Source of the DNA: Methylicorpusculum oleiharenae
GTDB lineage: Bacteria; Pseudomonadota; Gammaproteobacteria; Methylococcales; Methylomonadaceae
Length of the DNA stretch: 64,000 nt
Assembly: GCF_009828925.2 (NCBI RefSeq)
Contig: NZ_WUTY02000001.1
Location: 3,316,492-3,380,491 of the forward strand
Direction: 5' to 3'
Part shown: positions 1-64,000 of the stretch, in pieces
Position numbering within the stretch: position 1 is the stretch's first letter
How the letters are laid out: every line of letters starts with the position of its first letter
Program-made: the position numbers and the translations under genes
Notes under the pieces: model-generated
Told to the model about the DNA's origin: nothing
The model's database searches: none
The model's input: only the letters and a program-made list of their open reading frames with translations

Positions 1-1178
1 CGAAAAGCCCAGAACATGGGGGCGACTTTTGGAATGGAAGTACGTGTTGCCGCTTCGATTTGTTCTGGCGTCGCGTCGACTACATTCGGTGTATATTTTT
101 TAAGCAATAAGCCATAGCCCAAATCATCCTGCCGGGTTGCGAACTCCGCCCTCAAAACAGGATTGGCGGCATCTTTTCTCAGCTTTTCCAAACTCTGATA
201 AGCCAACATGCCGTTTTTGATGCGTTCGCGGTTATTATCAAGAATCTGCTTGATGCCGCCTACTTTTTCATCATAAGTCCGCGTGGCAATCAGTCCCAAT
301 AGCCAGGGAAATTTGATAGCGTAATCAGTCGTCATCGTGTCTTCATTTGGAAAACCAATCAGCGTAAAAGAGGCGGGGGCTTCCTCAGTTTCCCATTCGG
401 CTTCAATGGTCGCCAGTTTGGCTTTTTGTACTTCACCCACCGTGTAGCCGCTTTCATCGCCCAAGACGATAACCGATAAAATAGAAGCCAAGCCAAACCC
501 GGCAGCGATTCGAAAAGACCGCCTGGCAAAGGCAACATCACAATTGTTCAATAAATAATAGGCACTGATACCCAATACAAACATGGATCCTGTGACATAA
601 CCGGCGGCAACGGTATGCACAAATTTGACCTGAGCAATCGGATTGAAGAAAAGATCAGGAAAACTGGTCAATTCCATGCGCATGGTTTCGAAGTTAAATT
701 CAGCGCCGACCGGATGTTGCATCCAGCCATTGGCAATTAAAATCCACAAAGCAGATAAACTCGTGCCTAATGCCAACAACCAGGTAATCATGAGATGTTG
801 TAACTGGCTTAACCGGTCCCATCCGAAGAAAAACAAGCCGACAAAGGTCGATTCCAGAAAAAAGGCCATCATCCCTTCGATGGCAAGCGGCAAACCAAAT
901 ATATCGCCAACATAATGTGAGTAGTAAGCCCAATTGGTGCCGAATTGAAATTCCATGGTAATGCCGGTTGTCACCCCCATGGCAAAATTTATGCCGAACA
1001 ACTTTCCCCAAAAGCGCGTCATATCCTTGTATATGAGTTTGTTGGTCATCACATAGACCGACTCCATAATGGCGAGCAGAAACGATAGGCCCAAGGTTAA
1101 CGGTACAAATAAAAAATGATACAAGGCTGTCAAGGCAAACTGTAGTCTCGACAATTCAACGACTTCATTGATAATCAT
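1..1178 (-). CDS. cydA: Cytochrome bd ubiquinol oxidase subunit I (partial, C-terminus outside window)
   Basis: Reading the minus strand from an ATG at 1178 gives about 392 uninterrupted residues that run off the left edge. The sequence closely follows CydA: an N-terminal segment with the haem-ligand histidine ([15 protein letters not shown]), [33 protein letters not shown], then [17 protein letters not shown] and a Q-loop ending near [13 protein letters not shown]. CydA is the haem-bearing inner-membrane subunit of the high-affinity quinol oxidase. A strong ribosome site (GAGAGGAAG) precedes the start. The upstream cydP stops four bases before it, so the two are cotranscribed. About 130 C-terminal residues and cydB should lie to the left of the window. 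Confidence 0.95.
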
Positions 1179-1181
1179 CAG

Positions 1182-1397
1182 CTACTTCCTCTCGATTGAA
1201 CCTTCAGATTCATTAAAAAATAATGTGTGTACCCGCTGATCGTCCACCGGTTGTTTATTACCGGCAAAAAACAGCCACCAGAGACCGCTCAGTAAAATAA
1301 ATTTTACAATTAAAGCCGCAAGAATTTCTTTGCTCAACGATGTGGGAGTTAACCCCGTTAAGCCAATGAAAGCGAACGGTTTAAATTTGCTTTCCAC
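1182..1397 (-). CDS. cydP: Small cytochrome bd oxidase subunit, CydP-like
   Basis: This 71-residue protein has one membrane segment, and its segment KFILLSGLWWLFFAG followed by a V-D motif matches the CydP small-subunit family found directly upstream of cydA in Gammaproteobacteria. I chose the GTG at 1397 because AAAGGGGA lies about eight bases upstream; a longer reading to 1487 lacks such a site. It stops four bases before cydA. The family assignment comes from motif and position; no function beyond stabilising the oxidase can be claimed. Confidence 0.75.
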   Translation of the reverse strand: MESKFKPFAFIGLTGLTPTSLSKEILAALIVKFILLSGLWWLFFAGNKQPVDDQRVHTLFFNESEGSIERK

Positions 1398-1796
1398 TGC
1401 GTTTCCCCTTTCAATAAATAAGAAATTCTGCATTTTAAGTAAAAAGCTCAGAATACCTTTACAGGAACCCAAAAAAGGCCGGCACAACTCAATATGTTTT
1501 AATCCCTGTTTTTGTCGCCACGTTGCTTACTTAAAAGCTCTTCAAGCTTTCGAAATCCCTGCTAAACACGCCTCATGCTTTCTGGAAACCAGACGTTTTT
1601 TCGATTAGATAAGAGTATATTATTATCTTCTAATATTATAAGATCATTCAAGCTAATTTACCTTGCGTGAAACACACATAAAGACAGTTTAGAAAGATTA
1701 AACCGTTCAATCGGCCTAAAATTAGAAGTATGAGTTATCTCGCGAACTGATAGTCTTACTGTATTTGACCTAAAGTACCAAAAAGGAAACAACCGC
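1398..1796. promoter_or_regulatory. Divergent intergenic region between cydP and the DUF599 gene
   Basis: The 399 bases hold the divergent promoters of cydPA (minus) and the DUF599 gene (plus). The stretch 1610-1660 is very AT-rich and is the likely promoter core, but no FNR or ArcA box could be called with confidence. Positions 1581-1609 carry one arm of a perfect inverted repeat whose partner is at 6254-6282. No additional gene is supported. Confidence 0.4.
1550..1609 (-). repeat. Dispersed intergenic repeat, copy A (inverted relative to copy at 6254)
   Basis: Positions 1581-1609 are the exact reverse complement of 6254-6282 (29 of 29 bases). Beyond that core the similarity continues in decayed form for about 30 more bases (1551-1580 against 6283-6312, roughly 21 of 30 positions). 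This marks two copies of one dispersed element in opposite orientation. Confidence 0.8.
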
Positions 1797-2441
1797 ATGT
1801 CTTACGATATCATTGCTTTTATAGTCTGTTTCCTGCTGGTATTGGCTTATTATGTCTATTTAAAACGGCGCACCCGGCTTGAACCGGAGTCAAGCCTGCA
1901 TTCGCTAAATTCCACTATCCGGGAGCAATGGGTGGAAATGGTGATGACGAGAGGCAATATGGAAATACTGGCTATTCAAACTTTGCGCAACTCTGTCATG
2001 GCGGCAAACTTCATGGCAACAACCGCCATATTGTTGATAATCGGAACCTTAAACTTAAGTGAAAAAATTGGGTCCTGGGCACTCGCTTGGCATCCATCAC
2101 ATTTAGCAGTATCCGTATCCACCGAATTATGGCAACTAAAACTAGGATTATTGCTTCTCAATTTTTCTATTGCCTTTTATTGTTTCTCGATGGCAATACG
2201 TTACTTTAATCATGTCGGCTATATGATTAATGTTCCCGGTTTAGGGTCGACGGATAACGTTTTGTTTAAAAAAACGTGTGCCTTTTTAAACAAAGCAGGC
2301 AGTTTTTATACCTTGGGAACTCGTTCTTTCTTTTTCAGCCTCCCGATCATTTTGTGGTTTTTCGGCCCGTATTTTTTGATGCTGGGTACGATTGGACTAC
2401 TTTGCGGTCTGGCTATGCTCGATAAGGTACCCGGTCATTAG
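1797..2441 (+). CDS. DUF599 family membrane protein
   Basis: This 214-residue protein fits the DUF599 family: a short N-terminal anchor, a conserved REQWVEMVM segment, an NSVMAANFMATTAILLI membrane helix, RYFNHVGYMINVP, and a C-terminal TLGTRSFFFSLPIILWFFGP helix pair. Four hydrophobic helices are visible. AAAGGAAAC precedes the ATG. The function of this family is not known. It stands alone between cydP (divergent) and a minus-strand gene, so it is probably monocistronic. Confidence 0.8.
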   Translation: MSYDIIAFIVCFLLVLAYYVYLKRRTRLEPESSLHSLNSTIREQWVEMVMTRGNMEILAIQTLRNSVMAANFMATTAILLIIGTLNLSEKIGSWALAWHPSHLAVSVSTELWQLKLGLLLLNFSIAFYCFSMAIRYFNHVGYMINVPGLGSTDNVLFKKTCAFLNKAGSFYTLGTRSFFFSLPIILWFFGPYFLMLGTIGLLCGLAMLDKVPGH

Positions 2442-2837
2442 CCTTTAAATAATCCGGGGTTTGCCAATAGCTTTCTTTGTGTTCTTCTTTGGAGTTAAAG
2501 CCATACGATATTTGGCTTGGAAAATAACTTGGCTGTTATTCAAAAGTCTTTTTTTGTCTATAGCGCCTCTAATGAAAAGTTAAGTTACTCAAAAATCGCA
2601 AACCGATTTGAGTAAATAATTTCCTGCCGATTGTAAAAATGCCTCATCTTTTCTTGTGGCACCAGTTGGCTCAACAACCTAACATCAGGTCTTTTCTTGT
2701 ATTTTTAAATTAAAAAGAAAGATAAATGATCTTGAGAATATTCTGGCCCTTCCGAAAAAAAACAAAAATAATTCAATTGACAAGGTTTTACTTTTGACCG
2801 CAGATCCTGAAGATGGCAGCATTTCCCTTCTTGGCTG
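2442..2837. other. Convergent intergenic region, nothing recognised
   Basis: This 396-base gap lies between the ends of two converging genes. It is AT-rich with no open frame of credible composition. No hairpin followed by a T tract convincing enough to call a terminator was seen. Confidence 0.4.
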
Positions 2838-5000
2838 TTATCCCTGAAAAGCATCCTGAAGCCTGACCAGCCAAGGCGTGTCAGAATCGGGGTCGACATG
2901 AAACGACAGTGAAGCGGATTTGTGCACCAGTCCTGCTTCATAGGAGGCATTGGGGTTCAATTGACGTTTTTCGATAAAATCCACCAAACGGCGGGCATTA
3001 TAAATTGCCAAGACTTTATTTCCGTTAGTGATCAAATAAGCGGCATTATTTTCGCCGCGTTCAGGATTGCGATTAATCAGTTCTTTCAATAAATTTTTAT
3101 CATCAGCGGAAAAGTTTCTGTAAACAGAATCTTCCCTGTTTTTGCTCAACCCGGTCAGATATTTTGCCAGTGATCCCGATTGCTGGTGTTCTTTGATCAT
3201 GTCGATTTCATGATCGGACAACTCGAAGCTTTCGGCCACCAGATACTGATTTGTTCTATCACCATCATTGGCAAACAAAACGATTTTATCCAGATTCATG
3301 TCGTCAAACGCATTTAGAAATGATTCGGGTGCGTGGATATGTTTGTAAATGGTAATAACCCAGGGCAGGGCGCGGCCGGTTTTGCCGAAACGCTTTTTGA
3401 CACTGCCCACCACCGACAACCTTGATAGTTCGTGTTCGCGGCCCTCGGGTTTTACCAGAAAGGCATCGACGGCGATAATTTGTGTTGTAAAGCCCGCCTG
3501 TTTAAAGTTGGCGATGATGCCTGAATAGCGAGGGCTATAGGGGATTCCCGTGCCGTCATACATCAGATTGATACGATGCTGTTTGGCCCGCATGGCGACT
3601 GAATCGCGCAGCCGGTTGGCAAACGGTTCTACATAGACGTAATCATCACTGTGATGATTGGCGGCGGTCAGCACTTTGTACAAATCACTTTTTTTACGGA
3701 AATCATCCAAAGAAGCGATAACGTAATTGCCGCCACAACTGGCGTGCGCAATTTCTTGTACGGCGGTTTTTCCTGCGCCTGCACCCCCCATTGCCATAAA
3801 GAGTTTGGGGTTCGAGTCGGGCGTTTTACCGGAAAAAATCTCAGCTTCTGCGGCATCCAGAATGCGGATGACTTTGGCCAGTCTTTCATAAGCGATTTCG
3901 ACACTTCGGACCAAACGCTGGTCGCCATTTGCTGCTTTAATCAGTTCTTGTTTCAGTACTTCGTTGTTTGCCAACACAAAAACCGGTTTTTTTTCACCCA
4001 CACATTCTCTGATTAATTCCTGTAATTCGATATGGCTGGGTGAGCGCAGCCCCGTCAGCATGTTGATATCCAGGCAGAACAAAGGTGCTGACCCGGTATC
4101 ACCCAGCGTGATACCGTCAATTTCGGTTTTACCCGGCTGACGCAAATCTTCGGTTCCCGGCAGATAGCCGATGATGTTTTCAGGTGTGCAATAAGGGTAA
4201 TCCGCTATATGTTTGCCGGCTATAAATAATTCTTCACGAATCAACTCAATCGGCATTAAAGCGCCATTAACGGTCACAAGACATTTAACACCGTCGGCTG
4301 TGGTGTGCGACAAAAAAGGAATGCCTGAAATAAACTTTTTATTTTCCGGCCATTTACCGTAGCCGTTGGGCGTATTATTAAGGACTTTGTTACGTAATGG
4401 GTCCAAAGCATGCAGGAAAGCGATGGTCAACAAGGGATGAGCTGAATCGGGGCCATGCAAAGCCTGAGAATCGTTTTGATCAATACGCCGAAAATCGATG
4501 CCATGAGGATAAACGCTTTTAAATGCAGGCAATTTACCCAATAAAGTAATAAACAGATCCAGCGTGATTCGGTTTCCATAGCCAAACGGCCTGACTTCGC
4601 GCATTTTGGCATAAAAATCAGCGAGTCTTTCCGCAATAGTCTCGGTATAAATTACAAAACCATTGTTGTCGAAAATCGCAGTATCCCTGTTGTTGTCCTC
4701 ATCGAGGACCAGACGGGCTATGGTTTTCCGGAATTTTTGACGATTATCCGCATCGACAATTGTTCCGGGCCGATGGCTCACCGTGGTTTGCTCCCGCCAG
4801 TCCTGAAACATTTCCCGGTGTATCCTGGAAAACAGTCCGGTGAGATAAGTAACACGCTTGGTAACGTCATGAGAAATTGTGCCTTCAGCTTCCAGTTGTA
4901 AGCTGGCGAGCACTTGACAGCCTCGGCCAATTGCCAGAGCAGTACGCAGTTTTTTTAGCCGATCATGCGAGGAAATAAAGGGGGCGCGATTTTTATTCAT
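2838..5000 (-). CDS. Fic-like / zeta-toxin-like kinase fusion protein
   Basis: This 720-residue protein has two recognisable parts. Residues 57-155 resemble a Fic fold: RIHREMFQDWR near 59-69 recalls the family's IHR-LFQD-Y segment, and RPFGYGNRITLD at 137-148 sits where Fic enzymes carry HPFxxGNGR. The catalytic histidine is replaced by arginine and the second glycine is missing. Residues 398-560 resemble the zeta toxin/polynucleotide kinase fold: Walker A GGAGAGKT at 405-412, then SLDDFR near 430 and LMYDGTG near 479-485. The linker and the last 150 residues match nothing I know. It appears monocistronic with no antitoxin gene beside it. Zeta proteins phosphorylate UDP-sugars and Fic proteins transfer AMP; activity here is unknown. 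Confidence 0.65.
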   Translation of the reverse strand: MNKNRAPFISSHDRLKKLRTALAIGRGCQVLASLQLEAEGTISHDVTKRVTYLTGLFSRIHREMFQDWREQTTVSHRPGTIVDADNRQKFRKTIARLVLDEDNNRDTAIFDNNGFVIYTETIAERLADFYAKMREVRPFGYGNRITLDLFITLLGKLPAFKSVYPHGIDFRRIDQNDSQALHGPDSAHPLLTIAFLHALDPLRNKVLNNTPNGYGKWPENKKFISGIPFLSHTTADGVKCLVTVNGALMPIELIREELFIAGKHIADYPYCTPENIIGYLPGTEDLRQPGKTEIDGITLGDTGSAPLFCLDINMLTGLRSPSHIELQELIRECVGEKKPVFVLANNEVLKQELIKAANGDQRLVRSVEIAYERLAKVIRILDAAEAEIFSGKTPDSNPKLFMAMGGAGAGKTAVQEIAHASCGGNYVIASLDDFRKKSDLYKVLTAANHHSDDYVYVEPFANRLRDSVAMRAKQHRINLMYDGTGIPYSPRYSGIIANFKQAGFTTQIIAVDAFLVKPEGREHELSRLSVVGSVKKRFGKTGRALPWVITIYKHIHAPESFLNAFDDMNLDKIVLFANDGDRTNQYLVAESFELSDHEIDMIKEHQQSGSLAKYLTGLSKNREDSVYRNFSADDKNLLKELINRNPERGENNAAYLITNGNKVLAIYNARRLVDFIEKRQLNPNASYEAGLVHKSASLSFHVDPDSDTPWLVRLQDAFQG

Positions 5001-5126
5001 GGTTCATAGACAGGCCAAGAGAAATCGGGGTCAGTGGGTACTTTAGGGTTAAATAAAACAGCTATCAGCATACTCCCGTTTCAAGGTGCGGAAAAGCCCT
5101 TATATTTTTGTAGCTATTGGCTTATG

Positions 5127-6152
5127 TCAGCAAATCCGTGGTAAGGGGTCGTCTTCCAATTGTTCAAGCAGCCGTTCGCCGCCGATGGTGGTTTCCAATA
5201 TGACGTGCTTACGCCCATCTTCAATCCGACCGATAATAGCCGCGTCGGTATAGCCCCAGGCATGAAGCGCCGACAATGACTGATTGGCATGCTCAGGGTC
5301 AACAACAGCAACAACGCGGCCTTCGTTGGCCATATAGAGAGGATCGTAGCCCAATATTTCCGAAACGGCTTTGACTTGATCGTGGACAGGAATTGACGAC
5401 TCTAACAGACGAACAGTTTTGTTACAGGCTTGAGTTATTTCGTGCATGACCGTTGCAACTCCGCCTCGGGTGGGGTCGCGCATAAAAGCCAGGCCGGGTA
5501 AAGCCATCAGGATACGGGTAATAGGCAGCACACTGGCCGCATCCGATTGCAACGTGCCGCTGAGGCCGAATTGTTCGCGGGCTAGCATGACTGCTGTGCC
5601 GTGGTCTCCTGCCGTGCCACTCAATAAAATGAGATCGCCGGTTTTGATTTGTTTCAAACCCAGGTTGCTGGCCGTTTTTCTAAAGCCCACGCCTGTGGTC
5701 GAAAAATAAATTCCACCTCCCTCGCCGCGTTTTAAGACTTTGGTATCACCGGCAACGACAGCTATCTTGCATTCCCGGCAGGCATTCGCCATGCTGTTCA
5801 GTACCCGGTCAAGCACGCTGATTTCAAGCCCTTCTTCAATGAATGCAGTCAATGTCATATACAGCGGTTCAGCGCCCGATACAGCAAGATCATTAACCGT
5901 TCCGTAAACCGCGAGACTGCCGATTGTACCGCCCGGAAACTCCAGGGGTTCTACCGTATAGCCATCTGTTGTAATGAGTAAATCATCAGTAGCGACGGGT
6001 ATTTTGAGAGTGGCTGCATCGCTTTGAATATCGAGCGTATCGATGGCCAGGTGCCTGGCGAAGAGTTTTTCTATCAGTTCGCGCATGCGCCGTCCGCCGT
6101 TGCCGTGAGCAAGACTGATATGAGTATCGGGAAATTGGATGGGTGAGTTCAT
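5127..6152 (-). CDS. hypE: Hydrogenase maturation protein HypE
   Basis: This 341-residue protein is a full-length HypE of the PurM/SelD fold. HypE dehydrates its own carbamoylated C-terminal cysteine to a thiocyanate that supplies CN to the Fe of [NiFe] hydrogenase. Visible hallmarks are AHGNGGRRM, the TTDGYTVEPLEFPGG segment, VAGDTKV, FMRDPTRGGVA, and the essential C-terminus PRIC with its final cysteine. It points away from hypCABD, unlike the common hypABCDE order. The intervening 357 bases contain a dispersed repeat. Confidence 0.97.
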   Translation of the reverse strand: MNSPIQFPDTHISLAHGNGGRRMRELIEKLFARHLAIDTLDIQSDAATLKIPVATDDLLITTDGYTVEPLEFPGGTIGSLAVYGTVNDLAVSGAEPLYMTLTAFIEEGLEISVLDRVLNSMANACRECKIAVVAGDTKVLKRGEGGGIYFSTTGVGFRKTASNLGLKQIKTGDLILLSGTAGDHGTAVMLAREQFGLSGTLQSDAASVLPITRILMALPGLAFMRDPTRGGVATVMHEITQACNKTVRLLESSIPVHDQVKAVSEILGYDPLYMANEGRVVAVVDPEHANQSLSALHAWGYTDAAIIGRIEDGRKHVILETTIGGERLLEQLEDDPLPRIC

Positions 6153-6253
6153 GTTAAACTTGTATAAAGTAGGTCGTTATTCATTTTGAATGAACAGCTG
6201 ATGGATTTGAAAAGTGATCGATAGGGTTAGAAAATAAGTTTGATTTACTCCTT

Positions 6254-6390
6254 TCTAATCGAAAAAACGTCTGGTTTCCAGATGGTGTGGGGTGTGTTTG
6301 GCGAGGATGTCGGCAGCAGGGAAGCTGCGGTCAAGCCCCCATGGACGGGTTCACGGTGGTTCTCGACAGACACATCCCGCATCATTAGCC
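6254..6390 (+). repeat. Dispersed intergenic repeat, copy B, between hypE and hypC
   Basis: It begins with the 29-base core (6254-6282) that is inverted at 1581-1609, followed by a GC-richer tail containing a GCAGCAGGGAAGCTGC palindrome (6313-6328). The 73-residue open frame across it (6240-6461) has the low-complexity look of a repeat read as protein and is not called as a gene. It sits in the divergent hypE/hypC promoter region. Confidence 0.65.
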
Positions 6391-6509
6391 ACGTCGAACG
6401 ACTTTTCAGTATGGAAGGCGTAAATCGCTATCAGAGACATAAAAAGGGCCCTATTGTTTAAAGTCGTGTCGTGAGTTTTAATGAGTATATAACAGAATGA
6501 GGTAGTGCG

Positions 6510-6746
6510 ATGTGCCTGGCTTTTCCAATGCAGATTGTTGAAATTAATGGTTTTGAAGCCCGTTGTTTATTTAAAGGGATACAGCGCACGGTTAATTTGT
6601 TTTTATTACAGGATGAAGAGATCCAGGTGGGTGATTACGTTCTGATTCATGTTGGTTATGCGCTGCAGAAAGTTGATGAAGAGGAGGCCTTTTCCACCTG
6701 GGAATTGCTGGATCAACTCGCCGTCAATGAATCAGACTATGCATGA
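6510..6746 (+). CDS. hypC: Hydrogenase maturation chaperone HypC/HybG
   Basis: This 78-residue protein starts MCLAFP, with the invariant Cys2 that holds the Fe(CN)2CO unit together with HypD and then binds the hydrogenase large-subunit precursor. The usual P-G after the MCLA segment is P-M here. Length and the VGDYVLIHVGYAL core are typical. A GAGGTAG ribosome site precedes the ATG. It overlaps hypA by eight bases, so the two are translationally coupled. Confidence 0.95.
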   Translation: MCLAFPMQIVEINGFEARCLFKGIQRTVNLFLLQDEEIQVGDYVLIHVGYALQKVDEEEAFSTWELLDQLAVNESDYA

Positions 6747-7089
6747 ATTGTCGCTGTGTGATGATTTGATCAGACAGGTTCAATTGCTTGCGGATCAGCA
6801 TCATGCTCAAAATATCGCGCGAGTTACTGTCAGTTTAGGCACATTATCAGGTGTCGAGCCGGTTTTGCTAGTCCAGGCATTTGAAATTCTCAAAGCGGGA
6901 ACTGCCGCGTCGAATGCCCGTCTGATCATTAACACCGTACCGGTCAGAATTAGATGCGATCATTGCGGACGTGAAGCCGATGTTGATCCCAATAGACTTA
7001 TATGCCCGGCATGCAAAAGTTTGGATACGCAACTGCTCAGTGGCAGCGAGTTCATCTTGAGTCAGGTTGAGCTTTTTGTGGCGTCCTGA
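6739..7089 (+). CDS. hypA: Hydrogenase nickel incorporation protein HypA
   Basis: This 116-residue protein delivers nickel with HypB. The family's N-terminus is MHELS, with His2 a nickel ligand, so I placed the start at the ATG at 6739 inside the end of hypC rather than at 6649 or 6727. A zinc site is formed by CDHC and CPAC near residues 74-92. It overlaps hypC by eight bases and is separated from hypB by 248 bases that hold a palindromic repeat. Confidence 0.95.
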   Translation: MHELSLCDDLIRQVQLLADQHHAQNIARVTVSLGTLSGVEPVLLVQAFEILKAGTAASNARLIINTVPVRIRCDHCGREADVDPNRLICPACKSLDTQLLSGSEFILSQVELFVAS

Positions 7090-7149
7090 ATGGATGCGGC
7101 AGGTAATCGGTCGGCGCTCTCATTTGAAAGAGTAAGAATTTAAGATTGG

Positions 7150-7312
7150 TAACTACTCGCCCCCTTGGAATAGCGGGTGTAGGTGATTGATTGAAAAGGC
7201 TTCTGCAACAGGGATGCTGCAGAGAGCTACAGGGAAGTATTCATGCGTCCTTTGAAATCAAGCACCTACACCCAAAAAATGGGGGGTAAGTAGATACTTA
7301 GTTTGAACCAAT
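7150..7312 (+). repeat. Palindromic intergenic repeat family, copy 1 (hypA-hypB gap)
   Basis: The core at 7175-7273 opens with GGGTGTAGGTG and closes with its exact reverse complement CACCTACACCC. A second, imperfect arm (ATTGATTGAAA against TTTGAAATCAA) extends the stem, and C-rich and G-rich tracts lie outside it (7160-7165 and 7280-7286). A shorter copy lies at 11147-11297. The similarity extends outside the palindrome on both sides, ending near TAGTTTGAA. In RNA it would form a long hairpin inside the hyp operon. Confidence 0.8.
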
Positions 7313-7337
7313 CCATTCAAGTTAAGGGTTAAAACAG

Positions 7338-8174
7338 ATGTGTACTACCTGTGGTTGTCAAATTACATCAGGAAACGAGTCTCAGATTCCAGTGGAAAAG
7401 TCGGCTGACGGGGGGGCAACTTCCGTTTTGACCCGGCTGATGGCCGGTAACGATCTGCAGGCTGACCATAATCGCATGCATTTTGATCAACTGGGTGTTT
7501 TGGTCATTAACTTAATGTCTTCGCCCGGCTCGGGTAAAACCGCATTACTTGAAGCCACGATTGTGCAGGGTCGGGAAAGGTTTCGAATGGCCGTGATTGA
7601 AGGGGATCTGGAAACTGAAAATGATGCACTGCGCATCCGCGCACACGGTGTTCAGGCGCACCAAATCACAACCGGTTCGGCATGCCATCTGGATGCCCAT
7701 TTAGTCCACGAGGCGCTGCATAAAATCGACTTTTCAGGCATTGATGTGCTATTTATTGAGAATGTCGGTAATCTTGTTTGTCCTGCCAGTTTTGATTTAG
7801 GTCATCATCTCAATGTGATTCTGTTGTCCGTTGCGGAAGGGGATGACAAACCAGCCAAATATCCGGTGATGTTCCGCGCGGCGGATGTGATGCTGATTAC
7901 CAAAACAGATTTGTCGCCCTATCTGGATGAGTTCTCAAATGAAAGGGCAGCGCAAAATTTACGCAATCTGGCCAATCAGGTACCGATTTTTCATTTGTCC
8001 GCACGGAACGGAGAGGGCATCGATGTCTGGTTGGACTGGATGGAAGAGCAGATTCAGCTTCAAAAGCAACACGTTAAAAATCGGCCTTCATTCCGGCCTG
8101 TGCGACAGCCTGATGCCGGGTTGCATGCAACCCGCATTTTATTAAGCCCCGTCCATCCTGTAAGCAAGTCATAG
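7338..8174 (+). CDS. hypB: Hydrogenase nickel incorporation GTPase HypB
   Basis: This 278-residue protein is the GTPase that drives nickel transfer from HypA into the hydrogenase active site. It carries the N-terminal high-affinity nickel motif CTTCGC (residues 2-7), the P-loop SSPGSGKT at 61-68, and the G-domain metal ligands Cys116-His117 and Cys149 (in ENVGNLVCP). There is no histidine-rich storage stretch. It is followed after 12 bases by hypD. The C-terminal 35 residues, past the usual end of the domain, look unstructured. Confidence 0.97.
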   Translation: MCTTCGCQITSGNESQIPVEKSADGGATSVLTRLMAGNDLQADHNRMHFDQLGVLVINLMSSPGSGKTALLEATIVQGRERFRMAVIEGDLETENDALRIRAHGVQAHQITTGSACHLDAHLVHEALHKIDFSGIDVLFIENVGNLVCPASFDLGHHLNVILLSVAEGDDKPAKYPVMFRAADVMLITKTDLSPYLDEFSNERAAQNLRNLANQVPIFHLSARNGEGIDVWLDWMEEQIQLQKQHVKNRPSFRPVRQPDAGLHATRILLSPVHPVSKS

Positions 8175-8186
8175 AGAGAGCAGATA

Positions 8187-9305
8187 ATGGCCTTAAGTGC
8201 TCAGCAATGGCTGGTAAAAATAAACGAATTGCCGGTGACTGAAACGACAAAAATCATGAATGTCTGCGGGGGTCATGAGCGCACAATTGCTTTGTCAGGG
8301 CTTCGCAGCGTGCTGCCGGAATGGATAGAGCTGATACCCGGGCCGGGGTGTCCAGTTTGTGTCTGTCCCGAGGAAGATATTTATCAAGCTATACAGCTTT
8401 CGCTAGAGAAAAATATCATCCTGGCCGCCTTCGGCGACATGCTCAGGGTGCCTGTCAATGCGGGTAAACAGGCTATTCGTACCTTATCGCAGGCTAAAGC
8501 TACCGGTGCGGATATTCGAGCGATTGCCAGTCCTATCGAGACGTTGATGATTGCAAAAGAGAATCCCGGGCAAACCGTCGTATTTTTTGCGGCGGGGTTT
8601 GAAACTACATTCGCGCCTGTGGCCGCAATGCTGGCAGAAGGCGCGCCTGGAAATCTGCTGATTTTGAGCAGCGGTCGTCTGACATGGCCGGCAGTGGCTT
8701 TGTTGCTGGATTCAGAGCAGCCGAATTTCGATGCGCTGATCGCGCCAGGGCATGTGGCGACGGTGATGGGTCCCGAACAATGGCAGTTTGTCGTTTCGCG
8801 CCATCAGCTTCCTGTTGCGATTGCCGGTTTTACTCCGGACAGTTTACTGGCAGCCATTTACTCGGTGCTGCGGCAGCGCATGGATAACCATTTGTTCGTC
8901 GATAATTGTTATGAACAAGTGGTCAAACCCGGAGGTAATCGCCGTGCTCAACAGTTTCTGTCTCAAGTTTTTGAGGTGTCCGATGCACCGTGGCGGGGTA
9001 TCGGTACGATTCCTCATTCTGGATATACCTTACAAGCGCATTTTGCCCACCATGATGTTCAGCTGCATTTTGGGTCTTTCCGGGAAGACGCGCGCCGTCA
9101 TGTCGGCGAAATGCCGCCCGGTTGCGATTGCGCGCGCGTCGTTATGGGAAAGATCAAGCCGGTTGACTGTAAATTGTATGGCCGTTTGTGTGTGCCGAGT
9201 CAACCGGTAGGGCCTTGTATGGTTTCTGATGAAGGTGCCTGCCGGATTTGGTGGAGTGCCGGTATAAAACCTGATGTTGGTCTAAAAAGCGCTGAACTGA
9301 CTTAA
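8187..9305 (+). CDS. hypD: Hydrogenase maturation protein HypD
   Basis: This 372-residue protein is the 4Fe-4S scaffold on which, with HypC, the Fe(CN)2CO group is built. Conserved motifs are CGGHE at 27-31, GPGCPVC at 52-58, FAAGFETT, and C-terminal PPGCDCARVVMGKIKP. The start has a GAGAGAG ribosome site. It is the last gene of the hypCABD cluster; hypF, which makes the carbamoyl group, is not in the window. Confidence 0.97.
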   Translation: MALSAQQWLVKINELPVTETTKIMNVCGGHERTIALSGLRSVLPEWIELIPGPGCPVCVCPEEDIYQAIQLSLEKNIILAAFGDMLRVPVNAGKQAIRTLSQAKATGADIRAIASPIETLMIAKENPGQTVVFFAAGFETTFAPVAAMLAEGAPGNLLILSSGRLTWPAVALLLDSEQPNFDALIAPGHVATVMGPEQWQFVVSRHQLPVAIAGFTPDSLLAAIYSVLRQRMDNHLFVDNCYEQVVKPGGNRRAQQFLSQVFEVSDAPWRGIGTIPHSGYTLQAHFAHHDVQLHFGSFREDARRHVGEMPPGCDCARVVMGKIKPVDCKLYGRLCVPSQPVGPCMVSDEGACRIWWSAGIKPDVGLKSAELT

Positions 9306-9542
9306 AAGTTGTGCAAGTTGCGTCTGGATTCAACCGGAATACGCTTGGGATTTTAGATGTAATTGATAGAAATGAAACGTCATAACTCAAGATGGGTTTT
9401 CATTTGCATGCCTTGGTAATTTGAAATAAGGAAAATTCAAGTTAAAAAACCTGTTAAATTAGGTTAGACTTAATGCCAAGTGTTGGTACAGTGCATAATT
9501 GATCCTATACTGAACTCAATAGTAATAATAAGGAGAAATTGG

Positions 9543-9782
9543 ATGTCGAAAGGGCAAAATTTACAGGATAATTTTTTAAATACTCTCAGAAAAGAACACA
9601 CCCCCGTTTCCATTTTTTTAGTTAATGGTATTAAACTGCAAGGGCGTGTTGATTCATTTGATCAGTATGTGATTATGCTTAAGAATACTGTCAGTCAGAT
9701 GGTCTATAAGCATGCGATATCAACGATTGTACCGGGCAAACCTGTCAAACTTAGCCGCGAAAACGAAATCATTGAAGATTAA
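9543..9782 (+). CDS. hfq: RNA chaperone Hfq
   Basis: This 79-residue protein forms the Sm-like hexamer that pairs small RNAs with mRNAs. The start at 9543 follows AAGGAG at a normal distance and gives [18 protein letters not shown], the standard N-terminus. The Sm1 motif ([19 protein letters not shown]) and the Sm2 segment [11 protein letters not shown] are intact. It is followed by hflX after 29 bases. The usual upstream miaA is not adjacent here; hypD is. Confidence 0.98.
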
Positions 9783-9811
9783 ACTATTATCAAACTTCTC
9801 GGAGCGCTTAA

Positions 9812-11074
9812 TTGTTTGAGCGTCCTCAATCGGGTGAGCGGGCCGTGCTCGTTCACCTAACACTACAAGCCAATCAAGAAGACTTATCGGAACTGCGGGA
9901 ACTGGCCAAATCAGCGGGTGCTGAGCCTGTTTGCGTAGTGGTAGGCAACCGGCGAAGCCCCGATTCGAAATATTTTGTTGGAACCGGCAAACTGGAAGAA
10001 ATCAGACAGGCTGTAGAAGAGCATTCTGCCGACTTGGTGTTGTTCAATCACTCGCTTTCTCCCAGCCAGGAGCGCAATGTTGAAAAAGCGCTCAATGTCA
10101 GGGTGGTGGACAGAAATGGGCTTATCCTGGATATTTTTGCGCAGCGCGCGCAGACTTTCGAGGGTAAATTGCAAGTTGAGCTGGCGCAATTGCGGCATTT
10201 GTCGACGCGATTGGTTCGCGGTTGGACCCATCTTGAAAGGCAGAAAGGCGGCATTGGTCTGAGAGGGCCGGGTGAAACTCAGTTGGAAACCGATAGAAGG
10301 CTTTTGGGTGTAAGGATAAAACAAATCCAGGCCCGCCTTGAGAAAGTTAAAAAGCAGCGTCATCAAGGACGCCTGAAACGAAAAAAAGCCGAGATTTCTT
10401 CAGTTTCGCTAGTCGGTTATACCAATGCCGGTAAATCTACCCTATTCAATGCCCTAACGGGCGCTAATGCCTATGCGGCCGATCAGTTATTTGCGACGCT
10501 GGATCCTACTTTACGCAATTGTTTGCTCCCGAATAATACTGAAATCGTTTTGGCCGACACGGTAGGGTTTATCCGTCATTTGCCGCATGAACTGGTTGCA
10601 GCCTTCCGATCTACGCTGCAGGAAGCCAGTGAGGCGGATTTATTGTTACATGTCATTGATGCCAACGCAGAAGACAGGGATGACACAATTTTTCAAGTCA
10701 ATCAGGTGTTAACCGATATTGATGCTTACCAGATAAGACAGTTGCAGATATTTAACAAAATAGATCTACTTCCTGATGTAAAGCCCCATGTCGATAGGGA
10801 CGATACGGGCAACGCGGTCAGAATCTGGCTGTCTGCTCAGACGGGCGAAGGCTTGGATTTATTGCAAGAGGTTTTGGCCGAATCATTTACACCTTCTAAA
10901 ATCAGAAGGCATTGCCGGTTAAGGCCTGATCAGGCCGGCATTCGTGCCAAGTTGTTTGATTTTGCAAAAATCATCAATGAGCAATGCCAGGACGATGGCG
11001 GCTGGGATATTTGGATGGAAATCGATCAAAAAAAACTGGGCTTATTGAAAGATGTTGTTATGGAAGAATTTTAG
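9812..11074 (+). CDS. hflX: Ribosome-dissociating GTPase HflX
   Basis: This 420-residue GTPase binds the 50S subunit and rescues stalled or heat-damaged ribosomes. The likely start is TTG at 9812, preceded by CGGAG nine bases upstream. Motifs are an N-terminal glycine-rich GGIGLRGPGETQLETDRR, G1 GYTNAGKST, G3 DTVGFI and G4 NKID. It is in the classic hfq-hflX-hflK-hflC order, but 518 bases with a repeat separate it from hflK. Confidence 0.96.
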   Translation: MFERPQSGERAVLVHLTLQANQEDLSELRELAKSAGAEPVCVVVGNRRSPDSKYFVGTGKLEEIRQAVEEHSADLVLFNHSLSPSQERNVEKALNVRVVDRNGLILDIFAQRAQTFEGKLQVELAQLRHLSTRLVRGWTHLERQKGGIGLRGPGETQLETDRRLLGVRIKQIQARLEKVKKQRHQGRLKRKKAEISSVSLVGYTNAGKSTLFNALTGANAYAADQLFATLDPTLRNCLLPNNTEIVLADTVGFIRHLPHELVAAFRSTLQEASEADLLLHVIDANAEDRDDTIFQVNQVLTDIDAYQIRQLQIFNKIDLLPDVKPHVDRDDTGNAVRIWLSAQTGEGLDLLQEVLAESFTPSKIRRHCRLRPDQAGIRAKLFDFAKIINEQCQDDGGWDIWMEIDQKKLGLLKDVVMEEF

Positions 11075-11146
11075 TACCTTTTTTAAGGAGCCAGAGTAGT
11101 AATAATTTTTCTAAATACTCTGAAACCAGCCAATTAACTAATAACA

Positions 11147-11297
11147 CAACCACTTGCCTGCTTGGAGTTGAGGGTGTAGGTGATTGATTGAAAAAGCTTC
11201 TTCAACAGGGACGTATTCATGCGTCCGTTGAAATCAAGGCTCTACACCCAATAAAATGGGAGGGAGTGCGCAGATACCTAATAACCTAGTTTGAATG
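11147..11297 (+). repeat. Palindromic intergenic repeat family, copy 2 (hflX-hflK gap)
   Basis: The core at 11172-11249 opens with GGGTGTAGGTG and closes with CTACACCC. It matches copy 1 at 7175-7273 along its length but lacks about 21 internal bases. Flanks also match, including CTTGGA before and AGATAC and TAGTTTGAA after. The rest of the 518-base gap (11298-11592) is AT-rich, probably holding the hflK promoter; no gene is seen there. Confidence 0.8.
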
Positions 11298-11592
11298 TAA
11301 GTTTTTTATCCGAGATAATTGGCAATGACTTTTAATGCTGAACTATCGTGATAAGATAAGAAAGTTATTTAGAGTTTCATATTGTTGTTCTAGTCAGTAA
11401 TATGAAACCACTGATAGGGATAATCTTAATTTAAGAAAATATGACGAGTTGAAAAATTCTTTAACTTTCAAAAATTTTAGCTTGTTTCTATTAAGCATTA
11501 ATTTTTGTAAGTTATACGGATTGGTCTATCAAACCCCTCGCGTTAATGAGTCAAAATCATTTTAATTACTAAAATCCCAATGGAGCATATGT

Positions 11593-12774
11593 ATGTCCTG
11601 GAATGAACCTGGCGGCGGCGATAAAAAAGACCCTTGGAGTGGGCGCGGAAGTGAAAAAGGGCCTCCCGATCTGGATGAGGCAATCCGCTCATTACAAGAG
11701 AAATTAGGCGGTATTTTTGGCGGTGGCGGAAATAATGAGCCCGGATCGTCAATGAAGAGCATAGGCTATCTGGCGGCCGGCGCAGTTGTGCTCTGGGGTC
11801 TAAGCGGATTCTATATTGTCGACGAAGGTAATCATGGCGTGGTTACTCGTTTCGGTAAGTTCACTGACACGACACAAGCCGGTTTAAACTGGCATATGCC
11901 TGCGCCGATTGAGCAGGTGCAAATCGTCAATGTCAAGCAACAACGTTTCATCGAAGTGGGTTATAGAAGCGGAGGTGCGCAACAAACTTTAGGTTCTGTG
12001 CCCAGAGAAGCATTGATGCTGACCAAAGATGAAAATATTGTCGATGTCAGATTGGCGGTTCAGTATCAGGTTAAGGATGCCAAACAGTTTCTGTTTAATG
12101 TTGCCAACCCTTCTGAAACACTGAAACAAGTCACTGAATCCGCTGAAAGAGGTGTTATCGGTTCCAGCAACATGGACTTCGTTTTAACAGAAGGCCGCAG
12201 CGAAATTGTTGCTCAAATCGGTAAAGAAATACAAGAAGTCATGGATGCCTATCAGTCCGGAATCCAGATTACCAGTGTCAACTTGCAAGATGCCCAGCCA
12301 CCCGAACCGGTACAAGGCGCATTTGAAGACGCTATCAAGGCTCGAGAAGATCAGCAGCGTTTGATCAACGAAGCTCAAGCTTATTCGAACGATGTAGTGC
12401 CCAAAGCACGTGGTGCTGCTGCCAGAAAATCTCAGGAAGCGGAAGGTTATAAAGAACAGGTCATTGCTCAGGCAGAAGGTGAAGCAACCCGTTTTACCAA
12501 TCTGCTGGTGGAATACAAGAAAGCACCTGATATTACTCGCAGAAGACTTTATATCGAGACGATTGAAAGCGTTCTGAGTAAAACCAATACGGTAATGATC
12601 GATGTCAAAGGCGGAAATAATTTACTTTATTTGCCTATTGATAAACTGGCAAAACAACCGGTGCCTAACGTTGAGACTATCAACTTACCTCAGCCTAGCT
12701 TAAGTCAGCCGCAACCAGTCGAGAATATTCAGCGAGGCGCAGTGCGTGGCCGTGACGTAAGAGGTCGTCAATGA
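11593..12774 (+). CDS. hflK: FtsH protease regulator HflK (SPFH domain)
   Basis: This 393-residue inner-membrane protein has a glycine-rich cytoplasmic N-terminus (residues 1-55), one membrane helix (about 57-78), and a band-7/SPFH domain facing the periplasm. With HflC it forms the large cage around FtsH that controls membrane-protein degradation. The end overlaps hflC by four bases (ATGA), showing coupling. Confidence 0.97.
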   Translation: MSWNEPGGGDKKDPWSGRGSEKGPPDLDEAIRSLQEKLGGIFGGGGNNEPGSSMKSIGYLAAGAVVLWGLSGFYIVDEGNHGVVTRFGKFTDTTQAGLNWHMPAPIEQVQIVNVKQQRFIEVGYRSGGAQQTLGSVPREALMLTKDENIVDVRLAVQYQVKDAKQFLFNVANPSETLKQVTESAERGVIGSSNMDFVLTEGRSEIVAQIGKEIQEVMDAYQSGIQITSVNLQDAQPPEPVQGAFEDAIKAREDQQRLINEAQAYSNDVVPKARGAAARKSQEAEGYKEQVIAQAEGEATRFTNLLVEYKKAPDITRRRLYIETIESVLSKTNTVMIDVKGGNNLLYLPIDKLAKQPVPNVETINLPQPSLSQPQPVENIQRGAVRGRDVRGRQ

Positions 12775-13628
12775 TGCAAAATAAAATTTTAATAGGAATA
12801 GCAGCGGTTTTATTTCTAGGCATAATGTGTATCTTTACTGTCTCGGAAACCGAAAAAGCAATCAAATTTCAATTAGGTGAAATAGTAAAAGACGATTACG
12901 AGCCGGGTCTTTACTTCAAATTGCCTGTTGTTAACAACGTCAAAAAGTTTGATAGCCGGATTCAGACCATGGACAGTAAGCCGGAGCGTTTTTTAACGGC
13001 TGAAAAGAAAAACGTGATCGTTGACTCTTTCGTCAAATGGCGGATCGGAGACGTAAAAACGTTCTATACAGTTGTTGCCGGTGATATTAACCAGGCGAAT
13101 CTTCGTCTCGATCAAATCATCAAAGATGCTTTCAGAAGCGAATTCAGTAAGCGTGATATCAAGCAACTGGTTTCGACCGACCGGAAGATCATCCGCGATA
13201 TTTTGATAGCGAAGTCTAGAGAAGTCGCAGCAAATCTTGGTCTGGAAATCATTGATGTGCAGGTTAAACGTATTGATTTACCTAGCGAAGTCAGCAGTTC
13301 GGTTTACCTGAGAATGGAAGCGGAGCGTGAACGAGTAGCTCGTGAATTCCGGTCTCAAGGTTCGGAAGCGGCTGAGCGTATTCGAGCCGATGCAGACAGG
13401 CAACGTGTAGTTACTCTGGCTAATGCATACAAAGAAGCTGAAAAGTTACGCGGTGAAGGTGATGCGCGTTCGGCAGAGATTTACGCCAAGGCTTACACAG
13501 AAGATCCTGAGTTTTATTCGTTTTACAGAAGCTTGAATGCTTACCGTGAAACATTCAATAAACCGGATCAAATGCTGGTGATAGATCCTGAGTCCGATTT
13601 TTTCAGGTATTTTAAATCACAAAAGTAA
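12771..13628 (+). CDS. hflC: FtsH protease regulator HflC (SPFH domain)
   Basis: This 285-residue partner of HflK has an N-terminal signal-anchor (residues 5-22), a band-7 domain, and a C-terminal coiled coil rich in EAERERVAREFR and RIRADADRQR. The start overlaps the hflK stop; a second ATG lies in the next codon. A terminator-like hairpin follows before hisZ. Confidence 0.97.
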   Translation: MMQNKILIGIAAVLFLGIMCIFTVSETEKAIKFQLGEIVKDDYEPGLYFKLPVVNNVKKFDSRIQTMDSKPERFLTAEKKNVIVDSFVKWRIGDVKTFYTVVAGDINQANLRLDQIIKDAFRSEFSKRDIKQLVSTDRKIIRDILIAKSREVAANLGLEIIDVQVKRIDLPSEVSSSVYLRMEAERERVAREFRSQGSEAAERIRADADRQRVVTLANAYKEAEKLRGEGDARSAEIYAKAYTEDPEFYSFYRSLNAYRETFNKPDQMLVIDPESDFFRYFKSQK

Positions 13629-13676
13629 ATCACTGACATCGGCGTTCTCAACGCTGAGATTGTTTCAATAAAAATG

Positions 13677-13711
13677 AACGCTCCGTTTTTAACGGGGCGT
13701 TTTGTTTGAGT
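13677..13711 (+). terminator. Rho-independent terminator after hflC
   Basis: A hairpin with arms AACGCTCCGT and ACGGGGCGTT around a TTTTTA loop is followed by TTTGTTT. It lies 48 bases after the hflC stop and just upstream of hisZ. Confidence 0.75.
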
Positions 13712-13727
13712 AGACCCATAAAAAAAC

Positions 13728-16218
<2,491 letters not shown>

Positions 16219-16234
16219 ACAAAATATACCCATC

Positions 16235-16380
16235 GTAGATCGAAATTCGGCACCGGGGTGTCCGTCAAAGGACGCCGTAAATACATCCATGTAGGCTCTA
16301 TGCCAGCATCCATGCTGGCAAAGCCTTTGCCGAACAACCCGATGCCTCCTTAGGCACTGCCGAAATTTGAAGTGCGAAAG
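16235..16380 (+). repeat. Inverted-repeat intergenic element after purA
   Basis: The outer ends CGAAATTCGGCA (from 16240) and TGCCGAAATTTG (to about 16371) are near-perfect inverted repeats. Inside are smaller hairpins, GTCCGTCAAAGGAC and GCCAGCATCCATGCTGGC. It could form a multi-branched RNA or act as a purA terminator. The pattern resembles a MITE or complex REP element. Confidence 0.7.
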
Positions 16381-16517
16381 GTATAAAACCAAAAGCTTCA
16401 GGTTAAAACGCAGTTTGAGGTTGTCTCTGACTGCGTTAAGCTTTACATAAAACGGTAATGCATGGTTAAATCGAACTGCGTGAATAACGCATTCGTTTAC
16501 ACTTCTTCGGAGGCATT

Positions 16518-16610
16518 ATGAAACCTGATATTGATGACGATAAATTTGTTGTCTATTTTGCAGTTGGGTTTATTCTGGCTGGTATTGCTGTTATGTCGCT
16601 TGTATCCTGA
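16518..16610 (+). CDS. Small single-span membrane protein (30 residues)
   Basis: An ATG at 16518 with a well-placed CGGAGG ribosome site opens a 30-residue frame: an acidic start MKPDIDDDK, then a hydrophobic helix of about 19 residues, ending in VS. No family is recognised. The good ribosome site and protein-like layout support it as a real small gene, although a frame this short can arise by chance. Confidence 0.5.
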   Translation: MKPDIDDDKFVVYFAVGFILAGIAVMSLVS

Positions 16611-16684
16611 TTAACGCTAGACGCTATCAATTAGACAACCGGGTTAGATCGGTTTTTTGTTTGAACCGCTAATCCGGTTTTTAA

Positions 16685-17536
16685 TTATGAAGTCAAAGCC
16701 TTTGTTTCGAATAAATGCCAGACCGGTGTAACAAAGTCAGGCATAGGGTTTAAACGACCCAATTCCACCCAGATATTCTTGGGATTATGAAAATCAGAAC
16801 CTGCCGATCCTGCCAAGTCAAATTGTTTGGCATAGCGCGCTAAAGTATTGATTTCGTCCGGGTTGTTTCTTCCTGACACCACCTCTATTGATAATCCCCC
16901 CATTTCCTTAAAATCTATCAGAAGACGCCTCATCCATGACCCGCTTAATTTGTACCGCATAGGGTGCGCCAGAACAGCAATACCACCTGATGCGGTAATC
17001 CAGTTAACGACTTCTTCCAAACCAGGCCATTGTGTAGAAACATAACCGGGTTTGCCATCACCCAGATAATTATCAAATGCGCCTTGCAAGGTGTCTACAT
17101 AACCTTGAGACAGCAAAAATTCTGCAAAATGAGTACGCGTGATCATGCCGTCTCCCGCGGCTTTTTTTACAGATTCGAATGCACCGGGAATCCGCTTTTT
17201 TTCAAGCTTGATGGAAATTTTTTCAGCGCGTTCATTACGAATCGTTTGTATCGCGTGAGATCCTTCAGCTACCAAAGGATGGGAGGGGTCCAGGTTCAAG
17301 CCGACGATATGCAGGCAATGCGACTGCCATGTCGTTGAAAACTCGATACCGGTAATCAGATTGATGCCCTCCATTTCTGCAGCACGTTGAGCCTCAGCAA
17401 CGCCAGCCACCGTATCATGATCGGTTAATGCCAGGTGAGTGACACCGTATTGCTTGGCACGGCTGACTAAATCCCGGGGTGATAACGCGCCATCCGATGC
17501 GGTTGAATGACAGTGAAGATCGTATATCTCAGTCAT
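16685..17536 (-). CDS. rnm: PHP-domain 5'-3' exoribonuclease (RNase AM / YciV type)
   Basis: This 283-residue PHP phosphoesterase has the metal-binding start DLHCHSTASDG, then LTDHDTV, a GIEFS segment, AHPMRY, and C-terminal GSDFHNP. These place it with RNase AM (YciV, formerly TrpH), which trims the 5' ends of rRNAs and degrades short RNAs. It begins three bases after the ABC exporter stop, so the two are cotranscribed. The symbol is by family resemblance. Confidence 0.85.
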   Translation of the reverse strand: MTEIYDLHCHSTASDGALSPRDLVSRAKQYGVTHLALTDHDTVAGVAEAQRAAEMEGINLITGIEFSTTWQSHCLHIVGLNLDPSHPLVAEGSHAIQTIRNERAEKISIKLEKKRIPGAFESVKKAAGDGMITRTHFAEFLLSQGYVDTLQGAFDNYLGDGKPGYVSTQWPGLEEVVNWITASGGIAVLAHPMRYKLSGSWMRRLLIDFKEMGGLSIEVVSGRNNPDEINTLARYAKQFDLAGSAGSDFHNPKNIWVELGRLNPMPDFVTPVWHLFETKALTS

Positions 17537-17538
17537 GA

Positions 17539-19341
17539 TTACTGGTACTCGCCATAAAGTTTTGCATAAAGGCCTTTTTGTTGAATAAGGGTGTCATGCC
17601 GTCCCTGTTCACATACGGTGCCTTCTTCAAACACATAAACATGATCGGCCTGCTTAACCGCGCTTAAACGGTGAGCAATAATAATCGTTGTGCGATTTTT
17701 TAAAAAATCATTCAACGCGTGATGAACCTGATACTCGGTTGCCGAATCCAGGGCCGATGTGGCCTCATCCAGAATCACGACTTTAGGATCTGCCGTAACC
17801 ATTCTCGCGATAGCCATGCGTTGTCGTTGTCCGCCGGAAAGCCTCATGCCGTGTCGTCCGATGACAGTATCCAAACCCAAAGGAAGATCGCTAACGGTGT
17901 CTTTCAGTTGAGCTATCTGCAAGGCTTGCCAGAGAACAGAATCATCTTCAGGTTTACCCATTGTCAGGTTGGCGCGAATGGTATCGTTAAAAAGAATGGG
18001 GTGTTGCAAAACAGTGACAACATGCTCTCTGACCACTTCCAGGCCAATCTGTTCAATGGGAATGTTGTCGTAGTAAATGGTTCCGGCACTGGGGCTGTAA
18101 AGTCCTATCAGCGTTTGCACCAAAGTCGATTTGCCGCCGCCGCTTGCGCCAACCAAGGCAACTTTTTCTCCGGCTTTGATGGTCAGATTGATATTGTTCA
18201 GAATGGGTTCGTCGGTGTAACTGAAATGAAGGTTTTCAACACGGATGGAAACGCTTTTTTTGTTTTTAAAAGGATTATTGAGGTGCGGGTATTGCGGTTC
18301 CTGTTGTAATTTTGTCAAACGGTTTATCCGAGCCAGTGCGGCTTTGGCGGCAAAATAGGCATATTGGATACCCAGCACCTCTTGAACAGGGGCCATCATA
18401 AACCACAAGTAGCCGAATACAGCGAGCATCTCGCCTATGCTCAGGTCAGAATAGAAAACCATCAGCATGGCCGTCGCTCTAAAAACATCAAATCCAAACA
18501 GGAAGACAAGAAAACTCAAGCGGGATGCGGCATCACTTTTCCAGGCAAAAGCGCCGGATTGCTCTTTGACAGTTCTTGCGGCATCGACCAATAATTGACA
18601 ATAATGGCGTTCCCGGTTGCTCGCCCTGATTTGATGAATCGCTTCCAGCGTTTCTGTAAGTGCTTGCTGGAAAATTTCATACGCGGAATTTTCCCTATTT
18701 TTCAAATCCTTTACCCGGCTGCCAACCGTTCGAGTGAAGTAAATTACCAGGGGATTCAGCAATAAAATAAACAAGCCGAGCTGCCAGTGCATCCACAGCA
18801 AAATAACAGCAGTGCCCAGAATGGTTAGAATGGCGACCAAAAGCCGGCTGATGGTTGAGCCGATAAAATTGTCGATGGTATCAAGATCGGTAACCAGATG
18901 CGTGACTACCGAACCTGAGCCCAGGCTTTCATATTCCGCCATGGAGATCGTTTGCAAATGATTGATCAATCGATGGCGGATGCGAAAAACGATATCCTTG
19001 GAAATTAGGGTAAATTGCCTGGCCTGCACGATATTGAACGCAATCGATACGACGCGAAGTAATAAACTGGCAAACAACACGATTGAAATATAGACAACCG
19101 GCGTCTGCCAGTTGGCGGGTACCCAGTAATCAATGGTGTGAACGGTAATGCCGGGTTTTTTGAGTAATACCTCGTCGACCAGCAAAGGCATCAGCAAAGG
19201 AACCGGAACGCTGGCAATCGTTGCCAGAATCGCTATGATATGAGCGATGATCAGTTGTTTTTTGTGTTGTAAAGCAACACCAAAAAGGTAGTCCCACGTG
19301 TAAGTAAACGCTTTGGGAGGGTGGGAGGCTTTTGATTGCAC
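17539..19341 (-). CDS. ABC exporter, fused membrane and ATPase domains
   Basis: This 600-residue half-transporter has six membrane helices (about 35-330) and a C-terminal ATPase with Walker A GASGGGKST, signature LSGGQRQRMA, Walker B VVILDEATSALD and the H-loop histidine. It belongs to the MsbA/LmrA-type exporters and would act as a dimer. The substrate cannot be told. Notably the lpxK operon at 58 kb lacks the msbA often found there, so a lipid flippase role is possible but unproven. Confidence 0.85.
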   Translation of the reverse strand: MQSKASHPPKAFTYTWDYLFGVALQHKKQLIIAHIIAILATIASVPVPLLMPLLVDEVLLKKPGITVHTIDYWVPANWQTPVVYISIVLFASLLLRVVSIAFNIVQARQFTLISKDIVFRIRHRLINHLQTISMAEYESLGSGSVVTHLVTDLDTIDNFIGSTISRLLVAILTILGTAVILLWMHWQLGLFILLLNPLVIYFTRTVGSRVKDLKNRENSAYEIFQQALTETLEAIHQIRASNRERHYCQLLVDAARTVKEQSGAFAWKSDAASRLSFLVFLFGFDVFRATAMLMVFYSDLSIGEMLAVFGYLWFMMAPVQEVLGIQYAYFAAKAALARINRLTKLQQEPQYPHLNNPFKNKKSVSIRVENLHFSYTDEPILNNINLTIKAGEKVALVGASGGGKSTLVQTLIGLYSPSAGTIYYDNIPIEQIGLEVVREHVVTVLQHPILFNDTIRANLTMGKPEDDSVLWQALQIAQLKDTVSDLPLGLDTVIGRHGMRLSGGQRQRMAIARMVTADPKVVILDEATSALDSATEYQVHHALNDFLKNRTTIIIAHRLSAVKQADHVYVFEEGTVCEQGRHDTLIQQKGLYAKLYGEYQ

Positions 19342-19424
19342 CGTTGCTTTAACCTGTCATAAAAAGCCGATTATAGCGATGCGGCCCTTTTTTATAAACC
19401 CAATCTTAAAAGTAATAAGCCCTG

Positions 19425-21323
19425 ATGACACGATTTGTTTTGGTATTATGGTTTTTCATGGTTTCTCTTGCCGGTGCTTCGGTACCACTTGATGAACAGC
19501 GCGCCTCTTTTTTGAACATATCCAAAAATCTAACTACTCAACCTCAAGCACCCTGGCCCGATGCAGCTGAGGCGTTGAAAAATTATCCTTTGTATCCGTT
19601 TTTACGCTATCAGTGGCTTAAACAAAATCTGAATCAGAATCAGGCCGTTGAGCGATTTTTGACCGATTATTCCGATACGCTTTATAGCGCTTTATTAAGA
19701 AGGGATTATCTGTTTTATTTGGCTGAACAAACCCGATGGCCGGAGTTTATAAAAATCTATAAACCCACTTCAAACCGGGCCCTGGTCTGTCACTATCAAT
19801 GGGCACGGCTGAATAGCGGTTATAGAGACTCAGCGTTACAGGAAGCAAAAAAACTGTGGGTCACATCAGAGACTACGCCGCAGGCCTGCGATAGCTTATT
19901 CGAAGGATTGATTCACTCTGACTATTTTTCAAAAGAGGCTCTGTGGGAACGGTTCGAGTTATCGATCAAAAAAAACCGAACCACTCTGGCGAGTCAGTTG
20001 ATGGTGTTGATGGCTGAACCGGATCAGGCAAAAGCCTCCTTGTGGCTCAAGGTGTATAACGACCCGTCCAGCGTTACCGGGGCAATTAACTGGGATAACA
20101 GTATCGTCGGGATGGAAAAAATTTTCGCGCAGGGTGTTGTGCGTCTGGCCGATAGCGATGTGGATAAGGCTATCGAGGTGTGGGATTCAACAAACTCACG
20201 TTTTGCCTTGACCCCCGAAAGTAAAGATTATGTTGAAGGACGGCTGGGTTTGGCTTTGACATTCAAAAAGAACCCAGCATCTTTCTCAAGGCTCAGTCGT
20301 GTCGTCACCCCCGATTCATCAATCAGGGAATGGAAAGTGCGAGCTGCATTAATTGAGCGCAATTGGCAGCATGTGCTGAATGCCCTGGACAGTCTTGATG
20401 CGCAACAAATTAATCTGCCGCGATGGCAGTATTGGCGCGCTCGAACATTAGAGGCTTTGGGGCAGGTCGATAACAGCCGCAGGCTCTATCAAACGTTGGC
20501 GAAAGATCGAAGCCTGTTTGGATTTTTGGCTGCTGAAAAATCAGGTTTGAAACCGGAATTAAATGACCGCCCGCTTTTACTCGATCCTGCCGAACTTACA
20601 GCTTTTCAAACAAAACCCGACTTGCTGATCGTCAGCGAATTAAGAGCAATAAATCAGCGCAGCGAGGCGGGCCAGTACTGGCAATATCTGTTGAGTAAGC
20701 TGGACAAGCAGCAAATCCTTTTGGCTGCTAAAACAGCCCAGCAATGGGGGTGGCATCATAATGCCGTGACAACCCTGGCCAGAGCGGAATATTGGGATGA
20801 TCTGAATCTTCGTTTTCCGCTGGACTTTATGGCTGATGTCAATCAAGCCGCTGTCACTTACCAACTGGAGCCATCACTCATTCTGGGTCTGATCCGCAGA
20901 GAAAGTATCTTTGATCCTGAGGCCCTATCGCCGGCAGGTGCCAGAGGATTGATGCAACTTATGCCGGCAACTGGAAAGCAAATGGCCTTGGCGCTCAACT
21001 CACCTTGGGAATCAGTCGATGACTTGTTGAAGCCTGAAGTCAATATCCGGTTGGGCGCTCACTATTTCAAGCAGATGCTTGATCGCTTTAACGGTCATTT
21101 TATGCTGGCGGTGGCCGCTTATAATGCCGGGCCTTCTAAGGTCGATGCCTGGCTTTTAAACAGTGGGGCAATGCCTGCTGATATCTGGATGGAAACACTC
21201 TCTTATAAGGAAACCCGGGAATATATATCGGCAGTATTGGGCTATGCGATTATTTATCAATTGAAATTAAATCGTGAAGAACTTAAAGCCAGTCAATTTA
21301 TGCGAGATGTATCAGCGAAGTAA
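19425..21323 (+). CDS. slt: Soluble lytic murein transglycosylase
   Basis: This 632-residue periplasmic enzyme has a signal peptide (first 19 residues, ending GAS), a long alpha-helical superhelix, and a C-terminal lysozyme-like domain. The catalytic glutamate is in LIRRESIFDPEA, followed by GARGLMQLMPATG and AAYNAGP. It cleaves peptidoglycan glycan chains with anhydro-MurNAc formation. It is divergent from the ABC exporter. Confidence 0.93.
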   Translation: MTRFVLVLWFFMVSLAGASVPLDEQRASFLNISKNLTTQPQAPWPDAAEALKNYPLYPFLRYQWLKQNLNQNQAVERFLTDYSDTLYSALLRRDYLFYLAEQTRWPEFIKIYKPTSNRALVCHYQWARLNSGYRDSALQEAKKLWVTSETTPQACDSLFEGLIHSDYFSKEALWERFELSIKKNRTTLASQLMVLMAEPDQAKASLWLKVYNDPSSVTGAINWDNSIVGMEKIFAQGVVRLADSDVDKAIEVWDSTNSRFALTPESKDYVEGRLGLALTFKKNPASFSRLSRVVTPDSSIREWKVRAALIERNWQHVLNALDSLDAQQINLPRWQYWRARTLEALGQVDNSRRLYQTLAKDRSLFGFLAAEKSGLKPELNDRPLLLDPAELTAFQTKPDLLIVSELRAINQRSEAGQYWQYLLSKLDKQQILLAAKTAQQWGWHHNAVTTLARAEYWDDLNLRFPLDFMADVNQAAVTYQLEPSLILGLIRRESIFDPEALSPAGARGLMQLMPATGKQMALALNSPWESVDDLLKPEVNIRLGAHYFKQMLDRFNGHFMLAVAAYNAGPSKVDAWLLNSGAMPADIWMETLSYKETREYISAVLGYAIIYQLKLNREELKASQFMRDVSAK

Positions 21324-21402
21324 AAATTGAGCTGATTTTTTTTAGCGAGTCATGGATAATAATAAGTTTTAAATGAAAAACATATCGGCAGGTACGGAAA
21401 TA

Positions 21403-21918
21403 ATGGAGAAACAGCATAGTTTTACGCGTGAAGAATTATTAAAGTCCGGAAGAGGTGAGTTGTACGGGCCTAAAAATGCGCAATTACCATTACCTAACAT
21501 GCTGATGATGGATCGTATTACTCTTATTACCGATGAAGGCGGTAAATACGGTAAAGGTCAAATCATTGCTGAACTCGACATTAATCCCGATTTGTGGTTT
21601 TTTGCTTGCCACTTTCAAGGCGATCCAGTTATGCCGGGGTGCTTGGGATTAGATGCCATGTGGCAGTTGGTCGGCTTTTATCTGTGCTGGATGGGCGGTC
21701 CTGGAAAAGGCCGTGCGCTAGGGGTAGGGGAAGTCAAATTTACCGGCCAGGTGTTACCGACTGCAAAAAAAGTGGTTTATAAAATCGATCTAAAAAGGCT
21801 GATCATGCGCAAACTGGTCATGGGAATTGCTGATGCAACAATGGAAGTGGATGGCAAAATGATCTATGAAGCGACCGATTTACGTGTCGGTTTGTTTACT
21901 TCAACTGAAGATTTTTAG
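21403..21918 (+). CDS. fabA: 3-hydroxydecanoyl-ACP dehydratase/isomerase FabA
   Basis: This enzyme dehydrates 3-hydroxydecanoyl-ACP and isomerises the product, committing chains to the unsaturated branch. I chose the start at 21403 ([20 protein letters not shown]) because it aligns with the family N-terminus and gives 171 residues; an in-frame ATG at 21373 would add ten. The active-site histidine lies in [19 protein letters not shown]. It is followed by fabB after 12 bases. Confidence 0.96.
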
Positions 21919-21930
21919 AGGCTGGCAAAA

Positions 21931-23151
21931 ATGAAAAGAGTGGTAGTGACCGGTTTAGGTATTGTTTCCAGCATCGGAAACAACCGAAATGAAGTTGTCG
22001 ATTCCCTTAGACAAGGTCTGTCAGGTATTACATTTGCTGAAGATTACGAGCAATTAGGTTTCAGAAGCCATGTTCGCGGTGCAATCAATATCAATCTGGA
22101 TGATTATATCGACCGTAAAATCAAAAGATTCATGGGCGATGGCGCGGCCTTCAACTACGTGGCCATGCAGCAGGCGATTGATGATTCGGGCTTGGAAGAG
22201 TCCGCCGTGTCTAATTTCCGAACCGGTCTGGTTATGGGCTCCGGCGGTCCGTCGACATCCAATTTGGTTGAAGCTGCCGATATATTGCGTGAAAAAGGCA
22301 TTAAAAAAGTGGGCCCTTACATGGTTCCCAGAACCATGTCCAGTACCAATACCGCCTGCTTGGCTACTCCGTTTAAAATCAAAGGGGTCAATTACTCGAT
22401 CAGTTCGGCTTGTGCGACCAGCGCACATTGTATCGGACATGCGATGGAACTGATCCAGATGGGCAAGCAAGATGTCGTATTTGCCGGCGGCGGCGAAGAA
22501 GTCCATTGGACCATGTCATTGTTGTTCGATGCCATGGGCGCATTGTCTTCCAAATATAACGATACCCCGGAGACCGCTTCTCGTCCCTATGATGCAACCC
22601 GTGACGGCTTTGTTATTTCAGGCGGCGGCGGCGTGCTTGTAATCGAGGAGCTGGAACATGCAAAAGCGCGTGGAGCCAAAATTTATGCCGAATTGGTCGG
22701 TTACGGTGCAACGTCCGACGGTTATGACATGGTTCAACCATCAGGGGAGGGCGCGGTGCGCTGCATGCAGCAGGCTATGGCAACAGTTAACGGCAAGATC
22801 GATTATATCAATGCGCATGGAACCAGTACCCCCGTCGGCGATACCCGTGAACTTGAAGCATTAAGAGCCGTATTCGGCCGCGAAGAAGTGCCTTTTGTGA
22901 GTTCTACCAAATCATTGACAGGTCATGCCTTAGGCGCCGCCGGTGTGAATGAAGCAATTTATTCATTGTTGATGATGGAGCAAAACTTTATCAGCGCTTC
23001 TGCGAATATTACTCAACTTGACCCACTGGCCGAAGGCATTCCTATCGTCAGTAAATACAAAGATAACATAACGCTGAACACTATCATGTCCAATAGCTTT
23101 GGCTTTGGCGGAACCAATGCAACCCTTATTTTTCAGCGCTACGCCAGTTAA
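21931..23151 (+). CDS. fabB: 3-oxoacyl-ACP synthase I
   Basis: This 406-residue ketosynthase elongates the cis-3-decenoyl chain made by FabA. The Cys-His-His triad is visible: [10 protein letters not shown], then [11 protein letters not shown] and [12 protein letters not shown]. It forms the classic fabA-fabB operon. Confidence 0.97.
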
Positions 23152-23165
23152 ACCCATACATTGAA

Positions 23166-23200
23166 CAACCGGACCCGTTTACTGGGCCCGGTTGTCATTA
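23166..23200 (+). terminator. Hairpin after fabB
   Basis: Arms CAACCGGACCC and GGGCCCGGTTG form an 11-base stem with one mismatch around a seven-base loop. It is followed by TCATTAA, a weak T content, so it may be a rho-independent terminator or simply a stabilising 3' stem. Confidence 0.55.
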
Positions 23201-23230
23201 ATCCACACCCAAAAGTCTTTTCCGCCGATT

Positions 23231-24085
23231 ATGTTCGATCTGAACCAGAAGTCCCGCACCCAATTCAATAAACTGCAAAAACGTCTTCGTCACGCGGTGG
23301 GTGACGCGATTGCCGATTACACCATGATCGAGGATGGCGATAAAGTCATGGTCTGTCTGTCCGGAGGCAAGGATTCGTTCACGATGCTGGATATCCTGAT
23401 GAATCTGCAAAGGACCGCACCGGTAAAGTTTGAATTGATTGCCGTGAATCTGGATCAAAAACAGCCCGGATTTCCGGAGCATGTGTTGCCTGAGTATTTG
23501 ACGAGCATCGGTGTGCCTTTTCATGTGATTGAAAAAGACACTTACAGTGTTGTTAAGCGCGTTATTCCGGAAGGAAAAACCACCTGCGGGCTTTGCTCCA
23601 GACTGCGCAGGGGCACTTTATACGGTTTTGCAGAGGAACACGGCATAACCAAAATTGCTTTGGGTCATCACCGTGACGATATTTTGGAGACGTTTTTTCT
23701 GAATATCTTTTACGGCGGCAAGTTAAAAGCCATGCCGCCCAAATTATTAAGCGATGACAAAAAAAATATCGTTATCCGTCCCATGGCTTATTGCCGCGAA
23801 AAAGACATTCAACGTTATTCCGCATTCAGAGATTACCCTATCATTCCCTGCAATCTGTGTGGGTCTCAGGAAAATCTGCAACGCCAGGCGATGAAGGTTA
23901 TGCTCAAAACTTGGGATAAACAGTTTCCGGGCCGTTTGGAAACCATTTTTACCAGCTTGCAAAACGTAGCGCCTTCACAATTGGCGGACAGACAGCTATT
24001 TGATTTTGAAGGTCTCAAACAAGGCTCGCTGGAACACTGTGAAGTCATTGATTTTTCCACGGGCTTATCTCTTCTCGCGCAATGA
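23231..24085 (+). CDS. ttcA: tRNA 2-thiocytidine-32 synthetase TtcA
   Basis: The protein (about 284 residues) has the PP-loop [10 protein letters not shown], the CxxC cluster ligands CGLC and CNLC, and GHHRDD. It places sulfur on C32 of some tRNAs with an Fe-S cluster. The frame is open back to a TTG at 23192, but that lies inside the fabB hairpin, so the ATG at 23231 ([19 protein letters not shown]) is preferred. Four bases separate it from the next gene. Confidence 0.94.
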
Positions 24086-24088
24086 TCC

Positions 24089-24826
24089 ATGAGCTTCTGT
24101 TTTGCTCTGTTCACTGATTTTGGCCCGGCAGGTCCCTACCTTGGTCAAATGGAGAGCGTTCTCCGGCAGTCTGCTCCGCATCTCCCCGTCATTAATTTAG
24201 TCAGTGATGCGCCTTCTGCAAATCCTTTCGCCAGCAGCTACCTGTTAGCCGCGCTGCGAAGCAGTTTTCCCGAAAATACCATTTTTTTAACCGTTGTTGA
24301 CCCCGGTGTAGGCGGCACCCGGCGACCTGTTGTGCTGTTTGCAGAGGGACAGTATTTTGTAGGACCGGATAATGGTCTGTTAAATACCGTTGCCGTTCAG
24401 GCCGAGACAGTTGAATGGTATGAAGTTATTTGGCGTCCTGATGTCTGTTCAACCAGCTTTCATGGCCGCGATCTATTTGCTCCGGTAGCCTGTGCCTTAG
24501 CGAACGGATTGCTGTCCGATTATTGCAAACCGCTGCCAAAATCCGACCTCAGTAGCTGGTCCTCAGATTGTAATCAAATTATTTACTTTGATTTTTACGG
24601 GAACGTCATGACAGGTAGTCGTTACAAGCCAGATCTGGATGGCTGTCAGTTATTCATCAATGGGCATTGCATTGATCAGGCGTCAACATTCTGTTCAGTG
24701 GAAACAGGCCGGCCGTTTTGGTATTGTAATTCATCCGGTTTGATCGAAATTGCCGTTAACCAAGGCAAAGCCCAGGATCTTCTGAATTTAAAAATAGGTC
24801 ATTCTTTTCAATTATCGCCAAACTGA
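24089..24826 (+). CDS. SAM hydrolase family protein (SAM-dependent hydroxide adenosyltransferase, DUF62)
   Basis: This 245-residue protein belongs to the fluorinase/chlorinase superfamily, most members of which hydrolyse S-adenosylmethionine to adenosine and methionine. Key segments are TDFGPAGPYLGQM, VVDPGVGGTRR, GPDNGLL and FHGRDLFAPVA. It begins right after ttcA and probably shares its transcript. The physiological role in such bacteria is unclear. Confidence 0.85.
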   Translation: MSFCFALFTDFGPAGPYLGQMESVLRQSAPHLPVINLVSDAPSANPFASSYLLAALRSSFPENTIFLTVVDPGVGGTRRPVVLFAEGQYFVGPDNGLLNTVAVQAETVEWYEVIWRPDVCSTSFHGRDLFAPVACALANGLLSDYCKPLPKSDLSSWSSDCNQIIYFDFYGNVMTGSRYKPDLDGCQLFINGHCIDQASTFCSVETGRPFWYCNSSGLIEIAVNQGKAQDLLNLKIGHSFQLSPN

Positions 24827-24863
24827 AAAAGGCCTTGCTATTAATAGCGCAAGGCGCTTTTTC
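24826..24863. terminator. Bidirectional terminator between the SAM hydrolase gene and maeB
   Basis: The stem GCCTTGC/GCAAGGC is flanked by A5 on the left and T5 on the right, so it can serve both converging genes. Confidence 0.8.
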
Positions 24864-24872
24864 ACCGGCACA

Positions 24873-27179
24873 TTACTTCTCGGTGTCTACCACCGAAAGC
24901 GCTGTCATATTGACAATTCTTCGGACAGTGGCCGATTGCGACAAGACATGGATAGAGCGGGCGCAGCCCAGCAAGATGGGGCCGATCGCGACGCCATTAC
25001 CGGCCGCACTTTTTAATAAATTATAAGAAATATTAGCGGCATCGATATTCGGCATCACCAATAAATTGGCGCTGTCGGTTAACGCGGTATTCGGCATTCT
25101 TTTCTTTAATAAGCCATGCTCAAGAGCAATATCGCCATGCATTTCGCCGTCAACCTCAAGCTCAGGCGCGATTGTCTGGAGAATATTTAATACGGCGCGC
25201 ATTTTTTGTGCGGATTCACTGTTGCCGGAGCCGAAATTTGAATGCGACAGTAAGGCCACGCGCGGGATCAGTCCAAAATGGCGCAGTTGTTCGGCGGCCA
25301 GAATAGTAATCTCGGCCAGTTGTTCGGCCGTTGGATTTTCGTTGACATGCGTATCGACAATGGCAATTTGTCTATCTGGTAAAATCAGAAAATTCATCGC
25401 GCCATAGGTATTTACGCCTTTACGCTTGCCGCAGACATGATCGATGTAATGCAGGTGCAGGGTGGAATTGCCGAATGTTCCGCAGATCATGCTGTCGGCA
25501 TAACCTTTATGGATCAACATGGCGCCGATTAACGTGTGCCGACGGCGCATTTCCAGTTTTGCATATTGTTCCGTTACCCCTTTTCTTTCGGTCATCAGCA
25601 GGTAACTCTGCCAAAAATCACGGTAGCGTTCATCGTATTCCGGGTTGATAACCTGATAATCAATTTCGGATTTAAGCCGTAAACCGAACCGCACAATCCG
25701 GCTTTCCAAGACAGCGGGGCGGCCTACCAAAATGGGAACGGCGATTTTTTCATCGACAATAATTTGTACTGCGCGCAAAACCCGTTCATCTTCGCCTTCG
25801 GCAAATACCACGCGTTTTTTGGCATCGGGAGTCTTTTTCGCGATCTGAAAGATCGGCTGCATTATCGTGCCGCTTTGATATGAAAAATGCTGTAACCGGT
25901 CGATATAACCTGGCATATCAACAATAGGACGGCTTGCAACCCCTGAATCCTGAGCGGCTTGTGCCACTGCCGGTGCGATCTTGGCCATCAGGCGCGGATC
26001 AAAAGGCATGGGAATAAGGTAGTCGGGGCCAAATGATAAATTTTTGACGCCATACGTTTCAGCCACAATATCCGATTGTTCTGCTTCTGCCAGTTCGGCG
26101 ATAGCATGGACAGCCGCGATTTCCATTGACCGGTTTACAGTCGTTGCGCCGCAATCCAGTGCGCCTCGAAAAATATAGGGAAAACAAAGAACATTGTTAA
26201 CCTGGTTCGGATAATCCGAACGGCCTGTGGCTATCACGGCATCATCCCGAACGGCCTTGACTTCCTCAGGTGTTATTTCCGGCGTTGGGTTGGCTAATGC
26301 AAACACCAAGGGCTTTGCCGCCATGGTTTTTACCATGTCTTGCGTTAATACGCCGCCTGCTGACAATCCCAGAAATATATCGGCGCCGGTAATGACTTCG
26401 GCCAGGGTTCTGGCGCTGGTGTGTTGGGCATAAATGATTTTATTGGGGTCCATCAATTCCTTGCGTCCCTGATAAACGACGCCGTAAATGTCGGTCACAA
26501 AGATATTGGCGACCGGCAAGCCCAGATCAACGATTAAATCCAGACAGGCCAAGGCCGCTGCGCCTGCACCGGAAACCACCAGTTTACAATCAGACATTTT
26601 TTTGCCGACAATTTTTAAACCGTTCAGAACGGCCGCGCCAACTATGATCGCCGTACCGTGTTGATCATCATGAAAAACCGGAATTTTCATGCGTTGGCGC
26701 AGCTTGCGCTCGATATCAAAACATTCCGGCGCTTTGATATCTTCCAGATTAATGCCGCCAAATGTAGGTTCCAGAGCGGCAATGATGTCACATAACTTAT
26801 CCGGATCCTGCTCATCTATCTCAATGTCAAATACATCGATACCGGCAAATTTTTTAAACAGAACCGCTTTGCCTTCCATGACCGGCTTGGCGCCAAGCGG
26901 GCCAATATTGCCCAAACCCAGAACAGCACTGCCATTGGTGATAACGCCTACCAGATTGCTGCGCGCCGTGTATTTGGCAACATTTGCCGGATCTGCCACG
27001 ATTTCATTGCAGGCAATAGCGACGCCCGGCGAGTAGGCCAGAGCCAAATCATGCTGATTGGTCAGTTGCTTGGTCGGAGTTACGCTGATTTTTCCTGGTA
27101 CAGGCAGGTTGTGGTATTCGAGTGCGGCTTGATGAAATTGTTGGCGAAGTTGTTCTTTGGTATCTAGGGAATCAGTCAT
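24873..27179 (-). CDS. maeB: NADP-dependent malic enzyme with phosphotransacetylase-like domain
   Basis: This 768-residue protein oxidatively decarboxylates malate to pyruvate, giving NADPH. Residues 1-430 are the malic enzyme part ([22 protein letters not shown], and Rossmann segment [15 protein letters not shown]). Residues 440-768 are a phosphotransacetylase-like domain that in this family is regulatory rather than catalytic. It is divergent from the MarR gene, 196 bases apart. Confidence 0.95.
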
Positions 27180-27375
27180 GCTGGCAGTTTAATCAGACGG
27201 TTTCAAACCCGTTATCTTAACAGAACAGGCCCTGGACAAATGCGCTTTATCTTAATTTTATAATGCTCTAATGGACAGGCTGCAGGTTGAAATGCCTGAG
27301 TTGATAAGATGACTTATAATATTTATTGCCAATTGATTACATCACCTCCGATCCCTGTTTCACTTTAACTCATAT

Positions 27376-27801
27376 ATGCATTCCAAATTCGGTTTTCTCA
27401 GTTACGAAATCAGCCACATTATCCGCCAACGTTTTAATAAAGAGGCTGAACATAATGGCTTTACCCATTCGCAATGGCGAGCCTTGGTGCATTTGTCCGA
27501 GAACGAAAATTGCCGTCAGATCGATCTGGCGGAGATTTTAGAGATAAAACCGATCACGCTGGCCAGACAAATCGATTTACTCGAAGAATCAGGCCTGGTG
27601 CGTCGTAATAAGGATGCAGATGACCGCAGGGCTTACCGGCTGGAAGTCACCGATAAGGCTCGCGCGGTGATGCAGGAACTCTGGGCGATAGCCGATGCGG
27701 TGGAGGCAAAAGTCCTAGCGGCTTTAACTGATGAGGAAAGGGACATGATGGTGTCGTTACTAGAGCGGGTCAAAGCCGGCATTGCCGAAAGTACCGATTA
27801 A
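27376..27801 (+). CDS. MarR family transcriptional regulator
   Basis: This 141-residue regulator has a winged helix-turn-helix (residues 38-95): CRQIDLAEILEIKPITLARQIDLLEESGLV, then the wing DADDRRAYRLEVTDKA. Such proteins act as dimers and often repress neighbouring genes in response to a small ligand. It is divergent from maeB, a possible target. The ligand is unknown. Confidence 0.88.
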   Translation: MHSKFGFLSYEISHIIRQRFNKEAEHNGFTHSQWRALVHLSENENCRQIDLAEILEIKPITLARQIDLLEESGLVRRNKDADDRRAYRLEVTDKARAVMQELWAIADAVEAKVLAALTDEERDMMVSLLERVKAGIAESTD

Positions 27802-28218
27802 ACGGCCTCACCCGTTCACCGCCATTTGTTCAAGAAACCATGCTCCAGCAGCTTTAGCAGACCAATCTTGAATAGAATTGTCGCTCTTGTTGGGTATGGG
27901 AGTAGACAGCGGCCTACAAATCGTCCAGCGCTTACTGCATAGGCCGGGATCAGGCCGGCGAGTTGTTGCATTTGAGTTCGGCGCGTGGCGCTTTTTTTTA
28001 GCGTCCTGAACACCTTGAGCAGTTTTACCAGTCTGGCTTTCAATACCCTTCAAGGTACGGCGAGCATGGGTTTGTTTGCTGTTTTCTGTCGGCATTACCT
28101 TGACGATAATCTGCAGTTTGCTGGTGTTGCCGGCGCTGGCCGTGAAGAGACGGCGAGAATGAGTATGGGCTTGATAAAACAGCTATATTTGCAATATAAT
28201 ACCCTATGCTTATGATTT
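27802..28218. other. Intergenic region without a recognised gene
   Basis: Two conflicting minus-strand frames (27808-28095 and 27816-28043) cover this gap. Both give basic, low-plausibility proteins and neither matches a family. I see a short GGCCGGGATCAGGCCGG partial palindrome near 27940-27960 and nothing further. Confidence 0.35.
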
Positions 28219-28716
28219 ATGCAGTATTTGCGGCTTAAACCTGAGAATATGCCTGAAGAGCCCACGAATACCGACTTACAAACCGACCGCCAATTACTGA
28301 CTCGCATCGCTTGTCGGTTAATTGTAACGTTTTTAGTGATCGTATTTTTTGACACCTTGTTGGACGGGTTGATCGATGGCTTGCACCTTGTTTTCGAACT
28401 GCTGCATTTGCTGATCGAAGTCTTCGAACACCTGTTCGAAGAGCTTTTGGAGCACCTGTTGCACACTACTCACCATCAAAGCGAAATCATCATCTTCAAT
28501 AGCATGGTGCTGGTGTTCATATTCGGAATCAGTTATGCGGTTAAGTGCTGGCCAGCTCTATCTTTGCGGTGGCAGCAACGCCTGCAGGCAGTCTGGCAGT
28601 CTTACAAATACCGTAAAATACAGGCATGGCTATGCTTGCCGCATCGGCAAAAAATACTGGTTTCAGTCGCTTACGCGAGTGGTAGTGGCTTGCTCCTGTT
28701 TCTGTTGACGCTATAG
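28219..28716 (+). CDS. Unknown inner-membrane protein with a histidine/leucine-rich segment
   Basis: This 165-residue protein has three hydrophobic segments (about 32-50, 92-110 and 146-164). The first is followed by an amphipathic, leucine/histidine/glutamate-rich stretch (LHLLIEVFEHLFEELLEHLL). No family is recognised. It lies 155 bases upstream of the SulP gene on the same strand, with a terminator-like hairpin between them. The histidine-glutamate face could bind a metal or pack as a coiled coil, which is inference. Confidence 0.55.
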   Translation: MQYLRLKPENMPEEPTNTDLQTDRQLLTRIACRLIVTFLVIVFFDTLLDGLIDGLHLVFELLHLLIEVFEHLFEELLEHLLHTTHHQSEIIIFNSMVLVFIFGISYAVKCWPALSLRWQQRLQAVWQSYKYRKIQAWLCLPHRQKILVSVAYASGSGLLLFLLTL

Positions 28717-28829
28717 TCACGTAACAAAGCTTACTTAATTTTTTTACTACTTAACTCAAACGCATGCATAACCGATCCGGTCCGCCTTGATTCATTCATC
28801 ACGTCCTATTTTTTACTCGCTCCTACCTT

Positions 28830-28855
28830 GGCTATGCCAGGCATAGCCTTTTTTT
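28830..28855 (+). terminator. Rho-independent hairpin directly upstream of the SulP ribosome site
   Basis: Arms GGCTATG and CATAGCC surround a five-base loop and are followed by T7 (28849-28855). Only about seven bases separate the T tract from the AAAGGA ribosome site of the SulP gene at 28861. It may end the upstream transcript or act as an attenuator in the SulP leader. Confidence 0.75.
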
Positions 28856-28871
28856 GTTTCAAAGGATACAC

Positions 28872-30365
28872 ATGCTCTTTTTATCGAAAAAACAGGACTG
28901 GCTAGGCAACATCCGCGGTGATGTGCTGGCAGGAACCGTAGTGGCATTGGCCCTGATTCCGGAAGCCATTGCCTTTTCCATCATTGCCGGGGTCGACCCC
29001 AAAGTGGGCTTGTACGCCTCGTTTTGTATCGCCGTAATCACCGCTTTCATCGGCGGTCGGCCCGGCATGATTTCGGCGGCGACCGGTGCGATGGCTTTGC
29101 TGATGGTGACGTTAGTCAAGGATCACGGCCTGCAATACCTGCTGGCCGCGACATTAATGACCGGTGTTTTGCAAATCATCGCCGGCTACCTGGAACTGGG
29201 TAGCCTGATGCGTTTTGTGTCCCGCTCCGTGGTGACTGGCTTTGTCAATGCCTTGGCAATTCTGATCTTCATAGCGCAGTTACCGGAACTGATCAACGTG
29301 ACGTGGCACGTCTATGCGATGACCGCCGGCGGTTTGGCCATCATCTATTTGTTTCCTTATATTCCGCTAATCGGCAAAGCCTTACCGTCACCCTTGATTT
29401 GTATCATTGCCTTGACCGTCATCGCCGCTTATCTAAAGCTGGATATTCGCACTGTCGGCGACATGGGCCAGCTCCCGGACACTTTGCCGATATTCCTCTG
29501 GCCAGAGGTCCCGTTAAATTTCGACACCTTGAAAATCATCCTGCCTTACTCGGTGCCTCTGGCTGTGGTGGGCTTGTTGGAATCGATGATGACGGCCACC
29601 ATCGTCGACGATTTAACCGATACGACCAGCGATAAAAACCGCGAATGCAAGGGCCAGGGGTTTGCCAATATAGGCGCAGGCTTACTGGGTGGCATGGCCG
29701 GTTGCGCGATGATCGGCCAATCCATCATCAATATCAAATCGGGTGGCCGTGGCCGTCTATCGACCCTCTGCGCGGGTGTATTTTTGTTGGTTATGGTGGT
29801 GTTTTTGGATAAGTGGATTTCGATGATCCCGATGGCCGCTCTGGTGGCGGTGATGATCATGGTCTCCATCGGTACGTTTAGCTGGCGTTCGATTCTCAAC
29901 CTCAAATCGCATCCACTGTCCACCAGTATGGTTATGATAGCCACCGTAGTCGTGGTGGTTTGGACACATAACCTGGCGATCGGCGTGTTCGTCGGCGTGC
30001 TGCTGGCATCTTTATTCTTCGCCAACAAGATCAGCCATTTCATGTATGTAGAATCTAAATTGGATGAAGCAACCGGTACCCGCATTTATAAGGTCGTAGG
30101 CCAGATATTTTTCAACTCGGCGGACAAATTCGTCGCCAGCTTCGATTTCAAGGAAGCGGTGGACACTGTAGTCATCGACCTGAAACGCGCGCATTTCTGG
30201 GATATCACCTCGGTTAGCGCGCTCGATAAGGTCGTTATCAAGCTACGTCGTGAAGGCGCAGACGTTGAATTGATCGGTATGAATGAAGCCACCACCACTC
30301 TCGTCGACCGCTTTGCGATACACGATAACCCTGAAGAAATTGAACAAGTCATGGGAGGCCATTAA
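28872..30365 (+). CDS. SulP family anion transporter with STAS domain
   Basis: This 497-residue protein has the SulP start [21 protein letters not shown], ten or more membrane helices to about residue 390, and a C-terminal STAS domain. The start at 28872 follows AAAGGA at a good distance; the frame is open to 28854 without such a site. SulP proteins carry sulfate, bicarbonate or other anions. It overlaps the stop/start with a tandem Usp gene by one base, so the two act together. The anion cannot be told from the sequence; bicarbonate is a fair guess. Confidence 0.88.
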
Positions 30366-31231
30366 TGAATACAACACAAAACCTGGTATTGGCCGGCATC
30401 GATGGCTCATCTTTAACCAACGCTGTTTGCGATTATGCTGCCTGGCTTGCTCAAAAAGCGGATGCCCCTTTAAAACTGCTTCATACCATCGATCATCACC
30501 CCGAAGCAACGGATCATACTGATTTGACTGGCAATATCGGCGTCGATAGCCGTGACCACTTAATGGATGAATTGACCCAACTTGAACAGCAACGCAGCAA
30601 GCTGCGGCTCCAGCAAGGCAAGCAATTTCTGCAAGTTGCCAGGGAACGGGTAATGCAGGCCGGAGTTCTCGACCCGATCACCAGTCAACGCCACGGCAGT
30701 TTGGTCGAATCGTTGATCGAACTGGAATCCGACTTGCGGGTGCTGGTGATTGGCGTGCGCGGCAAGGTACACGAAAATCAGCCGGACAAGATCGGCGCCA
30801 AGCTGGAGTCCATTATCCGTTCGCTGCACAAACCGATTCTGGTGGTGAACGCCGAATTTAAAGAGCCGGAACGTATCATGCTGGCTTACGACGGCAGCCA
30901 GGCTTCCGAAAAAGCCCTGGACATGGTTGCCAACAGTCCGTTGTATAAAGGCCTGACATGTCATCTGGTCTGCGTCAGCAAGGATGAAGGCAAAGGGCAA
31001 CTCCTTGAGATCGCCGCCAACAAATTGCACTTGGCAGGCGGCATTGAAGTCATCGCCAAAAAACTGGTGGGCAAACCAGAACTGGCTTTATCCGAGTATC
31101 ACGAGCAAAAAGCTATCGATATGACCGTGATGGGCGCATTCGGCCATACCCGAATTCACGACTGGTTGTTGGGGAGTTTTACGGTAAAAATGTTGACGCA
31201 TAGCCTCAAGCCTCTGCTGTTATTGCGCTGA
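30365..31231 (+). CDS. Tandem universal stress protein (UspE-like)
   Basis: This 288-residue protein holds two UspA folds, residues 1-157 and 160-288. The second ends with a GAFGHTRIHDWLLGSFTVKML segment that resembles the nucleotide-binding G-2x-G-9x-G(S/T) motif. The start overlaps the SulP stop by one base, so it is translationally coupled and may regulate the transporter. Confidence 0.88.
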   Translation: MNTTQNLVLAGIDGSSLTNAVCDYAAWLAQKADAPLKLLHTIDHHPEATDHTDLTGNIGVDSRDHLMDELTQLEQQRSKLRLQQGKQFLQVARERVMQAGVLDPITSQRHGSLVESLIELESDLRVLVIGVRGKVHENQPDKIGAKLESIIRSLHKPILVVNAEFKEPERIMLAYDGSQASEKALDMVANSPLYKGLTCHLVCVSKDEGKGQLLEIAANKLHLAGGIEVIAKKLVGKPELALSEYHEQKAIDMTVMGAFGHTRIHDWLLGSFTVKMLTHSLKPLLLLR

Positions 31232-31503
31232 GGCACAAGCCAGGCGACAGGGTGGTATCGAAAGACTCATGCATGACAAGCGTTAACTGGCGCATACCGA
31301 TTGTTTATGATTAACTCCCAACGACCCTATGACCTCAATTGACCCATCGCTATCCATCTGTTTAAACCGAGCAAAAATAGCAGTGAAGGCCTTAAGTCCT
31401 CTTTTACAGGAATGTCGGCTATACGCTTATCCAAGCTAACGGGCAGGCTGTACTATGTTAAAACCTTTCTCAGTCGACCTTAAAAACCTGCGTAGGATTC
31501 ATT

Positions 31504-32541
31504 ATGCTTATTGAGATCAAATATTTTTTTTCCGTTTTATTTGCCGTATTTATTTTGGTAGCGGACATTAGCCAGGCTGATGACGCCAATAAGGATTTAA
31601 AAACACAAGCAAATGCCTTGTTTGGCATCATCATGCCGGTGACCTCTGATACCCCCGATGTTTTGTTAGGGCAGGCCTTATTTTGGGATGTTCGGGTTTC
31701 CGGAGATGGCAGGACGGCTTGTGCCAGTTGCCATCAAGCTGAAGATTGGGGCGCAGATCGGCGGACATTTTCACCTGACGCCAAGGGCAAGCTGACTTCG
31801 CGTAATGCGCAGACAGTGTTTAACGCAATGATGCAACCGGCCTTACGCTGGGCAGGGGATAGGACCTCGGGGGCCCATCAGGCCGAAAAATCACTAACGG
31901 GTTCCATGGGGTTCAGTTCGGTCGATGCGGTGGTTCCGATTCTTGACTCACTGAATTATGAGGCGTCTTTCAAGGCTGCTTTTCCGGAAACGCCGGTCCC
32001 TCTGTCTTCCTCAAATTATGCCAAAGCGCTTCAAGCCTATCAGGCGACTTTATTAACGCCTGCGCCCTTCGATCACTTTCTATCAGGGAATGATTCGTCG
32101 CTGACCCATCAGCAAAAAGAGGGCTTGGCTTTATTTATCGATACCGGTTGTGCTTCCTGCCATAATGGCCCGCTGCTGGGAGGCAATTCAATTCAAAAGT
32201 TTGGTGTTGTCAAAGATTATTGGTCAGCGACTCAATCTGAAAAGCGAGATCCCGGTCGTTTTGAGTTGACCAAAAATGAGGCAGATCTTTATACATTCCG
32301 TGTATCCATGCTGCGCAATATTGCTAAAACCGGGCCTTTCTTTCACGATGGCTCTGTGGCTGAACTTAAAGAGGCGGTGCGCATTATGGCCGAAGTTCAG
32401 CTTGGGAAAATTTTGAGTGATTATGACGTAAACAAAATTGTTGCTTTTCTTGAGTCATTGACCGGTGACGTACCGGTTAATTACAAGCCGCGATTTGATC
32501 TTTACGATCAGCTTGGAAATAACTTAAAAGTGTCGCGTTAG
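31504..32541 (+). CDS. Diheme cytochrome c peroxidase / MauG family protein
   Basis: This 345-residue exported protein has a signal peptide (residues 1-25, ending SQA) and two CxxCH haem c sites, both CASCH, near residues 75-79 and 218-222. The layout, with a PFFHDGSVAELKEAVRIM end, is that of the bacterial cytochrome c peroxidase/MauG family. It may reduce peroxide or modify a partner protein in the periplasm. It stands alone, with 272 bases before it and a long gap after. Confidence 0.88.
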   Translation: MLIEIKYFFSVLFAVFILVADISQADDANKDLKTQANALFGIIMPVTSDTPDVLLGQALFWDVRVSGDGRTACASCHQAEDWGADRRTFSPDAKGKLTSRNAQTVFNAMMQPALRWAGDRTSGAHQAEKSLTGSMGFSSVDAVVPILDSLNYEASFKAAFPETPVPLSSSNYAKALQAYQATLLTPAPFDHFLSGNDSSLTHQQKEGLALFIDTGCASCHNGPLLGGNSIQKFGVVKDYWSATQSEKRDPGRFELTKNEADLYTFRVSMLRNIAKTGPFFHDGSVAELKEAVRIMAEVQLGKILSDYDVNKIVAFLESLTGDVPVNYKPRFDLYDQLGNNLKVSR

Positions 32542-33101
32542 GTGTTTAAAGCAAAAGAACCAGCTGAATCGTTGTGACAGTTTGAAGTCAAAGCAATAGG
32601 GATTTGTATAATATTCATACAGTTTAATCGATATTTACTATCTTTTAGTAATAATGAAGTGTGTAAAGGCTATTATCACTTTTCGGTATAATAGATATAT
32701 TTTTGGGCACCAATTTCCCTGGCGGGGCCATAAGCTAAAAAAGCATCTCCAGAGTAAAATTATTTGTCTTTTTGGCTATGTGAAAAACGAGGTTGGAATC
32801 AAGACTCTAAGGCGATATCATCGAAACCAATCAAGGGGTTGGAATTCCATTTTCGGATAATTACTCCCCCCATAAAACAATCAAAAAAAGCTTGACAGCT
32901 TTTTAGTGTCTAAAAATTGAAATTGTGTAGCCTTGATTTAATTGCGACCTTAGTGGTGGCTCAGTGCGTGTAGCGAGGGTTTCTTGCTGCGCAAAGGGTT
33001 CAGCCTCAAAAATTCGGTTTACAGCACTCATAAGCGACCAACGAAGGCCGAAAAAACCAATGCTATGATGTGTTTGTCGCAAACTTACGCTATTAACTTG
33101 G
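32542..33101. other. AT-rich intergenic region, no gene
   Basis: This 560-base stretch has stops in all frames. The only structure seen is a short palindrome AAAAAGCTTGACAGCTTTTT at 32884-32904. It ends at a broken IS66 transposase fragment, so it may be the debris of an old insertion. Confidence 0.4.
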
Positions 33102-33335
33102 ATGGCCACTCTTGATAAAGCCTCGTTTCGCAGTGAAGTCAGCCGCTTAAAAGCGGACTTCGAGAACCAGTGTGCCAAAGGCAAAATCACCGATGAAAGC
33201 CAGGCTATCATGAGTAGCTTGTTCTAGTTGTTGAGTTGATACTCGCCATTTTTCTGGAACGTATTACGAAGAAGAATACGACCCACTCCAGCAAGCCTTC
33301 GTCGCAGACCGAGAAAGATGAATCAATGAGATCGC
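33102..33335 (+). pseudogene. IS66-type transposase fragment, frameshifted
   Basis: The ATG at 33102 starts 41 residues (MATLDKASFRSEVSRLKADF and onward, stop at 33225-33227) that resemble the N-terminus of IS66 transposases. After the stop, a different frame (from about 33230) resumes the same protein: VELILAIFLERITKK, then SSKPSSQTEKDESM. A single shift therefore broke it, and the remaining 400-plus residues are missing. Confidence 0.7.
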
Positions 33336-33524
33336 GAAACAGGCAGAAGAGTTTTGGGAAGAATTGCATGAGATTTGCACAAACCTGAACCTATTGTTAG
33401 TGACGTTACACATTGATAATAAGAAATTAGTCAAAGCCCTGGTTACTGGAAAAAAGACACCGATGGCACTTATCAATAATGCCCCTGTTTATCATGACAA
33501 TATTCTAAAAGAAAGGTGCTTGTT

Positions 33525-34271
33525 TTGAGACATTCTGAATTTCATCGCGCCCATCGTATCGGCTGGTTACGCGCCGCCGTATTAGGTGCTAACGACGGCA
33601 TTGTTTCAACAGCGAGTCTTGTAATCGGCGTCGCTGCTGCCCACGCCGACATCCAGGCCATACTAGTTAGCGGCACAGCCGGATTGGTAGCCGGTGCCAT
33701 GTCTATGGCAGCCGGTGAATATGTCTCTGTCAGCTCCCAAGTTGATACAGAGCAAGCTGACTTAAAGCGGGAAGAGCAGGAACTGACGGAAAATCACCAT
33801 CAGGAAGTAAATGAACTAAAAGTGATCTATATCGCCAGAGGCCTCAAACCGGAACTTGCGCAGCAGGTTGCCGAACAATTAATGGCCCACGATGCTTTGG
33901 CAGCCCATGCGCGCGATGAATTAGGGCTAACAGAAATTACCACGGCGCGTCCCTTACAAGCAGCCTTAACTTCAGCCCTGACGTTTTCTTTGGGGGCATT
34001 GTTACCCCTGTTGATGGTGATGGTTTTCCCTTATTTGCCTTTGGCACAAGCCAATCAAATGATTATAAATTTAACCGCATCGGACACCATGCCACTGATA
34101 ACCCTAGTAGGTTCTATTTCTTTGTTATCGCTGATGCTGTTGGGCGGCCTATCTGCCTTAGCCGGTGGTGCTTCTGTTTTAACGGCAGTCGCCCGTGTCA
34201 TATTTTGGGGCATATTATCGATGGGCATTACCGCAGGCGTCGGTTTATTGTTCGGAACGGTTAGCGGATGA
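33525..34271 (+). CDS. VIT1/CCC1 family membrane transporter
   Basis: This 248-residue protein belongs to the VIT/CCC1 iron/manganese transporter family. It starts MRHSEFHRAHRIGWLRA, then LGANDGIVSTASL, AGAMSMAAGEYVSVSSQ with the conserved MAAGEY, a glutamate-rich cytosolic metal-binding section (about 70-135), and three C-terminal helices. I prefer the TTG at 33525, eight bases after AAAGG, because the family N-terminus fits; the frame opens at a GTG at 33516. Confidence 0.85.
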   Translation: MRHSEFHRAHRIGWLRAAVLGANDGIVSTASLVIGVAAAHADIQAILVSGTAGLVAGAMSMAAGEYVSVSSQVDTEQADLKREEQELTENHHQEVNELKVIYIARGLKPELAQQVAEQLMAHDALAAHARDELGLTEITTARPLQAALTSALTFSLGALLPLLMVMVFPYLPLAQANQMIINLTASDTMPLITLVGSISLLSLMLLGGLSALAGGASVLTAVARVIFWGILSMGITAGVGLLFGTVSG

Positions 34272-34862
34272 TTATTTACAAATTAGTCCATCAATGAGGA
34301 CTGCCGATCCAATTAATGTACATTGCTTACCCTCATCGAATCTTAACCAGAAATCCCAATAGAAATTCATTTTGGTGGAGTATGGTTGCTCATTATTTTT
34401 GCGTAGTCGATTGGCATGAAACTAAAAGTAATTAACGCTTAATTCAATCATCAGACATATTCCGCTATGTCGTCGGTTGAATGGTCGCTCCGCGCGAAAC
34501 CGCGGAACTGACCGAGCAGCTGAGCGCCGAGACGGTGGCCGCCTTACTGGCTCTCTGTGTCAGGATAGTTGTCGGAGCCCACTTTCGTTTAAGCTTCTGA
34601 TGAGCAGTCGCCTGACTATCACACAGATTACCCCGTGCGAAAACTCCTTTTCCGAGCAACAGCGGGTTAAGGATGCCGTTTGTAGTTAGGTAAAGTGGGT
34701 GGTCATTCGTTGAATGAGAAGGAGTGACGAGTCAATCTTGTATTGTAGGGATGTCGTACGACTTTTGAAGCGGCAACTTTTTCAGCCGAATGTTGGAAAG
34801 CGTACAGACTAGGCTGGCAATTCATTTAATAATTTTCGCCCATAACTGAATGGAGACTGATT
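34272..34862. other. Intergenic debris region with a solo IS end
   Basis: Positions 34480-34565 have a GC-rich, protein-like frame (APRETAELTEQLSAETVAAL) that is broken on both sides and unassigned. An isolated IS3-type end follows at 34553-34574. Nothing else is recognised in this 591-base gap. Confidence 0.4.
34553..34574 (+). repeat. Solo copy of the IS3-type element's terminal repeat
   Basis: The 22 bases are identical to the reverse complement of 40787-40808, the outer end of the IS3-type element at 39172-40803, but no transposase lies next to them. It may be a leftover from an earlier copy or a deletion joint. Confidence 0.6.
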
Positions 34863-35270
34863 ATGATCCTTTCTATTAACTCGTCCGTTGACGAATACCC
34901 AATATCTTTACAAACTTCAGCAAGCGCAGTGTCGTGGAGCGCTATCTTGGCTGGTGCTACAGCCGCCGCTGCCCTGGCGGGGTATTGTTGATGTTGGGTT
35001 TGGGTCTGTCCCCGGTACCGCCCTGGGTGGACAGCGGCGTCAGCGCAACTACCTGCGCCTTGACTCCAGTCGAAAGCGATTCGGTGCAGCAGCCAGCCGG
35101 GTTTCAGAAGTTAAGGCTTGTCGGGTCAGCATCTGAAGTCACCCGCATCTTCATGAATAGTACTCATACGGGCCCCCTGCCTGCAGAGGATGTGCAGTAT
35201 CTCGGACAGGTTGTTGCGTTGCGTACCGGCATGCGTCACAAGACGCTGAAAAACGGGTGAAGGGATAACG
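34863..35270 (+). pseudogene. Broken membrane protein gene with several frameshifts
   Basis: An ATG at 34863 begins a frame reading TSASAVSWSAILAGATAAAALAG and stops near 34992. The same protein continues in the next frame as LLMLGLGLSPVPPWVDSGVSAT, and a third shift near 35240 restores SQDAEKRVKG. The N-terminus looks like a known type of bacterial hypothetical membrane protein, and a central portion appears lost. It is a pseudogene of unknown function. Confidence 0.6.
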
Positions 35271-35389
35271 GTTTGATGAGGTTTTCCGCCTTAGTTTTCC
35301 CTATTTCACTGACTCAGTGACATCGGTAAACTGAAGCGTTTACGTTCAAAAAATCTTACTATAACGACATCACAAAGAGGATATTCACC

Positions 35390-35812
35390 ATGAAGCTATT
35401 GAAAACGATGACCATCGGATTGTTATTAGGGGCCAGCCAGTTGGTTTTGGCCGAAGATCATACTGCAGTGGCATTAGAACAGGCTCATGCCGCCGCCGAA
35501 CACGGCAAGATGGGCCATGCTTCGATTCTGGTCGAACATGCCGAAGCGGCTCTAGAGCATACATTGAAAGCGCTGGAAACGGCAGAAGGTGAGGAAAAAA
35601 TGCATTTGGAAGCCGCGGTCAAGGTTCTGGAATATTCGATCGAACACGGTAAATTGGATCACGCAGACATGGCTACACCTTCTGCCGAAGAAGCCGTGGA
35701 ACACATCAAGGCCGCTCAACCTAAATCGGAATCGGCTCCAGCCGCTGAAGATGCGGCAAAACCTTCTGCCGGTAAATGGCCAATCCGTGGTCATAAGGAA
35801 CTGAACAAATAG
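35390..35812 (+). CDS. smbP: Small metal-binding protein, SmbP-like, exported
   Basis: This 140-residue protein has a signal peptide (residues 1-21, ending VLA) and regular repeats around A-x-E-H and H-A motifs (EQAHAAAEHGKMGHASILVEHAEAALEHTLKAL). This histidine/glutamate-rich helical pattern is that of SmbP, the periplasmic copper-binding protein first described in Nitrosomonas. A lysine/alanine/proline-rich tail (about 105-140) is longer than in the classic 93-residue form. A ribosome site AGAGGA precedes it and a terminator follows. Likely a periplasmic metal buffer. Confidence 0.75.
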   Translation: MKLLKTMTIGLLLGASQLVLAEDHTAVALEQAHAAAEHGKMGHASILVEHAEAALEHTLKALETAEGEEKMHLEAAVKVLEYSIEHGKLDHADMATPSAEEAVEHIKAAQPKSESAPAAEDAAKPSAGKWPIRGHKELNK

Positions 35813-35842
35813 GTCAAATTACTCGTAATTCAGCTTATCGAA

Positions 35843-35888
35843 AAGGAGGCGGCCTCTACCATACCAATGGAGTTCCGCCTCTTTCTTT
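35843..35888 (+). terminator. Rho-independent terminator after smbP
   Basis: Arms GAGGCGG (35846-35852) and CCGCCTC (35875-35881) with flanking AAAG and TTTC extend the stem, followed by TTTCTTTATT. It lies 33 bases after the smbP stop. Confidence 0.75.
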
Positions 35889-36301
35889 ATTGGGGTAATG
35901 TCAGCGGGTTTCTAAACGTTTGGGTGCTAATTAACAAATGGCACTAAAGTTTTCACGGGATTTATCCGTGAATTCAGCAATGATAACGACAACCGTCAGT
36001 GCAATGAGCAAAAAACCATTGATTTAGCAGGCAAAAATTGACCCCTTTCGCTCATTGTAAGGTAACGTTGATCGACTCACCGCTGTCAACTTCTATGCAA
36101 TCAGTCAAATGTGATTTTTTGAAGCAAGATAACATGAAGCAAACCGAGCTCGGCCCGAGAAAGCTTAAAATATGATGAAGGGTCACATGGCCGCGCTCCA
36201 ATGACATGCAATATCCGGAATTTGACTTTACTCCGACCAGACTGGATTAATCATAACCGCATAAATTTTTTTACTTTTTTACTTTTTCGGAGAAAGCAAC
36301 G
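35889..36301. other. Intergenic region without a recognised gene
   Basis: About 410 bases with no credible frame. The run at 36264-36289 is T-rich. It ends abruptly in the helicase fragment at 36302, with no start codon or ribosome site for it. Confidence 0.4.
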
Positions 36302-36690
36302 CATCCGTTATTGGAATTGCTCTTGCCGAAAGCGGAAGAATTCGCTCACGCCGAGGAACGCCGTTTGCTCTATGTGGCACTGACTCGCGCGCGATATCAT
36401 GTGTATTTGATAAGTGATGCCGATAAGGCTTCTGATTTTGTCCGCGAGTTGGTCGATCAGGGCTACGAGATTAACGTTGACGAATTTACCGGAGAGGGTT
36501 TTCAGGACAAGATTGCCGACATTCTGTGCAGCGAATGCGAAACCGATTATAGGGTGGCCAGGGACAGCAAACACGGCAGTTTTTTTGGATGCAGCCAGTA
36601 TCCACTGTGCACGCATACCGAGGCAGCCTGCCAATGGTGCGGCAGCGGCATGCGTGAAAAGAGCATGTCCTACGCGCTTTTCGTCAAGGC
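36302..36690 (+). pseudogene. C-terminal remnant of a UvrD/HelD-type helicase with a zinc-finger tail
   Basis: The frame reads HPLLELLLPKAEEFAHAEER, then RRLLYVALTRAR, the last helicase motif (VALTRAR) of superfamily 1A. A C-terminal CSECETDYRVARD...CSQYPLCTHTEAACQWCG zinc-finger section follows. The helicase core upstream is missing and the tail runs into unrelated sequence near 36690. It is a truncated relic. Confidence 0.65.
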
Positions 36691-36702
36691 CGCCGGTGAC
36701 AA

Positions 36703-36780
36703 ATGCTGGGTGTGTTTACCGGCGATGTGCTATTTGTCGGCGACACCGGGCGCACCGTCCCATTCCCGGGAAAATCGGCG
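36703..36780 (+). pseudogene. Metallo-beta-lactamase-fold hydrolase scrap
   Basis: About 18 codons read MLGVFTGDVLFVGDTGRT, close to the VFTGDTLF-GD-GRT core of MBL-fold hydrolases such as persulfide dioxygenases. Nothing matching lies on either side, so this is only a scrap spliced to the helicase relic. The region 36780-36960 is GC-rich and looks like a dispersed intergenic repeat. Confidence 0.4.
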
Positions 36781-37048
36781 AGAATGCCGGCAACCCCTCG
36801 GAGCGCGACGACTCCACCCTTGGTATCAAAAAGGTACGAACCCGGTGTTCCGAAAAACCGCCCCGACTTCGTTGCGTACAAGCTGGCAATCACCAGGCCC
36901 TCTTTTATCCGATGCTGAAACTCCCTGGGTACTGGATAACAGATATGCGTTAGCCTTTTGATCATTAAACTAGCGGAAGAGGTTATTAGATTGTTGTTTA
37001 ATTTGTTAACATTCAAGCTCACTATCCCAGTTACTAGAGGCCTCATAC

Positions 37049-39193
37049 GTGAAAGATCAATCCAGGAACAAGCTAGACAGTGAATCGATAAAAATCATTG
37101 AAGCAAAACATCACGATCCTTTTTCTGTTTTGGGTCGCCATCCACACGACAAGCTAATCAATGTTAAGGTTTATTTACCGTACGCGGAATCGGTCCGTTT
37201 TGCCAACGATGGCCCCGACATACCTCGCATAATTGGATCGGACTTTTTTGAATATACCGCTCAACCAAACGAATTACCAAAGCATTATCAATTAGTCTGG
37301 ATCGATAAAGACGGCAGTCAACACACGAATTACGATACTTATGACTTCGGCGTCCAATTGCCAGAATTTGATCGGCATTTGTTTGCTGAGGGCAAACACT
37401 GGCACATTTACCAGAAAATGGGCGCGCATCAGCATACTGTTGACACTATCGATGGCGTTTTATTTACCGTCTGGGCACCCAACGCCGGACGAGTCAGCGT
37501 AATCGGCGACTTTAACCGCTGGGATGGTCGTTGCAATCCCATGCGCAGCTTGGGCGGCAGTGGTATTTGGGAACTGTTTATACCGGGACTTAGCGCAGGT
37601 TGTTTATACAAATTTGAAATCTTAAATCGGCAAAGCAACCACGTGCTGGTGAAAACAGACCCGTATGGACAACAGTTTGAGTTGCGCCCCAATACCTCAT
37701 CTGTTGTGGTGCAAGATAGCGCCTACCCATGGCAAGATCAGCAGTGGATGTCAAGTCGAAGCAGTCATGACTGGCTGCATGAACCCATGTCTATTTATGA
37801 AGTTCATCTGGGCTCGTGGAAACGCGACGCACACGGCAATTTTCTTAGCTATCGCGACCTCGCTGTTGAGTTGGTTGAGTATGTAAAAATGCTCGGTTTT
37901 ACACATATAGAACTCATGCCCATTACCGAACATCCACTGGATGTCTCCTGGGGCTACCAAACCACGGGTTACTTTGCTCCCACCCGTCGTCACGGTTCAC
38001 CGGATGATTTTCGTTATTTTATGGATACCTGTCACCAGAACAATATTGGTGTAATTCTGGACTGGGTACCCGCCCATTTCCCCAAAGATTCCTTTGCGCT
38101 GGCGGGTTTTGACGGCAGCGCTCTTTACGAACATGAAGACCCCAGGAAAGGCGAGCACAGAGACTGGGGTACCTTAATCTATAATTATGGCCGTAATGAG
38201 GTCAGAAATTTTCTACTGGCCAGTGCCGTCTTTTGGATGGAAGAATTTCATCTTGACGGTTTGCGAGTGGATGCCGTCGCTTCGATGCTTTATCTGGATT
38301 ATTCGCGTGAAGAGAATGACTGGCTTCCCAACATCTACGGTGGTAATGAAAATCTTGAAGCGATCGCTTTTTTTAGAGAACTGAACTCGATTACCCATCA
38401 GCAGTTTCCTGGAACGGTAATGATGGCCGAAGAATCAACCGCGTGGCCGGGGGTTACCAGGCCTACCTGGGTCGGAGGGCTGGGGTTTTCCATGAAATGG
38501 AATATGGGCTGGATGAATGACATTCTGGCTTATATGAGCGTGGATCCTGTCCACAGACGCTTTCATCATGACCAACTGACCTTTGGTATGCTTTACGCTT
38601 TTACTGAAAACTTCACGTTACCATTTTCACATGACGAAGTCGTGCATGGCAAAGGGTCACTTCTCAATAAAATGCCCGGTGATGAATGGCAACGGTTTGC
38701 CAATCTTCGCCTGCTTTATACGTTGATGTTCACTTATCCAGGTAAAAAGCTGCTGTTCATGGGGTGTGAGTTTGGTCAGGGTACTCAATGGAATTCTGAT
38801 CAGTCGTTGGACTGGTATGTAGTGGATTACCCGCATCATAAAGGCATTCAGACCCTGATAAAAGAGTTAAACAATGTTTACAAGGTACAGCCAGCTTTGT
38901 TCAAACAGGACTTTGTTTACCAGGGCTTTGAATGGATAGACTGCCATGATGTCGAGCAATCCGTCATCAGTTATCGCCGTAAAGGTGGTAATCAGGAGCT
39001 GATCGTCGTGCTCAATTTTACCCCGGTAGTCAGAGAGAATTACCGCATAGGCGTGCCCGAAGCCGGCACCTATCATGAGATTTTTAATTCTGATTCACGT
39101 TTGTATGATGGCAGCAATACTACCAATGGCCAGGTAGTTTCTGAACCCATACCCTGGATGCACCCGGTAAATGTCAACGTAGTTGTCGCATGA
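37049..39193 (+). CDS. glgB: 1,4-alpha-glucan branching enzyme, C-terminus clipped by an IS
   Basis: This 714-residue enzyme makes alpha-1,6 branches in glycogen. It carries an N-terminal CBM48 domain, the GH13 barrel with [13 protein letters not shown] (catalytic Asp), [10 protein letters not shown] (catalytic Glu), [12 protein letters not shown], and a C-terminal beta domain. The start is GTG at 37049 after AGAGG. The natural C-terminus normally continues past SEPIPWM with a 20-residue end; here it is replaced by [10 protein letters not shown], the last residues of which are read from the IS end starting near 39172. The enzyme may still work. Confidence 0.95.
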
Positions 39194-39201
39194 GTTGAAA
39201 A

Positions 39202-40299
39202 TTAATGAACGGTAGTGTCGGTATTTTTTACCGCACTATCGCTCGGTTTATCGGGATTTAAACAGACTTCTGCCTGCCATTCCCAGTTTCGGATATTTCG
39301 ACTCCAGCGCTCCGGTTTTTTGGCCTTAGCGGCCTCATAAACAGCTTGGCGTTGCCTCAGGATCGCCCGGTCTTCACCCGTGTGACGTTGCTCAGGCGTT
39401 ACAAATTGAATGCCGCTGTGCCGATGCTCATGGTTGTACCAGTCGACAAAGTCGGTTACCCAGTCCCTGGCGGCGGTGACCGAGGCAAACGGTTGGGTCG
39501 GATACTGGGCGTCGTATTTTAGGGTTTTGAACAACGACTCGGAATACGGGTTGTCATTACTCACCGCCGGGCGACTCCGCGAGGGTGTGACGCCAAGCTG
39601 CTGCAAGGTTGCCAACAGCGTTGCCCCTTTCATCGGGCTGCCGTTGTCGGAATGTAACACCAACTGGTGCGGTGGAATCCCTTCTCGTTGGCAGAGATCC
39701 GTGATCAGATCGGCCGCCAGTTCGCTGTTTTCTTGTTCATAAACTTGCCAGCCGACAATCTTGCGACTGAAGATATCCATGAACAGATACAGATAGAAAA
39801 ACTGGCCTTTGACGAGGCTGGTCAAATAGGTGATATCCCAACTCACCAGTTGTTTCGGTGCCGTCGCGGTGAGGGCTTTCGGCTTACTACGCTCGACCGA
39901 TGGACGGCAGGCATGACGGTGTTTGACTTGTTTCGCCTCGCGAAAAATGCGGTAAATCGTCGACTCCGACGCATAATATTCACCGCGTTCGGCCAACATC
40001 GGCACGATCTGATGCGGTGTTTTGTCTTTGAACTCATCGCTGTTGGCTAGGGCTAATACCTGAGCGCGTTCTTCGTCACTCAAACGATTACAAGGCACGT
40101 GTTGACGGCGCGTGCGACCGTCAACCGGCACGGCTTCGGGACGTTGCCAACGTTGTAACGTGCGCAGCGGTAGGCCCATCACCTCGGCAGCTTTGGCTTT
40201 ACGGGCTCCGTGATCAAACGCTTCGTTAAATAAGGTGAGTAAATGGGTGCGTTCTGCAAGAGGGATCATGGCGCCTTTTCCTCCCAGAACGCGTGGCAC
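39202..40299 (-). CDS. IS3-type transposase OrfB (DDE integrase)
   Basis: The 365-residue frame carries an rve-type DDE core: WDITYL (first Asp), HSDNGSPMKG (second Asp) and SNDNPYSESLFKTLKYD (Glu). It begins in the -1 frame of orfA at a GTG (40299). It would normally be made as an OrfAB fusion through the slippery A-AAA-AAG at about 40302-40308. Confidence 0.9.
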   Translation of the reverse strand: MPRVLGGKGAMIPLAERTHLLTLFNEAFDHGARKAKAAEVMGLPLRTLQRWQRPEAVPVDGRTRRQHVPCNRLSDEERAQVLALANSDEFKDKTPHQIVPMLAERGEYYASESTIYRIFREAKQVKHRHACRPSVERSKPKALTATAPKQLVSWDITYLTSLVKGQFFYLYLFMDIFSRKIVGWQVYEQENSELAADLITDLCQREGIPPHQLVLHSDNGSPMKGATLLATLQQLGVTPSRSRPAVSNDNPYSESLFKTLKYDAQYPTQPFASVTAARDWVTDFVDWYNHEHRHSGIQFVTPEQRHTGEDRAILRQRQAVYEAAKAKKPERWSRNIRNWEWQAEVCLNPDKPSDSAVKNTDTTVH

Positions 40300-40760
40300 T
40301 TTTTTTGAAGGATCAACAAAGCGGCGGCTTCTGCCAAGGCTTTCTCCTTGCGTTGCAGGTCTTTCTTCAGTTGTGCAATCTCGTTCTCCAAGGGTTTCAA
40401 GGCTTTCCTTGAGACTTGGCTGGGTTCGGTGACCTCAAGAGGTTTAATAAAGTCTTGTTGCCACGTTTGCAGGTGATGGGTAAACAAACCTCGTTCACGG
40501 CAGAAGGCGTTGAGTGCTTCACCTTCCAAGCTCGCGCTGACTAGCAAGGCTTCAAACCGTTGTTTCCGAGTCCAGTCTTTAGGACGTTGTTGTTTCATAG
40601 TGTTTGTTGTTGATTTGGATCGTGTCTGTTTAAGCCAGCCTTTCAGAGTAAACACACTGATAGTCAATTCATCGGCAATCGATTGAATGCTTTTATCACC
40701 GCGTTGCAATACTTTACTCAGGGCTTGCTGTTTAAATTCTTCACTATAACGGGTTTGCAT
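40266..40760 (-). CDS. IS3-type transposase OrfA (helix-turn-helix)
   Basis: This 164-residue protein has an N-terminal helix-turn-helix (TRYSEEFKQQALSKVLQRGD, then IADELTISVFTLKGWL) and a C-terminal leucine-rich coiled coil (LENEIAQLKKDLQRKEKALAE). It overlaps orfB by 34 bases in another frame, the usual programmed-frameshift arrangement. Confidence 0.88.
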   Translation of the reverse strand: MQTRYSEEFKQQALSKVLQRGDKSIQSIADELTISVFTLKGWLKQTRSKSTTNTMKQQRPKDWTRKQRFEALLVSASLEGEALNAFCRERGLFTHHLQTWQQDFIKPLEVTEPSQVSRKALKPLENEIAQLKKDLQRKEKALAEAAALLILQKKCHAFWEEKAP

Positions 40761-40803
40761 TTTGTACCTCTATAAAATTTTAGAGGCGACAACTATCCTG
40801 ACA

Positions 40804-41270
40804 CAGAGGGCACCAAGCCCACTCGATCAATCTGACATTGCCGCCATTGGCTGGAATTATTTTGAAAATAGAACTGACGTAAAACGGATGACGCAAACAA
40901 TACTGTTTATTTGCAGTAATGGAGATTTATTAGGAACAAGGAATGTTTCCTTTTGGTAACCATGAAGTGCCTGATAATGGGGTTTGATGTCCACTGGTGC
41001 GTTACGTACCTTTATGCAGAATAAACCCCATAAGCAACGAACTCCATCGGGTGTTGGATGACGGCAGATGCTTTGCTATTGCCGATCACACCGATACTCG
41101 GCAAATTGAGCAGGACGCCAAGACGTTGTGTCATTGTTTCCGAATAAGAAACGTAAATGTTAAAGCATTATCATTTACTGGGTTCAACGGACGGCTGCGG
41201 AAAACCGGATGCCCGATTGTAAAGGAGAGATAACGGGCGCAATCCCGTTATCTCCTGCCGATCGTTTGGA
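40804..41270. other. Intergenic region between the IS and the exported-protein pair
   Basis: About 470 bases. A short coding-like stretch just outside the IS end (SDIAAIGWNYFENRTD near 40826-40870) may be a gene fragment that I cannot name. A perfect 11-base stem at 41227-41254 (GAGATAACGGG around a six-base loop) is present. The frame at 40997-41233 has no recognisable features. Confidence 0.35.
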
Positions 41271-41271
41271 T

Positions 41272-41306
41272 GAGAAAAAAAGCAAAGACCACGATTAGCT
41301 TTGCTG
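41272..41306 (-). terminator. Rho-independent terminator of the exported-protein pair
   Basis: On the minus strand, AGCAAAG and CTTTGCT form a stem around an 11-base loop, followed by a T-rich run (A-run on the plus strand at 41274-41281). It overlaps the last codons of the gene at 41295. Confidence 0.75.
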
Positions 41307-42008
41307 TCTGGATTCAGAGCAATCAAACAGAATCGTCATCTCGTAGGGTTGATTATCAGTGGCATCGCCCGGTTCAGGCAGTAGAGTGCTTTTCGCGCAA
41401 TTTGTTGAATAGGCATGATGCAACAATTCGGTAAATCCGGTTGAGGCCGCGCCGTAAGAGGGCCAACGTAGGACGATAGCACAGGAGTTTGTGCGGCATT
41501 CGGTACTCACAATCGAATAATCACCTTGATTAGCAGCCAGTTGCGCAAGGTCTTCTTCGAATAGGCTTTGGGTGGCGCCGGCCCAATTTCGATCGATGGG
41601 TTCGCGTTTAAACGCAACTTTGCTGTCTTCCCACCATTGCAAGTCGGCCGCTTTCGCATCTTCAGGTGACAGTTGGTTGGCGACCTCGGCATCGGCTTGA
41701 TTTGCGGCGCTGATTTCGTCTTGTTCTGGGTTATCGGTAGTATTATTTTTAGTTGCTAACATGCTTAGCCGTTGCTCCAGACTGCGCATTCTTTCGTCAT
41801 TAGCTTTTAATACCTCACGGTTTTGCTCGGCAAGGTTGACAGACGTGCGACTATTTGACGACATTGTGGGCGAGTGTCCGGCATTGGGTGCTTGGCTTTC
41901 TGTACTGTAGTCATTTTTTAAATACAGGGAACCCACGACAACCACAATAATCCCGGAAATGACGCCGGATACTACAGGTAAAAGGGTATTGCTAACAGAC
42001 GTTTTCAT
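41295..42008 (-). CDS. Unknown membrane-anchored protein with coiled coil
   Basis: This 237-residue protein has a single N-terminal anchor helix (about residues 8-30), a short coiled-coil predicted at 58-90 (NLAEQNREVLKANDERMRSLEQRL), then a domain of about 110 residues with three cysteines near the end. No family is recognised. It follows the exported protein gene at 42088-42597 by 79 bases on the same strand and ends in a terminator, so the two form an operon. Confidence 0.65.
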   Translation of the reverse strand: MKTSVSNTLLPVVSGVISGIIVVVVGSLYLKNDYSTESQAPNAGHSPTMSSNSRTSVNLAEQNREVLKANDERMRSLEQRLSMLATKNNTTDNPEQDEISAANQADAEVANQLSPEDAKAADLQWWEDSKVAFKREPIDRNWAGATQSLFEEDLAQLAANQGDYSIVSTECRTNSCAIVLRWPSYGAASTGFTELLHHAYSTNCAKSTLLPEPGDATDNQPYEMTILFDCSESRQQS

Positions 42009-42087
42009 AAGGGGTCTCCGAACGGGGTTTGAGCCAGTGTAGAGAGGGCTGTCCGGCCCTCTCTGTCAAACAGGCAATGCTAAGTAG

Positions 42088-42597
42088 TTAATTACCAAAG
42101 GTATAAAAGCCCCGAAGACTGCTTATACCGCCAGTGGTTTCTTTGCGTGGCAATCTAACCCAGATATAACCAAAATCAGCTGTTGTGGTACTGTTCCATT
42201 GGCTACGGCTGGGTTGAAGGGTGAAGTGTTGCTTACCCACTGCGGTTTCAACCAAGGTCCCGCAAGAACCGCCGGTGGTATGCCAGAGCGAACGACAGGC
42301 CATTGCCGCAGCTTTAAGTGTACTGTTACCATCCCAGCCATGGATATTGAGTGTGGTAAGGTTTTGTTTTAACAAATAATCGGAATCATCCACGGCGCAT
42401 AATGCATACATTTCTGCTGTGGTTGAGTTATTGTAAATGGCGTAGCTCGTATCGATAGGTGCGCCACCCAATGTCATACAGCTTGAGGCGTGAGTCCGCG
42501 TCCATTTGGCGGTAGCCATTTGTGGAAATACGGTGCTGACGGTAACTACAAAAGTAGCGATAAATACACTGATAAATGTTTTGAGATGAAATTTCAT
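42088..42597 (-). CDS. Unknown exported protein
   Basis: This 169-residue protein starts at 42597 after GGAGAA; the longer frame to 42678 lacks a site. A signal peptide of about 28 residues ends MATA. The mature part has four cysteines (SSCM, LCAV, MACR, GSCG) that could form disulfides, and aromatic-rich YIWVRLP segments. No family is recognised. Confidence 0.65.
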   Translation of the reverse strand: MKFHLKTFISVFIATFVVTVSTVFPQMATAKWTRTHASSCMTLGGAPIDTSYAIYNNSTTAEMYALCAVDDSDYLLKQNLTTLNIHGWDGNSTLKAAAMACRSLWHTTGGSCGTLVETAVGKQHFTLQPSRSQWNSTTTADFGYIWVRLPRKETTGGISSLRGFYTFGN

Positions 42598-43049
42598 GAC
42601 AGTTCTCCTGATGAAACAAAATGAGGCTGGTCGATGCTGGCCAGTCGCTGTTACATTAAGCTTTACAGGAAAAAACAAAAATAAACATTTTCACATTAAG
42701 CGAATGATTTATATCCTATTTATGGGTTGGTTATTTGGCTAAACTGATCCGTGGATCGGTGCGCTTAATCGTTTTTTGGCTTGGTTTAATAGACGGTTCA
42801 ACTCACAAGGTTTGATAACCAGCAAGGTCCTAAAGTTTTTGGCGTTGCCGTTCCAGCCATTGCGGGGACGGTAAGGTTTCCTTCGTAAATGAGTAACATC
42901 TTAATCTGATATACTTCAATTTAATAGAATGCAGACTGTGTTTAAACCTATTAAGACTCAACATTCAGTGTTACAAATCGACGAGTTACGCTTTAATGAC
43001 AGGTGAGTTCGGTCATTTAAACCTCAACATTCAATTTAGGAGCTTCATC
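42598..43049. other. Intergenic region, nothing firm
   Basis: AT-rich start with the promoter of the minus-strand pair. The stretch 42825-42895 has a coding-like minus-strand frame (PSPQWLERQRQ) without start or continuation, perhaps another relic. No gene is supported. Confidence 0.35.
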
Positions 43050-43130
43050 ATGGCAAAACCTTATATCCGTCTTGGTAAAGGCAATGCTGCTGATTTGTTG
43101 GTTGACCATATGCCGCTTTGTGAAAGCTGA
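43050..43130 (+). pseudogene. N-terminal scrap of an isochorismatase-family hydrolase
   Basis: An ATG with ribosome site TTTAGGAG opens 26 residues (MAKPYIRLGKGNAADLLVDH) that match the start of YcaC-type isochorismatase-like hydrolases, which usually read KPYVRLDK-NAAVLLVDHQAG. A stop follows after CES, so about 180 residues are missing. Confidence 0.55.
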
Positions 43131-43538
43131 ATCGCGAATTTGCGAAACAAAAGGGGTATGAACTTTTAGAGAGGTGTGTGATCATGGAATATGATCGTTA
43201 TCCCTATGTAACTAAATTTTATAGAAGTGGTTGGTGGCTGATGAAGTGAGATTTATCAGAGTGAGCTAAAAACTTTTTGATTTCGCCTACAAAAAGTTAA
43301 TTTTGCATCATCATTTGAGTATCTTTCGATCCGACTCCAGATGCATTATCGACAGATGGAAAGGGACGGGGGAGAGTGATCAATATATCTTTGTCCTTGG
43401 CCGCAGCGACGATTAATTAACCCCCCCAGACCTTGCTTACTTTTTTTATCGGTAAGTTAGCCGCTCATATGACAGTATGGTAAAGAAATGTAAGCATTAG
43501 GAGAAATACATGATGATCCACGATTCAAATTTATCAAA
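43131..43538. other. Intergenic remnant before an insertion sequence
   Basis: About 400 bases. A 21-residue frame at 43184 (MEYDRYPYVTKFYRSG) has a possible ribosome site but no support. It contains C- and G-rich runs near 43370 and 43423. The last nine bases (43530-43538) are the target duplication of the next IS. Confidence 0.35.
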
Positions 43539-44642
43539 CTGATGTTACGCAGCCCCATCCCAAAAAGCGTATCATTTCAGGATGGATAAAGAAAAAACAG
43601 CGCTCTATACAGACTACCTGATTTGCAACCAAGGCTTGGCAACGGCGACCAGCCTGTCGGCGATGCTCGACGGTGAAGTGAGTCATGACCAAATAACCCG
43701 CCACCTGTCCGCGAGGCTATACACCTCAAAAGACCTGTGGGTTGATGTCAAACCCACCGTGCGTCAGATCGAGCGGGACGACGGCTGTCTGATCTTCGAC
43801 GACACCGTCCAGGAGAAGGCGTTTACTGACGAGAACGAGATGATGTGCTGGCACTATGACCACTGCAAAGGCCGCTCGGTCAAAGGCATCAACCTGTTGA
43901 ATGCGTTGTACCACAGCGGGGACGTGTCGATCCCGGTCGCCTTCGAAGTGGTGAAGAAGCCCCATCAGTTTTGCGACATAAAAACCCGCAAGGTCAAGCG
44001 GGCGGCGGAGTTCACCAAGAACGAACTGATGCGGTCAATGGTCGCCACCTGCGTGGCGAACGCCATCAAGTTCCGCTATGTCCTGACCGACAGCTGGTTT
44101 GCGTCGAAAGAGAACTTCGAGTTCATCCTCAAGAAAGGCAAACACTTCATCAGCGCCTTGAAGGACAACCGCTTGGTGGCGTTGACCGAAACAGACAAGA
44201 ACGAAGGGCGCTTTGTGCGGATCAGTCAGCTGGAATTGACGGATCAACAGGCGGTGCGCGGCTGGATGAAGGGCTTCCCCCAGGAAGTGCTGTTCGTCCG
44301 GCGGGTCTTTACAAACAAAGACGGCAGCACCGGTTTGTTGAATCTGGTGTGCAGCGATTTGGCGTGCGACGGCGGACAAGCCTCAACCCTCTATGAAAAA
44401 CGGTGGAAGGTCGAGGAGTTCCATAAATCATTAAAATCCAATGCGGGGCTGGCAAAGTCGCCTACCCGCACCGTCACCACCCAAAACAACCACATATTCA
44501 TGACCATCTATGCCGTGTTCAAGCTGGAATGTTTGAAGATCAAACATAAAACCAACCATTTCGCCATGCGGGCTAAACTTTTCATAAAAGCTAACCAGAT
44601 AGCTTATGCAGAGTTGCAGAAATTACGGGCTGCGTAACATCG
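43539..44642 (+). mobile_element. Complete IS4-superfamily-like element with target duplication
   Basis: The ends GATGTTACGCAGCCC (from 43541) and GGGCTGCGTAACATC (to 44641) are inverted repeats. The 9-base sequence TTTATCAAA occurs directly outside both ends (43530-43538 and 44643-44651), a clear target duplication. It is 1104 bases long and holds one transposase gene. Confidence 0.9.
43582..44637 (+). CDS. DDE transposase of the 43539-44642 element
   Basis: This 351-residue transposase shows the DDE pattern CLIFDDTVQEKAF, then YVLTDSWFASKENF, and C-terminal YEKRWKVEEFHKSLKSN (the Y-R-K-E-like motif of IS4-type enzymes). Its GC-rich codon use differs from surrounding sequence, which suggests recent arrival. 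The subgroup (IS701-like is possible) is not certain. Confidence 0.88.
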   Translation: MDKEKTALYTDYLICNQGLATATSLSAMLDGEVSHDQITRHLSARLYTSKDLWVDVKPTVRQIERDDGCLIFDDTVQEKAFTDENEMMCWHYDHCKGRSVKGINLLNALYHSGDVSIPVAFEVVKKPHQFCDIKTRKVKRAAEFTKNELMRSMVATCVANAIKFRYVLTDSWFASKENFEFILKKGKHFISALKDNRLVALTETDKNEGRFVRISQLELTDQQAVRGWMKGFPQEVLFVRRVFTNKDGSTGLLNLVCSDLACDGGQASTLYEKRWKVEEFHKSLKSNAGLAKSPTRTVTTQNNHIFMTIYAVFKLECLKIKHKTNHFAMRAKLFIKANQIAYAELQKLRAA

Positions 44643-44717
44643 TTTATCAAATATGAATAAGCCCTTAGATGAAATAAATTTTAATTGCTTGTTCTGCTGT
44701 CGGCTCCGGAGGTCAAT

Positions 44718-44924
44718 ATGAATGAAGATACCTTAAACATGGAAATCAGAAAATATCTGAAAAATGTGGGAGTTACATCCCAGCGTGAAATTGAACATGC
44801 AATCATGAAAGCGATTGAATCTAAAGCTATAAGTGGCGTAGAACAATTAGAGCTAAAAATGACTCTAAATATACCCGCTATTGGCCTAATTTACTGCATT
44901 GAAGGAGAAATCGCTCTGGAGTGA
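44718..44924 (+). CDS. DUF6494 family small protein
   Basis: This 68-residue protein reads MNEDTLNMEIRKYLKNVGV, then SQREIEHAI and KMTLNI, like DUF6494, a small bacterial family of unknown function. GGAGGTC precedes the ATG at 44718; a start at 44685 has no site. It lies 75 bases after the IS, which may have removed its own promoter. Confidence 0.7.
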   Translation: MNEDTLNMEIRKYLKNVGVTSQREIEHAIMKAIESKAISGVEQLELKMTLNIPAIGLIYCIEGEIALE

Positions 44925-45298
44925 TTTTATTTTGTAGATCGTCGATTCATTCAATTTAAGGTGAAAAATAAGTTTGGATTAAAAGCGATACTAAATAGTA
45001 TTTTCAGCATAGATTAACAGCTGGTCTTTGTTTGAATTCACAATGAAGCGAATAAGTTTCCCTCTCAAACAAATATAACCTCGCTAAAACAATAGATTGC
45101 ATATGCAATAGAAGTTGTCCAATGTATTTCACAAAGAACCATTGAGTTTGTTTTTCGATTTTATTTTAGCTTCAGGGGAAGGACGAGGACCGAAATATAC
45201 CAACAGCAAAAACACGGTGCACGCTGAAGGTCAAAAAGGTTACGTTTGCCTTTATCTGAGCATGCAGGCCTGAATCCCGACCTCTTTCTACCGAGCTT
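44925..45298. other. Convergent intergenic region
   Basis: 374 bases with no frame of note, no clear terminator and no repeat. Positions 45150-45165 are T-rich. Confidence 0.35.
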
Positions 45299-45805
45299 TC
45301 ATCGCTTAACAATGACCGGCGTATTGGAAAGTTCGTTCTTATTGGTTGCGTCGGAAGGGAAATGGGTAGCCAGAATCTTCGTAATACGTTCGATGCCTTC
45401 CAAAGCCCCTCGCCGGAAATCGCCCCGGTGAAACTCTTTCTGCATGGCCTCGGCTATTGTGTCCCATTCAGCCTGTGGTACAAGCTTGGCAATACCTCGA
45501 TCCACAACGAGATCGACTTCCCGGTCGGCCAGCAACAGATAAATCAGCACACCGCTGTTTTCTTCGGTGTCCCATACCCGCAAATTTGAAAAGACTTCGG
45601 TTGCACGCTGGCTCGCTGACATACCTTGCCACACCCAAGAGGGAGCAAGGGCATTTTCGATAGCAAAACGAAGTTCGCCCCGGTGCAGAGATTCGGACTG
45701 CTCTACAGCCATATCAATCTCGCCGAGCAATGACGCAGGAAACGCCACACGCCACCGCCAAGGCGGCATGAACGCATGAATGAACCAGCGTTTAATGTTT
45801 ACCAT
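45299..45805 (-). CDS. TPM domain protein (cytosolic or membrane-associated)
   Basis: This 168-residue protein is a TPM-domain (TLP18.3/Psb32/MOLO-1) homologue: IENALAPSWVWQGMSASQRATEVFSNLRVWDTEENSGVLIYLLLADREVDLVVDRGI. There is no clear signal peptide or C-terminal anchor. The ATG at 45805 overlaps the upstream gene's stop by seven bases, showing coupling in the lemA-TPM-TPM operon. The function is not known. Confidence 0.8.
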   Translation of the reverse strand: MVNIKRWFIHAFMPPWRWRVAFPASLLGEIDMAVEQSESLHRGELRFAIENALAPSWVWQGMSASQRATEVFSNLRVWDTEENSGVLIYLLLADREVDLVVDRGIAKLVPQAEWDTIAEAMQKEFHRGDFRRGALEGIERITKILATHFPSDATNKNELSNTPVIVKR

Positions 45806-46626
45806 GATCCGGATGCTCCTCCTCCGCCAAAACCACCACCGCCGCCTCCCCATGAGCCGCCGCTTCCGCCAAATCCACCCCCACCGCTAGACCATCCACC
45901 GCCACCACGGTGACGAACACCGATAATGAAAAAAACCATTATCCCGATCAGGACCGCTGCGAAACCCAAGCCAAACAGCAGAGCGCCCACCATGCCGCTG
46001 CCCAAACCTGCGAGCATTCCGCCCATTACCCGTCCCAGCATCGAGGACAACACAAAACCCGTAATTATGCCGGCGAACAGCAGGAACATAAAAGCCCCAT
46101 CGTCTCCTCGATCGTTCGGCTGTTGCTGTGGCGCCGGCAAAGCCTCGCCTTCGATCAGGCGCATGAGTTTCATCACCCCGGCATCAATGCCGCCCGCAAA
46201 ATCGCCGGCTTTGAAATACGGCGTGATGGTCTCGGCAATCACCCGTTTGGCGATCGCGTCCGGGATAGCGCCTTCCAAGCCATAGCCGACTTCCAGCCGC
46301 AGTTTTCGATCGTCTTTGGCTATGATCAGAATGACACCGTCATCGACCTTTTCCCGGCCGATCCTCCATGCGTCGGCAACCCGTATGCCGAACTGGGCTA
46401 TATCTTCGGGTTGGGTCGTAGGGACGATCAGAACCGCGATCTGGCTACCCTGTTTGGCTTCGAATGCCGCCAGCTTCGTTTCCAGCGCGTTCACCTGCGC
46501 TACGCTCAGCGTGGCGGATAGATCGGTGACGCGTTGCGATAAGTCAGGAACCGGAACCTGCGCCCAAGCTGCTACCAAAACCAGCAGCAGCAATAACCCG
46601 AATTCGTAGCGCACTGAAGGCAACAT
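45799..46626 (-). CDS. YgcG-type TPM domain protein
   Basis: This 275-residue exported protein has a signal peptide (first 22 residues, ending AWA), a TPM domain (about 25-155, with LRLEVGYGLEGAIPD), two or three membrane helices (about 185-240), and a glycine/serine/tryptophan-rich tail (GGGGWSSGGGGFGGSGGS and onward). I chose the ATG at 46626, preceded by AAGG. The family partners with LemA, as here. Confidence 0.88.
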   Translation of the reverse strand: MLPSVRYEFGLLLLLVLVAAWAQVPVPDLSQRVTDLSATLSVAQVNALETKLAAFEAKQGSQIAVLIVPTTQPEDIAQFGIRVADAWRIGREKVDDGVILIIAKDDRKLRLEVGYGLEGAIPDAIAKRVIAETITPYFKAGDFAGGIDAGVMKLMRLIEGEALPAPQQQPNDRGDDGAFMFLLFAGIITGFVLSSMLGRVMGGMLAGLGSGMVGALLFGLGFAAVLIGIMVFFIIGVRHRGGGGWSSGGGGFGGSGGSWGGGGGGFGGGGASGSW

Positions 46627-46636
46627 CAGGGATACC

Positions 46637-47248
46637 TTACTTACCTGGAGCCCCGGCCGATGCCGGCGCATTAAAATCGACTTTTGGCGGTTGCGCAATA
46701 GCCTGTTCGTTTTCTACGGTAAAACTCGGTTTGGTCTTGTGGCCAAACAGCATTGCGGTGAAATTGGTGGGGAAAGACCGCACGGTAATGTTGTATTCCT
46801 TTACCGCTTCAATATAGCGGTTGCGTGCCACGGTAATGCGGTTTTCCGTGCCTTCCAGTTGCGCCTGCAAGTCGCGGAACAAGCCATCAGCTTTCAGCTG
46901 CGGATAATTCTCCGCTACCAGCAACAAGCGTGAAATGGCGCTGGTCATTTGCCCCTGCGCAGCAATGAATTTCTTGAAGGCTTCCTCGTCATTGACCAGT
47001 TCAGGCGTGGCTTGCATCGCACCAACCCTGGCGCGCGCCTCGGTCACTTCGGTCAGCACATCCTTTTCGTGCGCCGCGTAGCCTTTCACCACGTTTACCA
47101 GATTAGGCACCAGATCGGCACGGCGCTGGTATTGGTTCAGTACTTCCGCCCACGCAGCCTTGATGTTTTCATCACCTGATTGCAGTGTGTTATAGCCGCA
47201 ACCGGACAAGGTCATTACCATGAATGAAGTCATTAGCCATTTAAACAT
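46637..47248 (-). CDS. lemA: LemA family lipoprotein
   Basis: This 203-residue protein has a lipobox LSGC at residues 14-17 and a LemA helical core (GDENIKAAWAEVLNQYQRRADLVPNLV, YNITVRSFPTN). It is the first gene of the lemA-TPM-TPM operon. Its ribosome site AAGGGG lies 12 bases before the ATG, and an IS4-type element is inserted 20 bases upstream, so its native promoter is separated. Confidence 0.9.
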   Translation of the reverse strand: MFKWLMTSFMVMTLSGCGYNTLQSGDENIKAAWAEVLNQYQRRADLVPNLVNVVKGYAAHEKDVLTEVTEARARVGAMQATPELVNDEEAFKKFIAAQGQMTSAISRLLLVAENYPQLKADGLFRDLQAQLEGTENRITVARNRYIEAVKEYNITVRSFPTNFTAMLFGHKTKPSFTVENEQAIAQPPKVDFNAPASAGAPGK

Positions 47249-47268
47249 ATCAAATTCCCCTTTAAGAG

Positions 47269-48628
47269 CATAAGTATCTACACATCTTTTCCTAAAAATT
47301 GCTGAGCGGTTGCCTTCAAACTATCCAGTTCTTCTTGAGAATAGGCCTCCATGATTTCAAGCATGGAGAGGAAGACCCACAACCCCGACAACAGCGCTGG
47401 ATTCGTAAACTCCTTTTTGTGGCGCATTTGCCTGCCGCTGAGCTTGATCAGAAATAGTCTTAATTCAGCCGCTTCCTTGCTTTTGTCGGCGGCTATGGCC
47501 CAAACCGTAACACAGGCCATGCTAGCCACCAAGAGGCGTTTGGCAATGGCCAGGGCTGATTCCTGTTGCCACGATTCGAGGTGGTGACCTGCCGATTTGA
47601 CCAGTTTGAAGAAACACTCGATTTGCCAGCGCCAGTAGTACCATAGCGCAATAGTCGAAGCATCGACATCTTTTACATTGGTCAATAGCAGCCATTCCGC
47701 CAACACATCACCTTCGTCGGACAAGAGGCGACTGACCACCAGCCTTGCCGCTACAGGAATGCCAGGCATAGCCGGCTTTTTGCTTTTCTTCTGACTCGGT
47801 TTGGCGGGACGGGTTAGCGTCACATCGGTTTCTGCCACCCACTGCCAATAAGTCTGACCCTGATAACGGACTTCCCGAGTCTTGCTGAACGCCAGCTTTT
47901 GCGCCACGGTTTTACAAGCCATGGGCTTAGCCTGGTAGTCCACTTTGGGATTATCCTTGACGCGTACCAGCCAGTGGCTACCCGTCGCTTCCCAGCGGCG
48001 GATATGGCCGATGGAATCGCCTTCTCGATCAATCAGGTGGACTAATGGCTTGGCAAAACCTTGTCCGTCCAAAAACTGAATGCAATCGCTGACTTCATCC
48101 AAATGGTTTTGGACGATGGGCTGGGGATTGGCTTCCTGATAGGTCGCGAAACTCCCTTCGCTGCTAACCAGTCGCTGCGCTACCGGCGCCAAGGGCTGCC
48201 CCGTTTGGTCGCTAATAATGAGGCTGGTTTGCAGATCGTAGCCGATGTCGGTGTCATGGGTGATCGCGTAAGTGTCCGGTTTGTTGGCATGTTTGTAACT
48301 CAATCGGGACCAGTCATGGACGCATAAAGCGAAGTTCATGCAATGAGCCAAGATGCCTTGGTGCGCGGCGACCGTGAGCGGTTCTTGGAGCTTCGATAGA
48401 CTGACCGATTCGTTTTGGTAGAAGCGCCACGCCGCTTGTGTGCTGGCAAAGCTGCTGATTTTGTCAGGCAACGCTTTTAATCCAGCACTCAGGCGTTCAC
48501 TTGAATTCATGTGTTCACTCACCAGGCGCTGGTAGCGGTCGTTTAGGCGTGAGTCCACGCCGGATAGGCTTTTTTAAAATCATGCGGCATCATGCCAAAA
48601 TTTACGATAAGTCGTGTAGATACTTATG
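47269..48628 (-). mobile_element. Complete IS4-type element with 9-base target duplication
   Basis: The 15-base inverted ends CATAAGTATCTACAC (47269-47283) and GTGTAGATACTTATG (48614-48628) are perfect. CTTTAAGAG lies directly outside both (47260-47268 and 48629-48637). It is 1360 bases long, with one transposase. It separates lemA from an ISL3 remnant. Confidence 0.95.
47278..48558 (-). CDS. IS4-family transposase
   Basis: This 426-residue transposase resembles the Tn5/IS50-type branch: an N-terminal DNA-binding part (RLSAGLKALPDKISSFASTQAAWRFYQN), ITHDTDIGYD (Asp), LIDREGDSIGH (Asp), and YYWRWQIECFFKLVKSAGH (Y-R-K-E region). It appears intact. Confidence 0.92.
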   Translation of the reverse strand: MDSRLNDRYQRLVSEHMNSSERLSAGLKALPDKISSFASTQAAWRFYQNESVSLSKLQEPLTVAAHQGILAHCMNFALCVHDWSRLSYKHANKPDTYAITHDTDIGYDLQTSLIISDQTGQPLAPVAQRLVSSEGSFATYQEANPQPIVQNHLDEVSDCIQFLDGQGFAKPLVHLIDREGDSIGHIRRWEATGSHWLVRVKDNPKVDYQAKPMACKTVAQKLAFSKTREVRYQGQTYWQWVAETDVTLTRPAKPSQKKSKKPAMPGIPVAARLVVSRLLSDEGDVLAEWLLLTNVKDVDASTIALWYYWRWQIECFFKLVKSAGHHLESWQQESALAIAKRLLVASMACVTVWAIAADKSKEAAELRLFLIKLSGRQMRHKKEFTNPALLSGLWVFLSMLEIMEAYSQEELDSLKATAQQFLGKDV

Positions 48629-48637
48629 CTTTAAGAG

Positions 48638-49040
48638 TAAGCGTCTAACCGATCAAGGCTAGCGCCAAGGCTTCAAATAACAAGGTAAAACCACTGCCTG
48701 GCCGTGCCCAAGGAACGTCAACAGTGCGGACTTTACCATCGGTCGTGGTAATTGCGCGGCACCGCACAATGGAGGTAACAGGTGTGTTCAAAAAAGCTCA
48801 AATGTTGCCATTGCCGCTCTACGGTATCATGCACTGGACAGAGGTTATTCGCGTCGTCTAAGAAGCGCGAGCCAGTCACAAAATCGATATGCAGATGAAG
48901 TTCGCTACGGGCCGATTCATCTGTAGAAAAGGTCACGGCTTTGACCTGCCAAGGGGGTTGCAGGCCTAAAGCCATGCTGAATAAAGTTTCACTGTTCATG
49001 GCTATATTATTGCATTACCCTCTACGAATTACATAGAGCC
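48638..49040 (-). pseudogene. ISL3 transposase N-terminal fragment with its element end
   Basis: The ATG at 48999 opens a frame (MNSETLFSMALGLQPPWQVK) with CPVHDTVERQWQHLSFFEHTC, the zinc-finger start of ISL3 transposases. A stop occurs at 48733, but another frame continues (TTDGKVRTVDVPWARPGSGF) to the IS4 target site, so a shift has broken it. The palindromic motif GGCTCTATG...CGTAGAGGG upstream (minus strand from 49040) fits an ISL3 end. The rest of the element is missing. Confidence 0.75.
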
Positions 49041-49097
49041 GTAAAAACTTATAAAAACAACTTCAGTTTCACTTACAGGACCGATAAGTCCAAGTTA

Positions 49098-49814
49098 TCA
49101 CGTTGCATCGGTTTCTCTTTTTTTGCAGGCAATTGTGCTGATGGGATGCTGGTCGTAAATGCGCCCGCCGATCGGTGTCTTATAACCGGTTCTCTTGACC
49201 AGGATCGCGCCGGTAGGACATACCTGGACGGCGCAGTCTTCAACACTGATGTTGCTGTCTTTAAGTTGCCCGGTAGGTGAATTCACTATCAGGCGTTTAT
49301 GGATGCCGCGCCCGGCGATGCCGAATACGTCTTTTCCATCGCTCTCCCGGCTGGCCCGAACACACAGATTGCAGAAAATGCAGCGGTTATGGTCAATCAA
49401 TATATCGGGATGCGAGGCATCCACTTTTCTATGCGCATAAAAATGCGGAAAGTGGTTGTCCAGCATATTCAGATGATAGCCGACTGCTTGCAACTCGCAA
49501 TTACCCGATTTTTCACAGGTCGGGCAAAAATGATTGCCTTCCACGAACAGCATTTGAGTGATGCGCAGACGGGCTTCTTGCAATTCTTCACTGTTGTTGA
49601 CGACTTTCTGACCTTCTGCGGCTGGAAAAGTACACGCTGAACAGGTGCGGCCGTTGACTTTTACGGTACACAATTTGCAGCTCCCGTGTGGTGTGTAGCC
49701 GGGTCTATGACACAGATGGGGGATGTATACGCCTGCTGTACGGGCAGCTTCTATGATGGTTTGACCGTCGCTGAAGGGGATGGTTTGATCGTCAATGGTA
49801 AGTGTTCCGCTCAT
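49098..49814 (-). CDS. hoxU: NAD-reducing hydrogenase diaphorase subunit HoxU
   Basis: This 238-residue protein is the electron-relay subunit between hydrogenase and HoxF. It has an N-terminal 2Fe-2S domain (CHRPGYTPHGSCKLC), a His-Cys3 cluster region (HFCPTCEKSGNC) and a 4Fe-4S ferredoxin region (CIFCNLC and CAVQVCPTG). I chose the ATG at 49814 (MSGTLTIDDQ), just after GGAGAA and next to the hoxF stop. About 57 bases after its end lies the ISL3 remnant, so hoxY/hoxH are absent. Confidence 0.93.
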   Translation of the reverse strand: MSGTLTIDDQTIPFSDGQTIIEAARTAGVYIPHLCHRPGYTPHGSCKLCTVKVNGRTCSACTFPAAEGQKVVNNSEELQEARLRITQMLFVEGNHFCPTCEKSGNCELQAVGYHLNMLDNHFPHFYAHRKVDASHPDILIDHNRCIFCNLCVRASRESDGKDVFGIAGRGIHKRLIVNSPTGQLKDSNISVEDCAVQVCPTGAILVKRTGYKTPIGGRIYDQHPISTIACKKRETDAT

Positions 49815-49815
49815 G

Positions 49816-51600
49816 TCAATTCTCCACTTGCTGCGATAAGTGCGCACCTGAATCGTCGCGCTGCGTTAAATGGCGGGCAATGGCTAATGTCGCATCCAGA
49901 TTAAAACCGGGTGAAAAGCCGGATCGTTTTAACTGTTCTACATACAATTCGGGATAGCTTGCCAGTGTGGTTAAAATCGGATTCGCGGCAGTTTCTCCCA
50001 AGCCGCAATGGCTAAAGTTTTTAACGATCAGGCATATTTCACTCAGTTTTTCCATGTCCACAGCGGAACCATGGCCGTCAATGATCTTGTTTAACTGATT
50101 TTTCAACAGCGAGGTACCGACCCGGCAAGGTGCGCAAAAGCCGCAGCTTTCATGAGCAAAAAATTCGGTAAAGTTCTGCACGATATCAAAAATGTTACGC
50201 GTTTTATTAAATACCATGAACGAGCCGGCAGACGATAAGTCTTCAAATGCAAGTGTGCGTTCCAGTTCCCGGTTGGAAATAAAAGTACCCGATGGACCGC
50301 CAATTTGTACGCCCATGACCTCTTCGGCGCCACAATCCGACAATATCTCGCTGATGCGGGTGCCAAACGGGTATTCGTAAATACCCGGCCGAGCACAGTC
50401 GCCACTGATGCTGAGTAATTTGCTGCCGGTAGATTGTGGTGTTCCGACATCGGCAAACCATTGTCCGCCTTTTATCGCAATATGAGTGGTGGCGAAAAAA
50501 GTTTCGACATTGTCGACTACCGTCGGTTTGCGCAGATAACCGCAGATAACCGAGTTGGGTGGTTTAGTGCGGGGAATTCCGGGCTTTCCCTCCAGCGATT
50601 CGATTTGCGCCGATGCCTCACCGCAAATGTAAGCACCTGCACCCATGCGTATTTCGATGTCGAAATCAAAGCCCGCTTGCCCAAGAATATTGGACCCAAG
50701 CAAACCCTGATCGCGGCGGTTTTGTAAAATTTTCTGGAGCTTTTCGTAGAGGAATAAATATTCGGCTCGCAAATAGACCAGGCCTTGAGTGGATCCGATA
50801 ATCGCCGCGCACAGTGTCATGCCTTCGAATACCTGATCTGCATACAGGTTGAGTAACATCCGGTCTTTGAACGTACCCGGCTCGCCTTCATCGGCATTAC
50901 AAATCACATAGCGGGGCGTAGCTGCCTGGACAGCGCAGGTGCGCCATTTCAATGCCGTCTTGAATCCGGCACCACCCCGGCCTCGCAAATTGGATAAGTC
51001 AACTTCCGCCAAGGTTTCAGTCAAGCCTCGATTAAAAGTCGCCTTTATCGCATCACCATTACTGAAGGGCTGAGTCAACAGCAGGCCGGGTTTATAGAGG
51101 GTTTCTTCAACTTGGAATAACTCTGCCGGCCAATCGATTAAAGGTGTTTCCTGTTCAATCAAAGCTGCAATGGTGTCGATTTTGGGTCGATCCAGCCGAG
51201 GCAGAGGATAGCCATTGATCAGGCCTGCCGGTCCCTGATCACACATGCCGGTGCAGGAAGTATTATTAAGGCTGACCAATTCATCCTTTCGGACTTCGCC
51301 CACTTTGACTTTTAAGGTTTCGGCTGCATAGCTCAGCAAGCTTTCTTTGTTTTGCATGCGATCTGTAATTGAGTCGCTGAACAAAATGTCGTACCGGCCT
51401 TGTGGTGTGGAATGCAGAAAGCTGTAAAACTCAACCACCGCAATGATCTGGGTGCGAGGAATATTGAGTTTATCAGTCAGGATATCAATGGCCGTTTCCG
51501 GAATATGCCGGTAATGGGCTTGTACCGCTCGTAATATTTTTAACAGCCTGACCGGTTGGTAGTCTGCTTCCGCAAGGACTGTTTCTAAAAACGTCTTCAT
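49816..51600 (-). CDS. hoxF: NAD-reducing hydrogenase diaphorase subunit HoxF
   Basis: This 594-residue protein holds the NAD(H) and FMN site: N-terminal NuoE-like domain (1-140) with CTGMC, then NuoF-like parts GRGGAGFKTALKW (NADH), NADEGEPGTFKDR (FMN) and SCGFCAPCRVGT (4Fe-4S). Only one cysteine pair of the NuoE-type cluster is visible. It matches the ~600-residue HoxF of bidirectional [NiFe] hydrogenases. hoxU follows after one base. No catalytic hydrogenase genes follow. Confidence 0.92.
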   Translation of the reverse strand: MKTFLETVLAEADYQPVRLLKILRAVQAHYRHIPETAIDILTDKLNIPRTQIIAVVEFYSFLHSTPQGRYDILFSDSITDRMQNKESLLSYAAETLKVKVGEVRKDELVSLNNTSCTGMCDQGPAGLINGYPLPRLDRPKIDTIAALIEQETPLIDWPAELFQVEETLYKPGLLLTQPFSNGDAIKATFNRGLTETLAEVDLSNLRGRGGAGFKTALKWRTCAVQAATPRYVICNADEGEPGTFKDRMLLNLYADQVFEGMTLCAAIIGSTQGLVYLRAEYLFLYEKLQKILQNRRDQGLLGSNILGQAGFDFDIEIRMGAGAYICGEASAQIESLEGKPGIPRTKPPNSVICGYLRKPTVVDNVETFFATTHIAIKGGQWFADVGTPQSTGSKLLSISGDCARPGIYEYPFGTRISEILSDCGAEEVMGVQIGGPSGTFISNRELERTLAFEDLSSAGSFMVFNKTRNIFDIVQNFTEFFAHESCGFCAPCRVGTSLLKNQLNKIIDGHGSAVDMEKLSEICLIVKNFSHCGLGETAANPILTTLASYPELYVEQLKRSGFSPGFNLDATLAIARHLTQRDDSGAHLSQQVEN

Positions 51601-51936
51601 CGTATCGTTACCGGTTAATTAAGTTGCTTGGTAAATTATGTTTCACTCAAAAAACCTGTTTTAAGGCCTATTCCCGGAATTTAACAGCAGGTACTCATCC
51701 GCCCTGTAATGCCAACTCCCAAAAAGTAGTTGTTCCGGAATGCTTAAGCCCTATTTTCAGCCAATGAACCAATATGATATGCCGTTCATTGGGTTGTTTA
51801 ACGATGCCCCGTTACTGATTGGCGGCTCGTCAAATTGAATCGCGTAAATCAGTTTTTTATTATGAGTTAATACTAAACAAAATGCAGCCGGGTGCCCAGC
51901 TAAAAATTACTTGCCGATGCGGTGATATGCTTAACA
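51601..51936. promoter_or_regulatory. Leader of hoxF
   Basis: This 336-base gap holds the presumptive promoter of the hoxFU transcript on the minus strand. I searched for a -24/-12 sigma-54 site and did not find a good one. Nothing else is recognised. Confidence 0.3.
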
Positions 51937-53394
51937 TCAGGCTTTTTCATCCAGTAACGAATCTGACGTCAAGCGATTGGGGAGGGCTTCCACACTACCT
52001 TCGCTGGCCTCAATATGACCGGTCTTTAAGCCTGCTTGCTCCAATTGCTGTTTTAGATAGTCCAGATGATGTTTGATTAATTCGGTTGTTTGCGGTTTCT
52101 CCGCAAAAAAATGGGTGTTTACGGTATTGTCAAAATAGGCAATTTTGCAGCGTATCGGGCCTATATTGGGTGGAGAAAGTGTCACCGTGACCGACCAGGT
52201 TTGATTCTGTCCTTCCTGTTTGGCATGCTGATCTTTGTTGATCTCTATTTTTACACTGTCGGCTTGGTCTTGATTTAAAAATGGAATTTCAATCAGCCAT
52301 TGTTGTTTGGGAGAGTCTTCCTTGGGGACCGAGGCCAATTGATCAAGAATTATTCTGGCCAGACTGTTTTCGCTTTTTTGTAACAGGTTTTTAAGTTGCT
52401 CCAGTGCAGGGGATGATTGGGTTTGTTCGCTTTCACCCGCCGTCTCCATTTGTAGTGTCTGAATCAGTTTAAGTAAATGGGCTTTTAAATCATCCTTGAA
52501 CAGCACATTTCCGGTTTCAGGTCCGGCAAGTGCCTTTTGGGGGGCATCTGAGGGGTTCATTAAGCGGGCAATCTTTGCTTCCAAAAATAAACCGGATTCA
52601 GAGAATATGTTTTTAAGCAGGCCGTCTTGCATCAAATCTTTATGCCCGGGGAGATTACGTAAAATATCGCTGACCAGTTGTTTCAACGGCAAGGAAACCG
52701 TTTCACTGGTCTGCAAACCGGTATTGTCTTTAACCAGTTGATTGACGAAAGCCGCCGGTGAATCATTTTTCGGCAAAAAGCGTTTAACAAAATCGGCTAT
52801 CCCGCTTTCGGCGCTGATTATTTTAAACAGCTGATGCTTATTTGAAGATAGCGCTTCCAGGGTAACCAGCTGCCCGGGTTTTACTCTTGGATCTTCTGTT
52901 TTATAAGCGATCTCCAACAGGGACGTTTTGCTTCCTGCAGGTTTGGATAACAACTCCAGCTGGATAGAATGCTCTTTTATACCTACAACGCGGGCCATTA
53001 TTTGCAGAGGAGATTCCGGCGACTTATTGTCGGATGCCGAAATAAAAGGTGATGATGGGTTGGGTGCGTTCGTCGTTTTGGCGCCGGGCAACTGGGTAAA
53101 GCTGAGTATGGCATCGGTTAGCTTGGGTTCCACCAGTCTCAGCACCAGCGCAGGAGACAATTGCATAACTTCCAGTTTGAGTGACTGGCCGGATTGCAGC
53201 GGCGCGGTCAGATTGCTTTGAACTTCCAGTGTTTGCTTCGCAATCTGCAGCGTAATCCGGGTAAGATCGCTGGATAACTGTCCGACTTTAACGTCCAGCT
53301 GCTGACCCACTTTCAGTTGCAGTGAATTTTCATTTTGACGGGTGATCGTTCGGGTGTCGAGTGCATTGATAAGCGGCTGAATATCCAATGCCAT
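51937..53394 (-). CDS. FliK-like (flagellar hook-length control C-terminal domain) protein
   Basis: This 485-residue protein has a long hydrophilic, glutamine/serine-rich body and a C-terminal Flg_hook-like domain (QQWLIEIPFLNQDQADSVKIEI to LKTGHIEASEG). In flagellar clusters such proteins act as hook rulers; here no flagellar gene is adjacent. It starts three bases after the stop of the HDOD gene and is cotranscribed with it. A motility or export role is inferred only. Confidence 0.65.
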   Translation of the reverse strand: MALDIQPLINALDTRTITRQNENSLQLKVGQQLDVKVGQLSSDLTRITLQIAKQTLEVQSNLTAPLQSGQSLKLEVMQLSPALVLRLVEPKLTDAILSFTQLPGAKTTNAPNPSSPFISASDNKSPESPLQIMARVVGIKEHSIQLELLSKPAGSKTSLLEIAYKTEDPRVKPGQLVTLEALSSNKHQLFKIISAESGIADFVKRFLPKNDSPAAFVNQLVKDNTGLQTSETVSLPLKQLVSDILRNLPGHKDLMQDGLLKNIFSESGLFLEAKIARLMNPSDAPQKALAGPETGNVLFKDDLKAHLLKLIQTLQMETAGESEQTQSSPALEQLKNLLQKSENSLARIILDQLASVPKEDSPKQQWLIEIPFLNQDQADSVKIEINKDQHAKQEGQNQTWSVTVTLSPPNIGPIRCKIAYFDNTVNTHFFAEKPQTTELIKHHLDYLKQQLEQAGLKTGHIEASEGSVEALPNRLTSDSLLDEKA

Positions 53395-53397
53395 GGC

Positions 53398-54279
53398 CTA
53401 TTTCAACATTTGCCTGATATGTTCAATTTCATCTTTGGCCAAATCGAGAATTGAGAGACCGGCATCGGGATCCAGATGCCCCTGGACTAATTTTTTGAAC
53501 GCAGGCAACTCGTCGATACGAGGCATTTTCTTGACGTCCACTTTGCCGATGTAGCTGTGCAATTGAGCAATCATGACAATATCGCTGTAGTCGGCTGGGC
53601 CGTCATTGTGTTTGTACCAATCTTCAGCATGGATGATGACATCTTCGAAATCAGCCGGAAAATCCCACTTACGAATAATTTGCAAGCCGATGTCAATCCG
53701 CAAGTTTCTGACTGTTTCCACTAAATCTTTTGGATTGTTAATGATTTCCGGGTGCTTATCGGCATAGGTTAGAATGGGGACAACCCCGATATCATGAATA
53801 AGCCCTGCGAGCATCGCTTTGTCGGGATCAAAGCCGGGAATTTTGTGTGCGAAAACAGCGCTGATAGCCGCCACATAACTGCTGTGCGCCCATAGATCGG
53901 TCATTTTACGGGCTATCACCGGCGATTTGGCCAAAAAAACGGCTTTCATGGCAAATGAGGTAATAATATCCTGTGCTGCTTTTAAACCGATCCGGGTCAA
54001 GGCTTCCGGGCAGCTTTCAATTTTTCTTCGGCCGCGGTAGAGGGGGCTGTTGGCAATTCTGATCAATCGGGCCGTGATAGAAGGATCAATCTGAACAACG
54101 CGGGCAATTTTGGCATTATTGGCTTTATCATCATTGATCGCGCGCCGAATTTTAAAGGCCACATCAGGAATGGTGGGTAATTGCAAATTATCAGACTGCA
54201 TAAAATGATAGCAATCGTGATAAAGGCGGTTTTTTGCCAGATTAGACGCTGTATTGATTATTTCAGCGGGTGCGCTCAT
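53398..54279 (-). CDS. HDOD domain signalling protein
   Basis: This 293-residue protein consists of an HDOD domain: LPTIPDVAFKIRRAINDD, then AGLIHDIGVVPIL (the HD-like pair), and FPADFEDVIIHAEDW. HDOD proteins regulate signalling and motility and generally lack the full phosphohydrolase residue set. It precedes the FliK-like gene. Confidence 0.88.
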   Translation of the reverse strand: MSAPAEIINTASNLAKNRLYHDCYHFMQSDNLQLPTIPDVAFKIRRAINDDKANNAKIARVVQIDPSITARLIRIANSPLYRGRRKIESCPEALTRIGLKAAQDIITSFAMKAVFLAKSPVIARKMTDLWAHSSYVAAISAVFAHKIPGFDPDKAMLAGLIHDIGVVPILTYADKHPEIINNPKDLVETVRNLRIDIGLQIIRKWDFPADFEDVIIHAEDWYKHNDGPADYSDIVMIAQLHSYIGKVDVKKMPRIDELPAFKKLVQGHLDPDAGLSILDLAKDEIEHIRQMLK

Positions 54280-54377
54280 AAGGTTTGTTCGGGGGGGCTG
54301 GGTTTAATAATCAGGCACTTCGTCAGAGTTTAGTTTAAAATCTTCCGTTTAGTCGATACAGTTCTCATTTTTTATTC

Positions 54378-55310
54378 ATGATTGATCACTCTTCTGATGC
54401 GCTTGTTACGTTAACGACAATACGTGACTACATCCGCTGGGGCGCAACCCGTTTTAATAAAGCCAACATTTTTTTCGGCCACGGTGCAGCAAGTGCCCTG
54501 GATGAAGCTGCAGCATTGCTGCTTCATACCTTGAAACTTCCTTTTGATTTGTCACCGGTTTATATGGATAGCGTGCTGACTCAAGAAGAGCGTCAAGCGG
54601 TGAGTGATTTATTTGACAGACGCATCAACGAGCGCAAGCCGGTCGCCTATTTAACCAACCAGGTGCAATTTGCCGGGCTCCCTTTTTATGTGGATGAACG
54701 CGTTTTGGTGCCGCGTTCCCCTATCGCAGAGTTGATCAACGAACAGTTCTCTCCCTGGCTGGAAGTGGATCAGGTGCACCGCGTGCTTGATTTGTGTACC
54801 GGCAGTGCCTGTATTGCGATTGCCTGTGCTTATGCCTATCCCGAAGCAAAAGTCGATGCCGTAGATCTTTCAGACGATGCATTGGCGGTTGCCGCAATTA
54901 ATGTGGAAAAACATGACGCCGCCGATCAGGTCACTCTGTATCATTCCGATTTGTTCGATGCATTACCGCCCGATAAATACGATCTAATTGTCAGTAATCC
55001 GCCCTATGTCAGCACGGCAGAGTGGCAAGGCTTGCCGGCCGAATTTCATGCCGAACCTGACATGGGCTTTTTAGGCGGTGAATCGGGATTGGATCTGGTG
55101 CTGCGGATTTTGGCCCGTGCGCATGATTTTCTGACGGCTGAGGGAATAGTGGTTGTTGAGGTTGGCAGCAGTGCCGAGACCTTGCAAAGCCTATACCCTG
55201 ATGTGCCTTTTTATTGGCTGGATTTTGAACACGGTGGTGATGGCGTATTTTTATTGACGGCAGAGCAAATCAAACAGTTCACGCCTCTTTTTCAACAAGC
55301 TTTAAAATAG
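54378..55310 (+). CDS. prmB: Release factor/ribosomal protein L3 glutamine methyltransferase
   Basis: This 310-residue N5-glutamine methyltransferase has the PrmB-type N-terminal domain ([26 protein letters not shown]), SAM motif [14 protein letters not shown] and the signature NPPYVST. It methylates ribosomal protein L3. It precedes aroC by four bases, the standard order prmB-aroC. Confidence 0.93.
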
Positions 55311-55314
55311 ATTT

Positions 55315-56403
55315 ATGTCCGGAAACACGTTTGGAAAATTATTTACCGTAACCACGTTTGGTGAAAGTCACGGTCCTGCCTTAGGCTGTATCGTTGATGG
55401 CTGCCCTCCCGGAATGCCGCTTTCCGAAGCTGATATTCAAACCGATTTGGACAGACGCAAGCCCGGCACATCCAGGCATACTACCCAACGCCGGGAGGCC
55501 GATGAGGTCAGAATTCTCTCCGGTGTTTTTGAAGGCGTCACCACCGGGACACCCATTGGCATGATCATTGAAAATACCGATCAGCGGTCCAAAGATTATT
55601 CCAAAATTGCGGAAAGTTTCAGGCCCGGCCATGCCGATTATGCTTATCATCAAAAATACGGCTTCAGAGATTACCGGGGCGGAGGGCGGTCTTCTGCCCG
55701 TGAGACGGCCATGCGGGTTGCTGCCGGTGCCATTGCTAAAAAATACCTCAAGCACATTGCCGGTATTGAAGTAAGAGGTTATTTATCACAGTTAGGGCCC
55801 ATTAAAATCGATAAAGTCGACTGGTCCGTAGTCGATAACAACCCGTTTTTCTGTCCTGATGAAGACAAAGTCGAAGCCATGGAAAAGTATATGGATGCGC
55901 TGCGAAAAGAAGGCGATTCGATAGGCGCCAAAATTGTAATCGTAGCCAGTCATGTGCCGCCCGGTTTGGGCGAACCCATATTTGATCGACTGGATGCCGA
56001 TTTGGCCCATGCCCTGATGAGTATCAATGCGGTAAAAGGTGTGGAAATCGGTGGCGGTTTTGATTGCGTGGACACCAAAGGAACGGCTTTTCGTGATGAA
56101 ATCACACCGGACGGCTTTTTAAGCAATCATGCGGGCGGTGTTTTAGGCGGAATCTCCACCGGTCAGGATGTTGTCGCCAGTATTGCTTTAAAACCGACTT
56201 CCAGTCTGCGTTTAGCAGGAAAAAGTATCGATATTCACGGCGAAGCGATTGATGTCGTTACGCACGGCAGACATGATCCTTGTGTCGGCATCCGCGCCAC
56301 ACCGATTGCAGAAGCGATGATGGCGATTACGCTGATGGATCATTTTTTGAGACATCGCGGTCAAAATGCCGAAGTTGATTCCGGATTACCGGCAATAAGA
56401 TAA
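55315..56403 (+). CDS. aroC: Chorismate synthase
   Basis: This 362-residue enzyme makes chorismate from EPSP with reduced FMN. It shows [50 protein letters not shown] and [11 protein letters not shown]. It lies between prmB and an MFS gene, likely cotranscribed. Confidence 0.98.
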
Positions 56404-56415
56404 AAGATTCCTTCA

Positions 56416-57579
56416 ATGTCGGTACCTTACTGGCGATTGTCAGGATTTTATTTTTTCTATTTTGCGACGCTGGGCGGCTTTTTGCCGTATTGGAGCCTCT
56501 ACCTTAAATCTCTCGGCTTCAATCCCGGTGAAATTGGAGAACTTTCGGCTTTTTTGGTAGGCACAAAGATCATTGCTCCCAATATTTGGGGCTGGATTGC
56601 AGATTACACCGGTAAAAGTTTAAGGATTATCCGTATAGCGTGTTTTTTATCGGCGTGCTTGTTTGCTGCTTTCCTCTGGGTGCGCGGCTATTTTTGGTTT
56701 GCCGCAATTACGGTTGCTTTCAGTTTTTTCTGGAATGCGGCCCTGCCTCAGTTTGAAGCGGCAACCTTGTTTCATCTCAAATCCGAACGGCATCGTTACA
56801 GTGAAATCCGGCTGTGGGGATCGGTTGGCTTTATCGCGACGGTCGTTTTTATGGGCTGGTTACTGGATAGCCTGACGATTGAAATATTGCCGCAAGTCAT
56901 TACCGTATTGCTGATCGTCCTTTGGTTGGCGGCATTGATTACACCGGAGGCTAAGGCCACAGTGGGTGAACGGGGCACGGTCAGAATCTCGCATTTATTG
57001 ATGAAACCGGAAATAATCGCTTTTTTTACAGTTTATCTTCTGATTCAGCTTGCGCATGGCCCTTATTATGTATTTTTCTCCCTCTTTCTGAAGAGTCATG
57101 GTTATTCATCAACGATGACCGGGGTGCTCTGGTCCTTAGGCGTAGTGGCAGAAATCATTTTATTCCTGTTCATGCGAAAGATACTGGCTCGCTTTAGTTT
57201 GCGCAAAATTTTACTGACCAGCCTAGTGTTGAGCATCGTTCGCTGGAATATGATTGCTTATTTTCCGGATCACATCGGTCTGTTGATCGGGGCCCAAGTG
57301 CTACATGCCGCCACTTTTGGCGCGACTCATGTGGCGGCCATTCATCTGGTTGATCATTATTTCGGACACCAGCATCAAGGCAAAGGTCAGGCTTTATACA
57401 GCAGCATGAGTTTTGGCTTGGGGGGTATGCTGGGCAGTTTATACAGCGGATATTTATGGGAATCCTGGGGACCTGAACGGGTCTATGCGTTGGCCGCAGT
57501 CAGTTGTGCCATTGCTCTGATCATCGCTTATGTCTGGGTGGGCCGGAATAATGCGCAGGAAGCCCTTGTGCAGAGTTAA
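56416..57579 (+). CDS. MFS transporter (MFS_1_like / HcaT-type)
   Basis: This 387-residue protein has twelve membrane helices and matches the LacY-related HcaT-type group: YFFYFATLGGFLPYWSLYLKSLGF at the start, RLWGSVGFIATVVF and HVAAIHLVDHYFGHQHQGKGQALYSS. The prmB-aroC-MFS order is common in related genomes. The substrate is unknown. Confidence 0.88.
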   Translation: MSVPYWRLSGFYFFYFATLGGFLPYWSLYLKSLGFNPGEIGELSAFLVGTKIIAPNIWGWIADYTGKSLRIIRIACFLSACLFAAFLWVRGYFWFAAITVAFSFFWNAALPQFEAATLFHLKSERHRYSEIRLWGSVGFIATVVFMGWLLDSLTIEILPQVITVLLIVLWLAALITPEAKATVGERGTVRISHLLMKPEIIAFFTVYLLIQLAHGPYYVFFSLFLKSHGYSSTMTGVLWSLGVVAEIILFLFMRKILARFSLRKILLTSLVLSIVRWNMIAYFPDHIGLLIGAQVLHAATFGATHVAAIHLVDHYFGHQHQGKGQALYSSMSFGLGGMLGSLYSGYLWESWGPERVYALAAVSCAIALIIAYVWVGRNNAQEALVQS

Positions 57580-57717
57580 ACAAAGTCAAAAGTTGTATCA
57601 GGTTTTTATAGTGTATTGAACCTGGATATATTTGAGACAACGATTTTTGTAAAATACACCCTCCAAGTAAGTTCGCTGCTTGATAGAAATTAAATATTTT
57701 GTTCCTAAGGAAATAGT

Positions 57718-58335
57718 GTGATCGAGTTAATTAAAAGCGGTGGGTGGCTGATGCTGCCAATCATTCTTTGTTCAATAGCCGCAATGGCCATTATCGGAGA
57801 ACGGTTCTGGTCATTACGCAAAAACAAAATTCTGCCTCCTGAATTGATTCCTCAAATCTGGAAGCTGCACCGGGACCGCAAACTGGACAGTAACGCCATA
57901 CGCAGCCTTAAAGTGAGTTCGCCATTAGGTGCGGTCTTGGCGGCCGGGCTTGCCAACAGCGCACATGGACGGGAAATGATGCGCGTCAGTATCGAGGAGG
58001 TGGGCAGGCAAGTCGTTCATGAGTTGGAACGTTTTCTAAATACATTGGGTACCATTGCATCCATTGCACCTTTGCTGGGATTGCTGGGGACTGTGGTCGG
58101 GATGATAAAGGTTTTCTCCGCCATCATGTTACATGGTGTAGGTGACCCGGGTATTCTCGCAGGGGGTATATCCGAGGCCTTGATCACGACCGCTGCGGGT
58201 TTGACAGTAGCGATCCCCAGTCTGATTTTTCACCGCTATTTTGAGCGATTGGTCGAAGAATACGTTTTGAATATGGAAGAGGAAGCTTTAAGGCTGATTG
58301 ATATTATTCACGGTGACCGCGAGGAAATGAAATGA
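57718..58335 (+). CDS. exbB: ExbB/TolQ family proton channel subunit
   Basis: This 205-residue inner-membrane protein has three helices; LMLPIILCSIAAMAII, LGTIASIAPLLGLLGTVVGMIKVF and ITTAAGLTVAIPSLIFHRYF are characteristic. It forms the proton-driven motor with ExbD. It overlaps exbD by four bases. In this lpxK-linked position it is a TonB or related energy-transducing pair. Confidence 0.9.
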   Translation: MIELIKSGGWLMLPIILCSIAAMAIIGERFWSLRKNKILPPELIPQIWKLHRDRKLDSNAIRSLKVSSPLGAVLAAGLANSAHGREMMRVSIEEVGRQVVHELERFLNTLGTIASIAPLLGLLGTVVGMIKVFSAIMLHGVGDPGILAGGISEALITTAAGLTVAIPSLIFHRYFERLVEEYVLNMEEEALRLIDIIHGDREEMK

Positions 58336-58766
58336 ACTTTCACCGTAAGAAAAGAGAGAAGCTGGAAATATCGATCACGCCAATGATTGACGTGGTATTT
58401 CTGTTGCTGATTTTTTTTATGGTGACCACCACGTTCAATAAAGAATCAGCACTCAATATCAAATTACCTCAGGCTGAAGGTGAGGAGCCTGAACAGCAAC
58501 TCAAAGTTATAAACCTAACCATTGATGCTCAGGGCACTTATTATCTGTCAGGCGACGATGGCTTACCCCGTGAGCTGGTTAATCAGAAGAGAGAAACATT
58601 GAAAGGGGAATTGCAAAAGCTCGCGGTAGTTTCAATCAATTTGCCGTTTGTCATCAATGCCGATGCAAAAACGCCACATGAAGCAGTCATCAGAGCGTTG
58701 GATATTGCCGGACAGGTGGGTTTTAAACGCATTACTTTCGCTGCAATAAAGACGCAAAGTCCATGA
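58332..58766 (+). CDS. exbD: ExbD/TolR family protein
   Basis: This 144-residue protein has one helix (SITPMIDVVFLLLIFFMV) with the essential Asp20, and a periplasmic domain. It overlaps exbB by four bases and lpxK by four, indicating a single coupled operon. Confidence 0.9.
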   Translation: MNFHRKKREKLEISITPMIDVVFLLLIFFMVTTTFNKESALNIKLPQAEGEEPEQQLKVINLTIDAQGTYYLSGDDGLPRELVNQKRETLKGELQKLAVVSINLPFVINADAKTPHEAVIRALDIAGQVGFKRITFAAIKTQSP

Positions 58767-59764
58767 ATTTAAAAAAAATTGGCGCTTCCGTGCTGGATTT
58801 CATCTGGTACAAGGATGACTTGTTTGGTCTGATTATGATGCCGCTGGGCTTTATTTATCGGGATATAGCCAGATTCAGACGCTTTTTGTATCGCATTGGC
58901 CTGCTTAAAACACACAAATTAGCGGTGCCGGTCGTTATCGTTGGCAATCTGACAGTGGGCGGTACCGGTAAAACACCCTTGATTATCTGGATGGCGCAAT
59001 GGCTCCAGCAAAACGGATACCGGCCGGGAATTATCAGCCGCGGTTACGGCGGACGATCAGAATCGTGGCCGCAAATCGTTGGCCTCAATTCGGATGCGCG
59101 TCTGGTTGGAGATGAGCCGGTTTTGCTGGCCAAGCATAGCGGTTGCCCGGTTGCAGTAGGACCTGATCGTGTCGCAACGGCCAGGCTGCTGCTTGAAAAT
59201 TCTGCCTGTACCATCATTTTATCTGACGATGGCTTGCAGCATTACGCCTTGGCCAGAGCTATTGAAATTGTGGTGATCGACGGCGAAAGACGGTTTGGTA
59301 ACGGTTATTGCCTGCCAGCAGGACCTTTGAGGGAATCGCAAGACCGATTGAGCGAAGTCGACTTGGTTGTCGTCAATGGCGTCAAATCTGATGAAGCTCA
59401 TTTTAACATGCGGGTGGCCGGCGATGTTGCTGTGAATCTGGTCTCAGGTGCAAAGGTTCCACTAGCTGATTTCTCCGCTTCACCCTGCTATGCTGTTGCC
59501 GGTATCGGCAATCCGGCCCGGTTTTTTAACATGCTCACTAACAAGGGCGTTACACCTATTCCCCGCAAATTTCCTGATCATTATCAATACAGCCCCAAGG
59601 ATTTGCCCAATGACGGTAAGCCGGTGCTGATGACCGAAAAAGATGCGGTCAAATGCCAGGCCTTTGCAAAGGATAACTACTGGTATGTGCCGGTAACGGC
59701 AAATCTTGAACCGGATTTTGCCAAACGTTTTTTACATTTACTCGGAGAGAAACATCATGGATAA
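58763..59764 (+). CDS. lpxK: Tetraacyldisaccharide 4'-kinase
   Basis: This 333-residue kinase phosphorylates lipid A precursor. The P-loop [12 protein letters not shown] follows an N-terminal amphipathic/membrane section. [23 protein letters not shown] and LPAGPLRES are all conserved. msbA, commonly before it, is missing. The ycaR start lies inside its end. Confidence 0.96.
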
Positions 59765-59948
59765 AAAGCTGCTTGAAATTTTAGCCAGTCCTGTCAGCAA
59801 AGGACCGTTGATTTATGACAAAGATAAGCAGGAACTCATTTCGATTGCCGATCGCCTGGCATTTCCGATTCGTGACGGCATTCCTGTCATGCTTGAAGAT
59901 GAGGCTAGGGTGTTGACCCAAGAAGAAGCAGAAGCCTTGCGCAAATGA
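59757..59948 (+). CDS. ycaR: Trm112 family protein YcaR
   Basis: This 63-residue protein starts at 59757 ([18 protein letters not shown]), following CGGAGAG, and overlaps the lpxK end by eight bases. The family's first zinc-binding cysteine position (LACPVCKGPL in E. coli relatives) is serine here, so metal binding may be lost. It overlaps kdsB by four bases. Confidence 0.88.
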
Positions 59949-60727
59949 GTCCGGCGTTTAAAGTTGTCATTCCTGCCCGTTACGGTTCTACCCGTTTACC
60001 GGGAAAGCCGCTGCTGCCCATTGCCGGTAAACCGATGATTGTGCATGTATGCGAACGGGCGCAGGAAGCCGGTGCGGATGAGGTGCTGGTTGCAACCGAT
60101 GACACGCGTATTGCAGAGGCAGTCACTCGTTTGGGTATCAAAGCCGTGATGACACGTCCCGATCATCAAAGCGGAACTGAGCGTATTGCCGAAGTCGCCA
60201 CATTGGCCGGGTGGTCAGGGGATACCCTTATCGTCAATCTTCAAGGCGATGAACCGCTGATTCCCCCTCAATACATTCGTGACGCAGCTTATGCTTTAGC
60301 CGCACAGAATCATGCCGGTATTGCAACGCTGGCGGCACGGATTGACTGCATCGACGAAATCTTCAATCCCAATTCGGTTAAAGTCGTTCTCGATAAAGCA
60401 GGTTATGCCTTGTATTTTAGCCGGGCTCCCATTCCCTGGGACCGTAAGCATTTTGGAGAGGATTCTAAATCGGTGCCAGTTGATGGTCTTTATCACCGTC
60501 ATATCGGTTTGTATGCGTATACGGTTGATTTTCTGAACCGGTATTGTAAGTGGGAGGCTTCACCCCTTGAGGCGATAGAATCTTTGGAACAATTAAGAAT
60601 TTTATGGCACGGAGATGCCATATTGGTAAAAGCTGTCGATAAAACTCCAGAAGCCGGCGTTGATACCGAAGCTGATTTGCTGCGCGTTGAAAAAGCACTT
60701 TTACTTCGGTTGTTTGATCAGTTTTGA
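59945..60727 (+). CDS. kdsB: 3-deoxy-manno-octulosonate cytidylyltransferase
   Basis: This 260-residue enzyme activates Kdo with CTP for lipopolysaccharide. Signature [16 protein letters not shown] at the start, then [16 protein letters not shown] and [12 protein letters not shown]. It overlaps ycaR by four bases. Its 3' end overlaps the converging DUF2380 gene by 27 bases. Confidence 0.97.
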
Positions 60728-61225
60728 GGGTGGGGGCGGGGCGTATCGCCGCTCAAGTAATTTGTCGATTTTAACCGTCAGGCTCTCCACCGCCTTGATG
60801 GTTAGATCGATATTAGGTCCTTTAGATTCCGAGATGATCTGATCCACTAATTGACCGTCGCTGACCCGGATCAGGTTTCCCATCAAATAAGCGAACAAGA
60901 AGCTGGGTTTGTGTAATCTGCCGACCAAAATATAATCTGCGTCAAAATTCTTTCCCAGCTCTGCAGCAAGATCGGCATGATCAAACAGGTAGCCTTCGCC
61001 ACCATTTGCGGCATGTTGAGCCGTCAAAGGAATCTCGATTATCCGGTAGCCCGCGGAGCGCAATTCACGTTCCAGCAAGGGTTTGATCAACGCGGTGCGT
61101 TTCACTTCGGCAGGGATGCCGGGTGCTAGCGTCAAGTCCTTCAATTCGAAATCCAGGATGGCGATACGCGTTTCGGCGGCCAGATTAAAACTTATAAAAC
61201 ATAAACAGATAATAAGTAATCGCAT
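60701..61225 (-). CDS. DUF2380 domain exported protein
   Basis: This 174-residue protein has a signal peptide (about 17 residues, ending AAE) and the DUF2380 layout (RIAILDFELKDLT, ADYILVGRLHKPSFL, VDQIISESKGPN). The function is unknown. The gene converges on kdsB and overlaps it by 27 bases. The leader to comF is short. Confidence 0.78.
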   Translation of the reverse strand: MRLLIICLCFISFNLAAETRIAILDFELKDLTLAPGIPAEVKRTALIKPLLERELRSAGYRIIEIPLTAQHAANGGEGYLFDHADLAAELGKNFDADYILVGRLHKPSFLFAYLMGNLIRVSDGQLVDQIISESKGPNIDLTIKAVESLTVKIDKLLERRYAPPPPSKLIKQPK

Positions 61226-61312
61226 GATTCATAGCGCTCGTTAAAGTTTGATTGTTGGCTTGATCGTAGCACAGTCTATCACCAGACCCGATTGGGAATC
61301 GTGTTTGTTCCG

Positions 61313-62014
61313 TCAAGCCCTGGCACACACCCAGACATCGACACGATGAACGCCCGATTTTTTTAGCGCTTTGGCTAATTCTGATACGGTAGTGCCGGTC
61401 GTCATGACATCGTCAACAATAGCAACATGGTTGAAAGGTAGTTTCTTTTTCACTGCAAAAGCGTTGAGCATATTTTTTTTCCTTTGTTTTGCACTCAGCT
61501 CAGTCTGGTGTCCGGTACTGCGCTGACGGATGATGCTGTCCAGGTCAACGGGGATATCCATGCGTTTGGCTATTGTTTTCGCTATTTCTATGGCTTGATT
61601 AAAACCTCTTTCGCGGTAACGCTCACTATGCAAAGGCACCGGAATCAGGCATTCGGGTATTTCGACAATAGTCAAAAATTGTTCAGCCATCAGTTGACCG
61701 ATCAATCTGGCATGTTTGAGTTGTCCGCCGAACTTGAGCGTGGTGAGCAAATAGCGAATGGCACCGGTGTAGACAAAAACGGCATGCGTTTCGTCGAAAT
61801 AAGGGGTTTTATTTAAGCAGGCGCCGCATAACATAGGGGCTGTTGACGTTTCTTCAAATAACGCACCGCAACGGTAACAACACTCCGTTGCTCGAATCAG
61901 TCCGCTCTCGCAGTACAGGCAAAGGTCTTTTTCACTTTGCCCTGGATGACCACATAAGATACAAGTAGGCGGAAACAGGTAATTCTGTATAATAATACTC
62001 CAGTTGTTTACCAT
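61313..62014 (-). CDS. comF: ComF family amidophosphoribosyltransferase-like protein
   Basis: This 233-residue protein has an N-terminal zinc finger ([27 protein letters not shown]) and a C-terminal PRTase domain with [17 protein letters not shown]. ComF homologues support DNA uptake in competent bacteria. It is divergent from bioB, as is common in Gammaproteobacteria. Confidence 0.92.
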
Positions 62015-62089
62015 TTTAATGATGTGAAGTTGACAGGATTGCTCAACTTGACCCCATCAATAATAATTAATTGGCCGGAGATTAACAGA

Positions 62090-63088
62090 ATGTCTGCAAA
62101 CCCTGCAATACGCCCATTTGTTCCTGAACTATCGCTACGCCATGATTGGCATCTGGATGAAGTTCAGGCGCTATTTGATTTGCCTTTCAACGATTTGATT
62201 TATCAAGCGCAGACTGTCCACCGTGCCAATTTTGATCCAAACGAAGTTCAAATCAGCAGTTTGTTAAGCATCAAAACCGGTGCCTGTTCCGAAGATTGCG
62301 GTTATTGCCCGCAGAGTGCAAGGTATGATTCCAATCTTAAAGCGGAAGCCTTAATGCCGGTTGATGAAGTGTTGCAGGCAGCCCAGCGAGCCAAGGACGA
62401 TGGTGCTTCCCGTTTTTGCATGGGCGCGGCCTGGCGGCAACCCAAAGATAAGGATATCGAACGTGTTGTTGAAATGATAAAAGGCGTCAAGGCTCTGGGA
62501 ATGGAGACTTGTGTGACGCTGGGTATGTTGACCGATAAACAAACCGAAGAATTAAAAGCGGGCGGTCTGGATTATTACAATCATAATCTGGACACTTCGG
62601 AAGATTATTATTCAGAAGTCATCACGACAAGAACCTATCAGGACCGGCTCGATACACTGGCAAGAGTGAGAGACGCCGGTATCAATGTCTGTTGCGGCGG
62701 CATTATCGGTATGGGAGAAGGCCAGCAAGACAGAGCCAAGCTGCTGATCGAACTGGCTAATTTGCCAAAACATCCTGAGAGTGTGCCCATCAATATGCTG
62801 GTTCAGGTGCAAGGTACGCCATTGATGGGTACAGAATCATTGGATCCTCTGGTTTTTGTCAGAACCATTGCCGTTGCGCGGATCATGATGCCCAAATCCC
62901 GCGTGCGCTTGTCGGCGGGACGAAAGGAAATGAGTGATGAAATGCAGGCGCTGTGTTTTCTCGGCGGCGCCAATTCCATTTTTTATGGCGATAAATTATT
63001 GACGACTGATAATCCAATGACCCATCAGGATTTAACGTTATTCAAACGCTTGGGACTTCATTCGGGTGGATCAAGTCACGCTCAATGA
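62090..63088 (+). CDS. bioB: Biotin synthase
   Basis: This 332-residue radical-SAM enzyme inserts sulfur into dethiobiotin. The cluster motif CSEDCGYC, then [13 protein letters not shown] and RLSAGRKEM, are conserved. I chose the ATG at 62090 after GGAG; the frame is open from a GTG at 62024 without a site. It overlaps bioF by four bases. Confidence 0.97.
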
Positions 63089-64000
63089 CACTCCCTTTTT
63101 CCGGATTAACTGATCAGCTCGAAAGCATTCATCAGGACGGTCTTTACCGTTCTCGGCGGGTGCTGGACTCCGGGCAGGGTGTTCATTTGGTCTTGAAGGG
63201 TCAGCCGTTTATTAATTTCTGCAGTAACGATTATCTGGGTCTCGCCAGTCATCCTGATATTGCCAAAGCCTTTAAACAAGGGGTCGACCGTTACGGAGTG
63301 GGCAGCGGTTCTGCGCATCTGATATGCGGTCACAGCCTTGCACATCATGCGCTTGAAGAAGAATTGGCCGATTTTACCGGCCGTTCTCGTGCGCTTTTGT
63401 TTTCAACCGGCTATATGGCCAACATGGGCCTGATCTCGGCATTGGTCGGACCTAGCGATACCGTGCTGGAAGATCGATTAAATCATGCTTCTTTACTGGA
63501 TGGCGGCTTGTTATCGGGCGCCCGATTTAAACGTTACACTCATGCGGATACTGAACATTTAAACCGCCAGCTGGAAATGTCAGCGGGCAAGGCTTTGGTC
63601 GTGACGGACGGTGTATTCAGTATGGACGGGGATTTTGCTCCGCTGGCTGGTCTGGCAAAAGTCACCCACAAAAAAAATGCCTGGCTTATGGTCGATGATG
63701 CTCATGGACTGGGCGTAATCGGGGCTAATGGAGGCGGCGTGCTGGAACATTATGGGCTCGGTCAGCATGAAGTGCCGGTATTGGTCGGCACGCTGGGTAA
63801 GGCTTTCGGCACATTTGGCGCTTTTGTTGCCGGTTCCGAGGCGCTGATTGAAACGTTGATTCAAAAATCAAGAACGTATATCTACACCACGGCGACACCA
63901 CCGGCTTTGGCAGAGGCGACTCGCGCCAGTTTGAAAATCATCATTGCTGAGACCTGGCGGCGTGAAAAGCTAAAAATGCTAATCAAACGTTTTCAACGCG
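63085..64000 (+). CDS. bioF: 8-amino-7-oxononanoate synthase (partial, C-terminus outside window)
   Basis: The ATG at 63085 overlaps the bioB stop (ATGA). About 305 residues of the PLP enzyme are present: [46 protein letters not shown], and the PLP lysine region [13 protein letters not shown]. The last part continues beyond 64000. Confidence 0.96.

Follow-up and report, generated by a model that had tools for sequence, protein, structure and literature searches.

A single gene in the window analysed here (64,000 nucleotides of Methylicorpusculum oleiharenae DNA, from a genome of 5.85 Mb in 3 contigs) encodes a 720-residue protein that joins an N-terminal domain of predicted Fic fold to a C-terminal zeta/AvrRxo1-like kinase. 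This architecture, proposed in the original prediction, was confirmed for the kinase by a match to the Pfam family Zeta_toxin (7.2e-17) and is backed for the Fic part by structure prediction. Our preferred reading, to which we give just short of an even chance, is a chromosomal kinase encoded by a single gene and controlled or partnered by a Fic-fold domain that binds a ligand and does not AMPylate. The domains and conserved sites are listed in Table 1.

Table 1. Features of the fusion gene and of its product, with positions in the window.
Feature	Position	Strand	Basis
720-residue Fic-fold/zeta-kinase fusion gene	2838..5000	(-)	Open reading frame; relatives in 142 of 251 genomes of the order
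Fic-fold domain (predicted), residues 5-203	4392..4988	(-)	AF2 model of residues 1-265; Foldseek and VIA matches
FDNNGF, residues 110-115, at the place of the Fic flap	4656..4673	(-)	Register with E. coli Fic
Degenerate Fic signature, residues 137-148 (RPFGYGNRITLD)	4557..4592	(-)	Alignment register with Fic proteins
Middle part, residues 204-385, strands followed by helices	3846..4391	(-)	
Zeta/AvrRxo1-like kinase, residues 386 to about 690	2931..3845	(-)	
Walker A GGAGAGKT, residues 405-412	3765..3788	(-)	Conservation count
D432, counterpart of zeta Asp67	3705..3707	(-)	Alignments and conservation
D482-G483-T484, T484 being the counterpart of zeta Thr118	3549..3557	(-)	Alignments and conservation
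Conserved C-terminal stretch, residues 677-704	2889..2972	(-)	Conservation; model

The kinase assignment was supported by sequence and model alike. Residues 388-580 matched Zeta_toxin (PF06414) with 61.9 bits against a gathering score of 22.3, the profile was found in 40/40 members of the family, and the domain also shows an AvrRxo1-type fold. The score against the NCBIfam model for PezT (NF041574) was 28.4 bits, below its cut-off of 470, and a PHROGs match to phrog_25145 (residues 393-509, 2.4e-4) led to a family without a known function. Zeta ranges in the VIA structure comparison start at about residues 307-311, that is, inside the middle part, for which the Pfam search returned nothing over the cut-off. 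At the far end of the protein, the conserved C-terminal stretch (consensus K.QLNPNASG..GLLHK) ranks among its best-conserved 12-residue stretches, and pLDDT in the full-protein model is below 50 from residue 684 onward; the stretch may form the last part of a site or be where a partner binds. Promoter and terminator scans gave no signal above that of shuffled sequences.

Conservation was counted in members that scored above 800 bits in open reading frames of at least 400 aa, of which there were 112, and 95 after removal of identical cores. Read along the alignments, K411, D432, T484, I486 and D466 correspond to Lys46, Asp67, Thr118, Arg120 and Glu100 of zeta. The P-loop lysine and the catalytic aspartate, K411 and D432, were present in 95/95 members, as were D482 and T484. 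According to PMC3062530, Asp67 is the suggested base of zeta, and Thr118, Arg120, Thr128 and Glu100 are its UDP-GlcNAc contacts. This set of contacts is incomplete in the family: isoleucine stands at the Arg120 place in 95/95, the Glu100 counterpart varies (D 73, G 10, S 4, Q 4, H 3 and Y 1 of 95), and at the place of Thr128 (G494, located by extending the register manually) threonine occurs in 36/95. Because the Arg120 contact is replaced by isoleucine throughout, the substrate probably differs from UDP-GlcNAc, by analogy with AvrRxo1, which shares with PezT the ATP-binding residues, not the UDP-GlcNAc-binding ones, and which phosphorylates NAD (both from PMC5087710).

At the level of primary sequence the Fic signal is weak. 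Of the two Pfam families named in the original prediction, Zeta_toxin was recovered and Fic (PF02661) was not: the window protein stayed below the gathering score, with nothing at E<=1, and only 3/40 members matched, the best at 0.049. The PDC-S04 profile matched 34/40 members (best 1.6e-4); we rejected these matches as evidence of a defence role, since PDC-S04 is itself of Fic type. Fold comparison, which had also been proposed at the outset, returned a uniform answer. When the Fic part was modelled alone, Fic proteins made up 50/50 of the matches listed by Foldseek and 50/50 of those listed in the VIA comparison, the best Foldseek match among those listed being Bep8 (4py3), and residues 5-203 are accordingly modelled as a predicted Fic fold. 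The signature at residues 137-148 falls in register with the HPF of E. coli Fic (alignment E 1.9) and with 25 Fic proteins from the window's family (hhalign, P 0.033, 25/30 Fic loci used). A further PHROGs match, to phrog_30033 (residues 102-132, 0.0061), was again to a family without a known function.

The canonical signature, quoted as HPFx(D/E)GNGRxxR in PMC8401265, is altered in the family at the histidine, the acidic residue, the second glycine, the arginine that follows and the last arginine. Among the 95 non-redundant members, 66 carry [RK]PFxYGNR[IL]TLD exactly, 27 with one departure and 2 with two. Position 137, the place of the catalytic histidine, is R in 84 and K in 11, and never His; the basic residue that the original prediction saw in place of the histidine is thus supported in 95/95, and of the two residues it had singled out for a survey of homologues, K411 is invariant and the arginine is not. 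Position 141 is Y in 94 and F in 1, G142 and N143 are each present in 95/95, and position 144, the second glycine of the motif, is R in 84, K in 6, Q in 2, W in 2 and S in 1. Position 145 is I in 49 and L in 44, T146 occurs in 91/95 and L147 in 95/95, and position 148 is D in 91 and N in 4. At the place of the flap, F110, D111, N113, G114 and F115 are found in 95/95; FDNNGF aligns with the matching segment of EcFicT and would be the target-binding flap. The mean fraction of the top residue is 0.86 in the motif (137-148) and 0.94 in the flap (108-116), compared with 0.75 in the remaining Fic domain, and such conservation would not be expected of a decaying leftover. Since the canonical signature with its histidine is absent, we speak of a Fic-fold domain and not of a Fic AMP transferase. 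Loss of AMP transfer, one of the two outcomes suggested by the original prediction, is very likely on sequence grounds because the signature is non-canonical at four more positions.

From conservation, fold predictions, distribution and purifying selection (see below) we infer activity, binding and control as follows. The C-terminal P-loop kinase is most likely active, with ATP bound at K411 and D432 acting as the base; the acceptor of the gamma-phosphate would be a small molecule that probably resembles a nucleotide and differs from UDP-GlcNAc. The N-terminal domain would hardly be able to AMPylate. Its conserved loop and flap suggest that it can still bind either a ligand that carries phosphate or a partner modified with AMP, and in this way it would control the kinase or present its substrate. 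The most economical account seems to be a kinase that works on its own and whose Fic-fold domain binds a ligand and serves in regulation.

The main rival is a Fic domain that remains an enzyme, with a chemistry altered through Arg/Lys137 and R144, and a kinase that makes or consumes its substrate; we regard this as unlikely, if the most serious of the alternatives. It would fit the retention of R or K at position 137 in all members, the conservation of Y141, G142, N143, T146, L147 and D148, and the flap FD-N-GF, invariant at five positions. It would also fit what three papers report of related proteins: non-canonical Fic proteins phosphocholinate or phosphorylate (PMC8401265), AvrB is a glycosyltransferase (PMC10866546), and a clade of Doc carries Gln in place of His (PMC4454073). 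However, the domain lacks the general base, the acidic metal ligand and the two arginines of the motif, and a ligand-binding pseudoenzyme predicts the identical conservation. A bolder proposal, to which we likewise assign a low probability, is a family of two-headed enzymes of methane oxidisers, with an Arg/Lys-centred Fic site for a reaction or ligand new to the Fido fold and a zeta-type kinase acting on a new metabolite, that would serve normal physiology rather than a toxin-antitoxin function.

The fusion gene was detected in 142/251 sampled Methylococcales genomes (125/217 of those of good quality) and in 30/48 genera, with one match in 135 genomes and two in 7, 6 of which hold pieces of one protein. 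Full-length relatives other than the gene itself share 57-97% identity, matches below 57% being short fragments. A scan of genome_contigs, in which only close relatives are detectable, gave 43 loci, with a Methylicorpusculum MAG as the best match (97% identity); 4/43 titles were vague (L034, L035 and L046, 'uncultured proteobacterium'; L038, 'Gammaproteobacteria bacterium'). Cultured methanotrophs named in the titles include Methylovulum miyakonense HT12 and Methylobacter psychrophilus Z-0021. In L038 (3768-6007, a MAG contig) the fusion-gene copy lies in three reading-frame pieces, from sequencing error or decay. Alignment A1 omits L038, L043, L045 and L046, which are broken or partial, and alignment A2 omits L023, L038 and L043. 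In samples taken more widely, one search found the own genome as the sole positive among 398 genomes, as did one with the C-terminal part among 299, and one with the N-terminal part found the own genome and one of the same family among 321; none was seen outside Methylococcales in these samples. Nothing matched by tblastn in phage and plasmid records, or in IMG/VR by query-derived patterns, which reach close relatives only.

On a gene tree of 70 members, built by a quick method from 70 of the 142 positive genomes and with 14/67 inner branches open, 22 changes suffice to explain the 23 genus labels, which is the minimum (shuffled mean 52.9). The gene follows genus on this tree. One genus (g11) taken alone needs 2 changes, and the four family labels need 4 where the least is 3, which leaves room for a transfer or for an oddly placed branch. 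Whole-gene dN/dS was 0.045, 0.073 and 0.040 for the three pairs among the window, L006 and L023, and the gene is under purifying selection. We also considered a strict tie to methane oxidation and rejected it from the co-occurrence with pmoA (PF02461) in the 251 genomes: both genes were present in 119, pmoA without the fusion gene in 88, neither in 21, and the fusion gene without detected pmoA in 23, some of these genomes being incomplete. Some pmoA-positive genera are devoid of the fusion gene (g4 0/9, g22 0/11 and g33 0/12 of the genomes with pmoA).

In the window, the fusion gene comes after a HypE-like gene with AIRS domains, across a gap of 126 bases. A neighbour family of 341 aa, the same gene by length and position, occupies this place in 5 loci, and an upstream stretch is common to 6 loci, among which the own genome appears twice. 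The commonest neighbour family (counting open reading frames from 80 aa upward, up to 9 kb away where the sequence extends so far) was found in 12/74 loci, which overlap, include the own genome twice and often have short flanks. Among small open reading frames the best family reached 12/70 loci, the five with genus codes all being g11; here the flanks on both sides reach 1.5 kb or more in 29/70 loci and 500 b or more in 67/70. The Arc1 motif KExFD(x25-27)(Y/L)ExxYY, taken from PMC4938570, matched 0/5851 segments, each 50 aa or longer, from 75 sequences (the window and 74 loci, many with short flanks). Neither the neighbour families nor the small open reading frames nor this motif thus pointed to an antitoxin gene beside the fusion gene, in line with the original prediction, and a toxin-antitoxin pair was rejected for want of a conserved neighbour and of an Arc1 motif in the loci scanned. 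Beyond the fusion gene's 3' end, about 0.4 kb away, a gene for a DUF599 protein runs in the opposite direction, at 1797..2441 (+).

The original prediction had called the fusion unusual, which it is, but a precedent exists. AvrRxo1-like proteins with a C-terminal Fic/Doc domain are described in PMC4938570 from two uncultured bacteria, Parcubacteria sp. SG8_24 (893 aa) and Cand. Saccharimonas aalborgensis (742 aa), each followed by an Arc1-like small open reading frame, with another frame in between in Saccharimonas. The pairing of these folds is therefore not new. Compared by description, these proteins resemble ours in that one long chain holds a kinase of zeta/AvrRxo1 type together with a Fic-type domain, whereas their Fic/Doc domain is C-terminal and that of the Methylococcales protein N-terminal and degenerate. 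They have an Arc1-like frame nearby, while the Arc1 motif was absent from the 75 sequences scanned here, and only the Methylococcales fusion is spread through one methanotroph order. In passages of PMC3750634, PMC3758288, PMC10732033 and PMC4791399, Fic and zeta are named as separate proteins, and PMC4454073 makes no mention of zeta. No published Methylococcales study of the fusion gene was found in a search mainly of openly available literature, and the family itself appears undescribed.

This published pairing somewhat raises a further alternative, namely a toxin held in check by its own chain, in which the Fic and middle parts keep the kinase off until a signal or a protease intervenes. PezT and AvrRxo1 act as toxins, each paired with an antitoxin (PMC3062530, PMC4938570), and the AvrRxo1-like Fic/Doc proteins sit in a toxin-antitoxin arrangement (PMC4938570). 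Since no adjoining antitoxin gene was found, control of the fusion protein, if needed, would lie within the chain or elsewhere. We nevertheless find this alternative rather doubtful: the Arg120 contact is lost in every member, the distribution tracks genus without a phage or plasmid match, and the Arc1-type motif was missing from the sequences scanned. That the protein is secreted as an effector, aimed at predators or competitors, is still less probable. Injected effectors do include Fic and AvrRxo1-type domains (PMC8401265 and PMC5087710), but no neighbour gene recurred in more than 12/74 loci, and the gene is single-copy and under purifying selection. There was no evidence for a toxin, an effector or a multi-gene system in a gene that tracks genus, lacks a conserved partner and had no match in phage and plasmid records. 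That the Fic likeness is due to chance and the N-terminal domain an unrelated helical bundle is very improbable, given the exclusively Fic matches listed in both structure comparisons, the PDC-S04 matches and a motif in register with E. coli Fic and with Fic proteins from the window's family.

Among other known systems, the Bartonella Bep Fic domains (Bep8 4py3; BepC 4wgj) share with the fusion protein the predicted Fic fold and the retained PFxxGN, at 16-17% identity. The fusion family departs from the Beps in replacing His by Arg/Lys, in carrying Tyr at the acidic place and in having a kinase joined to the domain. Bep8 also has a bulky residue at the second glycine position, the one occupied by R144; PMC8401265 presents Bep8 structures with the motif degenerated to PFxxGNE and states that this side chain makes triphosphate-nucleotide binding appear impossible. 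Compared to the FicT proteins of FicTA pairs (EcFicT 5jfz/5jff, VbhT 3zcb, Fic-1 8wt0), the fusion protein is much longer and lacks the catalytic histidine, and no antitoxin gene was found for it. The zeta/PezT toxins (1gvn, 3q8x, 2p5t) are among the closest known systems, and the AvrRxo1 kinase (4z8v) shares 15% identity with the fusion kinase. With the full model, Foldseek also returned two viral BFVD entries, D1LV25 (923 aa, 848 columns, E 1.5e-9) and C7F476 (1499 aa, 835 columns, E 2.7e-9), both with a TM of 0.25 by query length; they may hold a similar domain combination or just be long, loose alignments.

Zeta and Fic domains are known chiefly from toxins and effectors. A gene on the chromosome that joins both folds, tracks the genera of its hosts and has no visible antitoxin suggests their recruitment for regulation or metabolism, and with 95 sequences in which the Fic histidine is uniformly Arg or Lys, the role of a His-less Fic fold becomes a testable question. 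The weight of the finding is limited: each part is known, the kinase-Fic pairing is in print for other bacteria (PMC4938570), and the function is guessed.

Several other genes were noted along the way. Outside the window in the own genome, at about 3391000 of contig C1, a 665-aa frame (L002:136-2130) combines COX15/CtaA (4-309) with an SRP54/FtsY-type GTPase (386-661); this is an odd domain pair, and its Zeta_toxin match sits in the P-loop region of the GTPase. In the window, one stretch holds several genes of insertion sequences, one with an integrase core and two for DDE transposases, at 39202..40299 (-), 43582..44637 (+) and 47278..48558 (-). The HypE-like gene, supported by its AIRS domains in Pfam, belongs to a stretch (5127-9305) whose other genes we take, from the look of their sequences, to be hydrogenase maturation genes. 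About 40 kb from these putative maturation genes, 49816..51600 (-) encodes a 594-aa protein with 2Fe-2S thioredoxin-like and 51-kDa FMN-binding domains, which is presumably HoxF-like.
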